Assembly: GCA_010094025.1 (NCBI GenBank)
Contig: ML991837.1
Span: 102,912-166,911 of the forward strand
Direction of reading: 5' to 3'
From: Viridothelium virens
Taxonomy: Eukaryota > Ascomycota > Dothideomycetes > Trypetheliales > Trypetheliaceae
Length of the DNA stretch: 64,000 bases
Shown here in pieces: positions 1 through 64,000 of this stretch; the stretch's first letter is position 1; every line of letters starts with the position of its first letter. The translations under genes were made by a program, and so were the position numbers. The notes beneath the pieces were generated by a model. That model saw only the letters and a program-made list of their open reading frames with translations, had not been told where the DNA came from and ran no database searches.

Positions 1-516
1 ACCATTACCGATGCCTGCGATAATCCTGAGATATTTTCAGCATGAGAATCTTGCCGGGTGCTGTTTAGCATACCTTCCAACAATCATTTGAGCAGTGCTG
101 AAAGCTGCAATCTGTAGTATAGCCCCAATACTCATGATGGTAGTGCCGAGGAGGATCGTCTTCTTTCGTCCAAGATAATCGCCAATGACGAAGGCTCCAA
201 TGGCACCAAAGAAGCAGCCGACATCTGCCTATTTGTTAGCAAGACGGTTAGAGCGGGATTTCCAATACCATACCATAAAGAGCAGTAACCGTTCCCACGA
301 GCGAGGTATTGCCGTTTAAGCCCAGAGTATCCAGAAAGTCTGGCGTTACGATGACCCCACCTTGAGATAAAATCAGCACTGCCAACTGTCGTGTCAGGAG
401 TTGTTAGACTGACCGAAGACTCCTTGGTCGTAACCAAAAAGCGTCATATCAGTAGCGCAGGCAACAGTGACCCAGAAGGTCAGCCATGCTCCTTGCATGC
501 CAAAGTAGGGTTTCAT
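1..516 (-). CDS. MFS hexose/sugar transporter, N-terminal part (runs off left edge)
   Basis: This is the 5' portion of a plasma-membrane sugar porter of the major facilitator superfamily, which imports hexoses or related sugars. Four exons can be joined on the minus strand: 516-414, 360-274, 224-74 and 25 to the edge. All introns are about 50 nt GT-AG, and frame is kept throughout. The product starts MKPYFGMQGAWLTFWVTV, carries the family hallmark YDQGVFGG in TM1, then YDVGCFFGA, the loop 2-3 signature GDYLGRKK, and ends in VGRIIAGIGNG, where sugar porters have TM4. About 120 of an expected 500-550 residues lie in the window. The substrate cannot be told from this fragment. The start is the ATG just before the first hydrophobic segment. 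Confidence 0.85.
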
Positions 517-1804
517 ATTGAACGAGGATGAGATTGGAAGATGGAATAAAACAAGCGAGAGGGACACAAGGTTCACCAGACCCTCTTCGTCCAGCGACGG
601 CTTGGACTGCTCACAGAAAGGAATATCATGTAGTTTATATACGCATTGGGCTCGCATCTTACCGACATATCAAGACGCATAGTAGCCGCATAACGGCGCG
701 TATAATGAAGACGACACGCGATCTCTTCCATGGTGAAGATGACGTTGAGGCGTGGGCTAGATCTACCATCCTATCATCTGGAGGCGGCATCTTGCAGTGA
801 ACCCAGAGGCCCACAACATAAGGCTGGGGTTTGGATCTGGTGTCGGTGCATTGGATTGGTAGCATTGGCTCAACCCCGCAAATTCACTGGGGTTCCTTTG
901 TAGATCCACACCCTAAAACAAGGGAGTGCCCATGACAGCCAGCGCAAGTTGCGCGAGATGTGGCTCGTCATTCGTGCAATTGGCAATGAGGCGTCGCAGA
1001 GATGCGTTTGAAGGTGGTTCGTTGATGGGCTTTGACCACTTCGACGGGCCTTTTCTCGGCCCTCAAGTCGCTGACCGTGGGGTTGAGAATCTGGGGAAAT
1101 ATACGGAGGTACTTTGGGGGAGAGAGTGCGCCCCATTGGTCGTTCGCCGCGGACCGGAAGACCGCCGGGCGCCGCCGGGAATCCATGGCTGCACTACGAA
1201 AAGAAAGGAGTCATGTTATTCGATCACAGGCGTCTGAGCGTCTATTCAGCAGCATCTGTGCGCCTATGCGACTTCGTGCATCGCGTGCGCGATATAAAGA
1301 ATGTTGAGAAATGGGTGGCAAACATTCAGTAAGTTTCGTTTAAACGATTTACTTCTTGCACTGATGGTGGAAAAAGAAAAGGGTCCCCTGGATGAAGAAA
1401 AAATAATATCGAAAGCCATGTTGAGATTGCTGTTTCTTGAAAAAAAAAGAAACGAATATGATAGCATTACCTTGGCTCGACTTCAAACCAGGCTTCTCAT
1501 CATGGATTTGTAGCTTTCCATCCCGATTAATTCATGATTTGCACCCGTAGGTCCTTCAAAAATTCAACTTCACCCATCCTGCTGTCCCTGACCTAGGACA
1601 ACCCGATGTCTTCTGCTTTTACATGCCTGTGGATATCAGCACCACAGTGAAATCCGCAATCTGCGCCACTATCGAATGAGCTCGAGATCCAGCTGTTCAC
1701 TTCGACAGCCCCGCCCCTTAGGGAGGTAGTACCGCATCGAAGTCAGGCCAGAGAGAAGAATTTATTCAGAAATCTCCCACTTGGAATCTCACTCGGAATC
1801 TCAC
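517..1804. other. Intergenic; transporter promoter side
   Basis: No convincing gene is seen in this 1.3 kb. It holds the upstream region of the transporter and the 3' flank of the cupin gene. Short open frames on both strands overlap each other and show no domain or splice logic. Confidence 0.5.
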
Positions 1805-2476
1805 TCAACTGCTCTTTGAACTTCTCAAGGTAGGCTCGTAATATTCGGGATAGGTAGTCTCATAACCCAAGATCCACTGTCCCACGACGACTCCTTGAAA
1901 CCAGCACATGAAGCAGCTGTACCAATATTTCACCCACTTCGGACCAGGAACGGGAAGTGCCGGAGGACATCTGAACTGGTGAAGAAAGGCATTGAGTTGA
2001 TATACGCTTGGTGCCATGCGTGCTTTTTCACAGTCGGACAAATAGGTGAGAAAATTGCGAAAGAACATTTCTTCGCTTTCGTATTCGGGCCTGTCGTAAC
2101 TTGCCTCAATCACCAGAACCTGATTCGGATCAAGATTTTCGAAACGGTGGTACTCCCCAAGTGGAATGAAGACTTTACGATCTTCTTCGCTCTTCGCAGA
2201 GGCCGAGACTGTAAATCGACGTTTTGTTGGATCGTCATGATATGGCATTGTCCAAACACCCGTTCCTTCGCGGACATAAAAATTCTCGGTCTGGCTATGA
2301 TGGATATGCAGCAGAGGGTTCATGATGCGACTGCCGGCAGGGCACCATTGCTTTACAGAGTATTTGGAGTCCTTGGAAGTGAATTCACACTTTGAACGGC
2401 CATCTTCGAGTGGAAAAGGATTTTGGTGCGCTACTCGGGTCCGTTGAGGAGACTTCGCTGCGAGGAAAGACAGCAT
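1805..2476 (-). CDS. Cupin-fold (RmlC-like) protein
   Basis: A single-exon protein of 223 residues with one cupin barrel. The first metal-binding motif is seen as LLHIHHSQTENFYVREG (His, His, Glu and closing Gly in the expected order). The second is IPLGEYHRFEN (P-x-G-x2-H-x3-N). Cupins of this kind are small metal-dependent enzymes or binding proteins. In fungi they occur as stand-alone proteins of uncertain reaction, some of them in secondary-metabolite loci. An in-frame TGA lies three codons upstream of a TTG, and the first ATG is used here. The C-terminal third is rich in Trp and Tyr and contains a hydrophobic stretch near WFQGVVVGQWILGY that may associate with a membrane. It is divergent from isocitrate lyase, so it shares that 1 kb upstream region. 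Function unknown. Confidence 0.75.
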   Translation of the reverse strand: MLSFLAAKSPQRTRVAHQNPFPLEDGRSKCEFTSKDSKYSVKQWCPAGSRIMNPLLHIHHSQTENFYVREGTGVWTMPYHDDPTKRRFTVSASAKSEEDRKVFIPLGEYHRFENLDPNQVLVIEASYDRPEYESEEMFFRNFLTYLSDCEKARMAPSVYQLNAFLHQFRCPPALPVPGPKWVKYWYSCFMCWFQGVVVGQWILGYETTYPEYYEPTLRSSKSS

Positions 2477-3493
2477 AATCAAGTGGTATCACAACAGTAA
2501 GGTTTGCGTCGCCAGTGATCGTCTTGGTAGGATGACTGGCTCGACTGAATGACGTCTTCGAGCATCGACATGGGAGAGTACGGAGTGAGTGAAAAGGTTC
2601 GCTTCGTTGGAAATACCTCTGCCATCCTTATATGCCTGGGCGAAACCAACTTTCATCCCTGAATTCAGCTTGCTGCGCTTACGCGACGCAGACCGGTGTT
2701 GTACCAATCTCTGGAGGACACGGTTTCCCCAGTTGAAAAGCTACCCCACGCCTGTGACAAGAACCAACCAGAAAATTGACACTGTACCGACAACCAAATC
2801 TCTTCAAGCATATGCTGTGGTTGCTTAGCAGCCTGGCATATCCTCTGCTTTAGAGGGGCATAAGTATCGCCCTGCGGCTGAGTTTAGAGTACTCTAAGAC
2901 AGCACAGACACAGGAACAGGCTCCCAACACCGGCTGACATGCGGCAGTGGAGTTGATGAAGAAAGATCAACGGCGAGATGTTCTGTCAATTAAATTGACA
3001 AGCCAATGTTAAAATGACAAGAGGCTTGAAGGTACGTCTATTATTGCCCAGGATTTGACCAAGTCTTTTGTCGGGTCGAACCTCGGCATATATCATAGGC
3101 GGCATCGACTCTACCGACTCTGTGACTCTCTCTCCACACGACGCTAAGCCGGCAACCTCAAACGCATCAACTGAGGCTTCCCCCATTAGACCGAGGAACA
3201 TCCGCTTGGCTAACCATTCCCTCGGCCAAGTCTGGGTTCTGGGCCAGGAATGGCACTTAGCCTGGCTACTACGAGCTTTGATCTGGCTCACCATAGCTGC
3301 CGTACTCCGATCAGTTCCGAGTTATAGTTATTTGCTTGTGATCGTTTATTAAGGTTGGTCGTGCCCATGCTGTAAGGGCGATGTCATTACGTCTTGAATC
3401 CTTTTATCCTCTTCTCCTTTCTCACCGTTTCTCCTCATTCTTGCATACATTTCCAATATCCTTCTTTAACGCCAATTGGTTTTTTCTATAATC
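2477..3493. promoter_or_regulatory. Divergent promoter region cupin / isocitrate lyase with three CCTCGG-type elements
   Basis: This 1 kb region separates two divergent genes and has no convincing ORF. It contains CCTCGG at 3081-3086, CCGAGG at 3191-3196 and CCTCGG at 3220-3225, that is 270-415 bp before the isocitrate lyase ATG. CCTCGG is the hexamer bound by the fatty-acid regulators FarA and FarB in Aspergillus, and isocitrate lyase is one of their known targets. Direct control here is inferred from the motif cluster. Confidence 0.6.
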
Positions 3494-5297
3494 ATGGCGT
3501 CCCTCGATGCTGAAGAGCAGGCATACCAAGCGGAGGTAAAGGCCGTGAAGCAGTGGTGGACGGATTCAAGATGGAGATACACACGACGGCCCTTCACTGC
3601 AGAGCAGATTGTAGCCAAGAGAGGAAACTTGAAGATCGAATACCCCAGTAACGCCATGTCTAAGAAACTCTGGAAGATCCTCGAAGGAAGATTTCAGGTA
3701 TAAACAAGGGACCGCATGACGCAATTGCCACTCTACTAAAATTAGAGTAGAACAAAGATACCAGTTTCACATACGGCTGCTTAGATCCGGTCATGGTTAC
3801 CCAAATGGCCAAATACCTCGATACTGTCTATGTTTCAGGTTGGCAGTGCTCATCAACTGCATCATCCACGGACGAACCTGGTCCAGATCTTGCAGATTAT
3901 CCTTACGTATGTTTGAATGTACTTTATCATTGCAAGGAATGCTGATGCAGGTTAAGACTACGGTTCCAAACAAAGTCCAACACCTCTGGTTCGCACAACT
4001 CTTCCACGACCGGAAACAAAGAGAGGAACGTCTCACAACACCGAAGGACCAAAGAGCCAACGTCGCTAACACAGACTACCTCCGACCCATCATCGCTGAT
4101 GCCGATACCGGCCATGGCGGTCTCACCGCCATCATGAAGCTCACCAAGCTATTCGTCGAAAAGGGGGCTGCTGGTATCCACATCGAAGACCAAGCCCCAG
4201 GCACGAAGAAATGCGGACACATGGCGGGGAAAGTCCTCGTCCCCATCAGTGAACACATCAACCGCCTCGTCGCTATTCGTGCCCAAGCCGACATCATGGG
4301 CTCCGACCTGCTCGCCGTCGCCCGGACCGACTCTGAAGCCGCCACCCTCATCACATCCACGATCGATCCACGCGACCACGCCTTCATCCTCGGCAGTACG
4401 AACCCGGCGTTGCAGCCGCTGAATGACCTCATGATTGCTGCTGAGGCGAGTGGTCAGTCCGGGGATGCACTTCAAGCGATTGAGGACCAATGGACGGCGC
4501 AGGCCGGACTGAAGCTCTTCCCTGAGGCGGTTGTCGATACGATCAATGCGGGCGTGCATGTCAATAAGCAGGGGCTGATCAAAGAGTTCTTGGCGCAGAG
4601 TAAGGGCAAGAGTAACGCAGAGGCGCGCGCGATTGCGAAGGGGATTACGGGCGTGGAGATTTTCTTCGATTGGGATGCCCCCAGGACGAGGGAGGGCTAC
4701 TATAGGTACAAGGGCGGCTGCCAGTGCGCCGTCAACCGGGCGGTGGCATATGCACCGTTCTGCGATTTGATCTGGATGGAGAGTAAGCTGCCCGATTTTG
4801 AGCAAGCCAAGGAGTTTGCCGAAGGCGTGCATGCTGTGTGGCCTGAGCAGAAGTATGTGTCTTCCAAGTATATCCCGGCTACTCAGCTCGTGGTCTATGT
4901 GAAAATTTGGATGAGTCACTGACATTCAATCTCTCTTAGACTTGCATACAACCTTTCCCCCTCATTCAACTGGAAAGCTGCCATGAAACCCTCCGACCAG
5001 GAAACCTACATCAAGCGTCTGGCTCAGCTTGGCTTCTGCTGGCAATTCATCACCCTAGCTGGTCTCCACCAGACCGCTCTTATGGCCAATAAGTTCTCCA
5101 AGGCATATGGCACACAGGGTATGCGTGCATATGGCGAGCTGATCCAGGAGCCTGAGATGAACGAGAAGGTTGATGTAGTGACACACCAGAAATGGAGCGG
5201 GGCAAACTATGTGGATAATCTACTCAAAATGGTGACTGGAGGGGTGAGCAGCACGAGTGCCATGGGGAAGGGGGTGACTGAGGATCAATTCAAATGA
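3494..5297 (+). CDS. acuD: Isocitrate lyase (glyoxylate cycle)
   Basis: It cleaves isocitrate to succinate and glyoxylate, the first glyoxylate-bypass step that lets fungi grow on acetate and fatty acids. Exons 3494-3697, 3751-3906, 3957-4852 and 4940-5297 give 537 residues, the usual length for fungal enzymes. The first intron has a TACTAAA branch site. The third exon could instead begin at 3951, adding two residues. The catalytic signature KKCGHMAGK is intact, as are the active-site stretches ADADTGHGG and [11 protein letters not shown]. It matches isocitrate lyase rather than 2-methylisocitrate lyase along its whole length, including the fungal start [19 protein letters not shown] and end WSGANYVDN. 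The C-terminus is EDQFK, so there is no evident PTS1 peroxisomal signal. Three FarA/FarB-type hexamers lie upstream, in keeping with fatty-acid induction. Confidence 0.97.
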
Positions 5298-6372
5298 AAT
5301 AGAAGCTTCGCTTCGTCAATCTAAGACGTTATATTTAGATCCGTAGAATCACTCGATCATGATCTGATGCTGCAACCATGGCAACGTAAAGCACTTCGCA
5401 CACAGACGGAGAGGCTTCAAAAAAATTGAGTAAATTGGGGGTATCTCTTTTTACTATTTTCCGCTCTCCTGCTAGCTCACCGTCTCTTCCCAGCCACTGC
5501 TGCAATACTATAATTTACCTGCACAAATAGACACCAGTACACTGGATCCGGATCTATATCTCTAGAAACCGCCGTTCTTCCCTATCGCCGACAAACAAAC
5601 TCTTTCTCGCGAGGCCTTTGCCCCTCCTGCTAGCTGACAGTTATTAGACCCCCCCGCTTTCAATGAATAGAAGACTTTCCCCACGAATTGCTTTGCCGTT
5701 TACCGGAGCCCTCTCCCTTTCCCTTGATCAAGAAATTACACTAAGAACAGTCGAAGTGGGATGAAAGGAAAAAGGAAAAGTTCGCATCGCCTGACTGCAG
5801 CTTCGCTCACTCAATACCGCCGCTGCCGTACTCAGAAGAACACAAAAGAAAAAGAGGTGCGACAAGCAGTATGCTCCACCACCCGCTCAAACTCCTCGGC
5901 TCTCCTGATATAGACGGTAATGGCACGATGTATCAACAATGCTCTTCGAAGCCTCCACTCCGCCAAGAAAACCAGTAACACAAACAGAAAACAAACAAAC
6001 AGACAGGAAAAAACCCCCCGAGTTGCTATCCCCATGCAGACGCCACCCAATGCAAGAATGCACCAACAGAAGAGGACAAAGGAGAAAGCAGAGACCGGAA
6101 TGGGTGTGGCCAGAAAAATGCGACAACCGTTGTGATCGCCTCCCAAGCCTGCTGCTGCTGGGCGCAATAGACGCCAACGAACTCGAAGAACGCGAGCACT
6201 TGCTTCGAACTCTTCCTCCAGCACCTCACCACAATCTTCCTTGCCAATCTTCAATGCCCCTCCCACCCCTCGCCCCACTTCCTCTCTCCGCTCCCCTTTC
6301 CTCCTTTCTTTCAGCCACCTAGATTCTCATCTCACACTCCCCACTCTCCAGCTCCTACCCCCCCACCAATCC
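5298..6372. other. Convergent 3' intergenic region
   Basis: This region lies between the ends of isocitrate lyase and the KIN4 kinase, and presumably holds both 3' UTRs. Overlapping frames here (for example 5832-6278 on minus) are low-complexity and unsupported. The last 150 bp before the kinase stop are strongly pyrimidine-rich. Confidence 0.5.
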
Positions 6373-6534
6373 TCACCGCCCCCCTTTCTCCCTCCCTCTC
6401 CCGGTCCTTCTAAAGAAATCCATGACCCGCCTCGCCGCGCCACTGCTCCCCGAATGCTGGCCCGCGCCCGCATTCGCCTCATACGCGTCCCCAAACCGGC
6501 GGTTCTTCCCCACGACCCCACCACCCGGCCGCAT

Positions 6535-6567
<33 letters not shown>

Positions 6568-9500
6568 CGTCGGCTCCCCAGCACCAGCACCAATCCCCGT
6601 CGCAGACGTAGGGCTCGTGATCGGAGCGTAGGTGGTGTTAGGATACGCATGGCTGTTGCCGTGACCGTGACCACTGCCATTATTATTGTTATTGTACGCG
6701 CTCGCATACTGCTGCTGTATCTGACTCGGATGAGCGAGGTTACCGGCGCTGTTCCCCAGGATCTGCTGCGCCTTGGTGGTGTGCGCAGACGGATACGACG
6801 TTGGCGCAGGAGTCTGGGGTGATTGTGGTGCGTAGGCCGATTGGGGAGTGGTTGGGGAGCGCATGCTGCCTCCAGCGGCGCCAGATGCGGCGCGGTGGCG
6901 CTGCTGGGGATCGATGACGCTGTCGTAGAGGACAGGAATGTTGCTGCCGGTAGTGCTCTGGCTAGGGGAGCGGCTCTCACCACGGCCGAACGCCATGCCT
7001 TGGTGGGGGCGGGAGGCAGGGCGGTTGCCGCCTGGGGATTGCACGACCGAGTTGCGGCGAGAGGAGGTGTTGGCTTCCATGTCGCGGCTATAGCGGTTGC
7101 TCGTGAAGGAGGAGGGAAGGAAGGAAAAGCGACGAGAGGAGCGGTTCGAGGACTCATCGGTATTTTTGCGACTAAAGCCCCAGGAAGTGCGTCGGGATTC
7201 ATTAGACTTCCGACTTTGGGGCGCGTCGCTGGGCAAGGGACTTGGCATGCTGGTGGGCGGATGCGAGCGGTCTTTCTTGGGAGGTTTTGGTGCTCCATCT
7301 TTATCCGAAGATCGACTAAAGATAGAAGCTGGGCGGCTGAAGACCTTGTCAGTTATACTGCCGACTGTGCTCGACCGCTTGTGTCCATTCGCTCTTCCAG
7401 ATACAGATCTGTCATCGTACGATTGCTGCGAACTTGAAGGTATCCGTTGTCCCACAGGACGATTGTTTGAGGGCTCTCCGATAGGTGTTTGCTCTTGGGG
7501 TATGGGATGAGATATTGCGTATGATCCTCTGCTTCTTGGAGGCTGAGAGAAACGACCCTGGGCATTGGTTGGAGCGACGGTTGCAGCGGCTGGTTGGCCA
7601 TACGAGTTGCCTCGGGATGGCAGTCTAGAGTTACTGCCAATCGTTCCTCCCGTAGACGGTCTAGCGGAAGAGGTAGGTGGTGCTTGCGCCAGGTTGAAGC
7701 CCGTGGTATCAGAGACCGATCGAGGAGCCTCACGAGTTGGCCGAGAAGGTGGAGGCATCTCTTGCTGAATGCTCTGCCGACCAGAAGACTCGGGACGCTG
7801 TCCACTTCGAATAGCAGCCGAGCTATGACCTTGTTGCGGAGGTCCTTGAGAAGGCTCTTCCTTAGGGCCTGCATGGCTTGCTTGTGTACGCGTTTTATTG
7901 TTGGCATCCTTGGTGGTTGCCGGTGTCGGTGTTTGGCTGGACGATTGGCCTCTGACTGTTGATGACTGTGGCGCAACGTATTCGACTTGGACCGTTCTGC
8001 GCTTGGGGTCGCGCGGGGCGCCTTTTCTATCATTTCCGTTCGTCTGGTCGATAGTCCCGTGCTTTTGAACGAGCCCACCGATTGGCGCCACTGTCGAATG
8101 GGATTTTGATGGTTCTCGCACAGATGCACTTCTTTGAAGACCGACTTCGAAGGGATCTTCTGCTCTGATGTTAGCTGCTATAAAGCGTGACGCCTTTTTG
8201 AAATATGGCTTCTGGTCTTACCGACTGGTACTGTGATATCAGCAATATCACTACTTGTCGTAGTACTGCTTGTGATGAACCCTACAAGGTGGGAAAATTC
8301 GCTGAGCCAGCTGTGTCTTGCGACTTCAAAAAGATCCGCCCTTTTCCTTGGCTCAGGCACCAGAATCCGCCGTAGCAGATCTCGTGCATGCGGCGTTACA
8401 TATTCAGGGAATGTGAGCGTGGTCGAAACAATGTATTTGTATAGTAGATTGATGTTGTCTCCCTCAGGGTTCGCGGGATCGTCGTCAAAAGGTAAATAGC
8501 CAGCCAACATGGCATACTGAGAAGTCACATGAGCAAGAGGGATCAACGTGAAGATTGCAAGAAATGCTTACCAGAATGACGCCACAGCTCCACACATCCA
8601 CTTTTCTGCCGGTGTATAGTGAGTCACTAACTACCAACTCCGGAGCAGCATAACAAGGGCTACCACAGCTCGTCTGCATCAAGTCGCCTCGGCGGTGGCC
8701 GTTCTGCCCCGGCTGCTCTAAACCGGCCTTTTTCACAAACTCTCGATTAGACAGATTGTACTCAATCTCATCCCCAAGCTCGTCGTTGGGGTCAAAAGTA
8801 TTGGCAAAGCCAAAGTCGCTGATGATGATATTGCGGTTTCGGTCCAAAAGAAGATTCTCCAACTTCAGGTCGCGGTGAACAATTCCCTTTTTGTGCAGGT
8901 ACCCTATGCCTGACACAAGCTGGGCGAACAGTCGCCTGGCAGCGTTATCCTTCAGATAGCGGTGGTTCAAGATGTAGTCAAAGAGTTCGCCGCCCGAGGC
9001 ATATTCCAGAATAATACCAATGTGCCGTTCCGTCTCCACCATTTCGTGTAGCCTGACAATATTTGGATGTTGTAGCTGCCGAAGAATGGCAATCTCTCGG
9101 TAGATTTTGGGCAGTCGGCTCGGATTGGATCCGAGTTGTTCTCGCCGAATGAGCTTGATGGCAACTTGAACGCCCCCTTCTTTCTTCCAACCCATCTTGA
9201 CTTTGCCAAACTCTCCCTCTCCAAGCGTTTGGCCTAAGATGTACTCGCCAAAGCGTGTTTCCTTGGATCGAGACTCCTTCTTGAATTCTTGTCGACTTCT
9301 TCTCTTTTCTGATCTGGCGGTGTCGTCAACACCTTCGCTTCCGACGAGGGCCAGACCAGAGACTGGGGTTGTCGCCTCAGACCCTATTTGCGATGGGCGA
9401 GACTCGTCTACTCGAGCCTTTTCCCGAGCCAAATCATCCTCCGGATCATCGATGACGAGCCTGTTGATGATTGTACTGTCTTCCCTCGGGAGTTCAGCAG

Positions 9501-9969
9501 CGACCGGTGTTGAGCCAGTTGCAGCAGGAGATCTTGCTTGTGTCGGCGAAGGCCTCGATCTTGTGCTGGCGGTCCGTTGGGGTGCATCCTTCGGCGATTG
9601 TTGTCCACGATGTCGGGACTGAGAAGAAGGTGTGGTCGTAGCTGGCTCTTCCGGGATTGTTGGAGTGGGGGCTTGCGAGTGGGATTGTTGTCGCTGTGCG
9701 AAAGGTCGCTGCGAGGAAGAAGTATGCGGCGAGGAAGAGTCGATTGGGGAATTGTGTGAGGAAACAGGCAGGGACTGATTTCGCGGAGTCATGCTTGACG
9801 AAGCGATTGAGGGCGAATAGTATTGAGCTTGCTGCGGGGTGGTTGGCGAGGCCTGAGAGGAGCCATTGCCGCTGGAGCGTCTGCTGGGTCGCTGCTGCTG
9901 GTGGTGATACTGGCGGTTGGAAGGAATTGCAGGTGCAGGTGATTGTTGTTGCAGCGCGGCGGAAGACAT
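6373..9969 (-). CDS. kin4: KIN4-type serine/threonine protein kinase
   Basis: This is a CAMK-like kinase of the KIN4 group, which in yeast enforces the spindle position checkpoint by blocking mitotic exit. The Aspergillus relative KfsA acts on septation. Exons 9969-8572, 8516-8222 and 8159-6373 give 1159 residues. The kinase domain covers about 241-545. It has the glycine loop GEGEFGKV, VAIK lysine near 272, HRD 365-367, DFG 385-387, an extended activation segment typical of KIN4 (around RRGDLMQTSCGSPCYAAPE), and DVWSCGVIL. Both ends are long, disordered and rich in Ser, Pro and Gln, with a CAG-encoded Gln run near 6540-6563. The protein ends in a short basic motif, MDFFRRTGRGR. The start chosen is MSSAAL; an in-frame upstream Met at 10116 is less likely because the stretch between is proline-poor and unlike the rest. 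Confidence 0.9.
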
Positions 9970-11394
9970 GGTAAGAGGAAGGCAAGCCTTCCTGATGCGA
10001 CCGGGGAAGAATTCGAGGGCAGTGTGGAGTCGGTCGCACGCGACAGAGTCGGCTGTGGTGTGTGGGAGAGGAGGACGGGAGGAGTAGTGGTGGTTGTTTT
10101 GGAGGGACGGGAGCAATCAGATGCAGCGGCGGAAAAGGCTGGCACAGGGCGAACCAGGAGCTCCCGAACGAACGGGATCCGGGAGTTTTGAGCGGTCTCG
10201 TTCGGCGTGCAGCCAAGCGACGGCGAATGGGAGACGCTCGAAGAACGCTTCTTTTTGCGCAATCAGAGAGCGATTGAGAAGATTGGAGCGTGGACACTGC
10301 TCAGAAGGAGAGAGTCGCCGAGTGAGGGTGATCTTTGGTGCTTTGGTACTGGCAATTGCCACAGCAGCCAGCTCGCTCTCCCAGGCCCAGCACATCCCAA
10401 CTCACAATCACCCTCACCACGCTCACCCTCACACTTGCCCTCGACGGCCCTAGGTAGGGAATTACGCGCCCTAGCTCATTTCGCTCCTGCGTACGAAACA
10501 AGCAGGGGCCCATGAACACGCTCATGCCCACCATGTCCACCAGGCCTGCCACGGATCGCCGCCTGCATCTGCCACTTCATCTAACCTCACCGTCATGCCC
10601 TAGCAACTTTTGCTGCATCACCGCTGCGCAACGGAACCCTACCTACCTACGCATACTAGCCACCAAAATCTGCTGCCGCATAGCAGTTTATGCGCTCCAT
10701 CTGGGCTGTGCAGACCCGGCAATCTCGGTGCTGGACGGCCATCCTCTTCACCCCGGTGAGCCCCCTAGTCATCAAGAAGAGACCCAAATGCTTTTCGTCT
10801 CCCCCATGTGTGCGGTGTAGAGCATGTCATCATATCCCTACAGTACATAGCTACGGTTCCTGTGCGTCTGACACACAGAAGCACGGAAGCCTCTTGTTTC
10901 AAAGCCACAGCTGATGTGGGTAAGCCGACTAGGCAGGCTTTCGGGACGGGCCAATTCTCCAGCTGAGGTGAATGGTGTGAATGGCGGTGCGCGCTTCCCG
11001 CATGTTTACGCTTGTCCGCTCCTGCCCTTGCCCCAACCTCTCGGCGCTTTATCCGACTCGAGGCCACACCCGTCTCTGAAACTCCTCTCATCAGCCCTTA
11101 CCCCTTAGTTTCCCACGTGCCTCCGCGACCAGCATTACATCCCATCAGGGTGCGGACCGGAATGGAACGCGTCTCGAAATAGTCCTGAACCATCTTGATC
11201 TACCCTTCAGCCTCGCGAGCCATCTAACTCACTGACGTCAAGCCAAAAAAGCTCAAGCCACAAAGCTATCGCCTAATCAGTCTCTAGGCAATTGTCCCTA
11301 CACCCAGACTTAGCGGCCCGACTATCCCTCTCTCGTAACAAGAACGACATTGGCTTACGAGCTCCTGCTTGGATATCCCTCATTGCACGACAAT
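9970..11394. promoter_or_regulatory. Divergent promoter region KIN4 / F-box gene
   Basis: This 1.4 kb holds the upstream regions of two divergent genes. It contains C- and T-rich tracts (for example around 10395-10445), which are usual near fungal start sites. I see no convincing gene in it, although many short overlapping frames exist. Confidence 0.45.
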
Positions 11395-13537
11395 ATGGCT
11401 GCTGTAGCAGACGCTTTCCGCAATCTTCAGACTAAGCACGACAGGCGGGTAGCGTAAGTGCAAACCCCTACCACCACCCTCAACTACCCTCCACCACTGT
11501 CTCGTCACATGTTATCATGATCCATGCATTGGGGCCAGACTATAGAAGTTGGGTATAGACTATAGAGTAGAGGAAATTGCCTTGACTAAGCACTGAGCTT
11601 CACTTGGCAATTCTTCATCTTACTCGTGTTTGCTGTCGTCCTATTAACTCCCTATTTGTTGAAACCACCTCCAGGCTTGATGGGATCCTTCAAAACCTTG
11701 ACTCTCACGAGTGGCGCGCTCTTTCGCAACGACTAGCCTCACGCTCATTTACCTTTGACATCATCGGCTCATTACCGATTGAGTTAGTCGGTTCCATCTT
11801 TGGCTGGCTCGTTTGGACCGATGTATTTATCTATCGCAGAGTAAGTCTGGTATTGGTTTGACTGTGATCTCAAATTAATCATCTACTAGGTCTCGAGCCA
11901 TTGGCTCGCAGTCTTGGGTTCTCCAACAATCTCTCGATTGACCCTTTCCCGATGGGCTCCAGAGCTCAATATTCCAACCGATAATCAACAGCTTCACGCT
12001 TTGACGCAACGAATCTCCGCCTTCAGACATGGAAAGCCATTTTTTTATTCCACTTTTGCCACCGAACCAGTGCTCCCCACGGCGCGTGATCTTACTGATG
12101 CCTCACGTTCATTTTGTTTACACGATGAATACGCGGCCTGGGTTGAGGACAGCTCAAATCGTGACTGTCTAAAGGTCTTCAACCTTCAGACTGGTAACTT
12201 GTTGTCCTATCGTACTCCGGGCAGACAGACAATTAGAGGGATAGCACTCTCAGAGACGCTGGTTGCCACGATTACACATAGTACGATATGCTGCGTGCTC
12301 ACTCTGGACACATGGGAGCAGAAATCCTTCCGGTTGCCTTCCTCGCGTGTCGAAGCCATTACTACTCGGAATGGCATGGTGGCTGCCCTCATGTCAGGCG
12401 AAAAGCCCTCGGTCGTCTGTTACAATTACAACGACAACAGAACTTGGTCATTTACTTTGCAAGACCTACTTCCCCGCCATTTTGCAGCTTCCCTCCTTCT
12501 GCAGCCAGAACGCAGCAGCGTGGTAGTATTTTCAACCAGCCCAAGCAGATTCAGCAACCCAGATGAAATTGACCCAATGTTCGAATTTGCCAGCACTCGC
12601 TACTCGTTTTCTGGGGCGAAACTCTCAATCAACGTTCTGGAGTGCGACAGTGAGCTGTTACACGCATCCTCATTTCGACCGTTGGATCCGGAATTAGACA
12701 CCCGCCTTGGAGGTATCCATCGGGTAGATTGTAGTGGAACTTTTCAGATCTGGCCCAGTCCATTTCGTACAAATGCTTATAATGCATCGCCAAGCGATGT
12801 AAACAGCGCCTTGTATTCAGTGATCTATAGCGAAGGAAAAGACAAACTGTTCACTATTGATCGATGCCAATCCTGGGACTACGAACACAAAGAGCCTGTG
12901 TATTCATTCTCTCGCTGGAAAGACATGGAGTACTACATGGGGGAGATTTCGCGAGATTGTATCGCTGTCTCAGGACCCGCTGGAACAGAGCTCTCAGGAG
13001 ACAAGAGACGGTGAGCAGGAAATTCATCCGCTTGAAGACCTCACGTCATTTCATACTAGCGCGACAGTGAACGATTGATTGGGTACCTTACCACGGCTGG
13101 GGGGCTCCTGAACTGGTAACCAATAGAATGTAACCTCAGCTTGATTGTTACGACCATGTTGGCCCATGTTAAGGCGGCGTTAACAAGGGCCAACAAGGTC
13201 ATAACAGTAAAGTCGAAGTAACATTCTATTGATTATCAGTTCAGGAGCCCCCCAACCGCGGCAAGGTAGAAAAATCAAAAAACACGCGCTCCTATACCAT
13301 TTTTGCTCTGACTGACACACAAACCATAGCCCCCCGAAGTCACTACTTTGCATCGACTCCATCGATGCTGTCATGGATAACGTCCGATCATATCTTTCAG
13401 TTAATGAGCGTTATCTGGTACTCTGGCGCAAGACATCACTGCATGTCTGGTGTTTTGATGAGAGTACACCGCTCCCGATGGGGTCAGCTGAGCTGCCAGC
13501 TACCCCACGCGAAGTTATGTGCAATGAAGTCCCATAG
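11395..13537 (+). CDS. F-box protein (SCF ubiquitin ligase adaptor candidate)
   Basis: It probably links unknown substrates to Skp1-Cullin-F-box ubiquitin ligases. Exons 11395-11453, 11675-11840, 11890-13010 and 13330-13537 sum to 1554 nt, giving 517 residues. The F-box lies near residues 45-85 (DIIGSLPIELVGSIF...SSHWLAVL). The rest resembles the large fungal family of F-box proteins with a divergent beta-propeller-like C-terminal half. The frame meets a stop right after 13010. However, a good GTGAGC donor and an ACCATAG acceptor with a CTGAC branch site restore the frame into SVNERYLVLWRK...HVWCFDE, which is the usual end of this family. That last intron is 319 nt because it contains a MITE; without the insertion it would be about 136 nt. 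Target unknown. Confidence 0.8.
13086..13266. mobile_element. 181-bp MITE with long imperfect terminal inverted repeats, TA target duplication
   Basis: The left end CCTTACCACGGCTGGGGGGC and the reverse complement of the right end CCTTGCCGCGGTTGGGGGGC match with few differences. The pairing continues inward for most of the element (CTCCTGAACTG, CAATAGAATGT, TTGGCCC), so the whole unit can fold into a hairpin. TA dinucleotides flank both ends (13084-13085 and 13267-13268), as for Tc1/mariner-type transposition. There is no coding capacity. It sits wholly inside the last intron of the F-box gene. Confidence 0.85.
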
Positions 13538-13704
13538 TATTTGAAGCTGTGAGGCCGAGTCCAAGCCGGCTTTCTAGAAAATGAAATAATTTCACAGATG
13601 TAGAAAAAGCCTTCAGTCTGCAAGCAATGGGCCGTCAGGCACATATAAGTGCTGTTGTATCGCAGCAAGTCCACTAATTTCCTCACGCCGTCTTCCGGAT
13701 TTGG

Positions 13705-14169
13705 TCACTTTCCACTCTGCAGTCGCGATATCAAAGCCTCTTCGTATTCCTTGAGCTTCAACGCGCCAGCTGACCATATCATAACAGCTTGGAGATATAC
13801 ATGTCGCTCAGTCTGCGTCGAATTCTGGACAGTCCCCAAATCTAAACGAGAGGGAGGCGTCTTATAGCCCACCAAATTCACCCACGCCCCCTTGCTCATA
13901 TCCAAGCTGTTGATGGATTCGAGTAGGTGCTCAATATCCACACATGCAATGGTGATATTTGACGAAGTATGTGGATAATCGTGTCTCACAATGAGCCTTC
14001 CATTTAGAGAGTCATATTCCTCAACGCTGCGTCATTAATCAGAAAGCCGTACGGAGAAGCGTCTATTAAGGAGGCCTCATTACCAGCCTAAGAATCGCAC
14101 TTTCTCTCCATCTGGAATATCTGGGAGATCAGAAAGGAAAACCAGCCGGCTTGGGACAGGGCCAGACAT
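13705..14169 (-). CDS. ten1: CST complex subunit Ten1-like telomere protein
   Basis: Ten1 is a small OB-fold protein that binds Stn1 and helps cap telomeres and restart lagging-strand synthesis at chromosome ends. Exons 14169-14084 and 14026-13705 give 135 residues, a typical fungal Ten1 length. The start MSGPVPSRLVFLSDLP, then GEKVRFLGCVEEYD, LIVRHDYPHTSSNITIAC and GAWVNLVGY follow the strand order of the Ten1 OB fold. The 57-nt intron splits the codon of a Cys just after RFLG. It is convergent with the F-box gene (168 bp apart) and divergent from SNF7. Assignment rests on recognised motif order in a fast-evolving family, so a structure-based check would be useful. Confidence 0.82.
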
Positions 14170-14729
14170 GTTGTAGTCAGAAGCCTAGAGAGGCATCTGA
14201 AAAATGGGCATGATGCCTAAGGCTCCAAGTATGTACTTTCAAGGGACATGTTCATGTTGTCCACGGCCGGTGATCAGTAGGTAGGGACGGGAGGGTGGGT
14301 ACCTTACCACGCCTACGTACCTGGTAGACCAAGCCAACGTTTCGGCGTTCTCAACCTTGGGGTGAGACTCAGAGCACGTGATCAGGGCTGAAGTCATCGT
14401 CGACCGCATCATGCGCCGAAACCACCGAAACGATCGAAACCATCAGGCAGCCTCAAAACCTTCTGACAGACGCTCGTGCTATATTTTAGGTCTGTACATC
14501 TTCTCCTGGCCTTGCTGCCTATCCGTCCAAGCCTTTTCATATCCTTTGGCTATCGGAGAACGGCGGCGACCCATATCGGTGACGGCAAAGCATCCCACTA
14601 TCGCCTGGATACTACCCTTGTACAAGTGGGGTCATACAACAAGCAGAGACGTCAAGCCTAAGAGCTGGAAGACTTCCGAATTCCACCCGGCTTTCTCGAA
14701 GCTCCCTTTCCTGGTAAAAGCAACCAAAC
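14170..14729. promoter_or_regulatory. Divergent promoter region TEN1 / SNF7
   Basis: This 560-bp spacer contains a CACGTG E-box at 14375-14380. It also has a 15-bp copy (14297-14311) of the left flank and end of the MITE found at 13086. An overlapping plus-strand frame starting at 14378 is out of frame with SNF7 and is not believed. Confidence 0.5.
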
Positions 14730-15771
14730 ATGTCAGGATGGGGGATGGGCTGGTTCGGAGGTGGGGGAGCAAAGAAGAAGGAAGCACCCAAGAAGGCGAT
14801 CCTTGACCTACGGGCAACCCTCGAGATGCTGAATAAGCGGGAGAAGCATCTACAGACTCAAATGGATGAGCAAGATGCGATTGCGAGGAAAAATGTGAGC
14901 TCAAATAAGAACGGTATGGAGCCCCTCATCCATACCCACCTGCAAGTCAGGTCAGACTTTTGGTCGAGGCGGTTGGCTTGAATACTCATCGAATATGGGA
15001 CGGAGCACGGATGCTGGTGTCGTTATCAATGTAACGACCAGGGCTATGCTAACGAGGTTGAAATCTAGTGGCGAAAGCGGCATTAAGACGAAAGAAACAA
15101 TTTGAGCACGCGCTCGAGCAAACGTCCTCCCAAATGATGACCGTCGAGCGGGAGATCTCTAGTATAGAAACTGCGAACATCAACAAGGAGACCTTTGTCG
15201 CAATGCAGAATGCCGGGAAGGCTATGAAACAGATACATGGGGATCTTAGCATTGACAAGGTTGACCAGACAATGTATGCCTTTCCAATCCAAGCCATACC
15301 CACCCATACTATGCCCGCACCCGCAAGCCTTTTTCCATGGACCCATACTTTGAAGATATACTAACGCCAAGGACAGGGAAGACCTTCGCGAACAACACGC
15401 TATTGGCGAAGAAATCAGCGGCGCCCTTACGCAGACTCCAATTGGCCAAGGCGTCGACGAGGACGAGCTCGACGAGGAACTCCAAGAGCTACAACAAGAA
15501 CAGCTTGACGAGAAGATGCTCAAGACAGGGACGGTTCCTGTTGGCGATGAAGTACATCGGTTACCTACTGCCCATAAAGGTGAAAGTATGTGGAATCCTC
15601 CTTGCCCTCACAGACCCTCTTTTACTCCTATTGGAGCGGAGATATGTAGTCTAGGGTAGCAAATCCGTGAACAGATGTGCTGATCATGATATAGTCAACA
15701 AAACGCCAGTCGCTGAGGAAGACGACGAAGAGGCCGAGTTACGGAAATTACAGGCTGAAATGGCTATGTGA
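14730..15771 (+). CDS. snf7: ESCRT-III subunit Snf7/Vps32
   Basis: Snf7 is the main filament-forming ESCRT-III subunit. It drives membrane scission into multivesicular bodies, and in fungi it also supports pH signalling through PalA/Rim20. Exons 14730-14913, 15069-15273, 15377-15585 and 15695-15771 give 224 residues, the usual length. Seen in order: a basic amphipathic start (MSGWGMGWFGGG, AKKKEAPKKAI), helical core (LRRKKQFEHALEQT, IETANINKETF, MKQIHGDLSIDKVDQTM), an acidic linker (VDEDELDEELQELQQEQLDE) and the C-terminal MIM1-like helix EAELRKLQAEMAM, which recruits Vps4. Introns 1 and 2 are a little long (about 155 and 103 nt). The start is the Met before the conserved Gly/Trp-rich tip. 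Confidence 0.95.
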
Positions 15772-16696
15772 GATCGGATTTGGTATCCTGATTATGATAT
15801 TTACGACCGGTCCTCAGTGTTTCCAGAAACGCACGAGCGACCAAAATTTCTCACTTACCCCTACCTCCCCATTCACCCGATATCCTCCTCATCATAGACG
15901 AGTCGACCTCATGAGCCTTTCATCAGATTCCAGGACTTCGTCACGGGCTTGTTAGAAGCAATGATCTTACTTTCGCAGAGGAGAATGCTCGTTGTCCTAT
16001 GTACGTTTCTATAATTAAACGAACAAAGTAGTACGGAATAAGTACGCAAGCAAGCACAGAATCTGAAATGCAGGTTTTCGAATCTCAAATGTGCTGCATG
16101 GTTGCAGTCACGCCACCCTAATTGAGGTAGTTTTGTTTTCTCAAATACCAGAGTAGTATAGATGAAGCACAAAATTTTGACATTTCGGCGCGACCAGACG
16201 CTACGTGAGTTGCAGCAGAAATCTGCGGCGAAATATAAGCTCGTCTAAGATATTGTTAGGCACCGTGATCCCATAGCCAGTTAATCGGCATTGCCGGACT
16301 GCTTGCCACATGCAGAGCGAGAGAAAGCCTTCAAGGGAAAGATCAGAAAAAGGTGAGAGTACGCTGGGGAGGGGAAGATTTGCGCCGATGGGTCTTAAGT
16401 TTCCCTACTGTAGTATCTGCGCTGCGCACGCGATCTCTCATATCATGATGTCGCCCCGACAATAGACAAGAAGAAATGAAAGAAAAAATCATAACAGCGA
16501 CAAGCGACAGAAGACCGATCCCAGTGCGACCCCATTAGTTACCTAACGCCCAAAAGATAGACCCCCCTAACATTATCCTCCCAGCACATGTCGTCCCGCT
16601 CATCAAAACGCTGAAATGACTCAGACCATCCCATTTCAGTCCGCACTTCGGTGACCTAACCGAGCAATGCCTCTAACTCCCATCTCGTTCCCTATC
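15772..16696. other. Convergent intergenic region SNF7 / FHL1
   Basis: This 0.9 kb between two gene 3' ends has no convincing gene. It will hold the two 3' UTRs. Confidence 0.5.
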
Positions 16697-19600
16697 TTAC
16701 TCTGCCTCCTCCGCCCCTCCCTCCGCATCCGCGTCCACCTTCGGTCTCTTTCCCCTCATAACCCTTTTCTCCCCCTCGCTCATCTCCATCTCACGATCCC
16801 GCTTCGTGTGCCCATTCGTGCCAGGACTCGGCGCAGTCGGCGTGAGGGCCTCCACGCTCGGAGGCTGCGGGCTATCCGAACCCGCAGGCCGATCGTTCGT
16901 GGTTGGAGGTACGGGTACAGGAGACTGATGAGGCTGCGAGGAGGACGGTGGCGTAGGCGGTGCTGGCGCAGCGTCGGCGTTGGGATTGGTGGAGTGCGAA
17001 AGGGTCGAAGCAGCAGCGGAAGGCGTCGAGGCGATGGGCGCGGAGGGTTGCGGAGTGACGGCATTCGGCGACGTGCCGTTCGCACCGTTCGCACCGTTCG
17101 GCTGCACGGCTACAGGAGTGGACGCAGGGACGTGGGTCGGCTGCGCGACGACGGCGGCGTGCTGAGCGCGAGCGACAGGCGACACGTGAGAGGGAATGGC
17201 TGACATCGCGCCAGCTTGGCCCGGCGCCGCCTGTGTCGATGTCGCTTCCTTCTTCTCGTGCGATGGAAGAATGAGGCCACTCAACGTCTTCGTGATGTCC
17301 TCTTCACCCTGGCGAAGCGGTGTCGTCGACTCGCCTGGCCAAAAGACGCGCTTGATGGCCGAGCAGACGAGATGCTCCGAGTGCTCCTTGTCGCCTTGGG
17401 ATACATCCACGAAGACGTCTTTGAATTTCTTTAGACGTTGAATCATGTCGACTGTGAGGACTTCAGCGTTACCAGGAAGCGACATGCGGAGGTGCTTGGG
17501 GTAGTCATTGCCGATGAGAGCAGTAAGAAACGGAGCAGGATCTACGGGTGGATGAGGAGGAGGAGCTGGCTGAGTTGAGGAACTGGGTTGAGAAGCCATC
17601 GAGACAGAGCGATTGGGAATACGCACGTTAGCACTGGGTTGTTGAGGTTGGCTGTAAGCTACACCGTTCGAAAGACTGCTTGGAGCTTGAGGTGCTCGGT
17701 GTACTGAAACCGGCGGGTTTACTGCATAAGGTGAAGAGTAGTTGCCGGAATTCTGAGCAGGTGGTGCAACTACAGCAGGTCCGGCAGTGGAAGGAGGAGC
17801 GTAGGGTGGACGATGCGGATGTTGAGGATGTTGAGGATATGGTGAAGGACCGTGATGAGGTTGACCAGGACCATTTTGCAATCCAAGGTAATGGTTTGGG
17901 GGATAGTATGCATGTTGCGACATTCGCGGAGGTGACGATCTCTTTCTCTTCTGACTCTCAGGAGTAGCGCCTGCTTTGACTGCCCAGAGATAGCCTTTAC
18001 CCTCCTTTTCCACTTTCTGGAATATGGAGTTCTGACCGAGATTGTGCCTGACGCTGCTTTGCCATCCTTGGCTACCGATCCTGAACTTGAAATGAGGGTA
18101 CCTCCGTTCGATAGCACCGTAAATTTGCTGAAGATTCATTTGCCCATTCTTGGAATTTGTAATAGCTTCATAGATAAGTGTGATATAATTGGAGCTTGGT
18201 CGCGTGAGTTGTTCCTCTGTGTAGTCGGATTCTTTCATAGGAGGCGAAGGAGTTCGCGCTGCTGCTTTGGAAGACTTTGCGAGCCCCTGCTGCTGACTAG
18301 AAGCAGCTTCTTCATCTACCGTTGCAGCGGGTTTCGGCTCAATGTCCTGAGGAGATTTCTCCGTGTCAGCTGTAGCTGACCGTGCTGTTGCCGCGGCGGC
18401 GGCAGCCTCCTCCTCTTCCTTCTTCTGCTTCTTCTTCTCAGTCTTAGTCTTCAAGTCAAGGGGGGGAGGAGGTGGCAAGCCAAGTTCCCTTGCCCTCTTG
18501 GCTTCTTTCTCTTGCTTGGCACGAGCCTGTCGCTCCCGTTTGGACATGATGCCGTCCTTGGGCGGCCTACCGGGACCTTTGCGCTTTTGTGGAACTTCCG
18601 TCGCAGGCGGAACACTCTCTGTGCCATTTTGCTGTGCTGAGCTCGCTTCTGCTATAGTCGGAGAAGTCTCCCTTGCTGTGTGCTTTTCGCGGCGTGGTTC
18701 TGTTGACCTCTCCGACTTTGGGTTCTTGGCCCGTTTCGCCTCTTTTCGACTGGAGACTAGTTTTGAATCTTTTTTCTTGGTATATGGAGGACCTTTGCTC
18801 TTCTGGCGGGTGGGCAACACTTTGAGCTTCAACTTTGTACGCTGTTGGGGCCGCTCTTGCTCTTCTTCTGAGTTAGACGACTGAGTACCTTGCTCATCTG
18901 GCCCAATTATGTTCACGGGCTCCTCAATGCTACCCCTTGCGCTGCTGCTCTGTTCAGGACTATCTTGTGTGCTTGTATTCACCATACTATCCTCGGTCTG
19001 ATAAGAGATCTCATCCGAATCATCCCTATCCCGCGCAGCAACATCTGGAGGTAGGCCGAAGGTAATAGGCACAGGACCAATTTGGATAACATCACGGTCG
19101 CGCAAAGGTATAGTTTCTCCGGCATGGTGGATAGCGTCATTGAGGAAAAGTCCATTTCGAGCAATGACATGTAGCTCAAATACCTCTTTGTTGGGGTTGT
19201 ATTGAATTTTGGCATGCTTTCGTGATATTCCTTTGTATCCGTCGGGACCCCAGCTATCGGCGATATGAATGGGTAAAAGGGGGCAGGCGTCATGCGGCGG
19301 ATAGGCACGGCGTTGATCGTCAATAACGGCAGCATTAAGTGCCGCTTCATACTGGCTTGGGGTAATGGCCGATTGTTGTGTCTTGTTCGAAGGTTTCTTC
19401 TTCCGGCCCTTTTTGCGGCGAGTATTAGGGTTGGAGTCAGAGGAGGATTCCTCCCACTTCATGATTCCACCTTCTTCACTGTATGCGTGACAACCCCCTG
19501 AAAATCGGCTGCTTTGATGCATAGGGGTTCTCAACGCTTCTCCCGCGCTCGATGGTCGGCTTTGGCTCTCTGACTCTGACACTCTCTGCTCAGCTAATCT

Positions 19601-20233
19601 GGTCGCCCGTCGCATTGCTATGTTATCCCGCCCAAGCTCCACTGAAGTAGTTCTTACTAGATATGTTGTATCCGGAAATTCGAGTTTGGCATATGCAGTC
19701 AAGTCCATATCATCCATTGATCCTAAAGCGTCAGCATTAAGCTGGGATGCGTCATTGAGTGCTTGCAAGGATAGTCCAATGCCATTATACATCATCCCAT
19801 CCCCGGCGTTGCAGTGTAATGCTCCTGGATTGACATTTTGTTGCACTGGTGGCTGCATCGCCAAGTTCGTAGCATTTAATGCATCATGTGTCTCAAGGTT
19901 GTTACTCTTTGCGTGTATTCCCACGGTGAGCGGATTGAAAGAATCCGTCACTTCCGTAGACCTATGTTCTGAACTCGGAACGGGACCACCAGCTTCTTGC
20001 ACAGACGGGGCAGGTAGCTCGGCCTGTGTGCCCTCGGAATATTGTAACGGTTTTCCTAAGGGTATCGGGGGTTCGATGTCCTGGTCTATCGCAATGGGCG
20101 GGCGTTGAGGTTCTTGCGCGGCTGATGGATCTTTTGAAGAAGACTCCGTGATTCCCGTTTGGAATTCGTCATGATCCGTGACGACATCCTGACTATCAGG
20201 CATCGAGCCTGAACCTTGAATAGCTACTTCCAT
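16697..20233 (-). CDS. fhl1: FHA plus forkhead transcription factor, Fhl1-like
   Basis: In yeast, Fhl1 sits at ribosomal protein gene promoters with Ifh1/Crf1 and sets their output to growth state. This intronless gene encodes 1178 residues. An FHA domain is seen in two parts: YAKLEFPDTTY...SVELGRDN near 181-205, and GISRKHAKIQYN...NGLFLND near 335-365, with over 100 low-complexity residues between. An AT-hook-like KGPGRPPK lies near 553-560. The forkhead domain covers about 675-752 (NYITLIYEAITNSKNGQMNL, WQSSVRHNLGQNSIFQKV). The rest is disordered, with Pro-, Gln- and Ala-rich tracts. FHA before forkhead fits Fhl1 better than Fkh1/2, but I cannot exclude an FkhA-type factor. The start chosen is MEVAIQGSG at 20233; an in-frame Met exists at 20353. 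Confidence 0.85.
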   Translation of the reverse strand: MEVAIQGSGSMPDSQDVVTDHDEFQTGITESSSKDPSAAQEPQRPPIAIDQDIEPPIPLGKPLQYSEGTQAELPAPSVQEAGGPVPSSEHRSTEVTDSFNPLTVGIHAKSNNLETHDALNATNLAMQPPVQQNVNPGALHCNAGDGMMYNGIGLSLQALNDASQLNADALGSMDDMDLTAYAKLEFPDTTYLVRTTSVELGRDNIAMRRATRLAEQRVSESESQSRPSSAGEALRTPMHQSSRFSGGCHAYSEEGGIMKWEESSSDSNPNTRRKKGRKKKPSNKTQQSAITPSQYEAALNAAVIDDQRRAYPPHDACPLLPIHIADSWGPDGYKGISRKHAKIQYNPNKEVFELHVIARNGLFLNDAIHHAGETIPLRDRDVIQIGPVPITFGLPPDVAARDRDDSDEISYQTEDSMVNTSTQDSPEQSSSARGSIEEPVNIIGPDEQGTQSSNSEEEQERPQQRTKLKLKVLPTRQKSKGPPYTKKKDSKLVSSRKEAKRAKNPKSERSTEPRREKHTARETSPTIAEASSAQQNGTESVPPATEVPQKRKGPGRPPKDGIMSKRERQARAKQEKEAKRARELGLPPPPPLDLKTKTEKKKQKKEEEEAAAAAATARSATADTEKSPQDIEPKPAATVDEEAASSQQQGLAKSSKAAARTPSPPMKESDYTEEQLTRPSSNYITLIYEAITNSKNGQMNLQQIYGAIERRYPHFKFRIGSQGWQSSVRHNLGQNSIFQKVEKEGKGYLWAVKAGATPESQKRKRSSPPRMSQHAYYPPNHYLGLQNGPGQPHHGPSPYPQHPQHPHRPPYAPPSTAGPAVVAPPAQNSGNYSSPYAVNPPVSVHRAPQAPSSLSNGVAYSQPQQPSANVRIPNRSVSMASQPSSSTQPAPPPHPPVDPAPFLTALIGNDYPKHLRMSLPGNAEVLTVDMIQRLKKFKDVFVDVSQGDKEHSEHLVCSAIKRVFWPGESTTPLRQGEEDITKTLSGLILPSHEKKEATSTQAAPGQAGAMSAIPSHVSPVARAQHAAVVAQPTHVPASTPVAVQPNGANGANGTSPNAVTPQPSAPIASTPSAAASTLSHSTNPNADAAPAPPTPPSSSQPHQSPVPVPPTTNDRPAGSDSPQPPSVEALTPTAPSPGTNGHTKRDREMEMSEGEKRVMRGKRPKVDADAEGGAEEAE

Positions 20234-20653
20234 GAGGGCACTCGTCGCGATCGCTTCCAATGACAGGTGGATGGACAGCGGTAGGCGGACATTTGGGCCG
20301 AATACGGAGATGTGTCTCGAGCGAAGGCGATTACAAGAACAACGAGCTGTCACAGAAGAGCGCGTGCGCGAAACAGAGAGCGAGAGGGTGCAAGAGAGTA
20401 ACAGAGCAGCAGAGAGTCAGGCGTGAGGGTCATCCACCCAACCTTTGAGGGCAGTCACGCCAAATGCGGCGGCGGCGGTGAAGCGAAATCTTGGCGCGCT
20501 AATTTTACAGTACGGTAACGCCTTCGCTACCTCCCCACACTATCGTTCAACAGTCCAAATTACGCACACCAATCGATCGCCCACCTGCTATTGGCCTTGA
20601 TCTCACGGGCGTCATTCAATGCTCGTCGATACTGGTTCCTCCTCTAGTCACCA
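20234..20653. promoter_or_regulatory. Divergent promoter FHL1 / 2OG oxygenase
   Basis: This 420-bp spacer lies between divergent starts. It has GCGG-rich and GAGAG-rich patches around 20370-20480 and no gene. Confidence 0.45.
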
Positions 20654-21400
20654 ATGATGCCTGCCAAGACCAGACGAAAAGGTTCACAACAGGACCCCAA
20701 GAAGTCACCAAAGCCCTCTAACTCAACCTATCAACCACCTCCCTGGCCAATCTTCAAACCCCTAGTCCCTTGGTCCGACCTTTCTTTGAATATCCTCGCT
20801 GCCAATCAGATTGTAACCATATCCAACTTTTGGACGACGTCTCTTTGCAGAACCTACACGTCATTCCTCAGCTCTCTACCATTAATTACCACGCCTGGAC
20901 GGCCAAAGAAAGGCGAGGCCGTCCGGGTCAACGATCGTTTTCAAATAGATGATGCAGCATTTGCAACGAGACTATGGCAAGATACAGCTCTCAAAGAATT
21001 AGTCCTTGGGGTGGATAACTCTCAGGAACTTTGGGGTGGGGAGGTCCTTGGGTTGAATCCTAGTATTCGTATCTATAGGTATTCGAAGGGCCAATTCTTT
21101 GACAAGCACTATGATGATTCAAATAATGTCACTCTTCCAACACCTTCTCCGACTCAGGCAAAGACCACCTGGACATTATTGCTGTACTTAACCTCTCCAT
21201 CTACAGGCTGCATCGGAGGCGAAACCGTCTTCTACCCCGAGCATGCTAATGGAAATGATGGTTCTGCAATAGTAATCGACCTAGAGACTGGTATGTTACT
21301 ACTTCACCGACACGGCGCTGATTGTATGTTGCACGAAGGCAAAGAAGTGCAACAAGGGGAAAAGTGGATAATCCGAAGCGATTTATGTGTTCGCCGTTGA
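20654..21400 (+). CDS. 2-oxoglutarate/Fe(II) dioxygenase, prolyl 4-hydroxylase-like
   Basis: A single-exon, 248-residue member of the 2OG-Fe(II) oxygenase superfamily, which hydroxylates a protein or small-molecule side chain using 2-oxoglutarate and oxygen. The iron triad is visible: His152 and Asp154 in FDKHYDD, and His227 in MLHEGKEV. The 2OG-binding arginine is Arg241 in WIIRSD. The spacing and the HEG...GEKWIIRSD ending match the prolyl 4-hydroxylase alpha-like group. No signal peptide is seen, and the N-terminus is basic (KTRRKGSQQDPKKSPK), so a nuclear or cytosolic place is likely. The substrate is unknown. It starts with tandem ATG codons and shares a short promoter with FHL1. Confidence 0.85.
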   Translation: MMPAKTRRKGSQQDPKKSPKPSNSTYQPPPWPIFKPLVPWSDLSLNILAANQIVTISNFWTTSLCRTYTSFLSSLPLITTPGRPKKGEAVRVNDRFQIDDAAFATRLWQDTALKELVLGVDNSQELWGGEVLGLNPSIRIYRYSKGQFFDKHYDDSNNVTLPTPSPTQAKTTWTLLLYLTSPSTGCIGGETVFYPEHANGNDGSAIVIDLETGMLLLHRHGADCMLHEGKEVQQGEKWIIRSDLCVRR

Positions 21401-21507
21401 TCTTGACCCTTGCCTCGGGGCGGCAATGTAACCTCAAAGCTTGGAAGGCTATCTATCTCGTCTTATTTACAAGCAAGAGGTTCTAACTCTTGTCCACGTC
21501 AGCTATA

Positions 21508-22908
21508 TCAATGACGGCTACTCGCGGCAATCCCGGCCGAATTGTTACTTGGAGGACTCCCTGCAACTTCAGTTGGATTGTCGCTCGAAATACCAAATCG
21601 CTTCACAGGCTGGTAGCTATCAATCCTCGGCTCCAGAACGAGCGGCCACGTCGTGTTGAATTCAGGACCCTCGAACGGTTCAACACTCTGAAAGTAATCG
21701 CCCCATAGGGGGCCGGCAGCCCAGTAAGACCACCCGAAGAAGTTTTGATGATTCTCAAGCCAAGAGAACGTGTTGTTCAAGGCTTCAAAGCAGAGCTGAT
21801 TTGAACCTGCGCCTATCTCGCTCAGAAAGGCAGTGAAGTTGTTCTCCTCGAGCCACTGAGTGACAAGAACAAGGTTCTGTGGACCAAAATCTGCGCTCAC
21901 GCATGTATTGTGGGTTCCGCTGAAGTCAAAGTCCAGGTACTGTATGTGTTAGCATGATCTCTCCTCGAAGAAATACTGAGATCAATCTATGAATGGGAAG
22001 ACTACTCACTAGGTGCATGTCGAACGCAAAGTTGTCGAAGGGATCATATATGTTCCCCAACACATCCGAATTCGGCGTCGAGCCTGGTATCAACCCGTTG
22101 CCACTCGAGTTCGTCCAGATCTCCGCATTCGTATAGCCATTTCCAGGTACCAACACTAATTGTCCTGCTCCTGCGTCTCTTATCCCATCCAAAGCCGCCT
22201 GATCATCCTTCAAGATCAGCTCGGTCGACATATTGTGTGGCTCATTCATGATGCCGAAGATAACGTTCGGGTTGTAGCGAAACCGACCCGCCAACTCGTT
22301 CCAGAAGTCGCCAAACTGTTCCGTCGTGGCGGCATTGGGGTCAGACGTGTTGCCGATGACACTCCCACTATTAGGCTGCATGCTGGGATCGTTGTAGCGC
22401 ATGTAGTTGTGAGGATCAATGATGGCATATGAGCCACGTTCGGTAATGAAGTCGATGGCATCTTGGTAGAGAGAGAAGTACGTTTCATTGAACTTGCGAC
22501 CTAGGCCGTATGAAAGGGGACACATGCGCTCCTAAAGAGAGACTCATCAGTCCAAAACTGTGAACAAGCTCATGACGGGTTTCCGCGAAAATTCGTCCCC
22601 AGCAATGTTTGGTTTTCGATGCCATGGGTACTAACCAGCAGAAACGTCACACGGAACACGTTGACACCGTGGTCGATGAAGTACTGAACGTTGGACTGAT
22701 TTATGAATTGATAGTCCACTCCAAAAGCTCCTGGCAATTGAGTAGTGCCAAACTCTCCGCCCGCTTATTGCGTTGTGTCAGCTGCTCTGTGTTCATCGTC
22801 ACAATGCGGGGACAGCATACATTCATTGACTCCTGCATATATGATCTTTGATTTACAGAATTGGAGCAGGGTTATCAGGTAGACTGTAAAAAGAAAAAGC
22901 AAATACAT
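21508..22908 (-). CDS. Secreted glycoside hydrolase family 5 endoglucanase
   Basis: It is expected to cut beta-1,4-glucan chains internally outside the cell. Exons 22908-22821, 22763-22636, 22531-22010 and 21939-21508 give 389 residues. The first codons encode a hydrophobic signal peptide (MYLLFLFTVYLITLLQFC). The GH5 motifs follow: YAGVNESGGEFG, GVNVFRVTFL, ERMCPLSYGLG, DPHNYMRYND, the acid/base Glu in GIMNEPHNM, DMHLYLDFDFSGTH and the nucleophile Glu in FLSEIGAGSN. Most relatives have DMHQY where this protein has DMHLY. The C-terminus is a short Ser/Asn-rich tail without a cellulose-binding module. Introns are in places usual for eg1-type enzymes of subfamily GH5_5. Confidence 0.92.
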
Positions 22909-24156
22909 AGTGCCCAAATATGGATAGCAAGAAAGTAAGACCACCTCGTCAGAGCGCTTACCACGAGTCTTTCAGTTCGGAGCTCGAGGATCTTCAGATA
23001 CTTATAATGGCTAATCGCCAAATAAACGACATATGACGAATAACCAGCATATTAGACTAGCCGGGACGATGAATTCCGCACCTGCTCTTTGGATGCATTT
23101 CCATGTGTCATAAACGTATCGATTGATGGGATTGAATAGACCGATCTACCCTTTCCACCTCGTGTGCTAGAGGCCATAGGCCACTGTGAGATCTGCTCTG
23201 ATGATACCAATGTCTTTGACGCAAAGTCCTATACGTGAGAACAACTTATGCATCGACGTCTATCAAAGGTGCCCAAAGGCGCATTTCCTTCATCTTCCAT
23301 ACTTTCTCCTCAGCGGGTGGGCTTTAGGCTATTTCTGTGTCTGCGGAAAGCGTCACCAATGCCGATACATCCGAGATGAAAGCTCTGCATCTGTACTTTT
23401 AGGTACTATCGAAATTTCATCTCAATTACGTACCCCATTTCCTGAGAACAAGAAGCCTTCGCTCTTGCGCAAGGGTACCAATGTGCAGTGGTCTGTACGC
23501 CACGCTAGGAAAGGTTCTCAAAAAGGAGGGACTCGATGGCAGCACCGTGAAATCGGTCGCGTTTTCCTCATAGCATGCTTACAATGGCAACACGCTCTAA
23601 GTGAAGGGTGCAAACGCCCTTCGCTCGATTCCGAACCGCTACAGGAGTATCGGACTTTTCAGGCTACCTGCCGAGAAAGCTATTTCAATGAGAGTAGCAG
23701 ATGCAATGTCAGGGGGCGATAAGAAATGGCGGTCATGGGAAGGCCTTTTGTCAATGATTAGCGGATATCATGACTCTGAATCGTTCAAATGATCTCAATA
23801 CGATACGGGGAGTGAAATGAAAGTGCTCAATGAAAAGAGCTTCTGTTGTTCTGAGCTATCGAATGGCCGTCGACATGTCTCGGGACTCCTTGGTACAATA
23901 CCTAAAGTACTGCCTCAGTTAAAACCAAAGCTGCTAAGTTATATTCACTTGGAAACTTTCTCTTCCCTCTATTGACCTCAAGCGCTTGTTCAGAACATCA
24001 AGCGTACTTGGGATACTCGAGACAGGTCTGGCAACAGAATATGTGCTAATGAGTTATATGGTCATTATATCGTAGCCTATGAGCGAAACTGCTCTCTTCT
24101 GGCCTAGCTTTACAGATCGCATGCAAAAGCAGGCACCGTGTATCATCTTCTCAATT
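22909..24156. promoter_or_regulatory. Upstream region of the GH5 gene
   Basis: This 1.25 kb lies between two minus-strand genes. A 178-codon open frame on plus (23186-23722) shows no domain, signal peptide or splice logic, and I do not treat it as a gene. The rest has nothing recognisable. Confidence 0.45.
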
Positions 24157-26258
24157 TTAAGAGTCGGCTTTTGTTGCATTTGGCATCTTGAACTCCTGTT
24201 CGGCCATCTTCCTGGCCTCTGCCTCTTTCTCCTGCTTTTTCTTCGCTTCTTCCTCTTCCTCCACCGCCTTTTCCGCCTTTAATTGTGCCTTCAATTCCTT
24301 CTCAGCTTCCAATCTGGCTTGCCGTATTTCTTCTTCCTTGGCTTTCTCGACCTCGTTCTTCTTCTTGTCTTCTAGGGCCTCTACCTTTTCAGAAAGCAGA
24401 GCATGAGCCTGTCTCAGTTCATCGATGGAGTCTTTGACTTCGCTCTTTTTCCACGAAGACTGAAGTACGAGCTCTTTCAACCGTGAAAGTTTCTCATCAG
24501 TTTCAGTTATCTCATTTTCTACCTCAGAAGTCCCCGTATATTTCATGGTGGTATCTTGGGCTTTGAAGATGGCGTCTTGGGCCTCCTTCATGAGGACTTT
24601 ATTGGCCCTTTCCGCTTGCTCATTCAATGGTTTCATGGCCTGGTATTTGAGTGGTTAGCGAAATGATATTCATGGATTCAGAATACCTTGTAAGGGCGAA
24701 CCTCTTGTAGTTTCTGCAATTCTTCTTCAATCCTGTCCGGTTCCTCTCTTGATTCTTCCTTCTCCATAACATCCTTCAAATGATTCCGCCCCTCCACTAA
24801 TTTCTCCTTCTCTTCTTCTGACAGTCTCTCTTCAAATTCTCCTAACCGCTTCTCAACCAACTCCTCCATATCCTTCACTCTCGCCTTCACATTCTCCAAA
24901 CGTTTCCTTCTGGCATCCTTCTCCACCGCAACCTCAGTCCAAAAGTCCCTTACTTCCATCGGATACGACGTCTGTTTGTACTCAATTTCCCAATCCGGCA
25001 AATGTTGCTCTGCCCGGTTCAACCAATACCGCATCCTCGCTTCGCGATCCCCGACACCCGCAAAATGCACCAAGAAGTCCCCCCTCCGCACTTGGAACGG
25101 CGCCAGCGTCTCATTGTGCTCTCCCTGATACGCATTAAACCACCGCTGTGGCGCCTTCACCAGATTCCGCGCAAACCGCCGCTCCTTGAGCAACTCATCC
25201 ATAGCACTCTGATCACGAAATAGCAGGAAGAAGTCTGGCTTGTAGTGTGGGAACGCGAGCACGGCACTCAGCAGTTGCACGCTCCACTGACACACGCGGA
25301 TCGCGAAGACGCCGTTGTTCAGGCCGTTCCAGTCGTGCACAACGACAAGGTTAATGTCGTCGAACTCGCCCGTCTCGGGCGGCAAAAACGCCGAGATCGG
25401 AATATAGGGATTGAGTAAGACGGTGTCGGCATCCATCCAGAAGAGCCATTCAAGGCGCTCAACCGGTGGACGGGCGAGCTCGCGGAGGATCAGGGCGAGG
25501 ATCCAGGCGGGCTTTGTCCAGACGTCGTCAAGAATGGATTGTCGGTTGATGTACAGGGGATAGTTGTGCAATTGATTGTGGGCATCGTGGCTACGAAGGG
25601 CGCGCTCGTAGACGGGATTGTAATTGAAGGAGATGGTGCATTTGGCGATACGGGGGGCAGATCTGTAGAGGGACGAGCCGGGAGGGGCGTCTAGAGAGTC
25701 ACCCAGAGTGTAGTTGACAGCAGAAGACGTCTCGTTGAGGATGGAAGATGTGGTGTTAACTGTTGTCTCGTTTCTGATATCATGACGCCATGGTACTGGA
25801 TTGTGGCTGTCTGCGAAGTTGCTTCCCCAAGAACTTGGGTACCATGTTGACAGCTTATTAGAAAGACTCTTCTGCCAGTTCGTGATCAAATGTTTCTTTC
25901 TGGCTTTCGGAATAGGGCCAGTCTCTGGTTTATTTCCATACGCATCTGTCATGCTATCAGCCTCGCTGGGATGCCTCCACGCAGCGTCCTCGCCGACGAC
26001 TGGATCGATCATCACTGCTTCGGCTTCCAATGGCTTTCTCTCCCATCTCGCTTCGGTGTTATCAGTCACGTCGACCAGTGAGGAAGGGTCATCGGGGGGT
26101 CCCAATAAGCTAGTCATCGTGAAGCCAGCGATTATGCACACGAGAGATAGTGCAAGAACTTTCAAGCGCGCAGACATGCATGGTCCAACACCCCGAGTCC
26201 GCTGCAAGACCCAGGTAGGTATGACTGGGGAAGGCGTCCGGGTGCGTGCTTGTTGCAT
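24157..26258 (-). CDS. GT34 (GMA12/MNN10) galactosyl- or mannosyltransferase with C-terminal coiled coil
   Basis: A type II Golgi membrane protein expected to add alpha-linked galactose or mannose to N- or O-glycans. Exons 26258-24687 and 24639-24157 give 684 residues. One transmembrane anchor (KVLALSLVCIIAGFTMTSLL) lies near residues 34-53. The GT34 catalytic region runs from about 205 to 440 with the metal-binding DAD motif at 276-278 (FWMDADTVLLNP), then NNGVFAIR, DQSAMDELL and FLVHFAGVGDR. Unusually, about 240 residues after the domain are a charged, Glu/Lys-rich coiled coil (MEELVEKRLGEFEERLSEEE, then EKAKEEEIRQARLEAEKEL). An internal Met at 26177 (MSARLKV) would place the anchor closer to the N-terminus and may be the true start. 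The donor and partner sugars cannot be told. Confidence 0.88.
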
Positions 26259-26567
26259 ATTTCGAATATACGTTCATGAAGTCGTGATTCGAGATATCGT
26301 GGATCATCAAAGCGCCGAGTGCACTTAGCAAGGTGTAATTGCTGCTCCTTGTGGACCACCTACTGTGACACATAGTCCCTGGATTTCGCACATCGTGTCA
26401 TTTCGAGCAATGTTTACATTCCTGGGTCGACCGCCTGTAAGGGGCGCCATACCGCATATCCTCCTTACAAATTTATTAAAGAGTGTGGGTGAGGTCAGTC
26501 TCTGTGACACGATACGATCATTCCTAAAATATACGCTGCTACTACCGTAGAATGGAGCATCACTTCA
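26259..26567. other. Short intergenic spacer
   Basis: This roughly 310-bp stretch lies upstream of the GT34 start and downstream of the kappa GST. I see nothing distinct in it apart from the microsatellite that follows. Confidence 0.4.
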
Positions 26568-26602
26568 TCTTTCTTTCTTTCTTTCTTTTTCTTTTTTTTT
26601 TG
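26568..26602. repeat. CTTT/poly-T microsatellite
   Basis: Five or so CTTT units run into a T tract. The repeat ends one base past the stop codon of the kappa GST gene, on its 3' UTR side. Confidence 0.8.
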
Positions 26603-26603
26603 G

Positions 26604-27563
26604 TCACAACTTCGACTGCTTCGATAGAGAAATATCAGACCAATCAAGGCCAAGAAATTGCCACATGTAATGAAACCTGCGCCAAGGAATTAATGACCCC
26701 TTCGTCCGTCCTTCGCACTTCGCACGGACTCACCTATCACTACCAAAGAAGGGTTCTGTCGTTCCTTGGGAATTTCGAACAAAGTACCAAGGAGCCCCAA
26801 AGGCGCCACGCTCAACCAAAAAGTTGGTGTTGTCCTTCAGTTTCTGCTTATATTCTGGCGAGTTCCCCGCAGCAAGAATCGTCTCGACCTCTTGTGGGCT
26901 GAAGTGCCGCGCAAGAGCCTGGGATAATTGGCTCGGCTGACTGATATCCATATGCTGCTTCCATAAACAGATCCACAATTCCACGAAGCCGATCTCGAAT
27001 TTGTCCGATGGATAGTGCTCTTTGATATATGTCATGCAACGTTGCGGCTACGTCAATCGTCAACCTCGCCAAATTAAGTTAACTAATTAGGCCTCCAAGA
27101 AAGGGACGTTACCAAAATGGAGAGAATTGGAAAGAAGGGCGGTGATTTAAGGCCCGTCTGTCCAAAGTATTGCAGGGCCCGAGCCATGTCGTAGTTTCCG
27201 TACACTCGTTTTGCCGGCAAGGTCCATGGCGGTTTATTACCTTGTTTGAGTGAGAACGAAATAGATGTTATTCTTGGATGGCTTGCTTACCGCTGCCTTG
27301 ATTTATACCTCCAAGGAATATTGGATGGAACCTAGAGAGAAGCAAATCGTCATTGACTACCCGTTGTAGTATCAGTCGAATGCCAAATCTCACTCAACTT
27401 CGACACCTTGCTCGGCAAGAGCTTTTCGGTTCTTCAGTAGATAATGAAAAGCCAGGTATGAATAAAAGGACGCTTCATGGCAGTGGTTGGTTAGTTGCTA
27501 CGCAAGGAAGAAGGTGACCCGAGACAGACTGCAGTCAAAGTACGCGTCAATTTTGGCGTTCAT
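26604..27563 (-). CDS. Peroxisomal glutathione S-transferase kappa
   Basis: Kappa GSTs are DsbA-fold enzymes of peroxisomes and mitochondria that act on glutathione with hydroperoxides or haloarenes. Six exons (27563-27530, 27472-27394, 27331-27291, 27240-27113, 27047-26734, 26676-26604) sum to 669 nt, giving 222 residues, the family length. The N-terminal beta strand with catalytic Ser reads AYFDCTSFYSYLAFHYL. It is followed by FHPIFLGGI, NKPPWTLPAK, the helical insert, and the thioredoxin-fold cis-Pro region GAFGAPWYFVRN, then FFGSDRFHYMWQFLG. The last three residues are SKL, a canonical PTS1. The first intron is the least certain (GTCTGT donor, AAG acceptor, CTAAC branch site). The start lies 384 bp from a divergent SDR gene that also carries PTS1. 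Confidence 0.9.
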
Positions 27564-27947
27564 TCCGAACACTTGACACAATCCACGATTTTCTGAGACC
27601 ACTTATGCCTTAATTAGTATGAAGTTCAGTCTCCAAGATATATACTATGGAAGATTACTGGCGCAGTCCCCATCGCAGTTGTAGAGTAGAGTAGCAGCTG
27701 GCTGCGGGCTCAAGCCGAGGCTTCAAGTCTGGCACGCAAGAGCGAACAACAAACTCGGTACTGTATCAGTAATCGCGAATATGACCATGTATCGACTCCG
27801 AGGTCCACGGCAAATGATGTGACTTTCACTTCTCGATGCATAAAATTGCTCACGACTTCCAATGGAATTCAAATACCTCGGGAGAGATGCGTAAAGCTTG
27901 CTTGCAGGTGGGTTGTTTCGTGCAGACCACACCTCGAGGCCTTCGAA
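27564..27947. promoter_or_regulatory. Bidirectional promoter with three CCTCGG/CCGAGG elements
   Basis: This 384-bp spacer drives the kappa GST leftward and the SDR rightward. CCGAGG occurs at 27715-27720 and 27798-27803, and CCTCGG at 27876-27881. This hexamer is the FarA/FarB fatty-acid response element in Aspergillus. With equal base frequencies one would expect about one per 2 kb on both strands together, so three in 384 bp is a cluster. Confidence 0.65.
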
Positions 27948-29026
27948 ATGTCACCAAAGAAAGTTGCGCTCATAGTCGGAGCATCGAGAGGTATTGGACG
28001 GCAAATTGCCATCGACCTCGCGCGTAACGGCTACGCAGGTAAGCTGCCACCTCCTTTCAGCAGTTGGATAGTTGGACTCACCGTAAATCAAGTTGTCGTT
28101 GCTGCTAAAAGCACGTCGGAAGCGTCGAAAGCCAAGCCATTCCCACCCGATCCTAATTCTCCCCAGTCAACAATAAGCACTGTCCAGCGTGAGATTCGTG
28201 AGGCCGGTGGAGAGGCAACAGCTATAGCTGTGGATACAAGAGACTATGAAAGTGTACAACACATGGTTGACGAAGCCGTCAGCATATATGGTGGTCTAGA
28301 CGTCTTAATCTACAACTCGGGCGCAATCTGGTGGGCCTCTATAGAGAACACGCCAATGAGAAGGTTTAAACTGATGCAACGCGTCAATGCTGAGGGACTG
28401 TATGGGACGATCCAAGCAGCTCTCCCGCATTTCAAGAACAATGGATGGAAGGGGAGAATCATAGTTGTTAGCCCACCTATCTACTCGCGGTTTTTTCGAG
28501 GAAAAACAGCGTACGCTATGGGCAAGGTTGGCATGAGTGTCTTGACAAAGGGTCTTGCGATGGACTTTGAAAGAGATGGGAGGGCGCAAATGTCAATTAC
28601 TAGCATTTGGCCCGCTACAGTAAGTTAGAGCGTCATATGATTATGGCATCTCAATTGACGAAGGGCGAGGCCATTCAATCTGGAGCGACTCGGGATCCTG
28701 ATATCACTGCCGAGCTGCGCAAACCCGTGAGAGACCCACCTTTACTGTCAACCATGATTGAAAACTAAGCTCGACAGACTATCTTTTCGGATGCGATTAT
28801 GACCATGCTTGACGCCCCACCAGATCGCGTGAATGGCCATCTTGAGCTTGATGAAGATTTCCTTCGCGAATATTCTCACATCGAAGACTTTTCCAAGTAT
28901 GCCGTGGTTGCAGGGGCCACTCCAAGACGGATCATGCCGGCACGATTTCCAGTTCTGGAGGTTGCGGAACAGGACGATGAAGGCAGACGAGTTGACAGTA
29001 CAAAACGGGCATCTGCAAAGCTTTGA
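27948..29026 (+). CDS. Peroxisomal short-chain dehydrogenase, HSDL2-like
   Basis: An NAD(P)-dependent oxidoreductase of the SDR family, closest in layout to the dehydrogenase part of HSDL2, a peroxisomal protein linked to fatty-acid metabolism in animals. Exons 27948-28038, 28093-28619, 28670-28726 and 28778-29026 give 307 residues. The cofactor loop is GASRGIGRQIA, the structural motif YNSGA, and the catalytic Ser, Tyr and Lys lie in VVSPPIYS and AYAMGK. IWPATAIQSGAT and DAIMTML follow the HSDL2 pattern. The last three residues are AKL, a valid PTS1. No SCP2 domain is present, unlike animal HSDL2. The start MSPKKVALIVG begins directly with the first strand. Upstream in-frame codons exist, but they lie in the promoter. 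Confidence 0.9.
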
Positions 29027-29495
29027 GGAGCCAGTAGCATAGGAGAAGCCTGAGTAACATATGCTTTCATGTTAGTAACTCTCTACACATCGCAAAACCG
29101 ACTGGAGTGCGTGGTTAAGTCACTGGGTTATCTTTCCTTGGCGCGAAACAGCCAAGCGGCAGGCGTTCGTGCTGAAAGAACAAATGCCCATCACATTCAG
29201 TCATTAATCCTTTTTTTTCTCTAAATATAATTGTAGCCAGGAAATCCTGCTCCTGGGTCTCCTTGTTTACAGACGTCCCAAAGGGGGCACATGTTCAACA
29301 TTCCGAAAATTCCAGATCTACATTCCAACGACTTGAAGATGAAATCAACAAGATGTGCTAACCTTATAATGGTCCACAATCGAACCTCCAGAGTTGCCGG
29401 AGAGACTGTTGCCGCAGTCACTCGTTCTCCCTGAAAAGGTTTCACCGCTTCCTGCTAGATTGCTGCGGGTCAGATTAACGCCTGGAATCAAAACT
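29027..29495. promoter_or_regulatory. Intergenic spacer before the WSC gene
   Basis: This 470-bp spacer holds the SDR 3' end and the WSC gene promoter. It has a T-rich run near 29210-29220. An in-frame upstream ATG at 29394 would add 34 charged residues before the signal peptide and is not favoured. Confidence 0.4.
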
Positions 29496-31664
29496 ATGCG
29501 CGCGTTGTTGGCTGTCTGGTTTCTGAAATGCGCAGCCTCTGTCAATGCGCAAGGTAATCTTGCTACGGCGCAGCCAAAATGCGCATCCTTTCCTCAGGTT
29601 TACAGTGGTTGCTACAGCACTTCACCATTTGCACATTCTGGATTCACTTGGGATCTTTCTGTGAATACGCCTCCTCGGAATTGGCCCGGATACACCTCCA
29701 CGACCAATATTACTGTAGACTTGTGTCTTACTGCATGCCGTGGACACGGTTTTAGATGGAGCTCGCTTGATGGAGACCCCAGCACTGGCCAAGTTTGCTA
29801 TTGCTCGTTGTATGCACCTACTAGTGCACCGACAGTTGACAGTTCTAACAACACCACGGCGAACACGTGCCATTTAACACCCCGAATCTCAAACGGTTGC
29901 GCGGGCAATCGAAATGAGTATTGCGGTAGCGCCAATGGAGCGGATGTCTACGAAGATCCATCCTTTAGCAATACATCCTCAAACGCTTCTGGCTATAATT
30001 ACCTTGCATGTTTCACCAATTCTGGAAGAAATCCTATCAGCTATGTGCTGGAAACGACCGTGACTTCAAATGCATGTCTTTCATTTTGTGCAGCGGGTAA
30101 TTGGCCATATGCCTTTTTACTAGGAGCTGATGGCTCGTCGCAAAATTGTGGATGCGGCACGGAGATTCAATCCAATTATCAGGCCGTCGAATCTGATTGC
30201 TCAACAACCTGCAATTCTAGCGCTGCGACGAAGTGTGGAGGCACACTCCGAACAAGCGTCTACCTTAATTCGGCACTCCAGGGTTGTTTTGCCCCTAATA
30301 TACCTGGGAGATCTGCAGGTTCAACGTACAATGGTCCTGTCGGAGGCATTGGTCAAGCATCGTCTTCATCCGCATCAACACCAGCATCAGCAGGAGAGAC
30401 CTGGGCAAGTACAGGAAATAGTAACGGACCGCAGTACATTACCATCACGCAAACCCAATCCGCATCGACTATCACAGAAACTACTACGTACTACAACGGA
30501 GAAACCCGAACCGTCACTGCTACGACAACGGCAACAGCTGCGCTGTTTCCTACAACTTCATTACGAGGAGATCTTCCAACCTCTAACCCTTCGCAATCGT
30601 CGGTGACTGTACAGACTCTCAGTGTTTCATTCATCGGTGCAAGTGTACCGCTGGCTGCCAGCAGTACATTCTCGTTGCTCATTTCTAGCCTTGGCGTGCC
30701 AGGCGCAAGTACCTCCACAATTTCGTTACCCCTTACATTATTTTCGACTTCCATTCCTGGATTTCCAAGCTCTGCCACCATTAGAAGCATTCCATCCCTG
30801 CTGCTCTCCGCAAGCAGTCGTTCGGCTCTAAACACAGCTATTCCTCCACTAAACCAGACTGCAGCGTTGCCAAGTATAGCTTCGCCACTATCAAGTGCTA
30901 CGGCGATTCCCACTTCTCCATCGTGTCCAGGCAGTAACGACACCACGTACACTACTAGATCTGGGAATTCTTACCTCATCTTATGCAATATGGACAGTAA
31001 TACTGCAGTTATATCTAACCTTACTTCTGCCAGTTTGGGCGACTGTGTCAACAGCTGTGACCTGACCCCTGGTTGTGCGGCCGTCGCTTATGACAGTTCT
31101 GGTCGAACATGCGCAACGAAATCTAACAGCACTCAAGTGGTCATGTTTTCAGGCTCTCTCCATATCTATGCGACTTTAATAACAGCACAATCTCCAGCTG
31201 AGACCTTCACGCCCTCCTCGTCCAGCGCAACGTCTGTTTCGAGCAACTCGGCCGCAAGCCTGAGTGCATCGCTTCCGTTCGCGAATCTGACTTTGTCTAT
31301 TCCCTCACTCAGCTCAAGTCTCACTGCTCTGAGCATCACTTCGCTATCTCTGTCGACCACTCCCACAAGTCTGAATTCTGCCGCGCCGTCCCTCAATTTG
31401 ACTCTTCCATCTTCTTTGACGGGATTAACTGCATCGTTGTTCAGTCCGAGCGGTACCACCGTGATCATATCCACTCTAGGCCCATCTCTTTCATCCACTG
31501 GCTCCACGTTTACTCTGCCATCTTCATCTCTCTCCAGCGGCAGAATAGGGAATGTGACGATGCCGACGAGTTTGCTGAATCCTACCGGGTTGTTTGTGAC
31601 GCCATCCGTGAGTATCACACCATGTTCGGGTGCATCTACCGTGACGATCACGGCTTCATCCTAG
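29496..31664 (+). CDS. Secreted WSC-domain cell-surface protein
   Basis: A 722-residue single-exon extracellular protein likely to bind wall glucans or other surface carbohydrates. A signal peptide (MRALLAVWFLKCAASVNAQ) is followed by two Cys-rich WSC-type modules. The first starts at VYSGCYSTSPF, with CLTACRGHGFRWSSL and CYCS; the second starts at YLACFTNSGRNP, with CLSFCAAGNWPYAFL and CGCG. A Ser/Thr/Pro-rich stalk follows, then a PAN/Apple-like Cys module (SLGDCVNSCDLTPGCAAVAY) near 500-560, and another long Ser/Thr-rich stretch. There is no hydrophobic tail, so no GPI anchor or membrane span is apparent and it is probably wall-bound or released. The stalks are likely heavily O-mannosylated. 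Confidence 0.85.
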   Translation: MRALLAVWFLKCAASVNAQGNLATAQPKCASFPQVYSGCYSTSPFAHSGFTWDLSVNTPPRNWPGYTSTTNITVDLCLTACRGHGFRWSSLDGDPSTGQVCYCSLYAPTSAPTVDSSNNTTANTCHLTPRISNGCAGNRNEYCGSANGADVYEDPSFSNTSSNASGYNYLACFTNSGRNPISYVLETTVTSNACLSFCAAGNWPYAFLLGADGSSQNCGCGTEIQSNYQAVESDCSTTCNSSAATKCGGTLRTSVYLNSALQGCFAPNIPGRSAGSTYNGPVGGIGQASSSSASTPASAGETWASTGNSNGPQYITITQTQSASTITETTTYYNGETRTVTATTTATAALFPTTSLRGDLPTSNPSQSSVTVQTLSVSFIGASVPLAASSTFSLLISSLGVPGASTSTISLPLTLFSTSIPGFPSSATIRSIPSLLLSASSRSALNTAIPPLNQTAALPSIASPLSSATAIPTSPSCPGSNDTTYTTRSGNSYLILCNMDSNTAVISNLTSASLGDCVNSCDLTPGCAAVAYDSSGRTCATKSNSTQVVMFSGSLHIYATLITAQSPAETFTPSSSSATSVSSNSAASLSASLPFANLTLSIPSLSSSLTALSITSLSLSTTPTSLNSAAPSLNLTLPSSLTGLTASLFSPSGTTVIISTLGPSLSSTGSTFTLPSSSLSSGRIGNVTMPTSLLNPTGLFVTPSVSITPCSGASTVTITASS

Positions 31665-32135
31665 AGAGGCTCGTCGGGATTTACAATGGTGGATGGGTTG
31701 CGTATAGCGGGGCGGCATCGGCCTTCGTAAGTTGTTGTAATTTGTAGGGCGCGATTATGATGTGTGCGGATAGGACTGATCATCTTCATCGGGTCTATCA
31801 GTAGATGCTCAATTTTCCGTCTGCTGGCGTCTATAGCATGTCTATCTATCAATTAAATGCAAAAGGCATCTGTACCTGAATTGGTCTTTTGCGAGCTGGC
31901 GCTCCGATATGCAAACGCAGTCAATACAGCGAAACGTATCCGCGGGGTCTTGGACAGCCGTTGCGACAGCACCATGACCTGGTCGGTGGGACCTATCTTG
32001 TCGACCCTGGTGAAGTATCTTGGGTTGGCGTTACCTTCTAGACCCTCCACTGGATTCCTTAAAACAAAAGCCTCTCCTATGGATCGTGTTCAAATTTAAG
32101 GAACGTCGAGAGTATTGCTACGTCGAAGCGACATA

Positions 32136-32420
32136 CTATATTTTGAACTTCGCAATTTCTTCCGCACCCTCAAGGTTCGAAGTGCTGTGTTCAATGTAGG
32201 TACCTAGGTAGGTACAGAACACATTGTCATTGTACCGAGACCTCGGATCGAACCCTTCCTCGCAGGAGATTATCGAAACATTCAGCCACAAATTAGCTGT
32301 CATGGTCTTGTGCTCGCTTATCGTAAGTGGTATATCGTCCGCGGTGGCTGATCCACTCAAGTCCCTCTTCCCCAGTCTCCCGCCGCAGGCGGAAAGTATG
32401 ATGAAAAGAAAAGTTGGCAT
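32136..32420 (-). CDS. Possible small secreted protein (94 aa), weak
   Basis: This open frame begins MPTFLFIILSACGGRLGKR, which reads as a short signal peptide followed by a Lys-Arg site of the kind cut by Kex2. The mature part would be about 75 residues with two Cys. I recognise no family. A CCAAT/bZIP/E-box motif cluster lies 190-220 bp upstream in the right direction, which is mild support for transcription. It could equally be chance, because the translation context of the ATG is weak and there is no splice evidence. Confidence 0.25.
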   Translation of the reverse strand: MPTFLFIILSACGGRLGKRDLSGSATADDIPLTISEHKTMTANLWLNVSIISCEEGFDPRSRYNDNVFCTYLGTYIEHSTSNLEGAEEIAKFKI

Positions 32421-32611
32421 GAAAGACAGAGATTCCCTGCGGGCCAGAAGGCCAACAGAAGCATTCTGACAAGGTACTTTTTAATTATCAACGACGGGAC
32501 CTCGCACGAAACCTCACTGATCTCTGGAATGCCTGAGCGCTGGGACGGGAAGAGAAGGGAGAGGTGCTGGGCTGGGGACACGAAGTGCTTTTACGGCTGC
32601 AAGCAGCGCTA

Positions 32612-32639
32612 ATTGGATGACTCATCTCGACGTCACGTG
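32612..32639. promoter_or_regulatory. CCAAT + TGACTCA + GACGTCA + CACGTG cluster
   Basis: Within 28 bp there are ATTGG (inverted CCAAT box), TGACTCA (Gcn4/CpcA or AP-1 type) at 32618-32624, GACGTCA (CRE-like) at 32629-32635 and CACGTG (bHLH E-box) at 32634-32639. The nearest possible gene is the weak small ORF on minus. Confidence 0.45.
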
Positions 32640-34118
32640 CAAGCGGACTCGCACCACGCCACCACACCACCGCGCGTCTGCAGTCGATACCCTACGTGCA
32701 TGAACCAGACCTGATCCTCGCTCTTATTTCCCGTACACGTGGTTGTAGTGAACCGGGCCACCTTAAACCTTTGTGTAGATCCCTAGCCCTCCCGTACAGT
32801 CACGACCTCCTCTCACAACAAAGCATGCATGCCAGCTACGAGTGTCATGTACTTCCGACTGGCGCAATGATTAGGACCCTGCCCAATATCGTAGCCGACA
32901 TCTCAATGTGCTTCGGCAAGTTTTTCGGAAAGCTGGGAGGGTTGACTCTATCACATCTTTTTCACGCCACCAGGCGATGACCAGAACGTGGTAGTCTTCG
33001 TTGGCGGTCTCGGTACCCCATCAAGCCTGCATTGCATTTTGAAACCTCTTCCGACCGTTACCCTTCTAATGCAGCTTGTTGATGTTGCGTAACTGAGCTA
33101 GCTATAGCAGGTCGTAATCACGGGACGATGGTGAGGAACAATTCATGGATTCCTGCCATTTCTGCCTGTTTCAACCCAGGTTCATCAAAGAGAATTCGAA
33201 GAAGCCTAATGCTGAGTGCTCGTAGTCGTGCATGCTGCAGACGACTGCAGGCGACTGCTGACTGCATGATCTCGCCTCTGGCCTCGATGGAGAAATTTCG
33301 TGCTTGAGGAATACTACATTCCGTGATGCCGAATAGCGCTTGGAAAGAACAATCCCACTACAGAATTCCATTACGCAGTAGCCTCTCAGGGCAAGTGTCC
33401 GTCCAGCAGGTCAAGCAATCAAGTGGCATCAGGCTCGCACTTTTACAGTCTGCATGCACTTGCAACAGTCTCTACAGAGGATCGTGCCTCTTCTTGGGCC
33501 TTGCAGTGGGTCGAGACTTCGTTTACCACCTATCAATCCTCTCCTGTGTAGTTTCATGCAGGAAGTCTAGGGTCCAAATCGATCAAAATGTGCCCAAGGC
33601 TGATGCCGTCTTCCCGGCTAGCCCCTTTTTGAATGTGACTGTCTGTGGGCATCGCAACCAGAGAAGGGCGCAAGGACCTTTAAGTCTCGCAAGCAAACTA
33701 TGGCATTCCCTATTCACAGGGAACAGGCGGTACTGTAGTTCGCAATTTGGTAACGAATTAAGCATGCGCTCCATTCTTTTCGGCATTCATCTTTTGCTTC
33801 TTCTAGAACCTGTATGCAGATCGCCTGGGTACCACAGGGCCCAGAATTCGATCGTTTGTCATGTCTTCTCCAATTCTTATGGCTCTTGAATGTATCGTTA
33901 TAAGAGCCACCTCCACCACATCTCTTTTTTTGTGGACTTGTATTCTCTGCTTGGCGGTTTTCTGATTTTTGCGTTATCCTTTCCCGTTTGAAATACAGTA
34001 GCAGCTTCTGAAGATCTTTCTGTCAGCAGGCCGGAGAAAGACTACTTTTGAGGCATTTTTCTGAGCGCATTCTTCTCTCTAAGCTAATCGTGTTCGAAGA
34101 GGCCTCTCAATAGGCAAT

Positions 34119-35163
34119 ATGCGTGGGAGACACTCTCTCTTCATCTCTGGCGTGAGTGGACATGTATCCAGAAGACAGCACCATTGCTAAGCGATGCCTA
34201 GATTCCGAAGGGCTACAATTGGAAAAAGCTCAAGGACCTTGCAAGAGACTCTGGAGCGGATCCACAGTGGACTGATCTCGAGCCCAGCCAATACGAAAGA
34301 GACAAATTGATGGGATACACAAGCTTCAAAGATGGCGTAGCAGCGCAAAGACTGTATGGTAAGATACTTCAACTGTTCTCTGAATTCAAGTCAGGGCTCT
34401 AAGCAATCTAGACCATCTCACAAGCACAAAGCTCACCAGTGCAAATCTTCGAGTCCACTATTGGGATACTCCACAGAGTCCAGATTTGGGCACGGCAACG
34501 CTATTGAAATGCAACTGTCAAGATCTCGGTAGCGAATGTGTGGTCAACTCGCCCCCAAGGTTCATCGCAGATACTCACCCTGCGAGACGGTCAAGTCTTC
34601 CGCTATCAGGAACGGCATATTCTAGTCGAGTGTCAAATACTGTTACCCCGTCAGATCCACATTTCGCGCCACAATTGGTACCAGTAGCAAGTCATGTTCC
34701 AACGCCATATCTGACTCCGGACTACTACCGTCAGAATCCCGCGATCTTCCATGCAGGTCTTTCATCAGGCGATGACACTCGCCAGTTCAGAGGATCAGTG
34801 CCTCCGACACACCTTCAGGCAAGGGACGGAACGCCCATCAATGTCAGTCGTGGCGCTTATAGGACGGAGGCACGTTCCATCTTCATCTCCAATTTACCGT
34901 ACAATCTCGAGAGATCGGAATTGGAAAATCTACTTAGGAGATTTAGTAGGCATGTAAAATGCAATGTCGGGTCACAGCGGCGACCAGGGACTGCCACTGC
35001 AGAATTTGCCACTCGTGAAGAAGCTTGTTCTGCCCGCGACAGTCTCAATGGGACTCAGCTAAAGGGCCGGCAGCTCACCGTTCGATTTGCCAGAGAGACC
35101 ACAGTCTCTGGTACAGTTGATGAAGGGGAGCCGATAATTGTGAATGGGTCTGGCCGAAACTAG
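34119..35163 (+). CDS. RNA-binding protein with two RRM domains
   Basis: It presumably binds RNA; the target is unknown. Exons 34119-34151, 34202-34358 and 34412-35163 sum to 942 nt, giving 313 residues. The first RRM begins almost at the start (RNP2-like SLFISGIP) and continues with NWKKLKDLARDSG and MGYTSFKDGVAAQRLYDHL. The second is near 210-285 (RNP2 SIFISNLPYNL, then ELENLLRRFSRHV, RNP1-like TATAEFATREEA, QLKGRQLTVRFA). Both RNP1 motifs lack the usual aromatic pairs, so RNA contacts may be atypical. A Ser/Pro-rich linker of over 100 residues separates the domains. The short first exon was chosen because its ATG leads straight into RNP2 across a 50-nt intron. Confidence 0.8.
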
Positions 35164-37620
35164 CAAAATACACCTCAACATCATGACAAGGGTAACGTCG
35201 GAGGTTTTCAGCTTTTCGACTTCTCATCTGGGAGGGTAAAAAATGGGCTCTGGAACTAATTCACATGCGAGAAAGATCCTCTGACATCCTTCGGTCCCGT
35301 GGTTTTGCAATAATTTCGGATCGCCAAAGAGTACTACCATATTAACACCATCTTCAAACTGGAGAGAATGTACTCTCTTTCAATTGATAATCTTCTGGAC
35401 CCAATTTCACATGCTTTTATGCAGAGTGGCATGCGCAAAATTGGGGACTCACCATAGGGATGGAGCAGACCTAATCCTTGTCCTTGCTCAATGCAAATGT
35501 AAGGTATTATCTGTTGGTGCGCCGGTACCGACGACCTGGTGCCGTTGTTTTGAACTGTCAAATCATGCCGGTACTCGCTTGTACGACATCTGGCTTTTTA
35601 CCAAGAACTCGGGAGCAGAGAGCGATCTGCACTCCGACAGACCTTGTGGCGCCTAGGTTTCACCTTCCCCGCCTCCGGCGCCAGGGATCAATAATTCTCG
35701 GGATCGTTGAGCTGCTGGAGGTCTACCGAAGCCCACAGCTCAGATGACCTAGCCAATAAGCAGATATTCAATAATTACGAAAAAGACAAATAGGCCGAGA
35801 TCGGTATGCTCATGACTGTCTAGCCCACCCCCGATTTGTCCTTAGTGTGTACGACGCATTGAATGACGAAATCAGTAGACTTGGTAGAATGAAGAGTACT
35901 TTGAAGTCTATCGTCGTCTGCATACCGCATGTGGATAACCAATACAGGCATCCACAGGCACCCGATTTCCCCGCTGCACGAGCCTGTCAATGAGAAGGCA
36001 GATGCTTTAGCTGCAAGGCATGTGGCAACTATCTGACACAAATCTAGGCAACCATGGGAAAGGATAAAATAGAATTTGGTTACTCATCGATCCAATACCG
36101 CGGATCCCCATTCAAGGACTGAGAAATAAGCACGCGATGCCATGGACAACTTCATTGTTCGAGAATGCCTCAACGTGTTTGAGTATACAAAACGGTCACG
36201 AATCCTTATGCTAGGTCTCGTCCCATCATTCCGTGCCATAGAACGAAACAGGAGCTTCGATCGAGCACAGCCACATATACATGAGAACAGAGGGTATTTC
36301 ATTCTACAGTGCGATTCTACACCAGTGAATTTGGCAACAAACAAGGATTGCCATGTCACTACCAATAATGAAGTCGCATTGCATGCTGGTTTTTAGCCTT
36401 ACCTCTTACGGGGAGTCTGCCTGTTGGTCGTGTTATGTGTATTGTGGTATCGAGCCAGTCTAAACGACAGTATGCAGTCGTCAGCTTTCAGCCAATGAAG
36501 GCGATTAGACTAACGAGCTGTCAAATCTCTGGGTTTGATAGGTACTGGTGGGCTCGGGGTTTTCCACAAGTGATACCTTTCCGTTCTTATCCAATGGGAG
36601 CCATTGGTTTGGGCGTAAATTGTGTGACCATGATGGCCGAAGGTGACAGCATCAAACTACTGAGCGCTTCGGAGTTGAATCTCTAATTTAGGGTGCCGAA
36701 CAGTGAAGCGGAATACATTCGAAGGCGTCACAAAATCTTTCCGGTTCTCAGAGATATTATGTTTCCAGGCAAGAATGAAGACTGCTTTGAAAATCTGCAG
36801 CGGGTTCGACCGCAGCCCTCTTGCCTACCATGAACTATTGATCTGCGCCTAAAATGATCGAAAATAATATTGCCAAAGGCGTTTGAAGGAGATGTTCTGC
36901 ATGCAGACTGACCTAGGTCCAGTGAAAGAAACCTGTACGATTATGGACCTGAATTTTGGTAAGGGGTGCGTGAGTGGTGTCGTTAGTAATTCTCGAAATC
37001 TATGTAACAGGTCGTGCCCTAGCATGAGAATGCTAGAATTCAACAATGCACCAAGAAGGTCCCTACCTCTCCTAGACTGCAAGAATAGGATCCAATCGTG
37101 TCAAATTCCCGAAGTAGGGCGTTCGGAATGTTCGTGCTGTTCTTAGTGTTCTGGTGCTCTGGTGCTCCCGTCATCTTCTCGCGACGCTGCGGTAGAGTAA
37201 CCTATGACGTAAGCGGGGTCAGGGGAAAATCGCATGTTTCATCGCAGGTCCTGACGACCATCTCGCCTCCTTTGTGCCTGCATCAAAATCCTTGGTAGCC
37301 GACAAAGACTAAGAGCTTAATCTTTGCTTCCCCGCATTTTCGAGCCCTTTACTGTACCTTACGCTTGTCTTTCTGTTCCTGAAGCCCCTCGTGCGGGGCT
37401 TTACCTGCGGAAGTGATATCATGTTGCGCAGAGACTCCGCCGTACCCGGCAGGAATTTGCCTTGGAGGAGAGGTGCTAGCAGCTATGGACGAAAAATGAC
37501 ATCCAAGCGATCAGATTCCTCCCATTTCCCTGCTTCTCTTCCTTCTCTTGCCTCTGGTCTCACGTTGTGGCAGCATACATGCGCCTGTGACTCTCCGGCA
37601 CATTTGTCCAAGGAGAAGCC
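35164..37620. other. Gene-poor 2.46-kb intergenic region
   Basis: No supported gene. Around 35840-36030 the plus strand gives broken fragments (YDALNDEISRLGRM, NEKADALAARHV) that faintly resemble the end of an RNase H domain, but they lie in different frames and lack the catalytic acids. The right part holds the GH92 promoter. Confidence 0.45.
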
Positions 37621-40119
37621 ATGGCTCCACCAAGGAGGATCCTGTCCTTTCTGCTATTTGTCCCTCATGTCATGACCCAGACAGATTATGCACAGTATGT
37701 CAATCCTTTCATGGGATCGGAAGGTCCATACCCAGGCCTAGCCTTTGGAGGCGGTGATATCTTCGTTGGAGGAGCTGTCCCATTTGGCGTTGCCAAAGTG
37801 GGCATTGATACTTATGAACCAAATGTATCATACTCCACTCTAAATGGAGGTTACACACCACAAGGACTAGTCACAGCCTTTAGCATGATGCATGAATCCG
37901 GGACGGGAGGAGCGCCCAAGTATGGTATTATTCCACAGATGCCTCTCACAAATGTTGCACCACCAGTGAACCTTTTGGATAACCAAACTTACTGGCAATC
38001 TCGCGTTGGAAACGATACCGCAACCGTAGGATACTACAGGACGCAACTTGAGAATGGTGTCGTTGCCGAGCTCGCCGGTGCTCGACACTCCGGCATCATG
38101 CAATATTCTTTTCCAGCAGGCGAACAACATGTTTTAGTCGACATCTCTCACTACCTCCCTCAAGAGACAGGCGGATACAGTAGTCAAATTTTCGTCGGCG
38201 GCGCAATCGACATCAAGACCAATAGTAGCGTATATACCGGTTACGGAACGTACGCGCTTGGTTGGAATGAGGGTGCACCTTTCACAGTCTATTTCTGCGG
38301 CGAATTTGATCATACGCCGTCTCAAGCACAAACCTTCCGTGGTCGCAATACTGATCCAATGCAACGTTATCATACACTGGCCAGCGGAGGGATACCTCAG
38401 GCTATGCTGGGCAACACCAGCGAATATTCCGGCCCATTAAGCGACCGGATTGGAGCGCTCTTTTCTTGGAATAACTCAACCTCTTCGCAAATTAAGTCGA
38501 GAGTCGGAATATCATTCATTTCGGAGCAAAAAGCGTGCGGCTTCAAGAACGACGAAATACCCTCGTGGGACGTCAATGCTACAGCTGCCGCATCGAGGGC
38601 GGAGTGGAATGATGATGTGTTCAGCAAGATTCAGGTTCCCACTGACTCGTCTGTCAATGTCACAAACTTGAACCTCCTCTACTCGTCCCTTTACTTTATG
38701 CATCTAATGCCTTCGAATCGCAGTGGAGAAAACCCACTCTGGAATTCCGAGGAGCCTTCCTGGGATGATTTCTACACTCTCTGGGATATCTTTCGAAACA
38801 CCGTCAGCCTTTACCATCTAATCCAGCCAACCGCTTATGAGGGCATGATAAGATCTCTGATCGACATCTGGAGGTATGAAGGGTATATGCCTGACGGGCG
38901 CTCCGGAAACTACAATGGCCTAGTCCAGGGCGGGAGCAATGCAGATAATGTTCTCGCAGATGCGTACGTCAAAGGGTTAAAGGGGGGCATCAATTGGACT
39001 GATGGCTATGCTGCCATGGTAAAAGACGCCGAGGTTCAACCATATAACACTTTCAGTTACGTCGACTCTACCGCTAGCGTTAAAGAAGGGAGAGGTGCAC
39101 TCTATGATTGGATTCCACTGAGTTACGTATCTTCTGACCGCAGTACTCGTTACGTATCCCGTACGGTAGAATACTCTCTCAATGATTTTGCCCTCAGCCA
39201 GGTTGCTAGAGGCGAAGCTCCTGGAGATGTCCAAAAGTATTTGAATCGTTCTGCCAATTGGCAGAACATCTGGAACCACAATGTGAAGAGTGTTAATACC
39301 ACTCCGATTTTCACCGGATTCTTGGCTCCTCGGATATCCAATGGGACCTGGAATATCACTGATTACAATCCTGCCCTTTGTGGCGAGTGTGAGGACACAG
39401 CAATTTCTTACGAAGCCACACCCTTCGAGTATTCGTTTGTAATTCCACACGATACTCAGACTTTGATACAGTTCATGGGTGGGCTAGCGACCTTTGAATC
39501 TCGACTCGACTACATCGTAAGCGTTAGCACTGCCCCATAGTCACCACAGACTGACCCTTTCTCGTAGTTTCAACCTGGTACGAGTCAACAAGATCTAGGC
39601 GCCAACGGAGCTGGAATCACGACCATCATGAACATAGGCAACGAGCCTGACTTTGCTTTGCCTTATCTGTACAATTACATATCGAAACAATATAAGTCGG
39701 TCCAGCAATCGCGTGCTCTCGCCAACGAATTTTTCCATGACGCCAACTATGGCGTCCCGGGAAACAGCGATGCTGGAGCTTTGAATTCCTGGCTCATCTG
39801 GCAAATGCTCGGTCTTTACCCAATCGTCACGCAACCTATTTACTTGCTCGGATCGCCGTGGTTCTCCGATATTAATATGACAGTCAATAATAACCGAACT
39901 CTGAGGATCACAGCCAACAACCTTGATAATACTAACAGTTACTATGTCCAGTCCGTCAAGATAAATGGCCAACCCTGGAGTCGCACCTGGTTTGAACATA
40001 CGGATGTTATGGTTGAGGGTGGGACGATAGACTTTGAGTTGGGAAGTAACGCGAGCATGTGGGAGACTGGCCCCGTGCCACCTAGTCCAGGACACCTCGT
40101 ACTGAATAACACTAGTTGA
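37621..40119 (+). CDS. GH92 alpha-mannosidase, secreted
   Basis: GH92 enzymes are calcium-dependent exo-alpha-mannosidases, mostly cutting alpha-1,2 links of mannans and N-glycans. Exons 37621-39516 and 39568-40119 give 815 residues. The start MAPPRRILSFLLFVPHVMTQ is a plausible signal peptide. Domain hallmarks include the N-terminal YVNPFMGSEG, GGDIFVGGAVPFG and FSMMHESGTGG, then WDDFYTLWDIFRNTVSLYHL, YMPDGRSGNYNGLVQGGSNAD, and in the second exon MNIGNEPDFALPYLYNY and GNSDAGALNSWLIWQMLGLYPI, the calcium- and substrate-binding end. Many N-glycosylation sequons support secretion. A Zn2Cys6 regulator lies 1.8 kb downstream on the same strand. Confidence 0.93.
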
Positions 40120-41910
40120 GTGCGCTTGGCGTCCGTTCTAGGAGTAGTAAAAGAGGAAAAAGATGTTGAGAGTTGTGTCACAAGAGGCGTCCGAAGTTCT
40201 TACCATACGCGATTAGGATAGCTGTTCCTTGTGGACACACTAGAACCACCAGAAATTCGCGGTATTGAGATTGCTATCTGTAGAACGAATCTCCGCGGCC
40301 ATGACCTTCTCCGAATCCGTTGTCGATCTGCTCTTGACAGGCTTGCAAGTTTTAAGCAAAACGTCACTATCGTTTTGAGCGGACAGGCTATACGAGTGTT
40401 CAATTAAGTTGATGAGAGTAAGATCATTAGTTGTTAGGAAGGTAGGATAGTCGTCGGCTCGGCGTTCTAACTTGCGAGAGCTCCTCATCCTCCCTTCCCT
40501 CAAAATAGACCGCCAGTCTTCTTGAAATAAGAAATAGAAGGCTTTAAGGATTCGAAGCTGCTTTTAGAGTACAGTGTTCGTGGAAATCAGTCAGCACATT
40601 AATTTTCAAGCTAAAGATACACGGCACAACGCTCCCCGTTATATCAACGGAAGGTACGAAAAGAAAGGCACTTTTCTACGCAACTGAATCTTCCTGGGGC
40701 TTGCTTCATATCAGTTGTCCGAAGGCGAAGAAGGTTCCGTGGTTGTGTAAGAAGTCGCCTTGCTCGTCAAAAGACGCCTTGTGAGTTTGTTTCTGTTCTG
40801 CCAAATATAGCCCAGCAAAACAGGTCAAAGTCCTAATTCCCCAATCTCTCCATGCTTCTCTAGCTCATGGAATAAATTATCATCTCCTTCAACCATGTCC
40901 CTCTGCGACTGCCCTGTCTTGAGTTATAGGGTCGCAACTTCGCAAGAGCTCACGCTTGCCTAACGCTCAGACGATGAAAGGAAACCTCGGCGTAGCGAGT
41001 GGCTAAAATTTTAGTCATACAGCCGATGACAGTCATGCTCGGTCAGTCGGCAAGCTGTGGCTTGAACCTTCGAGGCAATATCCAATGGCAAGGTGCTTAT
41101 TTAGCAGTCCTGAAACGGTCAGGGTCTGAAGGGTATCCAACAAACATCGTTGCTCAGAGGGTGTCAATTGCCACCGTATCTTCAGCACTCATTAGTTGTT
41201 TAACTCCGCTAGACTGCGTGGTGATCTTCGTCTGCCATCCGCTCCAGCAACAGAGCCGTTCCAACTTTTCGTAAAGCATCATGTCTGCACAGAGGTACTT
41301 CTTCCAAATCTTCGGGTTACGGCACACGGATCTCCTCAGCCAGGAATTTGGAGGTACTCCGACTGGCGATCATTCGGTGCCGATATGTCACAGCTCGTTG
41401 CATATCCGTTTTGACTTACACCTCCGAGAGAGGGGGTAGAACGGGTGCTCGAGCTAGACATACATGGTTGGCGCTGCTTCCATCGGATTAACGGCAAACC
41501 GGCTAGCCTTAGTTCCCGTTACTGCGCCATCTGCTGCGTATCTGGGGCTGAGCCTTGCATGGTCTCCGCCTAAAGCCTGGTGCAATCTTACCCAATGCCC
41601 TGTTCTACCAAACATCTGCAAGAAATCTTCACTTGGGCCCTGATTATGCATACGGTTTGCAGTCTAGACTAACCGTCCGAACTTTCAAAAATCAAATGTC
41701 GACCCTGGGGTCCGGCCAACAAGTTTACAAACCGACAGGCACCCAGGAAGCGGACATGATCAACATGAGTACCTTTCTAGTCTGATCAAATGCTCCGTTT
41801 GCCAAGATCTTCTTCTTCCCATTTAGTGCACTTTGTTGAACCTGAGAGTCGCCGGTACATCCTTATGAAAGGAATCCTTCCCTGCGAGAAGGGCTTCACC
41901 TTCTTAGATC
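40120..41910. promoter_or_regulatory. Intergenic region GH92 / Zn2Cys6 factor
   Basis: This 1.8 kb contains no supported gene and will hold the GH92 3' end and the regulator's promoter. Short frames on both strands are unconvincing. Confidence 0.4.
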
Positions 41911-43802
41911 ATGCCTGAATCTTCTACTTCTCCATCACCAATATCATCGTCTGTACCTGCCAAGAGAGCATGTGATGCTTGCCATCGTCGCAAGATCAAA
42001 TGTATTGTGGAAAGTTCGATACTGTGCAAGAACTGTGCTGCAGCTGGGCTGCGATGTACTTACAATGCTGTACCCCAAAAAAAAGGTCCTAAAGGAAGCC
42101 GAGCCAAAGTAATATCTGAGTTGCGAGAAACTCAGCAGCGACAACCACGACGAGACAGCCATGGCTACGTTGGACCATCTTCTCCTCCGCCATACGAGCG
42201 AACTGCTGGCCTATTATCCTTGGACGTCGTCTCCGCCTGTGTCGACTTTTTCTTTTTCCATATCTATCCTACACAGCCGACTCTACATCGACAGCGCGTT
42301 CATGAGGCAGTCTTAGCGCTAGATCAATCGGATGAGGCCTACTGTTCTATCGGTGCCCTATGTGCATACGTACTGATACATTCGAATATGCCTCTTCCCG
42401 GAGCTACGAGAAGAGGCTCTGGTCATCCACACAATGCTGTTACCAGTCTAGGGACAGAAATTCTCGAGGAAGTGAGCAGAATACGCAAGAGCTTGAATTA
42501 TATGGAGACGCCTAATCTATGGACTGTTATGACCTCTTTCTTCTTATTTGGCTGCTATTTCAGCCTTGACCAACACAATATGGCATGGTTTCACCTCAGA
42601 GAAGCAACTACTCTAGCGATTACGATGGGGATGGATCGTGAAGAGACTTATACTGGTGGGAATTTGAGGGATGTTACTCGAAGACGTCGCTTATTCTGGT
42701 TGCTTTTCATAACCGAAAGGTACATTTTTTTTCCATTTTCTTTTTTTTAATCCTTGGGGAAAACTCACTAAAAGCTGTGTTAATTAGGACTTATGCGCTC
42801 CAACGTCATCGACCGGTGACACTTCATGCCAGCATCCAATTTCCAACTGTAGACGAGGATCCTCAGGAAGTGGTCGAGCTTACGGGATTCTGCCACCTGA
42901 TAAGTCTTTTCAAGCCGTTCGACCACACATTCATTAGCTTGTGGAACAAGACACCGCAAGGGTGTACGAGCACGTGGATGGCCCACCTCCAAACAAAACT
43001 TACGAAAGCACTTCCGATATACCTTCACAGCACAGAGACTCAAGCAGTTCATCTGCATACTTCTCAACAGTGGTTGCGCACGGTAGTCTGGCAGCTTTCG
43101 ATCAGTCAGGGCTTTCTTTCATCCACTGCCGTAGAAAATGCCATGAGCTTCAAATACCCGATTGAGATCGCGCGCGACATGATGGCAGCCACGCGTCAGT
43201 TCTCACAACAGGCTATGGAGATCCACGGAGTTGACTTGGTATTTATACTGAAAACTCCTAATTCCGTTCTACCTGAAGCTAATCGTTTTGTATAGGTGGA
43301 GAAGATTTTTGACATTGCGTGTGCTCTGACAGATGTTATGGCAATACTTCCAATGTACCCCGAGGACCTGGAGCTTCGGCCACGGGAGTATCTCAGTCAA
43401 TTAGTTTCACTCTTGTCCCGTTTGCGCGGTGGTCAACAGCGATTCCTTCCTCTTCTTCTTTCCAAGATCAACGACACCATTCCCAACCTGGCTTCATCTA
43501 TCAATTTTTCAATATCTTCGATGTCGTCAGGCACCAGACCAGATGACCAACATGCAGACTCTCGCTCTAGCTCTTCCTCCCACAGCGCAACCTCGTCTTC
43601 GTTCAGTAGCCCCCCTGCCTCTACACCACGCGCAGCTTACAGCGATATGGCGGCTGGTACCCGTGAGAACTCACTGGATGCATTCTTACCTTCTGAGGTG
43701 AGATTCGGCGAAAATTCGACTGCGCCAGCACAAATTTCGAAACAGCTATTCGAGTATGATTCTAATAATCTGGTATTTCCTAGGCCATCGGAATTTTCCT
43801 AG
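41911..43802 (+). CDS. Zn2Cys6 transcription factor with fungal-specific regulatory domain
   Basis: A nuclear DNA-binding regulator. Exons 41911-42719, 42788-43238 and 43296-43802 give 588 residues. The zinc cluster holds Cys21, 24, 31, 39, 42 and 49 with the spacing C-x2-C-x6-C-x7-C-x2-C-x6-C. It is followed by the basic linker QKKGPKGSRAKVISELRETQ, a form I associate with the sugar-regulator group around AmyR, InuR and MAL activators. The middle homology region (VVSACVDFFFFHIYPTQPT, TSFFLFGCYFSLDQHNMAWF, REATTLAITMGMDREETY, RRRRLFWLLFITER) matches the fungal-specific transcription factor domain. The C-terminal 150 residues are Ser-rich. Its place beside GH92 suggests, but does not show, control of glycan use. 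A minor alternative 3' end is possible. Confidence 0.85.
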
Positions 43803-45786
43803 AAGACCGTCGTCCATTTGCATACCCAAGCCGGATAGAGACCGTGGATTGGAGCTTCAGGGCAGTCAAGGCTATCTACGACTGAACCCCAAAATCACCC
43901 AAGAATTACACAAAATGTGCTCCGCACCATCGAAACGCTCAACAAGCGCACGGAATCTGCATGAAGTCCCTGCCTTCGGATCTCAAGACGGCCTTCTTCG
44001 GCTTGGTTACCAGACACAGGGTCTCCGTGATCGGGAATATCTCTGCTCAGATGTTACGGCCGAGGGACTTTCCGATAGAGCCGCAAATTTATTTTGATGC
44101 CTAGGGGCATCTAACAGATCCATCGGCTTACCAATATAGGTATAGGCTAAGCACATATCGATATGTCATTGCTTCCCAGTACCATGGCCGGATAGCGAGG
44201 GAGAGGCGCAAAGCAATTTTAACGGTTCCAAACGTTCTAGTCTAATAGCCTTGCGTATGATTCGTTGATAAAGTTTTGGTCCACTCGCTGGTCTTCCTGG
44301 AAGTTCCCGCTCCGTCACGTTGATCGTACGACTGGATTTATGAAACCTGCTAGATGATGGGCTCTTGACCCGTTGTGAATGATTCAAGTCTTCGGGAATG
44401 AGTGAAGAGTTCTTTGTCAATAACACAATATGAAATACGACGAAGAGGATCCAGTAGATAGTTGTTGATAGAAGTCGAGACTTGAGAACTAATGAGTTCA
44501 TCAACATCAATCTACTCGACACTAGACTCGTTTCCAGACATGGATTTTCTTTTTGCTAGACACTTCATGCATTGTGAAAGCCGTTTTGCTCGCATTGTCG
44601 CCAAGTCTAATTCTTGTGGCTGCCTGACAGGGTTCATGGAAGGTGCCTTCGTATGCAAGGGCTGATCCAGAGGAACGATCCGTATCCAGAGAGAGCTCTT
44701 AGTTACTTACTAGGGTACCAGGTACGAGGAATCTCAAATTCATCGCAAGTCTCACGCCTCAGCCTAAAACATACAGAATAATTAAGCCATGTTTGCCACA
44801 CGACATACCTTGAAAAAGCCAGCATGTGGGACTGAAGATTTTTTGTAAAGCATGACTGTTCCATGGGTGAGACTGAGATACAAATCCATATGATGGGGCG
44901 AGCTGCAGATGATCGAACCAGCCGAATCCTACTGGACATTACAACGCACTTTCTTGTAGCTCGCAATACCTTCTCCTCTGGTCTAGAGGCATCGGTAGCA
45001 CTTTCATTTTTAACGTCGCGTACGGGAATCCCCATCCACCCGTCACTCGCCCTACTCTCTCCATCCTGGACGAACTCCTCTCTCCCCGGCGAACCGCTGA
45101 AGTCTAAAAGTCTCCTATCTCCGATCATGTCGAATCCTGCGTGACGGATAGCGATAGCAATCACTGCCGTGCACCCGCCATTGACATGTATCCATGGTAC
45201 TGTTCAACGCCGTCAGTATAGCGTTTATGGCCGAAATAAGCTCAAGAATGATCGACAAGCAAGCCGTGCACTGGAAGAGGACCATGCCGGTCAGGCGCGG
45301 TTAGTAAGTCGCGTCTAGACTAGGATGACGGATTAGATTCCGCGAGCCCCGTCGGAAAAGGTTCCGATTGGGATGACGAAATGGGCCTTAGCACTGGTGC
45401 TCGGATATTATTGAGGGATAGTCAGCAAGCAATGGGCCTATCATAGATCAACGTGTTTGATAGATTTCTTGAGCCTTGGTGATCACGGTTGGCGAGAAGA
45501 CGGACGGAACGCATCGCCAAGGCTGGACGGTTCGTGGCTTTGGTTTTGGGAATGGGAGGAGTGCTCGATGGGAGCGACTAAGGTTCTTCGAACCGAACTC
45601 TCTTCATCCAGAGCAACAGCCGTCTATTTGATCCGTGTAGCACATCCTACTGTGACTTCCAATCCACGATGGGGTCTCGACCTTGAGCAAAGTGTAACCC
45701 TAACATGGCATGACACGAGCAACCTCGCGAATCTCCTCGCATACCACGCCTTTAGCCACAATCTCCGTACCTGACCCACTGTGCTG
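43803..45786. other. Gene-poor 2-kb intergenic region
   Basis: No supported gene. Open frames of about 90-150 codons occur on both strands around 44703-45164 and 45457-45774 but overlap each other and match no family I know. Any gene here would need transcript evidence. Confidence 0.4.
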
Positions 45787-47494
45787 CTATTCACCCACCT
45801 CCCCACATCTCCAAACGAGCAATCTCTGATCGAAGCCACCGCTAACCAGCCACTCCTCCTTTCTCGTCGGCCCTTTCTCCATGTACTCCCCATCCTCATC
45901 CAGCTCCCCCTCCTCCACGTCAACCCACCCAGCCCACAAACACCTCACCTTGCTCCCTGCCTCGTGTCCCCCCTCTCCCTCAGCCGTACTCTCCAACCCA
46001 CCCAGCCTTGCAACCACCTTTCCACTCGCCACCTCCACACCCCGCACCACCCCATCGTCGCCATTCACCCACACGCCCGTCCCATCCGGCCGCCACGCGA
46101 GCGCAGGCGTCGAGTAGGGCGTCTGGGGCGCGAAGGTCGACGTCGTGAGAAGTAGGGCAGCGGCTTCGCGCTCACGCAGGAGGGTCTCCGCGGCAGCTGC
46201 GCTCTGCTTTGAGGTAGCTGACGCGAGGACGGGGTCGGTGGTAGATGTGGACGAGGGTGGGGATGTCGAAGTGGAAGTTAACGCGGGGTCTGGAGAAGTG
46301 TTGGATGGCGAGGGGAAGATAAGCCGCGCGATGATCAGTCTCATGTGCGGAACGCTGCTTGTGGCGATGGCGAGGAGGTTCGGGTCGTTGGGGGAAGGCG
46401 CGAGGGCGCTGAGGGTGAAGGCGATCCAGGCGTTGGAGTAGGGGGCGAGGTTTTGACGGCCAAGGAGCTCGGGAGTTGGAAACTCTGATGCATCGATGGT
46501 TGGAGGCAGAGAAGATGATGAGTTCATGCTATTGAGAGATGGCAGCATGGAGAGGTCGTAGTAGTAAAGGAATGTAGAGTCACGCCGGGAAAGGAGAAGA
46601 ATGAGCTGGGAGGTGGTGGGATGTCGGAGGAACAGTAGGGCTTCCGGATTGGTGGGTAGTGTGATACTTGCTACCGGTCGATTTAAAGCTGCTTTGCCTG
46701 TTGTGTTTCCAGTAGAATGAGGTACTGTAGGATTGTACACGTAAACTTTTGCATCCCAACCGGCCGTAGCTAGCCATGTCTGTCCTTTGGTCTCATCGAT
46801 CCATGCCGCTACTCTTACAACATATTTGCTATGGTCTTTTCTTGTGTCAAGTATTTCATGCGAGCCGCTTGCCGAAAGGACTGTTTGACCAGACATGCTG
46901 GTAGTAACCAGGTAATTGTGTCCAATTGTTACCCAGGATAGTATTGGTGCCTGATGGAGATGGGTATTACTATCGGCAAGAGCACAAGACATTGATCCAG
47001 GAACGAGCATGCTTAATCGTCTGTCGGCGGTCGAGACCAATAGCCTACCCTTGCTTGTGCCTTCAGCTATTACCATAGGGTCGATAGATACATTGAGTAT
47101 ATTGGAAGGTGCAGGCAAGCTTGTGATCATTGTGGGACGAGACGGAGCTTTCAATCTGTGAGCGCGATGCTGCATGTATTCAGGCACATCTGTATACCTG
47201 GTGAACTCCATTTCTTATGTTGCCCACTCGCATCGAGCTTCTCGAATTGCAGGCTTAGGTCGAAGACCTTTTTCTCATGGAGAACAGTCTCAAGAGTCAA
47301 GTCTCCCTTTGACACAGAACCAGTATCAGCTGGTAGATTTGCTTCCGTTAGAAAGGCCTTGAGAGTCTAAGATGTTCACCACCTAGTCAATTAGTGTTCT
47401 GTCAAATGTAAACGGAGCAGAGACATACCTCCGTGTAATTGTTAGCTCGAAGGAAGCGTGCTACAAGCACCGCAGGAGAATCCGGCGTTGTCAT
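45787..47494 (-). CDS. LisH plus WD40-repeat protein
   Basis: It is likely a scaffold protein; the complex is unknown. Exons 47494-47429, 47366-47198 and 47147-45787 sum to 1596 nt, giving 531 residues. The N-terminal LisH helix pair reads VLVARFLRANNYTETLKAFL, then PADTGSVSKGDLTLETVLHE and KVFDLSLQFEKL, followed by a WD40-type propeller (GRLLVSTADRRLSMLVPG, PILSWVTIGHNYLVTTSMSG, TWLATAGWDAKVYVYNP, ALAWRPDGTGVWVNGDDGVV, EWLVSGGFDQRLLVWRC). The long frame alone would start at 47211, but splicing from the two upstream exons (acceptor AAG after a 50-nt intron) restores LisH and the family linker PAPSRPTMITSLP. A Ser/Thr/Pro-rich insert near 310-360 breaks the propeller. Confidence 0.85.
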
Positions 47495-48428
47495 ATTTCT
47501 GGACTTCCCCAGATCTCAATTTGAATCCGGCTGTGTGCAAAGGATCAGGGTTCTGCGATAGTCGCACGACCTGTAAGGTAGTACTGTGGTCTGCTAGTTG
47601 TCATGGGGTGACGCAATAACGAAGTCTACGGATAGTCGATAGAGCATGGCCCTTATCGATAAAGAATTACTAAAACACCGTGGTAAACCGTGATACCTTC
47701 AATGAAACACCGTACTATTCGCCCTTTTTTTTTAAGTCCACCGACACTGAATTTTTAGGACTTCACTCTTCGAAGATCTAGCATCTTCATTGAGTCTGAC
47801 AACTTAGGCAGAGTCGGCTCGTAATCCTCAAAGATTCCCTGAAATACAAACGCACATCTAAAGATTAGAAAAGGCTACCAAGTTACAGTCTAGAAAGTCA
47901 CCCACAACAACCACTTACAGATATCTAGCAATTCCTTCACGACTTCACTGATAGCATGGGAAATCTGAAAACTAGGTTTGGTCGATCATCTTTTCACATT
48001 CTTCGCGATTTCGTTCCCGGTTGCCCCCTAAATCAGGAATGTAAACCCATATGTGATTGTAGTCGAACAACAAAGGCACATGTACTCAGTTACCGATGTG
48101 AACCTATGAATAGGCTCATACCTTCACGCTTTCTGCAAATTCCGACGATCTATTATTTCTTAGCAATCATTTCGAATTTCGATTAAAGCAAATTGGGTAT
48201 GTCCACTTCGTTATCTCCCATTTGTACACCAGTCATGGAGCAGCTCATCACCACCACCAACGCCCATCTGCTGCGCAATCGTATATAAAAAGACAGCCTC
48301 CCCCATAGGATTTTAGCACAGATTCCTCTCCTGTCTCACCTTCCTCCATGATCCACGTCTCTCTTCTCGTCTTGATCTTCTTTCCCTTAACCCTCGCCTC
48401 CCCTCGCTTCGCCTCGCCTCCCGTCCCC
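47495..48428. other. Intergenic region
   Basis: This 0.93 kb lies between two minus-strand genes. I see no gene in it; it should hold the promoter of the LisH-WD40 gene and the 3' UTR of the b561 gene. The last 100 bp before 48429 are C/T-rich. Confidence 0.4.
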
Positions 48429-51242
48429 TCACTGAAACTCCACCCTCTGCCCCCCCATCTGCTGCATCGCCCTCGCCCGCTCCGCCCTCCGCCTCCGCCG
48501 ATTACTGTCAAACCCACTGACATCCGTCCCCGTCCCCGTATCATACGGACTCATGACCCCCGACGGACTCGCCGTAGCCGGCACCGATGGCGGCGGCGGC
48601 GGATACGGCCTCGCAGCCGGCGGACTCAAGCTGCTCTCCTGTGCCGACGGCGCCACCGCCGGAACCGGCCCCGGCATCTGCGTCGGTCGTGCAGGCGGCG
48701 GCCCCGGCGGCGGAGGCGGCAACGCGCTCTCATCGATACCCTCCGGCGCAGTCCCCGGCGCCGCCACGATGTTGGGGCGTCCCGTGCGTCGCCAGGCGCG
48801 ACCACCACCTCCTCCGCCATTGACGCCCGCGACGGCGCTGCTCTCGTCGGCAGAACTGAGGCTGGCTGCGCGGCCGGGCCGCCGGTTCCCGCGGTGGCGC
48901 CGTCGCGAATCGCGCTCTTGCGCGGCTTCTTCCTCGCCAAGTCGGCGCAGCGTCACCTGCCGGCCGTGGTTGTGCATGCGGACTTTGACGCTGACGGGTT
49001 GGGAGGAGGCGGGGAGGCCGTCGGGGCCCACCGCTGCTGCTGCTGTGGCTGCTGCTGATGGCGGTGGTGCTGTTTGGGGAGGAGGTGGTGGTGCGGTTGA
49101 GGGCCCTGGGATTAGGGCGGCGGGGTGGGTGATTGTTGCTTCGGTTTCGGGGAGGCGGGTTCGCGAGGTGGAGCGTGAGTGGTGGTGGTGAGTCGAGTCG
49201 GCGGCGAGGCCTGCGGCGGCAGCGCCGGCGAGTCCGGCTGCTGCGGCGTTGCGGATGTCGTGGCGGGTTCCTTGGGGGCCAGGAGGTGGAGGAGGGAGGT
49301 TGGAGGTGGAGTATTGTGGTGCGGGTGGGGGTGGGACGTTGCTCGGGAGATCTGATCTACTTGGCACTCCCGTACCACCCGTGAGACGGGAGTGTGAGAG
49401 TCGCGAGAGCTCAGGATTGCTACCCGTAAGCGCAGGCCCGCTTGCAGTGACTTCGGTCTCTGTGAGGCTGTCCCTTCTCCCTCGTCGTGTTCTGTAAGGC
49501 CCTGTAGCGCTATCGCCAGTGTAGCGACCCCCATTCACACGATTCCTGCCTTCATTTTCCTCTTCGAGCCTGTGGATTTCTTCGATGCGCTCTTCCTCCT
49601 TCCGTTCTCGTCGGCCCTTCCACCTTTCTCGAATCAGCGCCGCGACGCCCAATCCTGCGATGGCATCCCGAATGCGATGACCACTGGACCGACGGCGCTT
49701 CGATGGGCTTCCATCAGCAGCTGGATCAGGACCCTGATGAGAGTATTCATCTTCTGGGCTGTCCCAGGTCGAGGCGCTTCCCTGGCTGCCCCCATGTGGT
49801 CGCAGACGTCCTCCGACCGGTCCTGAGACTGGTGGTCGTGAGGGTGTCACTGGAGCTCCAGTGCCCATTGCTGCCTGCTGCGCGGCTTCTCTCCGTTCGA
49901 TTTCTCGCCAGCGGTCATTTGCGGGGCTCACCGGTGCATGCCCTGCTTCCACTCTACTCAGATCGGTCTGGGTGATGCTTTGCGCTCCTCCAAGAGGCGG
50001 TCGATAGTCATCGACGTAATCATCATCTCTTTCTCGCCGCCGATTCCACCATCTTCGCACCCCCTCTGCACCTGCAACACCCGCAGTAGCACCTAGGATG
50101 CGGTCTCTCCACGATACTCGCGGAGGCCGCGATGGGCTATAATCATCCGAGTACTTTTCGTCAATTACTGATGCTTCGCCAGGTTGAGACGTTGGCCTCG
50201 AAGGCGGTCTTGACAGTGGTCTTAACGGAGGCCTTGACGGAGGTCGTGAAGGGGGTCGAGAGCCAGGATGGGAGCTAATAACCTCCGTTCGACTTTGATG
50301 CCGGTTCCGGTCACGATCAGACACCCGCCTCCTCAGAGCTTCAAGACCAGCCGCTGCCCCGCCAATCAAGCCGATGTTACGTAAAGTATGATGTCTCTCT
50401 CTAGGCGGCCGCTGATGGCTGATGCGACTTTCAGTCACTTCCGTGGGACTATAGTCAGTGCGATAATCTGCGCGATGATCAGCATAGTACCCATCATCGA
50501 AGTCGTCAAGGCTTGGTATCTGTCTATAGCTCAAGACAAACCAGACGAATATGAGGATGGCGACAGCAAAAGCGTAGAGAATGAAGAGTGCTTTCGGAGA
50601 TCCATAAAGGGTGAGTCCGAGAGCAATTTGAATGATCCCCAGAAGCGCAATTGTTCGGCCGAGCCACTTGTGCAGTACCACTTTTACTGGAATCTTGTAT
50701 CGGGTCTTGCCCTTCTCGATTCGGTGCATCACAACTCCGTAAAGGAACTGGAATAGAACCAATACATATATCGCCAGACCGATACCGTGATGTGGATTGG
50801 TGAGTGCTCTGGCCGGTCCCACGGCAAAGAATCCCAGTGTGAATATTATTGTCACCAGAAAGACGGTCAATATCTGCAGCCATATGTGGAACTTCAGTGC
50901 TAACCGAGGATTTCGATGGTAAAAACGTGCGATGAGTATGGCAAGTGGCACCACACCAAGGAAAGTGATAGCTGCCAGAACGGCATGACCAGTAATGATG
51001 CTGTGGTATTGAGGTTCACTACGAAAGCGGTTGCCCATGCCTGAGGAAGTGTTAAATCTATCCTCGACGAGCTAGGGATGGTCTATCTCACCATTGTAGC
51101 GCATCGTGTCGAAATTGAGACCCACCAGGTTGGGCAAAAGAAAGGTATCCCTCGATGAATCCCACGTTCCATCACCCACGTGGAGTGTATTCGAAGAGTA
51201 CTGACTGCTCCCAGGTGGAGCAAGACCTTGTGTGTCGCCCAT
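48429..51242 (-). CDS. Cytochrome b561-domain membrane protein with long disordered tail
   Basis: Exons 51242-51092 and 51040-48429 give 920 residues. After about 60 residues, a five-span b561/ferric-reductase-like membrane domain follows (about 65-245), with the likely haem-ligand histidines in IITGHAVLAA, LKFHIWLQ, NPHHGIGLA and VLHKWLGR. Such domains carry electrons across membranes, often to ferric iron or from ascorbate-like donors. Here no DOMON domain precedes it. The remaining 670 residues are disordered and cytosolic: an Arg-Pro-Pro-Ser tandem repeat (SRPPSRPPSRPPLRPLSRPP), basic Arg-rich stretches, two Gly/Ala-rich hydrophobic pieces (IGLIGGAAAGLEALRRR, AIAGLGVAALIRERWKG) and Pro runs. 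The tail looks like a scaffold. The function of such fusions is not known to me. Confidence 0.85.
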
Positions 51243-52179
51243 GTCTGTCTAAATTGATTTTGAAGAACCGAAAACTCCGTTAGTGCTTCATATAATCCTT
51301 ACGACTAGGAGATATGCTTCTTGTAGACGTCATAGAATTCGAGTCGTAAGCGTCGTGAAAGCTCAATTCTGTCGATGGTAGTAATACAACGAGCGAAGGT
51401 CAAGGCCGTTTTGAGTGTATGAAAGTGGCCGGCAAGGTAGGAGAAAGATGGCGGAAAAGGTGCTTGTGTATAGCAGAGTTGAGCAGCCTGACTCTGAACT
51501 GGTATCTGGTCCCGCAGGAAGGCCCGCAGGCCGAATGCGATTCGTGGAGTCTCGAGCGGGAACAAGCGGTGGCAATGTGCAGTAGTCCTTTTTATGGCGG
51601 TGGGTCGTGAGGAGGCATATCAATGCTTGTAGGAAGAAACCAAGAAGAAATTCAGCAAGTGAGTCGACTTGTGTTTTTTTTTTTCGCCGAGCTTGAAGCA
51701 GTTCCGCTGTAGCACGATGCAGGACGGACGTGGCACAGAAACCAGTTCGGTGGAGCTATTGCTTCCCTGGAAATTCGGTGCGTGAGAGCTTGCAGCTGTG
51801 TACGTCGGTGGCTCGTGCGCCATTGCGGGGGCAACCCAGCCGAAGAACAAGGCAACCCACGGTCACGCAACTCGTCGCCTCTTTTCATTAAACCTCTGGA
51901 TAATTCATCTCAGATTTTCAAGTCTCCGATCAGATGGGGCCAATCACAGTCGCGTCTATGACTGAAAATACTTGACATATCGCAATATTAATTGCAAGAC
52001 CTGTTACTTAGAAGCAGATTCATGACCTATTTATAACGACCATCCGATACTACGAAACTTGGAACGACAAAGATTATTCGCAGCTGCCTGCCTTGAAAGA
52101 GTACAAAAACGGTGTGAGAAGTCGATCATACAAGGCAAATTGTACATGTCTTACGGGACGGCAGCCTTGGACTAGCACC
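51243..52179. other. Intergenic region
   Basis: This 0.94 kb lies between two minus-strand genes. It contains a T13 tract near 51676 and no supported gene. Confidence 0.4.
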
Positions 52180-55100
52180 TCATCGATGACGGTCATGGAT
52201 CTTTTCATGCCTCTTGCGATCACTCAGTCTCGTAAAAGCTTTACCACACTGTGGACACGGAAATGGCCTCTCCCCTTTATGAGCCCTCTGGTGGCTTCTT
52301 AGGTTGATGTTTCTCGTGAACTTTGCTGAGCACACCTCACATATGTATCGGGTCTTTTCTGTGGTCTTCTTGCTGGACGATGAGAACGACTCCTCTGGAT
52401 CACATTCCTCCTCGTGGAAGGTCCGCATGTGTTTGTCTAGGTCCTTGTTTGTTACAAAACCGAATTCAGCATAGCTACAATCTGGGATCTGACATATGAA
52501 GGGCCGTTCGTGCTTCTTCAAATGCTGGTCCCGAGATTTTGCGTCTGCGAAGCCTTCGTGAAAGTAATAGCAGGTCAGCTTTGGGCATTTAAATAACTTC
52601 TTACCATAGAGCTTGCGAAGGTCTTTCTGCTGAGCAGACTCCTCGAGTATCTTGCGGTTGCGCTCAAGTGAGTTTCCCAAGGTTTTTAGGCTGACCGTAT
52701 TCCGATTTTCAAATGCCCCGCTTCGATGTTTCAAGACATGGTCCCATATCGGCAAGAGGTACGCATAAAAGGCCTCGTGAACTCTGAAGGGCTCGCAGTC
52801 TTCCCTTGTTTGAGCGTCAGGGAGAGTTTCTCCGTCAGGTAAATCACTTTCGTATGTTTCCGCAAAGTCATCAAGAGCTTGCTCGAGTTCTGGTAGCTTC
52901 AATTGATCACCCGATTCCTCTTCGAAGAGTTTCTTGCCGTAAAGAAGTAACGTTTCGACATGGTGATACCATTTAGCAACCGCGTAATCTTGCAGCACAA
53001 AATGGCCACGGCGAGCATAGTTGAGGAGCTCGGCCTCATTCTCTTCTACAAAGCATTGGAAAGCCAGGTATTGGAGACAAAGCACAGTGAGGTCGCATTC
53101 GACACTTATCGCGCGCACGTACTCCGAATTCTTGACATGACTAAATTATCGTGAGAAAGAGATCGATAGTAAAGACTTTGGGGACCACTTGCATTCTCGC
53201 AGTACTGTGAACTAACTCAATCCGATCTCCTGGGAGCAGTTGAACAAGCGAGCCACATAATTCGCTGATATCAACGCGAAGGATATTTTCTGGCTCGAAT
53301 ATGGTTTGGGCTTCTGGGTCAATTGAGATCGCGCCTTGAATCTCATGCCATTTGAGTGGTCGCTTAGCACAGATCATCCATCCGAGAAGCTGAGTTGCGA
53401 TCTTCCATAGCTTAGGAGGTAGGTTTCGCTTCAAACTGCTCAGGATTCGCTCGTAGCTGTTCCTCACTTAGCGCATCCATTGATACACAAACTTGGAAGG
53501 CAGAAGCCTGGTGTGAAGTTATGGTTGCGTTCCCAGTGCGTATTCTATTAAACCATTACTTACGCTTTTTTCAGATCATCTGGAAACCTATTCTCGCTGA
53601 TTTCATAGAGAAAGTCTCCCTTTGTCGGTTGGGTTTTGAGGTTCTTCATCACCAAAACTGCGAACAGAAACATGCCTATGCCACTAAGTTAACAGTGGCT
53701 GAGGGACAACTCGCTGAGGGATTAATTACCATCAGCTCTAAAACATGTCCTCTTCCGGACATGGTTTGCTTGCTCTTTATCAAGGACGTATTTGATTCGG
53801 AGCTCCTCAACCTCCTGCTGCACATATCTTTGAATGTCGCCTTGGTTGTCTTCCGGACGCAGGGTTATTTCAATGCTAGCCGCAGAGAGTTCCCGCTTAA
53901 TATCGTTGAAAATCTGGCTGACAAACAAAACGCGCAAACTTCCGGGAGCTCGAGCATCAGAATCCTTGACCAATTGATTCATGAAGGTCATAATCTCTTT
54001 TCTTTCTGTCAAATCATCGCACTCGTCTAGACCATCAATGATCACGTACTGCTTTGGTACAAAGTCGGAAAATATTTTAAGGAGGTCTTTTACAACCTTG
54101 GGCGTATTGAGGGTCAACTCACCATTGCGCTTCTCATCGCAATAAGGAAGAAGTTCTGGGCATTGTTCGAGGCTTTGTCTTAGCAACCCTTTGAAAACGG
54201 AGACGGAGTTGTTCCTCACAGGATCTCCTTGGCTGCAGTAGAAGTATGTTGTCATTGCGCTTTTGTCCGATTGGCAACTTTGAATAATGGCGGATGCCAG
54301 AATTGTCTTGCCTGAAATCATTAGCGCAACGGGCGGCGTCAATTAATATGTCTCAGAGAGATACCGGCACCGGGCTTTCCATTCAGCCAAGCTGTCGAAA
54401 ATTTGGGGGTCTGTGCATCTCTCCAATTCTCAATCTTTTCATGCTTCAGTATCCAGTTCCCGCTCCCAGGACAGCTCTCCCTGATGGTACATTTCGCATC
54501 ATGACCTTGATCGCTTTCATCGCCAGCTATCCAATCCAGCACGGATTTTTTCTTCTTCCGGGCCCTCTCCTCCTCTCTCTCCTCGAGCCGAATCCTGTCC
54601 TCCTCATACTGTTCAATGTGGTGCTTTATCTGATCGTGGACCTTTGAGTAATCTTGGAAGTACGTCTGAAGTCCTTGGCTGTCTGCTTGGTAATTCACAT
54701 GGGCATGCAGCCATGCCTGCTCACTTAGCAGTTTCTTGTGACTGTCAAGTCGTTCCAAGATTTTACCAAATCGAGACTTGAAATCTTTCCATGTTGAAGA
54801 GAGAAGCTGCCTCCATACTTCAGATAACAAAATCAGATATGCTCGATGCCATAGAAATTAGGTTCATACCTGGTCTCGAAAAGAACTTGAGGGCCTTTCG
54901 ATGGAATTCCAGTATATCGGTGAAAATCAGCCGAAGAAGTTTTCGTATGTCTTCGCTGCCCTCGAAAAGCTGTGAGTATTGTGATAGCAGTGGAATGTGC
55001 TCTCCAATCTGCCTATAAGCATCCAAAAGCTTTTCAAAAGAGTCTGCGAACTTGCTGGCAGTCTGGAAGATGGGACAATTTAGTAAGAGAGCTTTTTCAG

Positions 55101-55703
55101 ACGTGAGTACAACAGTATGAAGACTGAAACAGATTATTTCTGAAGGTACCATTAAAACATCAAGACCTGAATAGTTGGAGCTGCATGAAATAGGCTGTAA
55201 GTTAGTGGTATTAGGAGAGCTATGATTGGGGTCGAGTGCGCTGCGAATTACAACCTGCTCCCTTAATGCCTAAGTCTAGCTTAGACCTTCTTCAGAATAA
55301 AACTTCAAGCAATTACCATTCGAACATCTCGCAATCCAATTTCTACCATGATCTCTTCCAAACGGCGCTTAATGGAAAATGACGAGCGCATTCGAAGAAT
55401 GAGATAAGGAGAGCTTCTCACCTGTAAGAGAAACTTCAAAGGACCCCAGATGTAGCAGACAAAAGGAGAAGCATTCAAGAAAACTTCGATAATTCGCGAG
55501 AATTCCTCCATCGCCATTAGAAACGGTTGGATCCTGTTGAGGTTTCGCATTGTGTTGGTTCTTTCTTGATCCTTCTGCATCTCAAGAATAGCCAGCTTGA
55601 CATCTTCTATCTTGGTGTATTGAAAGCTCTGTTTTTCTTCAGGTTTGAGATCTTTCTCGAAATCGGCCAACGCCGATTCAAACGCGGACTGGGTCTGGGT
55701 CAT
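52180..55703 (-). CDS. NACHT NLR-like STAND protein with C-terminal C2H2 zinc fingers
   Basis: A fungal NOD-like receptor candidate, of the kind implicated in non-self recognition and regulated cell death. Seven exons (55703-55422, 55062-54870, 54817-54365, 54311-53730, 53675-53564, 53456-53193, 53140-52180) sum to 2847 nt, giving 948 residues. In order: an N-terminal helical domain common in fungal NACHT proteins (about 1-250, with PFLMAMEEFSRIIEVF and STWKDFKSRFGKILERL), the NACHT ATPase with Walker A NGKPGAGKT and Walker B YVIIDGLDECDD, a winged-helix/helical region ending ELVHSTARIHVKNSEYV, and four Cys/His fingers in the last 130 residues. Two of these are canonical C2H2 (YICEVCSAKF...HQRAH, FPCPQCGKAF...HEKIH). 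No ankyrin, TPR or WD repeats follow. The sixth intron is GC-AG; the first is unusually long (359 nt). Confidence 0.87.
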
Positions 55704-56922
55704 CTTCTCTTGCTACACACAGCTTGTGTAATGCGTGTCCAAGATTACAGGAAGCATTTGCCATATATCGATGAGAAGACCTCATTCCCGGGCCAGACAG
55801 AGAGCTGAAATTCCTGCCTGAGAAAAGATCAAAGGAGTTGGTCGGCAGCGTAATCTTCGAAGTGATCGGGGGATTTGGCTCACGTCTATAGTGAACGAGA
55901 AAATCACCCAAGGTTTGTACAATAGATAACTAAACATAAAGCTCAGTACAACTCTAAAATTCTAGTAATTGCAAAGCTTGGCTTAGATGCTCCCACGTTT
56001 GAGACGGGAAGCTCGACAAGAGCTGGCGAGATCTTGAGCAAAGTCCCCCTGGATCCAGCTAGGTTTTGCAAGCACAAAGGTAAGAGCGCTACTCTCGGGC
56101 CGTGCGCTCCGGTCCTACCCTCTTAATCGAAGCTAAAATTGCTGTGCAGGGCTGCGCCGCAAACATTTGTGGCTGTGCTGAATGAAACACCCCACAATGC
56201 TTTTCGCAACCTGATCTGCGCTTGATCTCACAATTCTCATCGGAAGTGTCTCTTAGGCAGCAGTTGAAGTCTATGCAGTCGCCCTGAGCTTCGCCGCATA
56301 TGCCTAGGAGGCAGATACGTGGTGGGTCTAAGTAGCCAGGCCCCTGCTATGGGGATGCAGGTGTGAACGTCTCATCGGCAAATCTCCGACTCTCCCTCTC
56401 CCTCTCCCTCTACCTCCTCTACTTCTCCGTGAATCTAAGATATAAGTCGGCATGGTATCGGCAAACTTTCGACGCTTAGAGAGAGAAATCAATTTCAACC
56501 TTACGCATGTCATCATTGCGGTGCTCCACGAGAATCATGGTGCGGTGGCGTTCGCATGCCTTAGCGTTGATGTTCCGGGGCACTCATAGCCCCCTTGTTC
56601 TAACCTTTTCTATCGGTAAAAGGTGCGTCGCTGCCTGCGACACTCAATTCTGCCTTATGCACTACACAGCCAAAGCAGCACAATCCTTGTCCAATAGAGA
56701 ATTTGTGCCTCTGCAAGTTTTGCAACTGTTGCTTGACCGGTCAATTTCCTGACAACGATCTTGTTTTTTTTTTTTTTTTTTTTACGTTAACTTTAATGGT
56801 TAAAATAAAAATATAAATAAAAAAAAAAAAAATATTTTTTTTTTTTTTTTTTTTTGAAATATGACGGTGGCTAGCAATCCACTTGCCGTACAAGTTGAGA
56901 TTGAAATAGGCAATTGTACTTC
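55704..56922. promoter_or_regulatory. Divergent region NLR / SNF2 helicase
   Basis: This 1.2 kb between divergent starts has no supported gene. It contains a (CTCTCC)n microsatellite near 56390-56415 and a pair of long T tracts around an A tract just upstream of the helicase (listed separately). Confidence 0.45.
56764..56855. repeat. T20 ... A14 ... T21 homopolymer block
   Basis: A run of 20 T (56764-56783), an A/T-only spacer ending in 14 A (56819-56832), and a run of 21 T (56835-56855) lie 68-160 bp before the helicase ATG. The A run could pair with either T run. Such tracts exclude nucleosomes and vary in length between strains. Confidence 0.85.
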
Positions 56923-59900
56923 ATGTCGCTGAAGAGGATTTTGAACGACGAGGCTGAAGGCGAGTATGTATCTCCGAACTCCGAGCTATCGCCAAGCAGA
57001 AAAAGACAAGATGAAGGGTTCTACAGGTAATCCAATACCCCCAATGTGTCGAATGCAATGAGAACTAATGGTAATGTAATTATCAGTGACATCCCGTTAA
57101 TAGCAGATCAATCATGGTCCGAGATTTGCGGTCCATTGCCTGGTGCAGGCCCCCATGACGACCTAGAGAGTTCTACGATGGATAATCTTTTCATGCTAGA
57201 TCCTTCACTACTTATTGCTGAAGAAGATGTGCAAGATTGGGCGCAAAGCCTGACGCTCGAAGGGTCGGCTGTAACTGATAGTCAGCAACAGGCCACCGAA
57301 GCTTACGAACAAGTTTGTTACGGAATGGTTAGTGGCTTTTCCTCATCTATTAGTAAAAAAAAATTCGTCGTGAAAATGCCTTTCTCAAGATAAGAAATAC
57401 ATCTTCACCTCATGAGCGTTTCTTTTACGGGTCTTTACTGAACTAGGACCCTCGTTTTGAACCATACGTCAAAATCGCTCTGACATTTGAATATAGATTT
57501 ATCGATCCTTAGTTCAGTTGAAAGGAGACATGTTCTCGCTGCGTAATAAATTGAAAGTGATCAACCGTACAGAAGGTCAAGACTATCAACCGTTCAGGAT
57601 CGCAATGTCTTCCGAGGAACAAGTTTTTCTTTTCTTCCCTGATGGCACGGAATTTGGAGTGCTTAACGACCACCATTCAAAGACCTGGAAAGAGTTCGTC
57701 GATGATTCCTCCATCGAGTTCGAGGCCTTGGCTCAACATTCTGTCCTCCATGATACTATTAGTCGAGCCGAGAAATCCAGTGACGCAAAAGTACGAGTCA
57801 ACATCAACGTTTATGGGCCAATATCATCCAGTAAAGATATAGGGAATAAACTTTCTATGCATAAGACGTACCTGCAGAACCCGCACATATATAGAGTTGG
57901 ATATACATACGAGAATCCGCATGTTATAACGTTTCCAGAGATACAACCATCCTCAAGTGTGGTCACAGAACAAATTGAAGAAGCAACAGGCAACACTGAG
58001 CCCGAAAAGTCCGACGCTGAGCGGTTTCGAAAAACGGTCAACGAAGTTTATAGTTCTTTGAAGAGAGGGGCAAAGCTCGATGGGTTCAAAGGAGACGAAA
58101 GATTAAACACCAAATTACTTACGTAAGTATCCAAATTCCAATCCGATAGGCCACAGCCATTTGAACGTTACTGCTCTCATGGAGAGCAGAAAACTAATTA
58201 CAACTTTTATAGCCATCAAGAACAGGCTCTTGAGTTCATGATACAGCGCGAGTCCGGAGAGATTCCTGACGAGTTTCGTCTTTGGCATCCCATAGAGATT
58301 GAAGGCCAGCGCTGGTAAATTTTCTGCTCTCCAATGGTTGACAAAATCCAACTGTAATCGGTCATAGGTATATCCACTCCATCACGAACCACAAATCGAC
58401 GATTCCTTACGAAGAAAAGGGCGGTGGCATCCTCGCTGATGAGATGGGGATGGGCAAATCTTTGTCCATCCTATCGCTTATGATGAGGACACTTGAAGAT
58501 GGGGAAAACTGGGCGAATGAGAAAATTATAGAGGATGAACATAGATTAACGAAGCTACGATCAAGAGCAACACTCGTGATTGTTTCATCAGCTCGTAAGT
58601 TATACATTGTACAACTTCAACTCGGACTAACATTACCAGTCCTCATCAACGGGTGGCTTGAAGAGATTAGACAGTAAGTATATGCATATTTTCTGCACGT
58701 TCCCTCAATCATACGATACACGAGAAGCTGAAATTGCGTAGGCATCTAGGCGTTAAGCTCAGAACAGTGAAATATCACGGACAGAGACGTAAAGATTACT
58801 CAACCACAATTGAAGACAATGACATCGTGATTACTACCTACAACACAATATCATCCGAGTACAGGAACAAGTACAGTATCTTACACAACATAGCTTGGTA
58901 CAGGATTGTTCTTGACGAAGGTAAGAAGGTCGGAAGCTCTCGAATTATTCTATAAGCTTGTAATGACCTTCTCATACCAGCGCACGTAATACGTCGTCAA
59001 GCGACAGATATCAATCGTACAGTATCAGAGCTTACTGCGAAATCACGTTGGCTGTTGACTGGAACACCGATACAAAATCGACTTGAAGATATTGGGGCTC
59101 TCTTCTCATTTCTTCGTGCTCGACCTTTCGACAGCATGGCAAATTTTCGACGGTACATCGTTAATCCTTTCGAGGAGTCCGAGGCTGGCCGTGAGTTGGC
59201 CACTCAACGTCTCACTACTTTGATCGATTCACTTTGCCTTCGCCGTACCAAGGAACTCCTCAATCTCCCAGAAGAACAGAGTCGGACGCGAATGCTAACC
59301 CTATCGCTAGATGAAAGAAGCCAGTATGAAAGAACGAAGACATTCATGGTCCAAGCCATCAAGCAGAGTGCTGGAGAATTTGATCGACACAATACATTCA
59401 GCATGTTTCAGGCACAACTCCAGTTGCGCATTTTGTGCAACCATGGTACATTCCAGCATCATTTCCAGTTTCAACGCCGTAGTCTTCGCGATGAACAGGA
59501 AGATGCACTCTGTAGCAGTGGCGGAAACGCAGTTATTCAATGCTCTTCGTGCAAGCGCTCGATGCCAACTCTAGGGAGCAATAAGATCTACCGGACTTTT
59601 GCGGAGGATTGCGCACACATTCTTTGCTCTGAGTGCTTGGAATCGTCCGATCAAGACAGCGGTCTTGGAAGCAGTGAAGTCGGAGATGACGATACTATTT
59701 CGCACTGTCCTCCATGTTCAGCTACTGGTGTGATTGCAAAATTGAAGCTTGGAACGGCCTCGCAACAGTCAGAAGCGCGAGATGACGATTATTTTCGGTC
59801 TGAGGGACATTCGACCAAGATGGTAGCATTGATGCAGGATGTCAAGCAAGACCTTGAGAATACAAAGAGGTAGCTATTTGCATCCCTAATCCAGCTTTTG

Positions 59901-60518
59901 TATCTATCGTCCTGCTGCTGACATCAACGCAGTATCATCTTTTCATGCTGGACGCGGACATTGAACCTTATTGGGAAGCATTTGGCCAATGTAGGCATAC
60001 GCTTTGAACGTATAGACGGTGAATGTCCCGTGGCAAGGCGGCAACAAATTTTAAATGATTTCGAAAGAGATCCAAACATTCGTGTTTTGATCATGACGAC
60101 GGGAACGGGAGCATTTGGGTAAGCTTCTGCGTAGCTTCAGTTTTTATATCTCTTGTGACAGAAGTCAGAGGCTGTGTAACCCAGAAGACGATCGAATGCT
60201 AATACCACATACAGTCTTAACCTCACAACCGCGAATCGTGTCTTCATTGTCGAACCGCAGTGGAACCCTAGCATTGAGAACCAAGCTATTGCACGCGCTC
60301 TCCGCCTGGGTCAGGGTCAACAGGTTCTTGTCACTAGATATGTGATTAAGAACACCATCGAGCAGGTGAGTGGCTAACTGTCTCAAATGGGAAAGAGTAG
60401 GACTGACAATGATCAGGAAATGAGGTCGCAACAGGAGAGAAAATTAAAAATGGCGGAGATAGGCTTCGATGCGGATTCAAGCTTGCCGAATGTTCCCAGA
60501 CCGATTTATGACATATGA
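56923..60518 (+). CDS. SNF2-family DEAH helicase with internal RING finger (Rad5/HLTF-like)
   Basis: A chromatin or DNA-repair ATPase that may also act as a ubiquitin ligase. Eleven exons (56923-57026, 57087-57327, 57518-58122, 58213-58314, 58368-58594, 58640-58673, 58742-58920, 58981-59869, 59933-60118, 60215-60365, 60417-60518) sum to 2820 nt, giving 939 residues. Motif I is DEMGMGKS, motif II DEAH (created across an intron), motif III LLTGTPIQN. A RING C3HC4 lies between the helicase lobes (CSSCKRS, CAHILCSEC, HCPPC). Lobe 2 has MTTGTGAFGLNLT, EPQWNPSIENQA and motif VI. Motif VI reads RALRLGQ where most relatives have RAHRIGQ. No HIRAN domain is visible, so it is not a strict Rad5 orthologue. 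The product stops soon after lobe 2. Confidence 0.88.
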
Positions 60519-60960
60519 AGGTTAGCTCTGTATGCAATGTTGCAATGATCAAGAATTGTAGGAATCCGTAGGATTTTCCTGATTGCCTCGTTTCCAATCT
60601 GTGTCGCTCACATCTTGAGGAGTATCTCGGCTCGTGGTGAAGAGCCGAGTCTGCCTTTGTATAAATGATATTGATCGAGTACGCAAGGTTCTTGATTGTT
60701 GCCTAAACTGCAGGCGTGAAAAATGCATGTCAGTCATGTAATAGCCTTACCGTACAGGCCGGTTGGGCCCGTGCGTTCGTAGGTGTGATCTTTATCAGAC
60801 TGGGCAACGGTACGATTATCGCCGATAGTATCGGCGGTATTTTTATCGTACGATACGGTACGATAACGATACTATCGTACGATACGCTAGCCCCCACACA
60901 AATAGCTAAATTTTAGAAAGTAGCGCACCGTCGAAGATTCCAGAAGGAGGATACCTACGC
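60519..60960. other. Spacer between helicase and decayed transposon
   Basis: It contains a perfect 8-bp stem with an 8-nt loop at 60626-60649 (CTCGGCTC / GAGCCGAG), possibly a 3' UTR hairpin, and a block of GTACGATA-type repeats listed separately. No gene is seen. Confidence 0.45.
60805..60890. repeat. TATCGTACGATA palindromic repeat block
   Basis: The 12-bp perfect palindrome TATCGTACGATA occurs at 60844-60855 and 60873-60884, each followed by CG, 29 bp apart. Partial copies (GGTACGATTATCG, GGTACGATAACGATAC) lie around them. The composition is unlike both flanks. Confidence 0.7.
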
Positions 60961-61083
60961 GTCTAGTTACTATTGTCTGTAGTAGCAAGCACTAGAAATT
61001 CTGCGCGGAATTCCGCGTGGGTATCCCACCGCCGTGAGGGCGACGCGAAGTGAGACGCGGTACCCAAGCATTAACAGAGACAT

Positions 61084-63647
61084 AGGAACGACACCAAAAC
61101 ACAATAAAACACGACTCGCCATTTGTCTAAACTCTTACATCAGCACAGTGATAAATGGTACTTAGAAAACACAATAAAAGCCCCAAATTACCCCATACCT
61201 AATCTGATCCCTAACAGTCAAAATGTATCCCATTACTGTCAGCTAAAGCCCTTACCATCGCGACTAATAATAAAAAATAACATAATCTTATTATGGCATT
61301 AAGGAAACAAAAAATTAGCATAAAGGACGTCCTTTAAACCTTGCAAGAGATGGAAATACATCACCTTTTATAGATACAATAGCTGGCTTAAGGCTATAAG
61401 CAGGGTTTCTAAAAACTTATAAAAGAAAATAAATTATTAATTAAAGGCAATAAAGTGCTTATTTAAGAATGTAAAAATCTAACAAAAAAAGTAGCCAAAA
61501 TAAAAAATAATATAACAAAAGTAAAGGGCACACTTAGCAATCTTAAAAAGGCAGTGTTATTATTACCAGCAACATCCCAACCTTGCTTATACGCTTTTGC
61601 GACCTTAAATCCTAACCTGCTCCCTCTTATTATTGCAGTAATACCTCCTAATTTAAGCCCAAATCTCTTATTTATTTTTAATTAAAGTCTAGCAAGGGCT
61701 ATAGCTAAAGCTAAATACTAGCTTCCCATAATAGATTTAAACCTTAGAGATACATAAATAGGTATTAAAGACGCAAAAAAATTATAGAACCTAATAAATA
61801 AAGCCCTTTAGATTATAACCAAATTATTATAAGCAAAATGTAATGCAGTAATAATAAGACAAAAGGAATGTGTTAATTTTATCTTTATAAGCAAATAATA
61901 AGCCTAAATAATTAGATATAAAAAACCATAAAAGAATTTAATAAAAAAGGATTTTGTATAAGCTAAATTAATTAAATAAAAAAAATTTAAGATTAAACTT
62001 ATAAATATTAATAAGCACTATATTGGTAATCCCAGTAAGGGAGAGACTATCTCCAAAGATATTTTAGACCAGATTAATAATAAGAATAGACTTTTTATTT
62101 AAACAATACAACTTTTTAGCTAACTATTAGAATGCTAAACAGTCCAGTTAATGCTGATATATAATTTATAGGATAAAAAAAATAACCTCCTCAGCAAAGG
62201 GTATATTGCAATTTAAGGAGCATTAGCCCGCATAAGTAAATTCTTTAAATCATAAGTGCTACAATATAAAAAATGTGGTAAATTTAGCCACATAACATAA
62301 AACTGCAGAAACCCAGAATAATGCTTAAATTGTACTAATTAAGGGCATAATGCGCGGTTATATACTAACACTCCTAAATGCTGCAATTATTTTAGTAATT
62401 ATTATAGCTAAGCCTTTTTATGTTTTATGCGCCAATAATAAATCCAGAATAAATAATTAAATAATTTATAAACTGCTTTAGATTCTCTAAGCTAATCTCC
62501 AGTATTAATAAGAAGCCTAGTATGTATTACTAAATAATAAAGTAATATAAAACTTTAATATATTATTAATTTAAAAGCTAGGTAATTTTAAAATAAGTAA
62601 AGGCTAATTCTTAGCAACATTATAAAGCCACTTATACTAAATATAATACATCCCCTTATCTTAAAATAACGCAGTATAATAGCCATTTTGGACCCTAATT
62701 TATGTAAATCAATCTTTTTAAGCATAATAAATTAACATTCCTTTAAAAGATATTACTGCAATTAAATTCCAAATTAAGAATAAAGCATATTTTGCCTTTT
62801 TAATATATATCCCGCCAATTAAAGGGACAATTAACCATAATAATAAGATTTTAAATAACACCCTATAACATATTAAAAACACTTATACTTAGTATCCTAC
62901 TTATAAGCCTTTTATTAGCAGCAACTTTAATCGCCATAATTATCTTTGGGGTGGAGATAGGATCTATTAAAATAAAGGAGGAAGGATTATCTAGTGTATT
63001 AACCAGCTAAGCCTCTAATTATTACTCCTACAAGGCATAACTACACACAATTTAGGATCCATAATAAATCTAGCACTTGCATTAAACAGCCTTATAAATA
63101 ATCTAATTAAATACTAAATATAGCATACAGCCTATGGATTAGACTATAAAGTAATTAAAACCCAGTTTGCCCTTAATACTTATAAACCTTTTTATAAACC
63201 AAAACGGCTATTCAGAAATACTAATTAGCGTAGCGCAGGTTAATTAGCTGCTAAAGGCCTTTAACAGCTATATTTATCTAACATAATACTAAACACACTA
63301 TAATAAATTAACAGCTTTATAACTAGTCTTACCTAAATTATACAAAAGGTGGTACTTTAATATACACCTACTGCTAAATTATTGCTGTATGCAAAATAAT
63401 AATAAACCCTAAACCTCAGCCAGCTTAAACGCGAATTTACCTAAATAAAAAATAAGGCTTACTCCTAACACCGCGGACACTTACATAATAAAAGACTTAA
63501 TAAAATAGTTAAAAATGCTAAAAAAGTTTTTTATAATACTTACAGACGCCAAAAAAGAGCGAAATAGGATAATTTTCTGGACTTAAACCAAAATATCTAA
63601 AAAGTTATAAAATATCTTTATTCAGCAAAAAAAAGTTAATTTGGTTT
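61084..63647 (+). mobile_element. RIP-like decayed non-LTR (LINE, Tad1/I-type) retrotransposon, 5' part
   Basis: This stretch is extremely A/T- and TA-rich and full of stops in all frames, as expected after repeat-induced point mutation. Plus-strand remnants are still readable. Near 62250-62430 three zinc-knuckle relics (KCGKFSHIT, CLNCTN-GHNARL, KCCNYF) mark a gag-like ORF1. Near 62917-62965 the stretch NFNRHNYLWGGDRI matches the APE-type endonuclease of LINE ORF2. No reverse transcriptase is reached before the composition changes at about 63648. A GC-richer leader at about 60990-61083 with inverted repeats may be its 5' UTR. It is a pseudo-element with no intact protein. Confidence 0.75.
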
Positions 63648-64000
63648 ATGTTACGAACGCTCCTGACCAAGGACGCGTTGGAGGTAGCCACTACTTGTAG
63701 TGCACCAATCGCGTAACACTGAGCGCGTCTCGCAACAGGAGTAAGCGAGGACGTTGCACGGACGCCTCGACCATCTCGCAGCGAGATGAGCGAGATCTCA
63801 CCTCGCAGAGAGCGAGACGACATCTCGCCCTCCTCGCTGCGACACCAGCGAGAGGGAAGGCTGTAGTGGAGAAGGAATGAATACTTAAGGAACTGAGTTC
63901 CGAGCACACTCTCATTCTTCTCCTTGCGTTTTATTACTCTACTGTACCTTACAGTTAGTTACGAGCCGAATTGAACAAAGTCCTTATTCATTACCAAGTT
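63648..64000. mobile_element. Possible LTR of an undecayed retrotransposon, cut by window edge
   Basis: At 63648 the sequence switches abruptly from AT-rich to balanced composition, starting TGTTACGAACG, which has the TG start and TGTTACG look of many fungal LTRs. A promoter-like part (TACTTAAGG, then CT-rich runs and ACTGTACCTTACAG) follows. No tRNA primer site or second LTR lies in the window, so direction, length and family cannot be checked. Confidence 0.4.
63728..63855. repeat. Cluster of ten GCGAG/CTCGC pentamers
   Basis: Five GCGAG and five CTCGC units are interleaved in about 125 bp, giving many short hairpins. The cluster lies inside the putative LTR. Confidence 0.7.

Follow-up and report, generated by a model that had tools for sequence, protein, structure and literature searches.

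The closest described system of regulation is the Far/Ctf1 regulon of Aspergillus and Fusarium, which is associated with the hexamer CCTCGG. For A. nidulans, the main text of PMC4117967 lists three sites within 1 kb for each of aoxA, AN1699, antA, and scdA, as well as a site for acuD, which encodes isocitrate lyase. For A. flavus, the positions listed in the main text of PMC5068947 include -334 for pexK and -160 and -361 for acuJ, and a short-chain dehydrogenase is named there as a neighbor of farC. FarA also serves the use of ferulic acid in A. niger, as described in the main text of PMC10512302. The word "glutathione" does not occur in the main texts of these three papers, nor does "kappa" in the two of them that were searched for it.

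The closest described enzymes are found in animals. Human GSTK1, a kappa-class GST, acts as a disulfide oxidoreductase that reduces disulfides and peroxides with glutathione (PMC10295636). Human HSDL2 is induced in liver by fasting through PPARalpha, according to PMC11141617, and work cited in that paper has it binding NADP(H), sterol derivatives, and fatty acids. The original prediction for the locus described here took each of these enzymes to be peroxisomal in animals. A peroxisomal location is indeed reported, but the statement is too simple, given that HSDL2 was found in peroxisomes and mitochondria in one report (PMC3583843) and in mitochondria in another (PMC11141617), and that GSTK1 has a dual location (PMC10295636). 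With regard to targeting in fungi, the main text of PMC13343957 gives AKL, SKL, and ARL as the only tripeptides that end more than two Pex5-dependent matrix proteins in Histoplasma, and AKI is among the single ends said there to suffice. Neither enzyme was found by a term search in the main text of PMC13343957 or of PMC3566003, and a full-text search of main texts, mostly outside subscription journals, returned no paper on a fungal pair of the kind described below.

The locus was found in a window of 64 kb, by which we mean the whole stretch of DNA analyzed (C67:102912-166911), from a genome of 30.7 Mb in 175 contigs. Splice models and homology confirm the predicted arrangement of a kappa GST that ends in SKL and an HSDL2-like SDR that ends in AKL, placed start to start over 384 bp (27564..27947). 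This region between the two start codons is taken as a shared promoter. The reading that we favor, and consider probable, is that the two genes encode peroxisomal matrix enzymes that are co-expressed from one divergent promoter by a Far/Ctf1-type Zn2Cys6 activator when fatty acids, or other beta-oxidized acids, serve as the carbon source. This reading is based on the gene models, the protein families, the PTS1-type ends, three hexamers in the promoter, and a short-range enrichment of the hexamer before peroxisomal and glyoxylate-cycle genes, from which we infer Far binding, co-induction, and import by PEX5.

The minus-strand gene (26604..27563) is modeled with six exons (27563-27530, 27472-27394, 27331-27291, 27240-27113, 27047-26734, and 26676-26604) and encodes 222 aa. 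The introns of this gene and of its partner are 50-65 bases long in the splice models, which, together with the presence of Zn2Cys6 factors, suggests a filamentous ascomycete. The first GST intron has a weak donor, GTCTGT, so that the residues at this junction are the least certain. A Pfam scan assigned the protein to DSBA (PF01323, 2.7e-21). Its best solved relative is human GSTK1 (1yzx, 3e-21), followed by rat GSTK1 (4e-15) and 3fz5 (2e-10), a bacterial protein named as a possible 2-hydroxychromene-2-carboxylate isomerase. Ser13 aligns with the kappa catalytic serine (Ser16 of human GSTK1) and is invariant in all three aligned rows. This homology identifies the minus-strand protein as a kappa-class GST, for which a glutathione-dependent activity is predicted. 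A genome search located two further kappa-GST places, on contigs C16 and C3, for a total of three genes; the SKL end is unique to the GST in the window, and the other two proteins end in AHL and AML.

The plus-strand gene (27948..29026) is modeled with four exons (27948-28038, 28093-28619, 28670-28726, and 28778-29026) and encodes 307 aa. The protein matches Pfam adh_short (6.8e-31), and its closest solved relatives are 3e03 (8e-39), human HSDL2 (3kvo, 8e-38), and 3sc4 (2e-35), after which the next match drops to 2.8e-18. The best NCBIfam model is NF006133, with a score of 216 bits that falls below the curated cut-off of 250. Asn129, Ser157, Tyr171, and Lys175 are present, and we take these to be the functional residues. 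Homology places the plus-strand protein in the HSDL2/PRK08278 group of SDRs. The likeness to HSDL2 that was originally proposed is thus upheld at the level of the family. It does not extend to the full architecture, as the Pfam scan found no SCP2 domain, which the animal protein has, and the fungal protein stops at 307 aa. For this reason, we refer to it as an HSDL2-type SDR and not as HSDL2.

Both proteins end in an SKL-type tripeptide. The GST tail reads KQSKL in the spliced model, with SKL and the stop codon at 26604..26615 on the minus strand, and the SDR tail reads RASAKL, with AKL and the stop codon at 29015..29026 on the plus strand. The assignment of the C-terminal exons, on which these ends depend, is backed by homology that reaches residue 212 of 222 in the GST and about residue 272 of 307 in the SDR; for the tails beyond, the evidence is the open frame. 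If the two proteins are treated as independent, their composition gives a chance of about 4e-7 that both end in [SA]KL. These ends bear on another explanation, in which separately regulated peroxisomal genes came to lie head to head by chance and at most one of them uses the hexamers. Compact fungal genomes often have short divergent gaps, which speaks for such ordinary neighbors, as does the finding that an HSDL2-type SDR was present in the flank of none of 80 bacterial kappa-GST loci kept from at least 517 confirmed (up to 6 kb a side, shorter at contig ends; mostly Betaproteobacteria by title). We nevertheless judge this explanation unlikely, because both products carry PTS1 ends and the region between them has three sites of a code that is enriched in the peroxisomal promoters of this genome.

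The same sample of bacterial loci was considered with respect to the origin of the pair. A distant SDR match was seen in two of the 80 loci kept of the at least 517 confirmed, and a bacterial origin is unsupported within this sample. A scan of viral contigs with each protein detected no relative of either.

The claim that CCGAGG/CCTCGG occurs three times between the genes was borne out. CCGAGG lies on the plus strand at 27715..27720 (151 bases from the GST start and 227 from the SDR start) and at 27798..27803 (234 and 144 bases, respectively), and on the minus strand, that is, as CCTCGG on the plus strand, at 27876..27881 (312 and 66 bases). With distances taken from the ATG to the distal end of each hexamer, the SDR has its sites at -72, -150, and -233, and the GST at -157, -240, and -318. 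A palindrome, CCTCGAGG, was also observed at 27932-27939, 8 bases before the SDR start; it has CCTCG in common with the Far-type hexamer.

Three sites in 384 bp have a Poisson chance of 4e-4 if the rate before other gene-like starts is used, of 8e-4 with that of the window, and of 1.5e-3 with that of all sequence examined. The hexamer is common, at 0.57 per kb in the sequence examined, and further three-site gaps are therefore expected in 30.7 Mb. Two pattern searches add little: a three-site pattern shaped on the shared promoter occurs once in the genome and not at all in the control, a result of small weight because the pattern is tuned to the site, and CCGAGG-15-CCGAGG is uninformative, with six matches and six for the reversed control. 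It could be argued that the hexamers are there by chance and that oxidative stress or some other signal controls the pair, and the window as a whole lends itself to this argument, as 29 hexamers were found where 28.7 are expected, with no excess. We regard this as a distinctly improbable account. None of TTA[CG]TAA, AGGGG, SYGGRG, or GAA..TTC, which are motifs for stress or other signals, is present in the 384-bp region. Moreover, the 458 of 63,616 sliding 384-bp stretches of the window that contain at least three sites form just two groups, namely the shared promoter and a cluster at 3081-3225, and this only other equally dense cluster is the promoter of an isocitrate lyase gene.

Because the hexamer is at chance level over the window, it was tested on genes that are expected to obey the code. 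The genome was searched with six Pfam families, and nine beta-oxidation or peroxisome promoters, with start codons placed by hand, were taken from five of them: ACOX (two genes), PEX11 (two), carnitine acyltransferase (two), malate synthase (one), and MaoC (two of four places). Two MaoC places were dropped, one on C17 that lies in a 1744-aa frame, presumably a fatty-acid synthase, and an MFE-2-type gene on C16 whose start was not resolved. The places of the sixth family, enoyl-CoA hydratase, stayed outside the test, with only the one on C91 being read, and thiolase was outside the set. The controls were 55 starts from the window and loci L001-L071, each the first ATG in a frame of 200 codons or more, and some of these starts are false. 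Within 1 kb, and with distances measured as above, sites were found at -998, -215, and -152 of ACOX_a, -317 of ACOX_b (so that it has none within 300 bp), -140 of PEX11_a, -154 of PEX11_c, -133 of malate synthase, -120 of MFE2, and -185 of MaoC. One carnitine acyltransferase gene has sites at -432, -197, and -63, and the other, on C6, has none. The distances seen for the GST and the SDR fall inside the range of these test genes.

In seven of nine test promoters, a hexamer lay no more than 300 bp from the ATG, as compared to five of 55 controls (p 3.9e-5); this and the other p values are uncorrected for the number of hexamers, CCTCGG having been named beforehand in the original prediction. The difference is seen at other distances as well, with 7/9 versus 3/55 within 200 bp, 8/9 versus 7/55 within 400 bp, and 8/9 versus 11/55 within 500 bp (p 1.3e-4). 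When one gene was taken per family, four of five had the hexamer (p 0.001), and when the C16 MFE-2-type gene, which has no hexamer near it, was counted as a miss, the result was 7/10 (p 1e-4). The five control starts with a hexamer within 300 bp include a CoA ligase on C16 with a PTS1-type end and a candidate factor on C14, so that the controls, if biased, overstate the background rate.

In the 300-bp contrast with the controls, CCTCGG ranks first among the 1437 hexamers present in the nine promoters. Compared to a general background over the same 300 bp, nine sites were seen where 1.5 are expected, which places it second of 2080 hexamers, with CAGAAA just above. Over 500 and 1000 bp, GAGAGA-type repeats lead the ranking and CCGAGG is fourth and tenth of 2080, respectively. 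ACAGAA was noted as the second-ranked hexamer in the nine 300-bp promoters (6/9 versus 3/55). The relevance of CCTCGG is thereby supported by enrichment in this genome and does not depend on analogy with Aspergillus alone. By the sequence evidence, a Far-type code operates in this genome and the pair fits it: CCTCGG is found in its promoter, in a genome where the hexamer marks peroxisomal genes.

The isocitrate lyase gene mentioned above, a gene of the glyoxylate cycle that is outside the nine and came to light only after they had been chosen, is encoded on the plus strand (window positions 3081-5294, including the promoter sites; ATG at 3494) and matches Pfam ICL on two exons (1.3e-162 and 1.6e-63). 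Its sites are at -413, -303, and -274. With this gene added, the 300-bp test gives 8/10 versus 5/55 (p 1e-5), or 8/11 (p 3e-5) with the C16 gene as a miss. A second divergent pair was found at C91:32786-33316, where an acyl-CoA oxidase ending in AKL and an enoyl-CoA-hydratase-type protein ending in AKI are separated by 531 bp with one hexamer. It shares with the GST/SDR pair the head-to-head enzymes, the PTS1-type ends, and a hexamer in the common upstream region; it differs in that its enzymes are of beta-oxidation type and that it has one site instead of three.

The genome also contains candidates for the regulator. An 864-aa frame with Zn_clus and Fungal_trans domains lies at C14:77458-80049 and is preceded by two sites of the CCTCGG type, at -221 and -201 from the first ATG, which suggests that this candidate factor may be self-regulated. 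A second candidate is located on C41. We take both to be of Far/Ctf1 type from short motifs, which do not establish a firm orthologue, and a cluster on C7 is presumably FacB-like.

As a separate observation, C16:118000-137000 contains a possible peroxisomal beta-oxidation-type cluster, with a thiolase, a CoA ligase (ARL), an MFE-2-type SDR/hydratase (ARI), and a Zn2Cys6 protein. One of the kappa-GST paralogues adjoins the CoA ligase, so that here, too, a kappa GST is associated with beta-oxidation-type enzymes.

Under the same regulator, the pair could instead serve the CoA-dependent side-chain oxidation of aromatic acids (hydroxycinnamates) and not for the use of fatty acids. The solved relative 3fz5 hints at such a role through its name, as 2-hydroxychromene-2-carboxylate isomerase is an enzyme of aromatic degradation. 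So does the C16 paralogue beside its CoA ligase, with the thiolase and MFE-2-type gene nearby. Likewise, FarA and putative CCTCGG sites have been tied to the use of ferulic acid in A. niger (PMC10512302, PMC8140964). However, ten frames neighboring the pair were scanned, six of which match Pfam (Forkhead/FHA, 2OG oxygenase, GH5 cellulase, GT34, WSC, and RRM), and no aromatic-catabolism gene was recognized among them. We therefore give this possibility little credence.

Returning to co-expression of two peroxisomal enzymes on fatty acids, binding of a Far-type activator to the three sites would induce both genes along with those of beta-oxidation and the glyoxylate cycle, and the GST and SDR would enter peroxisomes through PTS1 and PEX5. 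By analogy with its animal relatives, the GST could act as a glutathione-dependent disulfide reductase or peroxidase that maintains matrix thiols in the reduced state during H2O2 production by acyl-CoA oxidases, and the SDR could act as an NAD(P)(H) oxidoreductase of some lipid or carbonyl substrate. The pair may have a detoxification or lipid-handling role, and it probably adds a new pair of targets to a known regulon. A broader proposal, which we find doubtful and put forward tentatively, is that the pair is a conserved fungal redox module of one glutathione-driven and one NAD(P)(H)-driven enzyme, which is produced alongside the machinery for beta-oxidation and the glyoxylate cycle and protects or finishes peroxisomal lipid oxidation; in that case, animal GSTK1 and HSDL2 would belong to a single ancient set induced by fatty acids. 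A fungal pair that ties both enzymes to the use of fatty acids would make their substrates and roles accessible in an organism with easy genetics.

Compared to known systems, the locus resembles the Far/Ctf1 regulon of Aspergillus and Fusarium in the hexamer, in its short-range upstream position, and in the class of targets, which are peroxisomal and glyoxylate-cycle genes. The three sites in its promoter match the number listed for A. nidulans aoxA in the main text of PMC4117967. The GST shares with the kappa class (GSTK1, DsbA-L) the fold family, the catalytic serine, the GAFG.P and FGSDR blocks, and a peroxisomal C-terminus; it is 28-29% identical to the two relatives aligned and has Ser-Phe where the animal proteins have Ser-Pro. 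The SDR shares its core and the SPP and AY...K.GMS blocks with HSDL2 and the bacterial PRK08278-type SDRs, and contains about 10 extra residues near positions 38-56 relative to 3e03 and HSDL2. The fungal SDR has a PTS1-type end, as is predicted for human HSDL2, which ends in ARL (PMC3583843).
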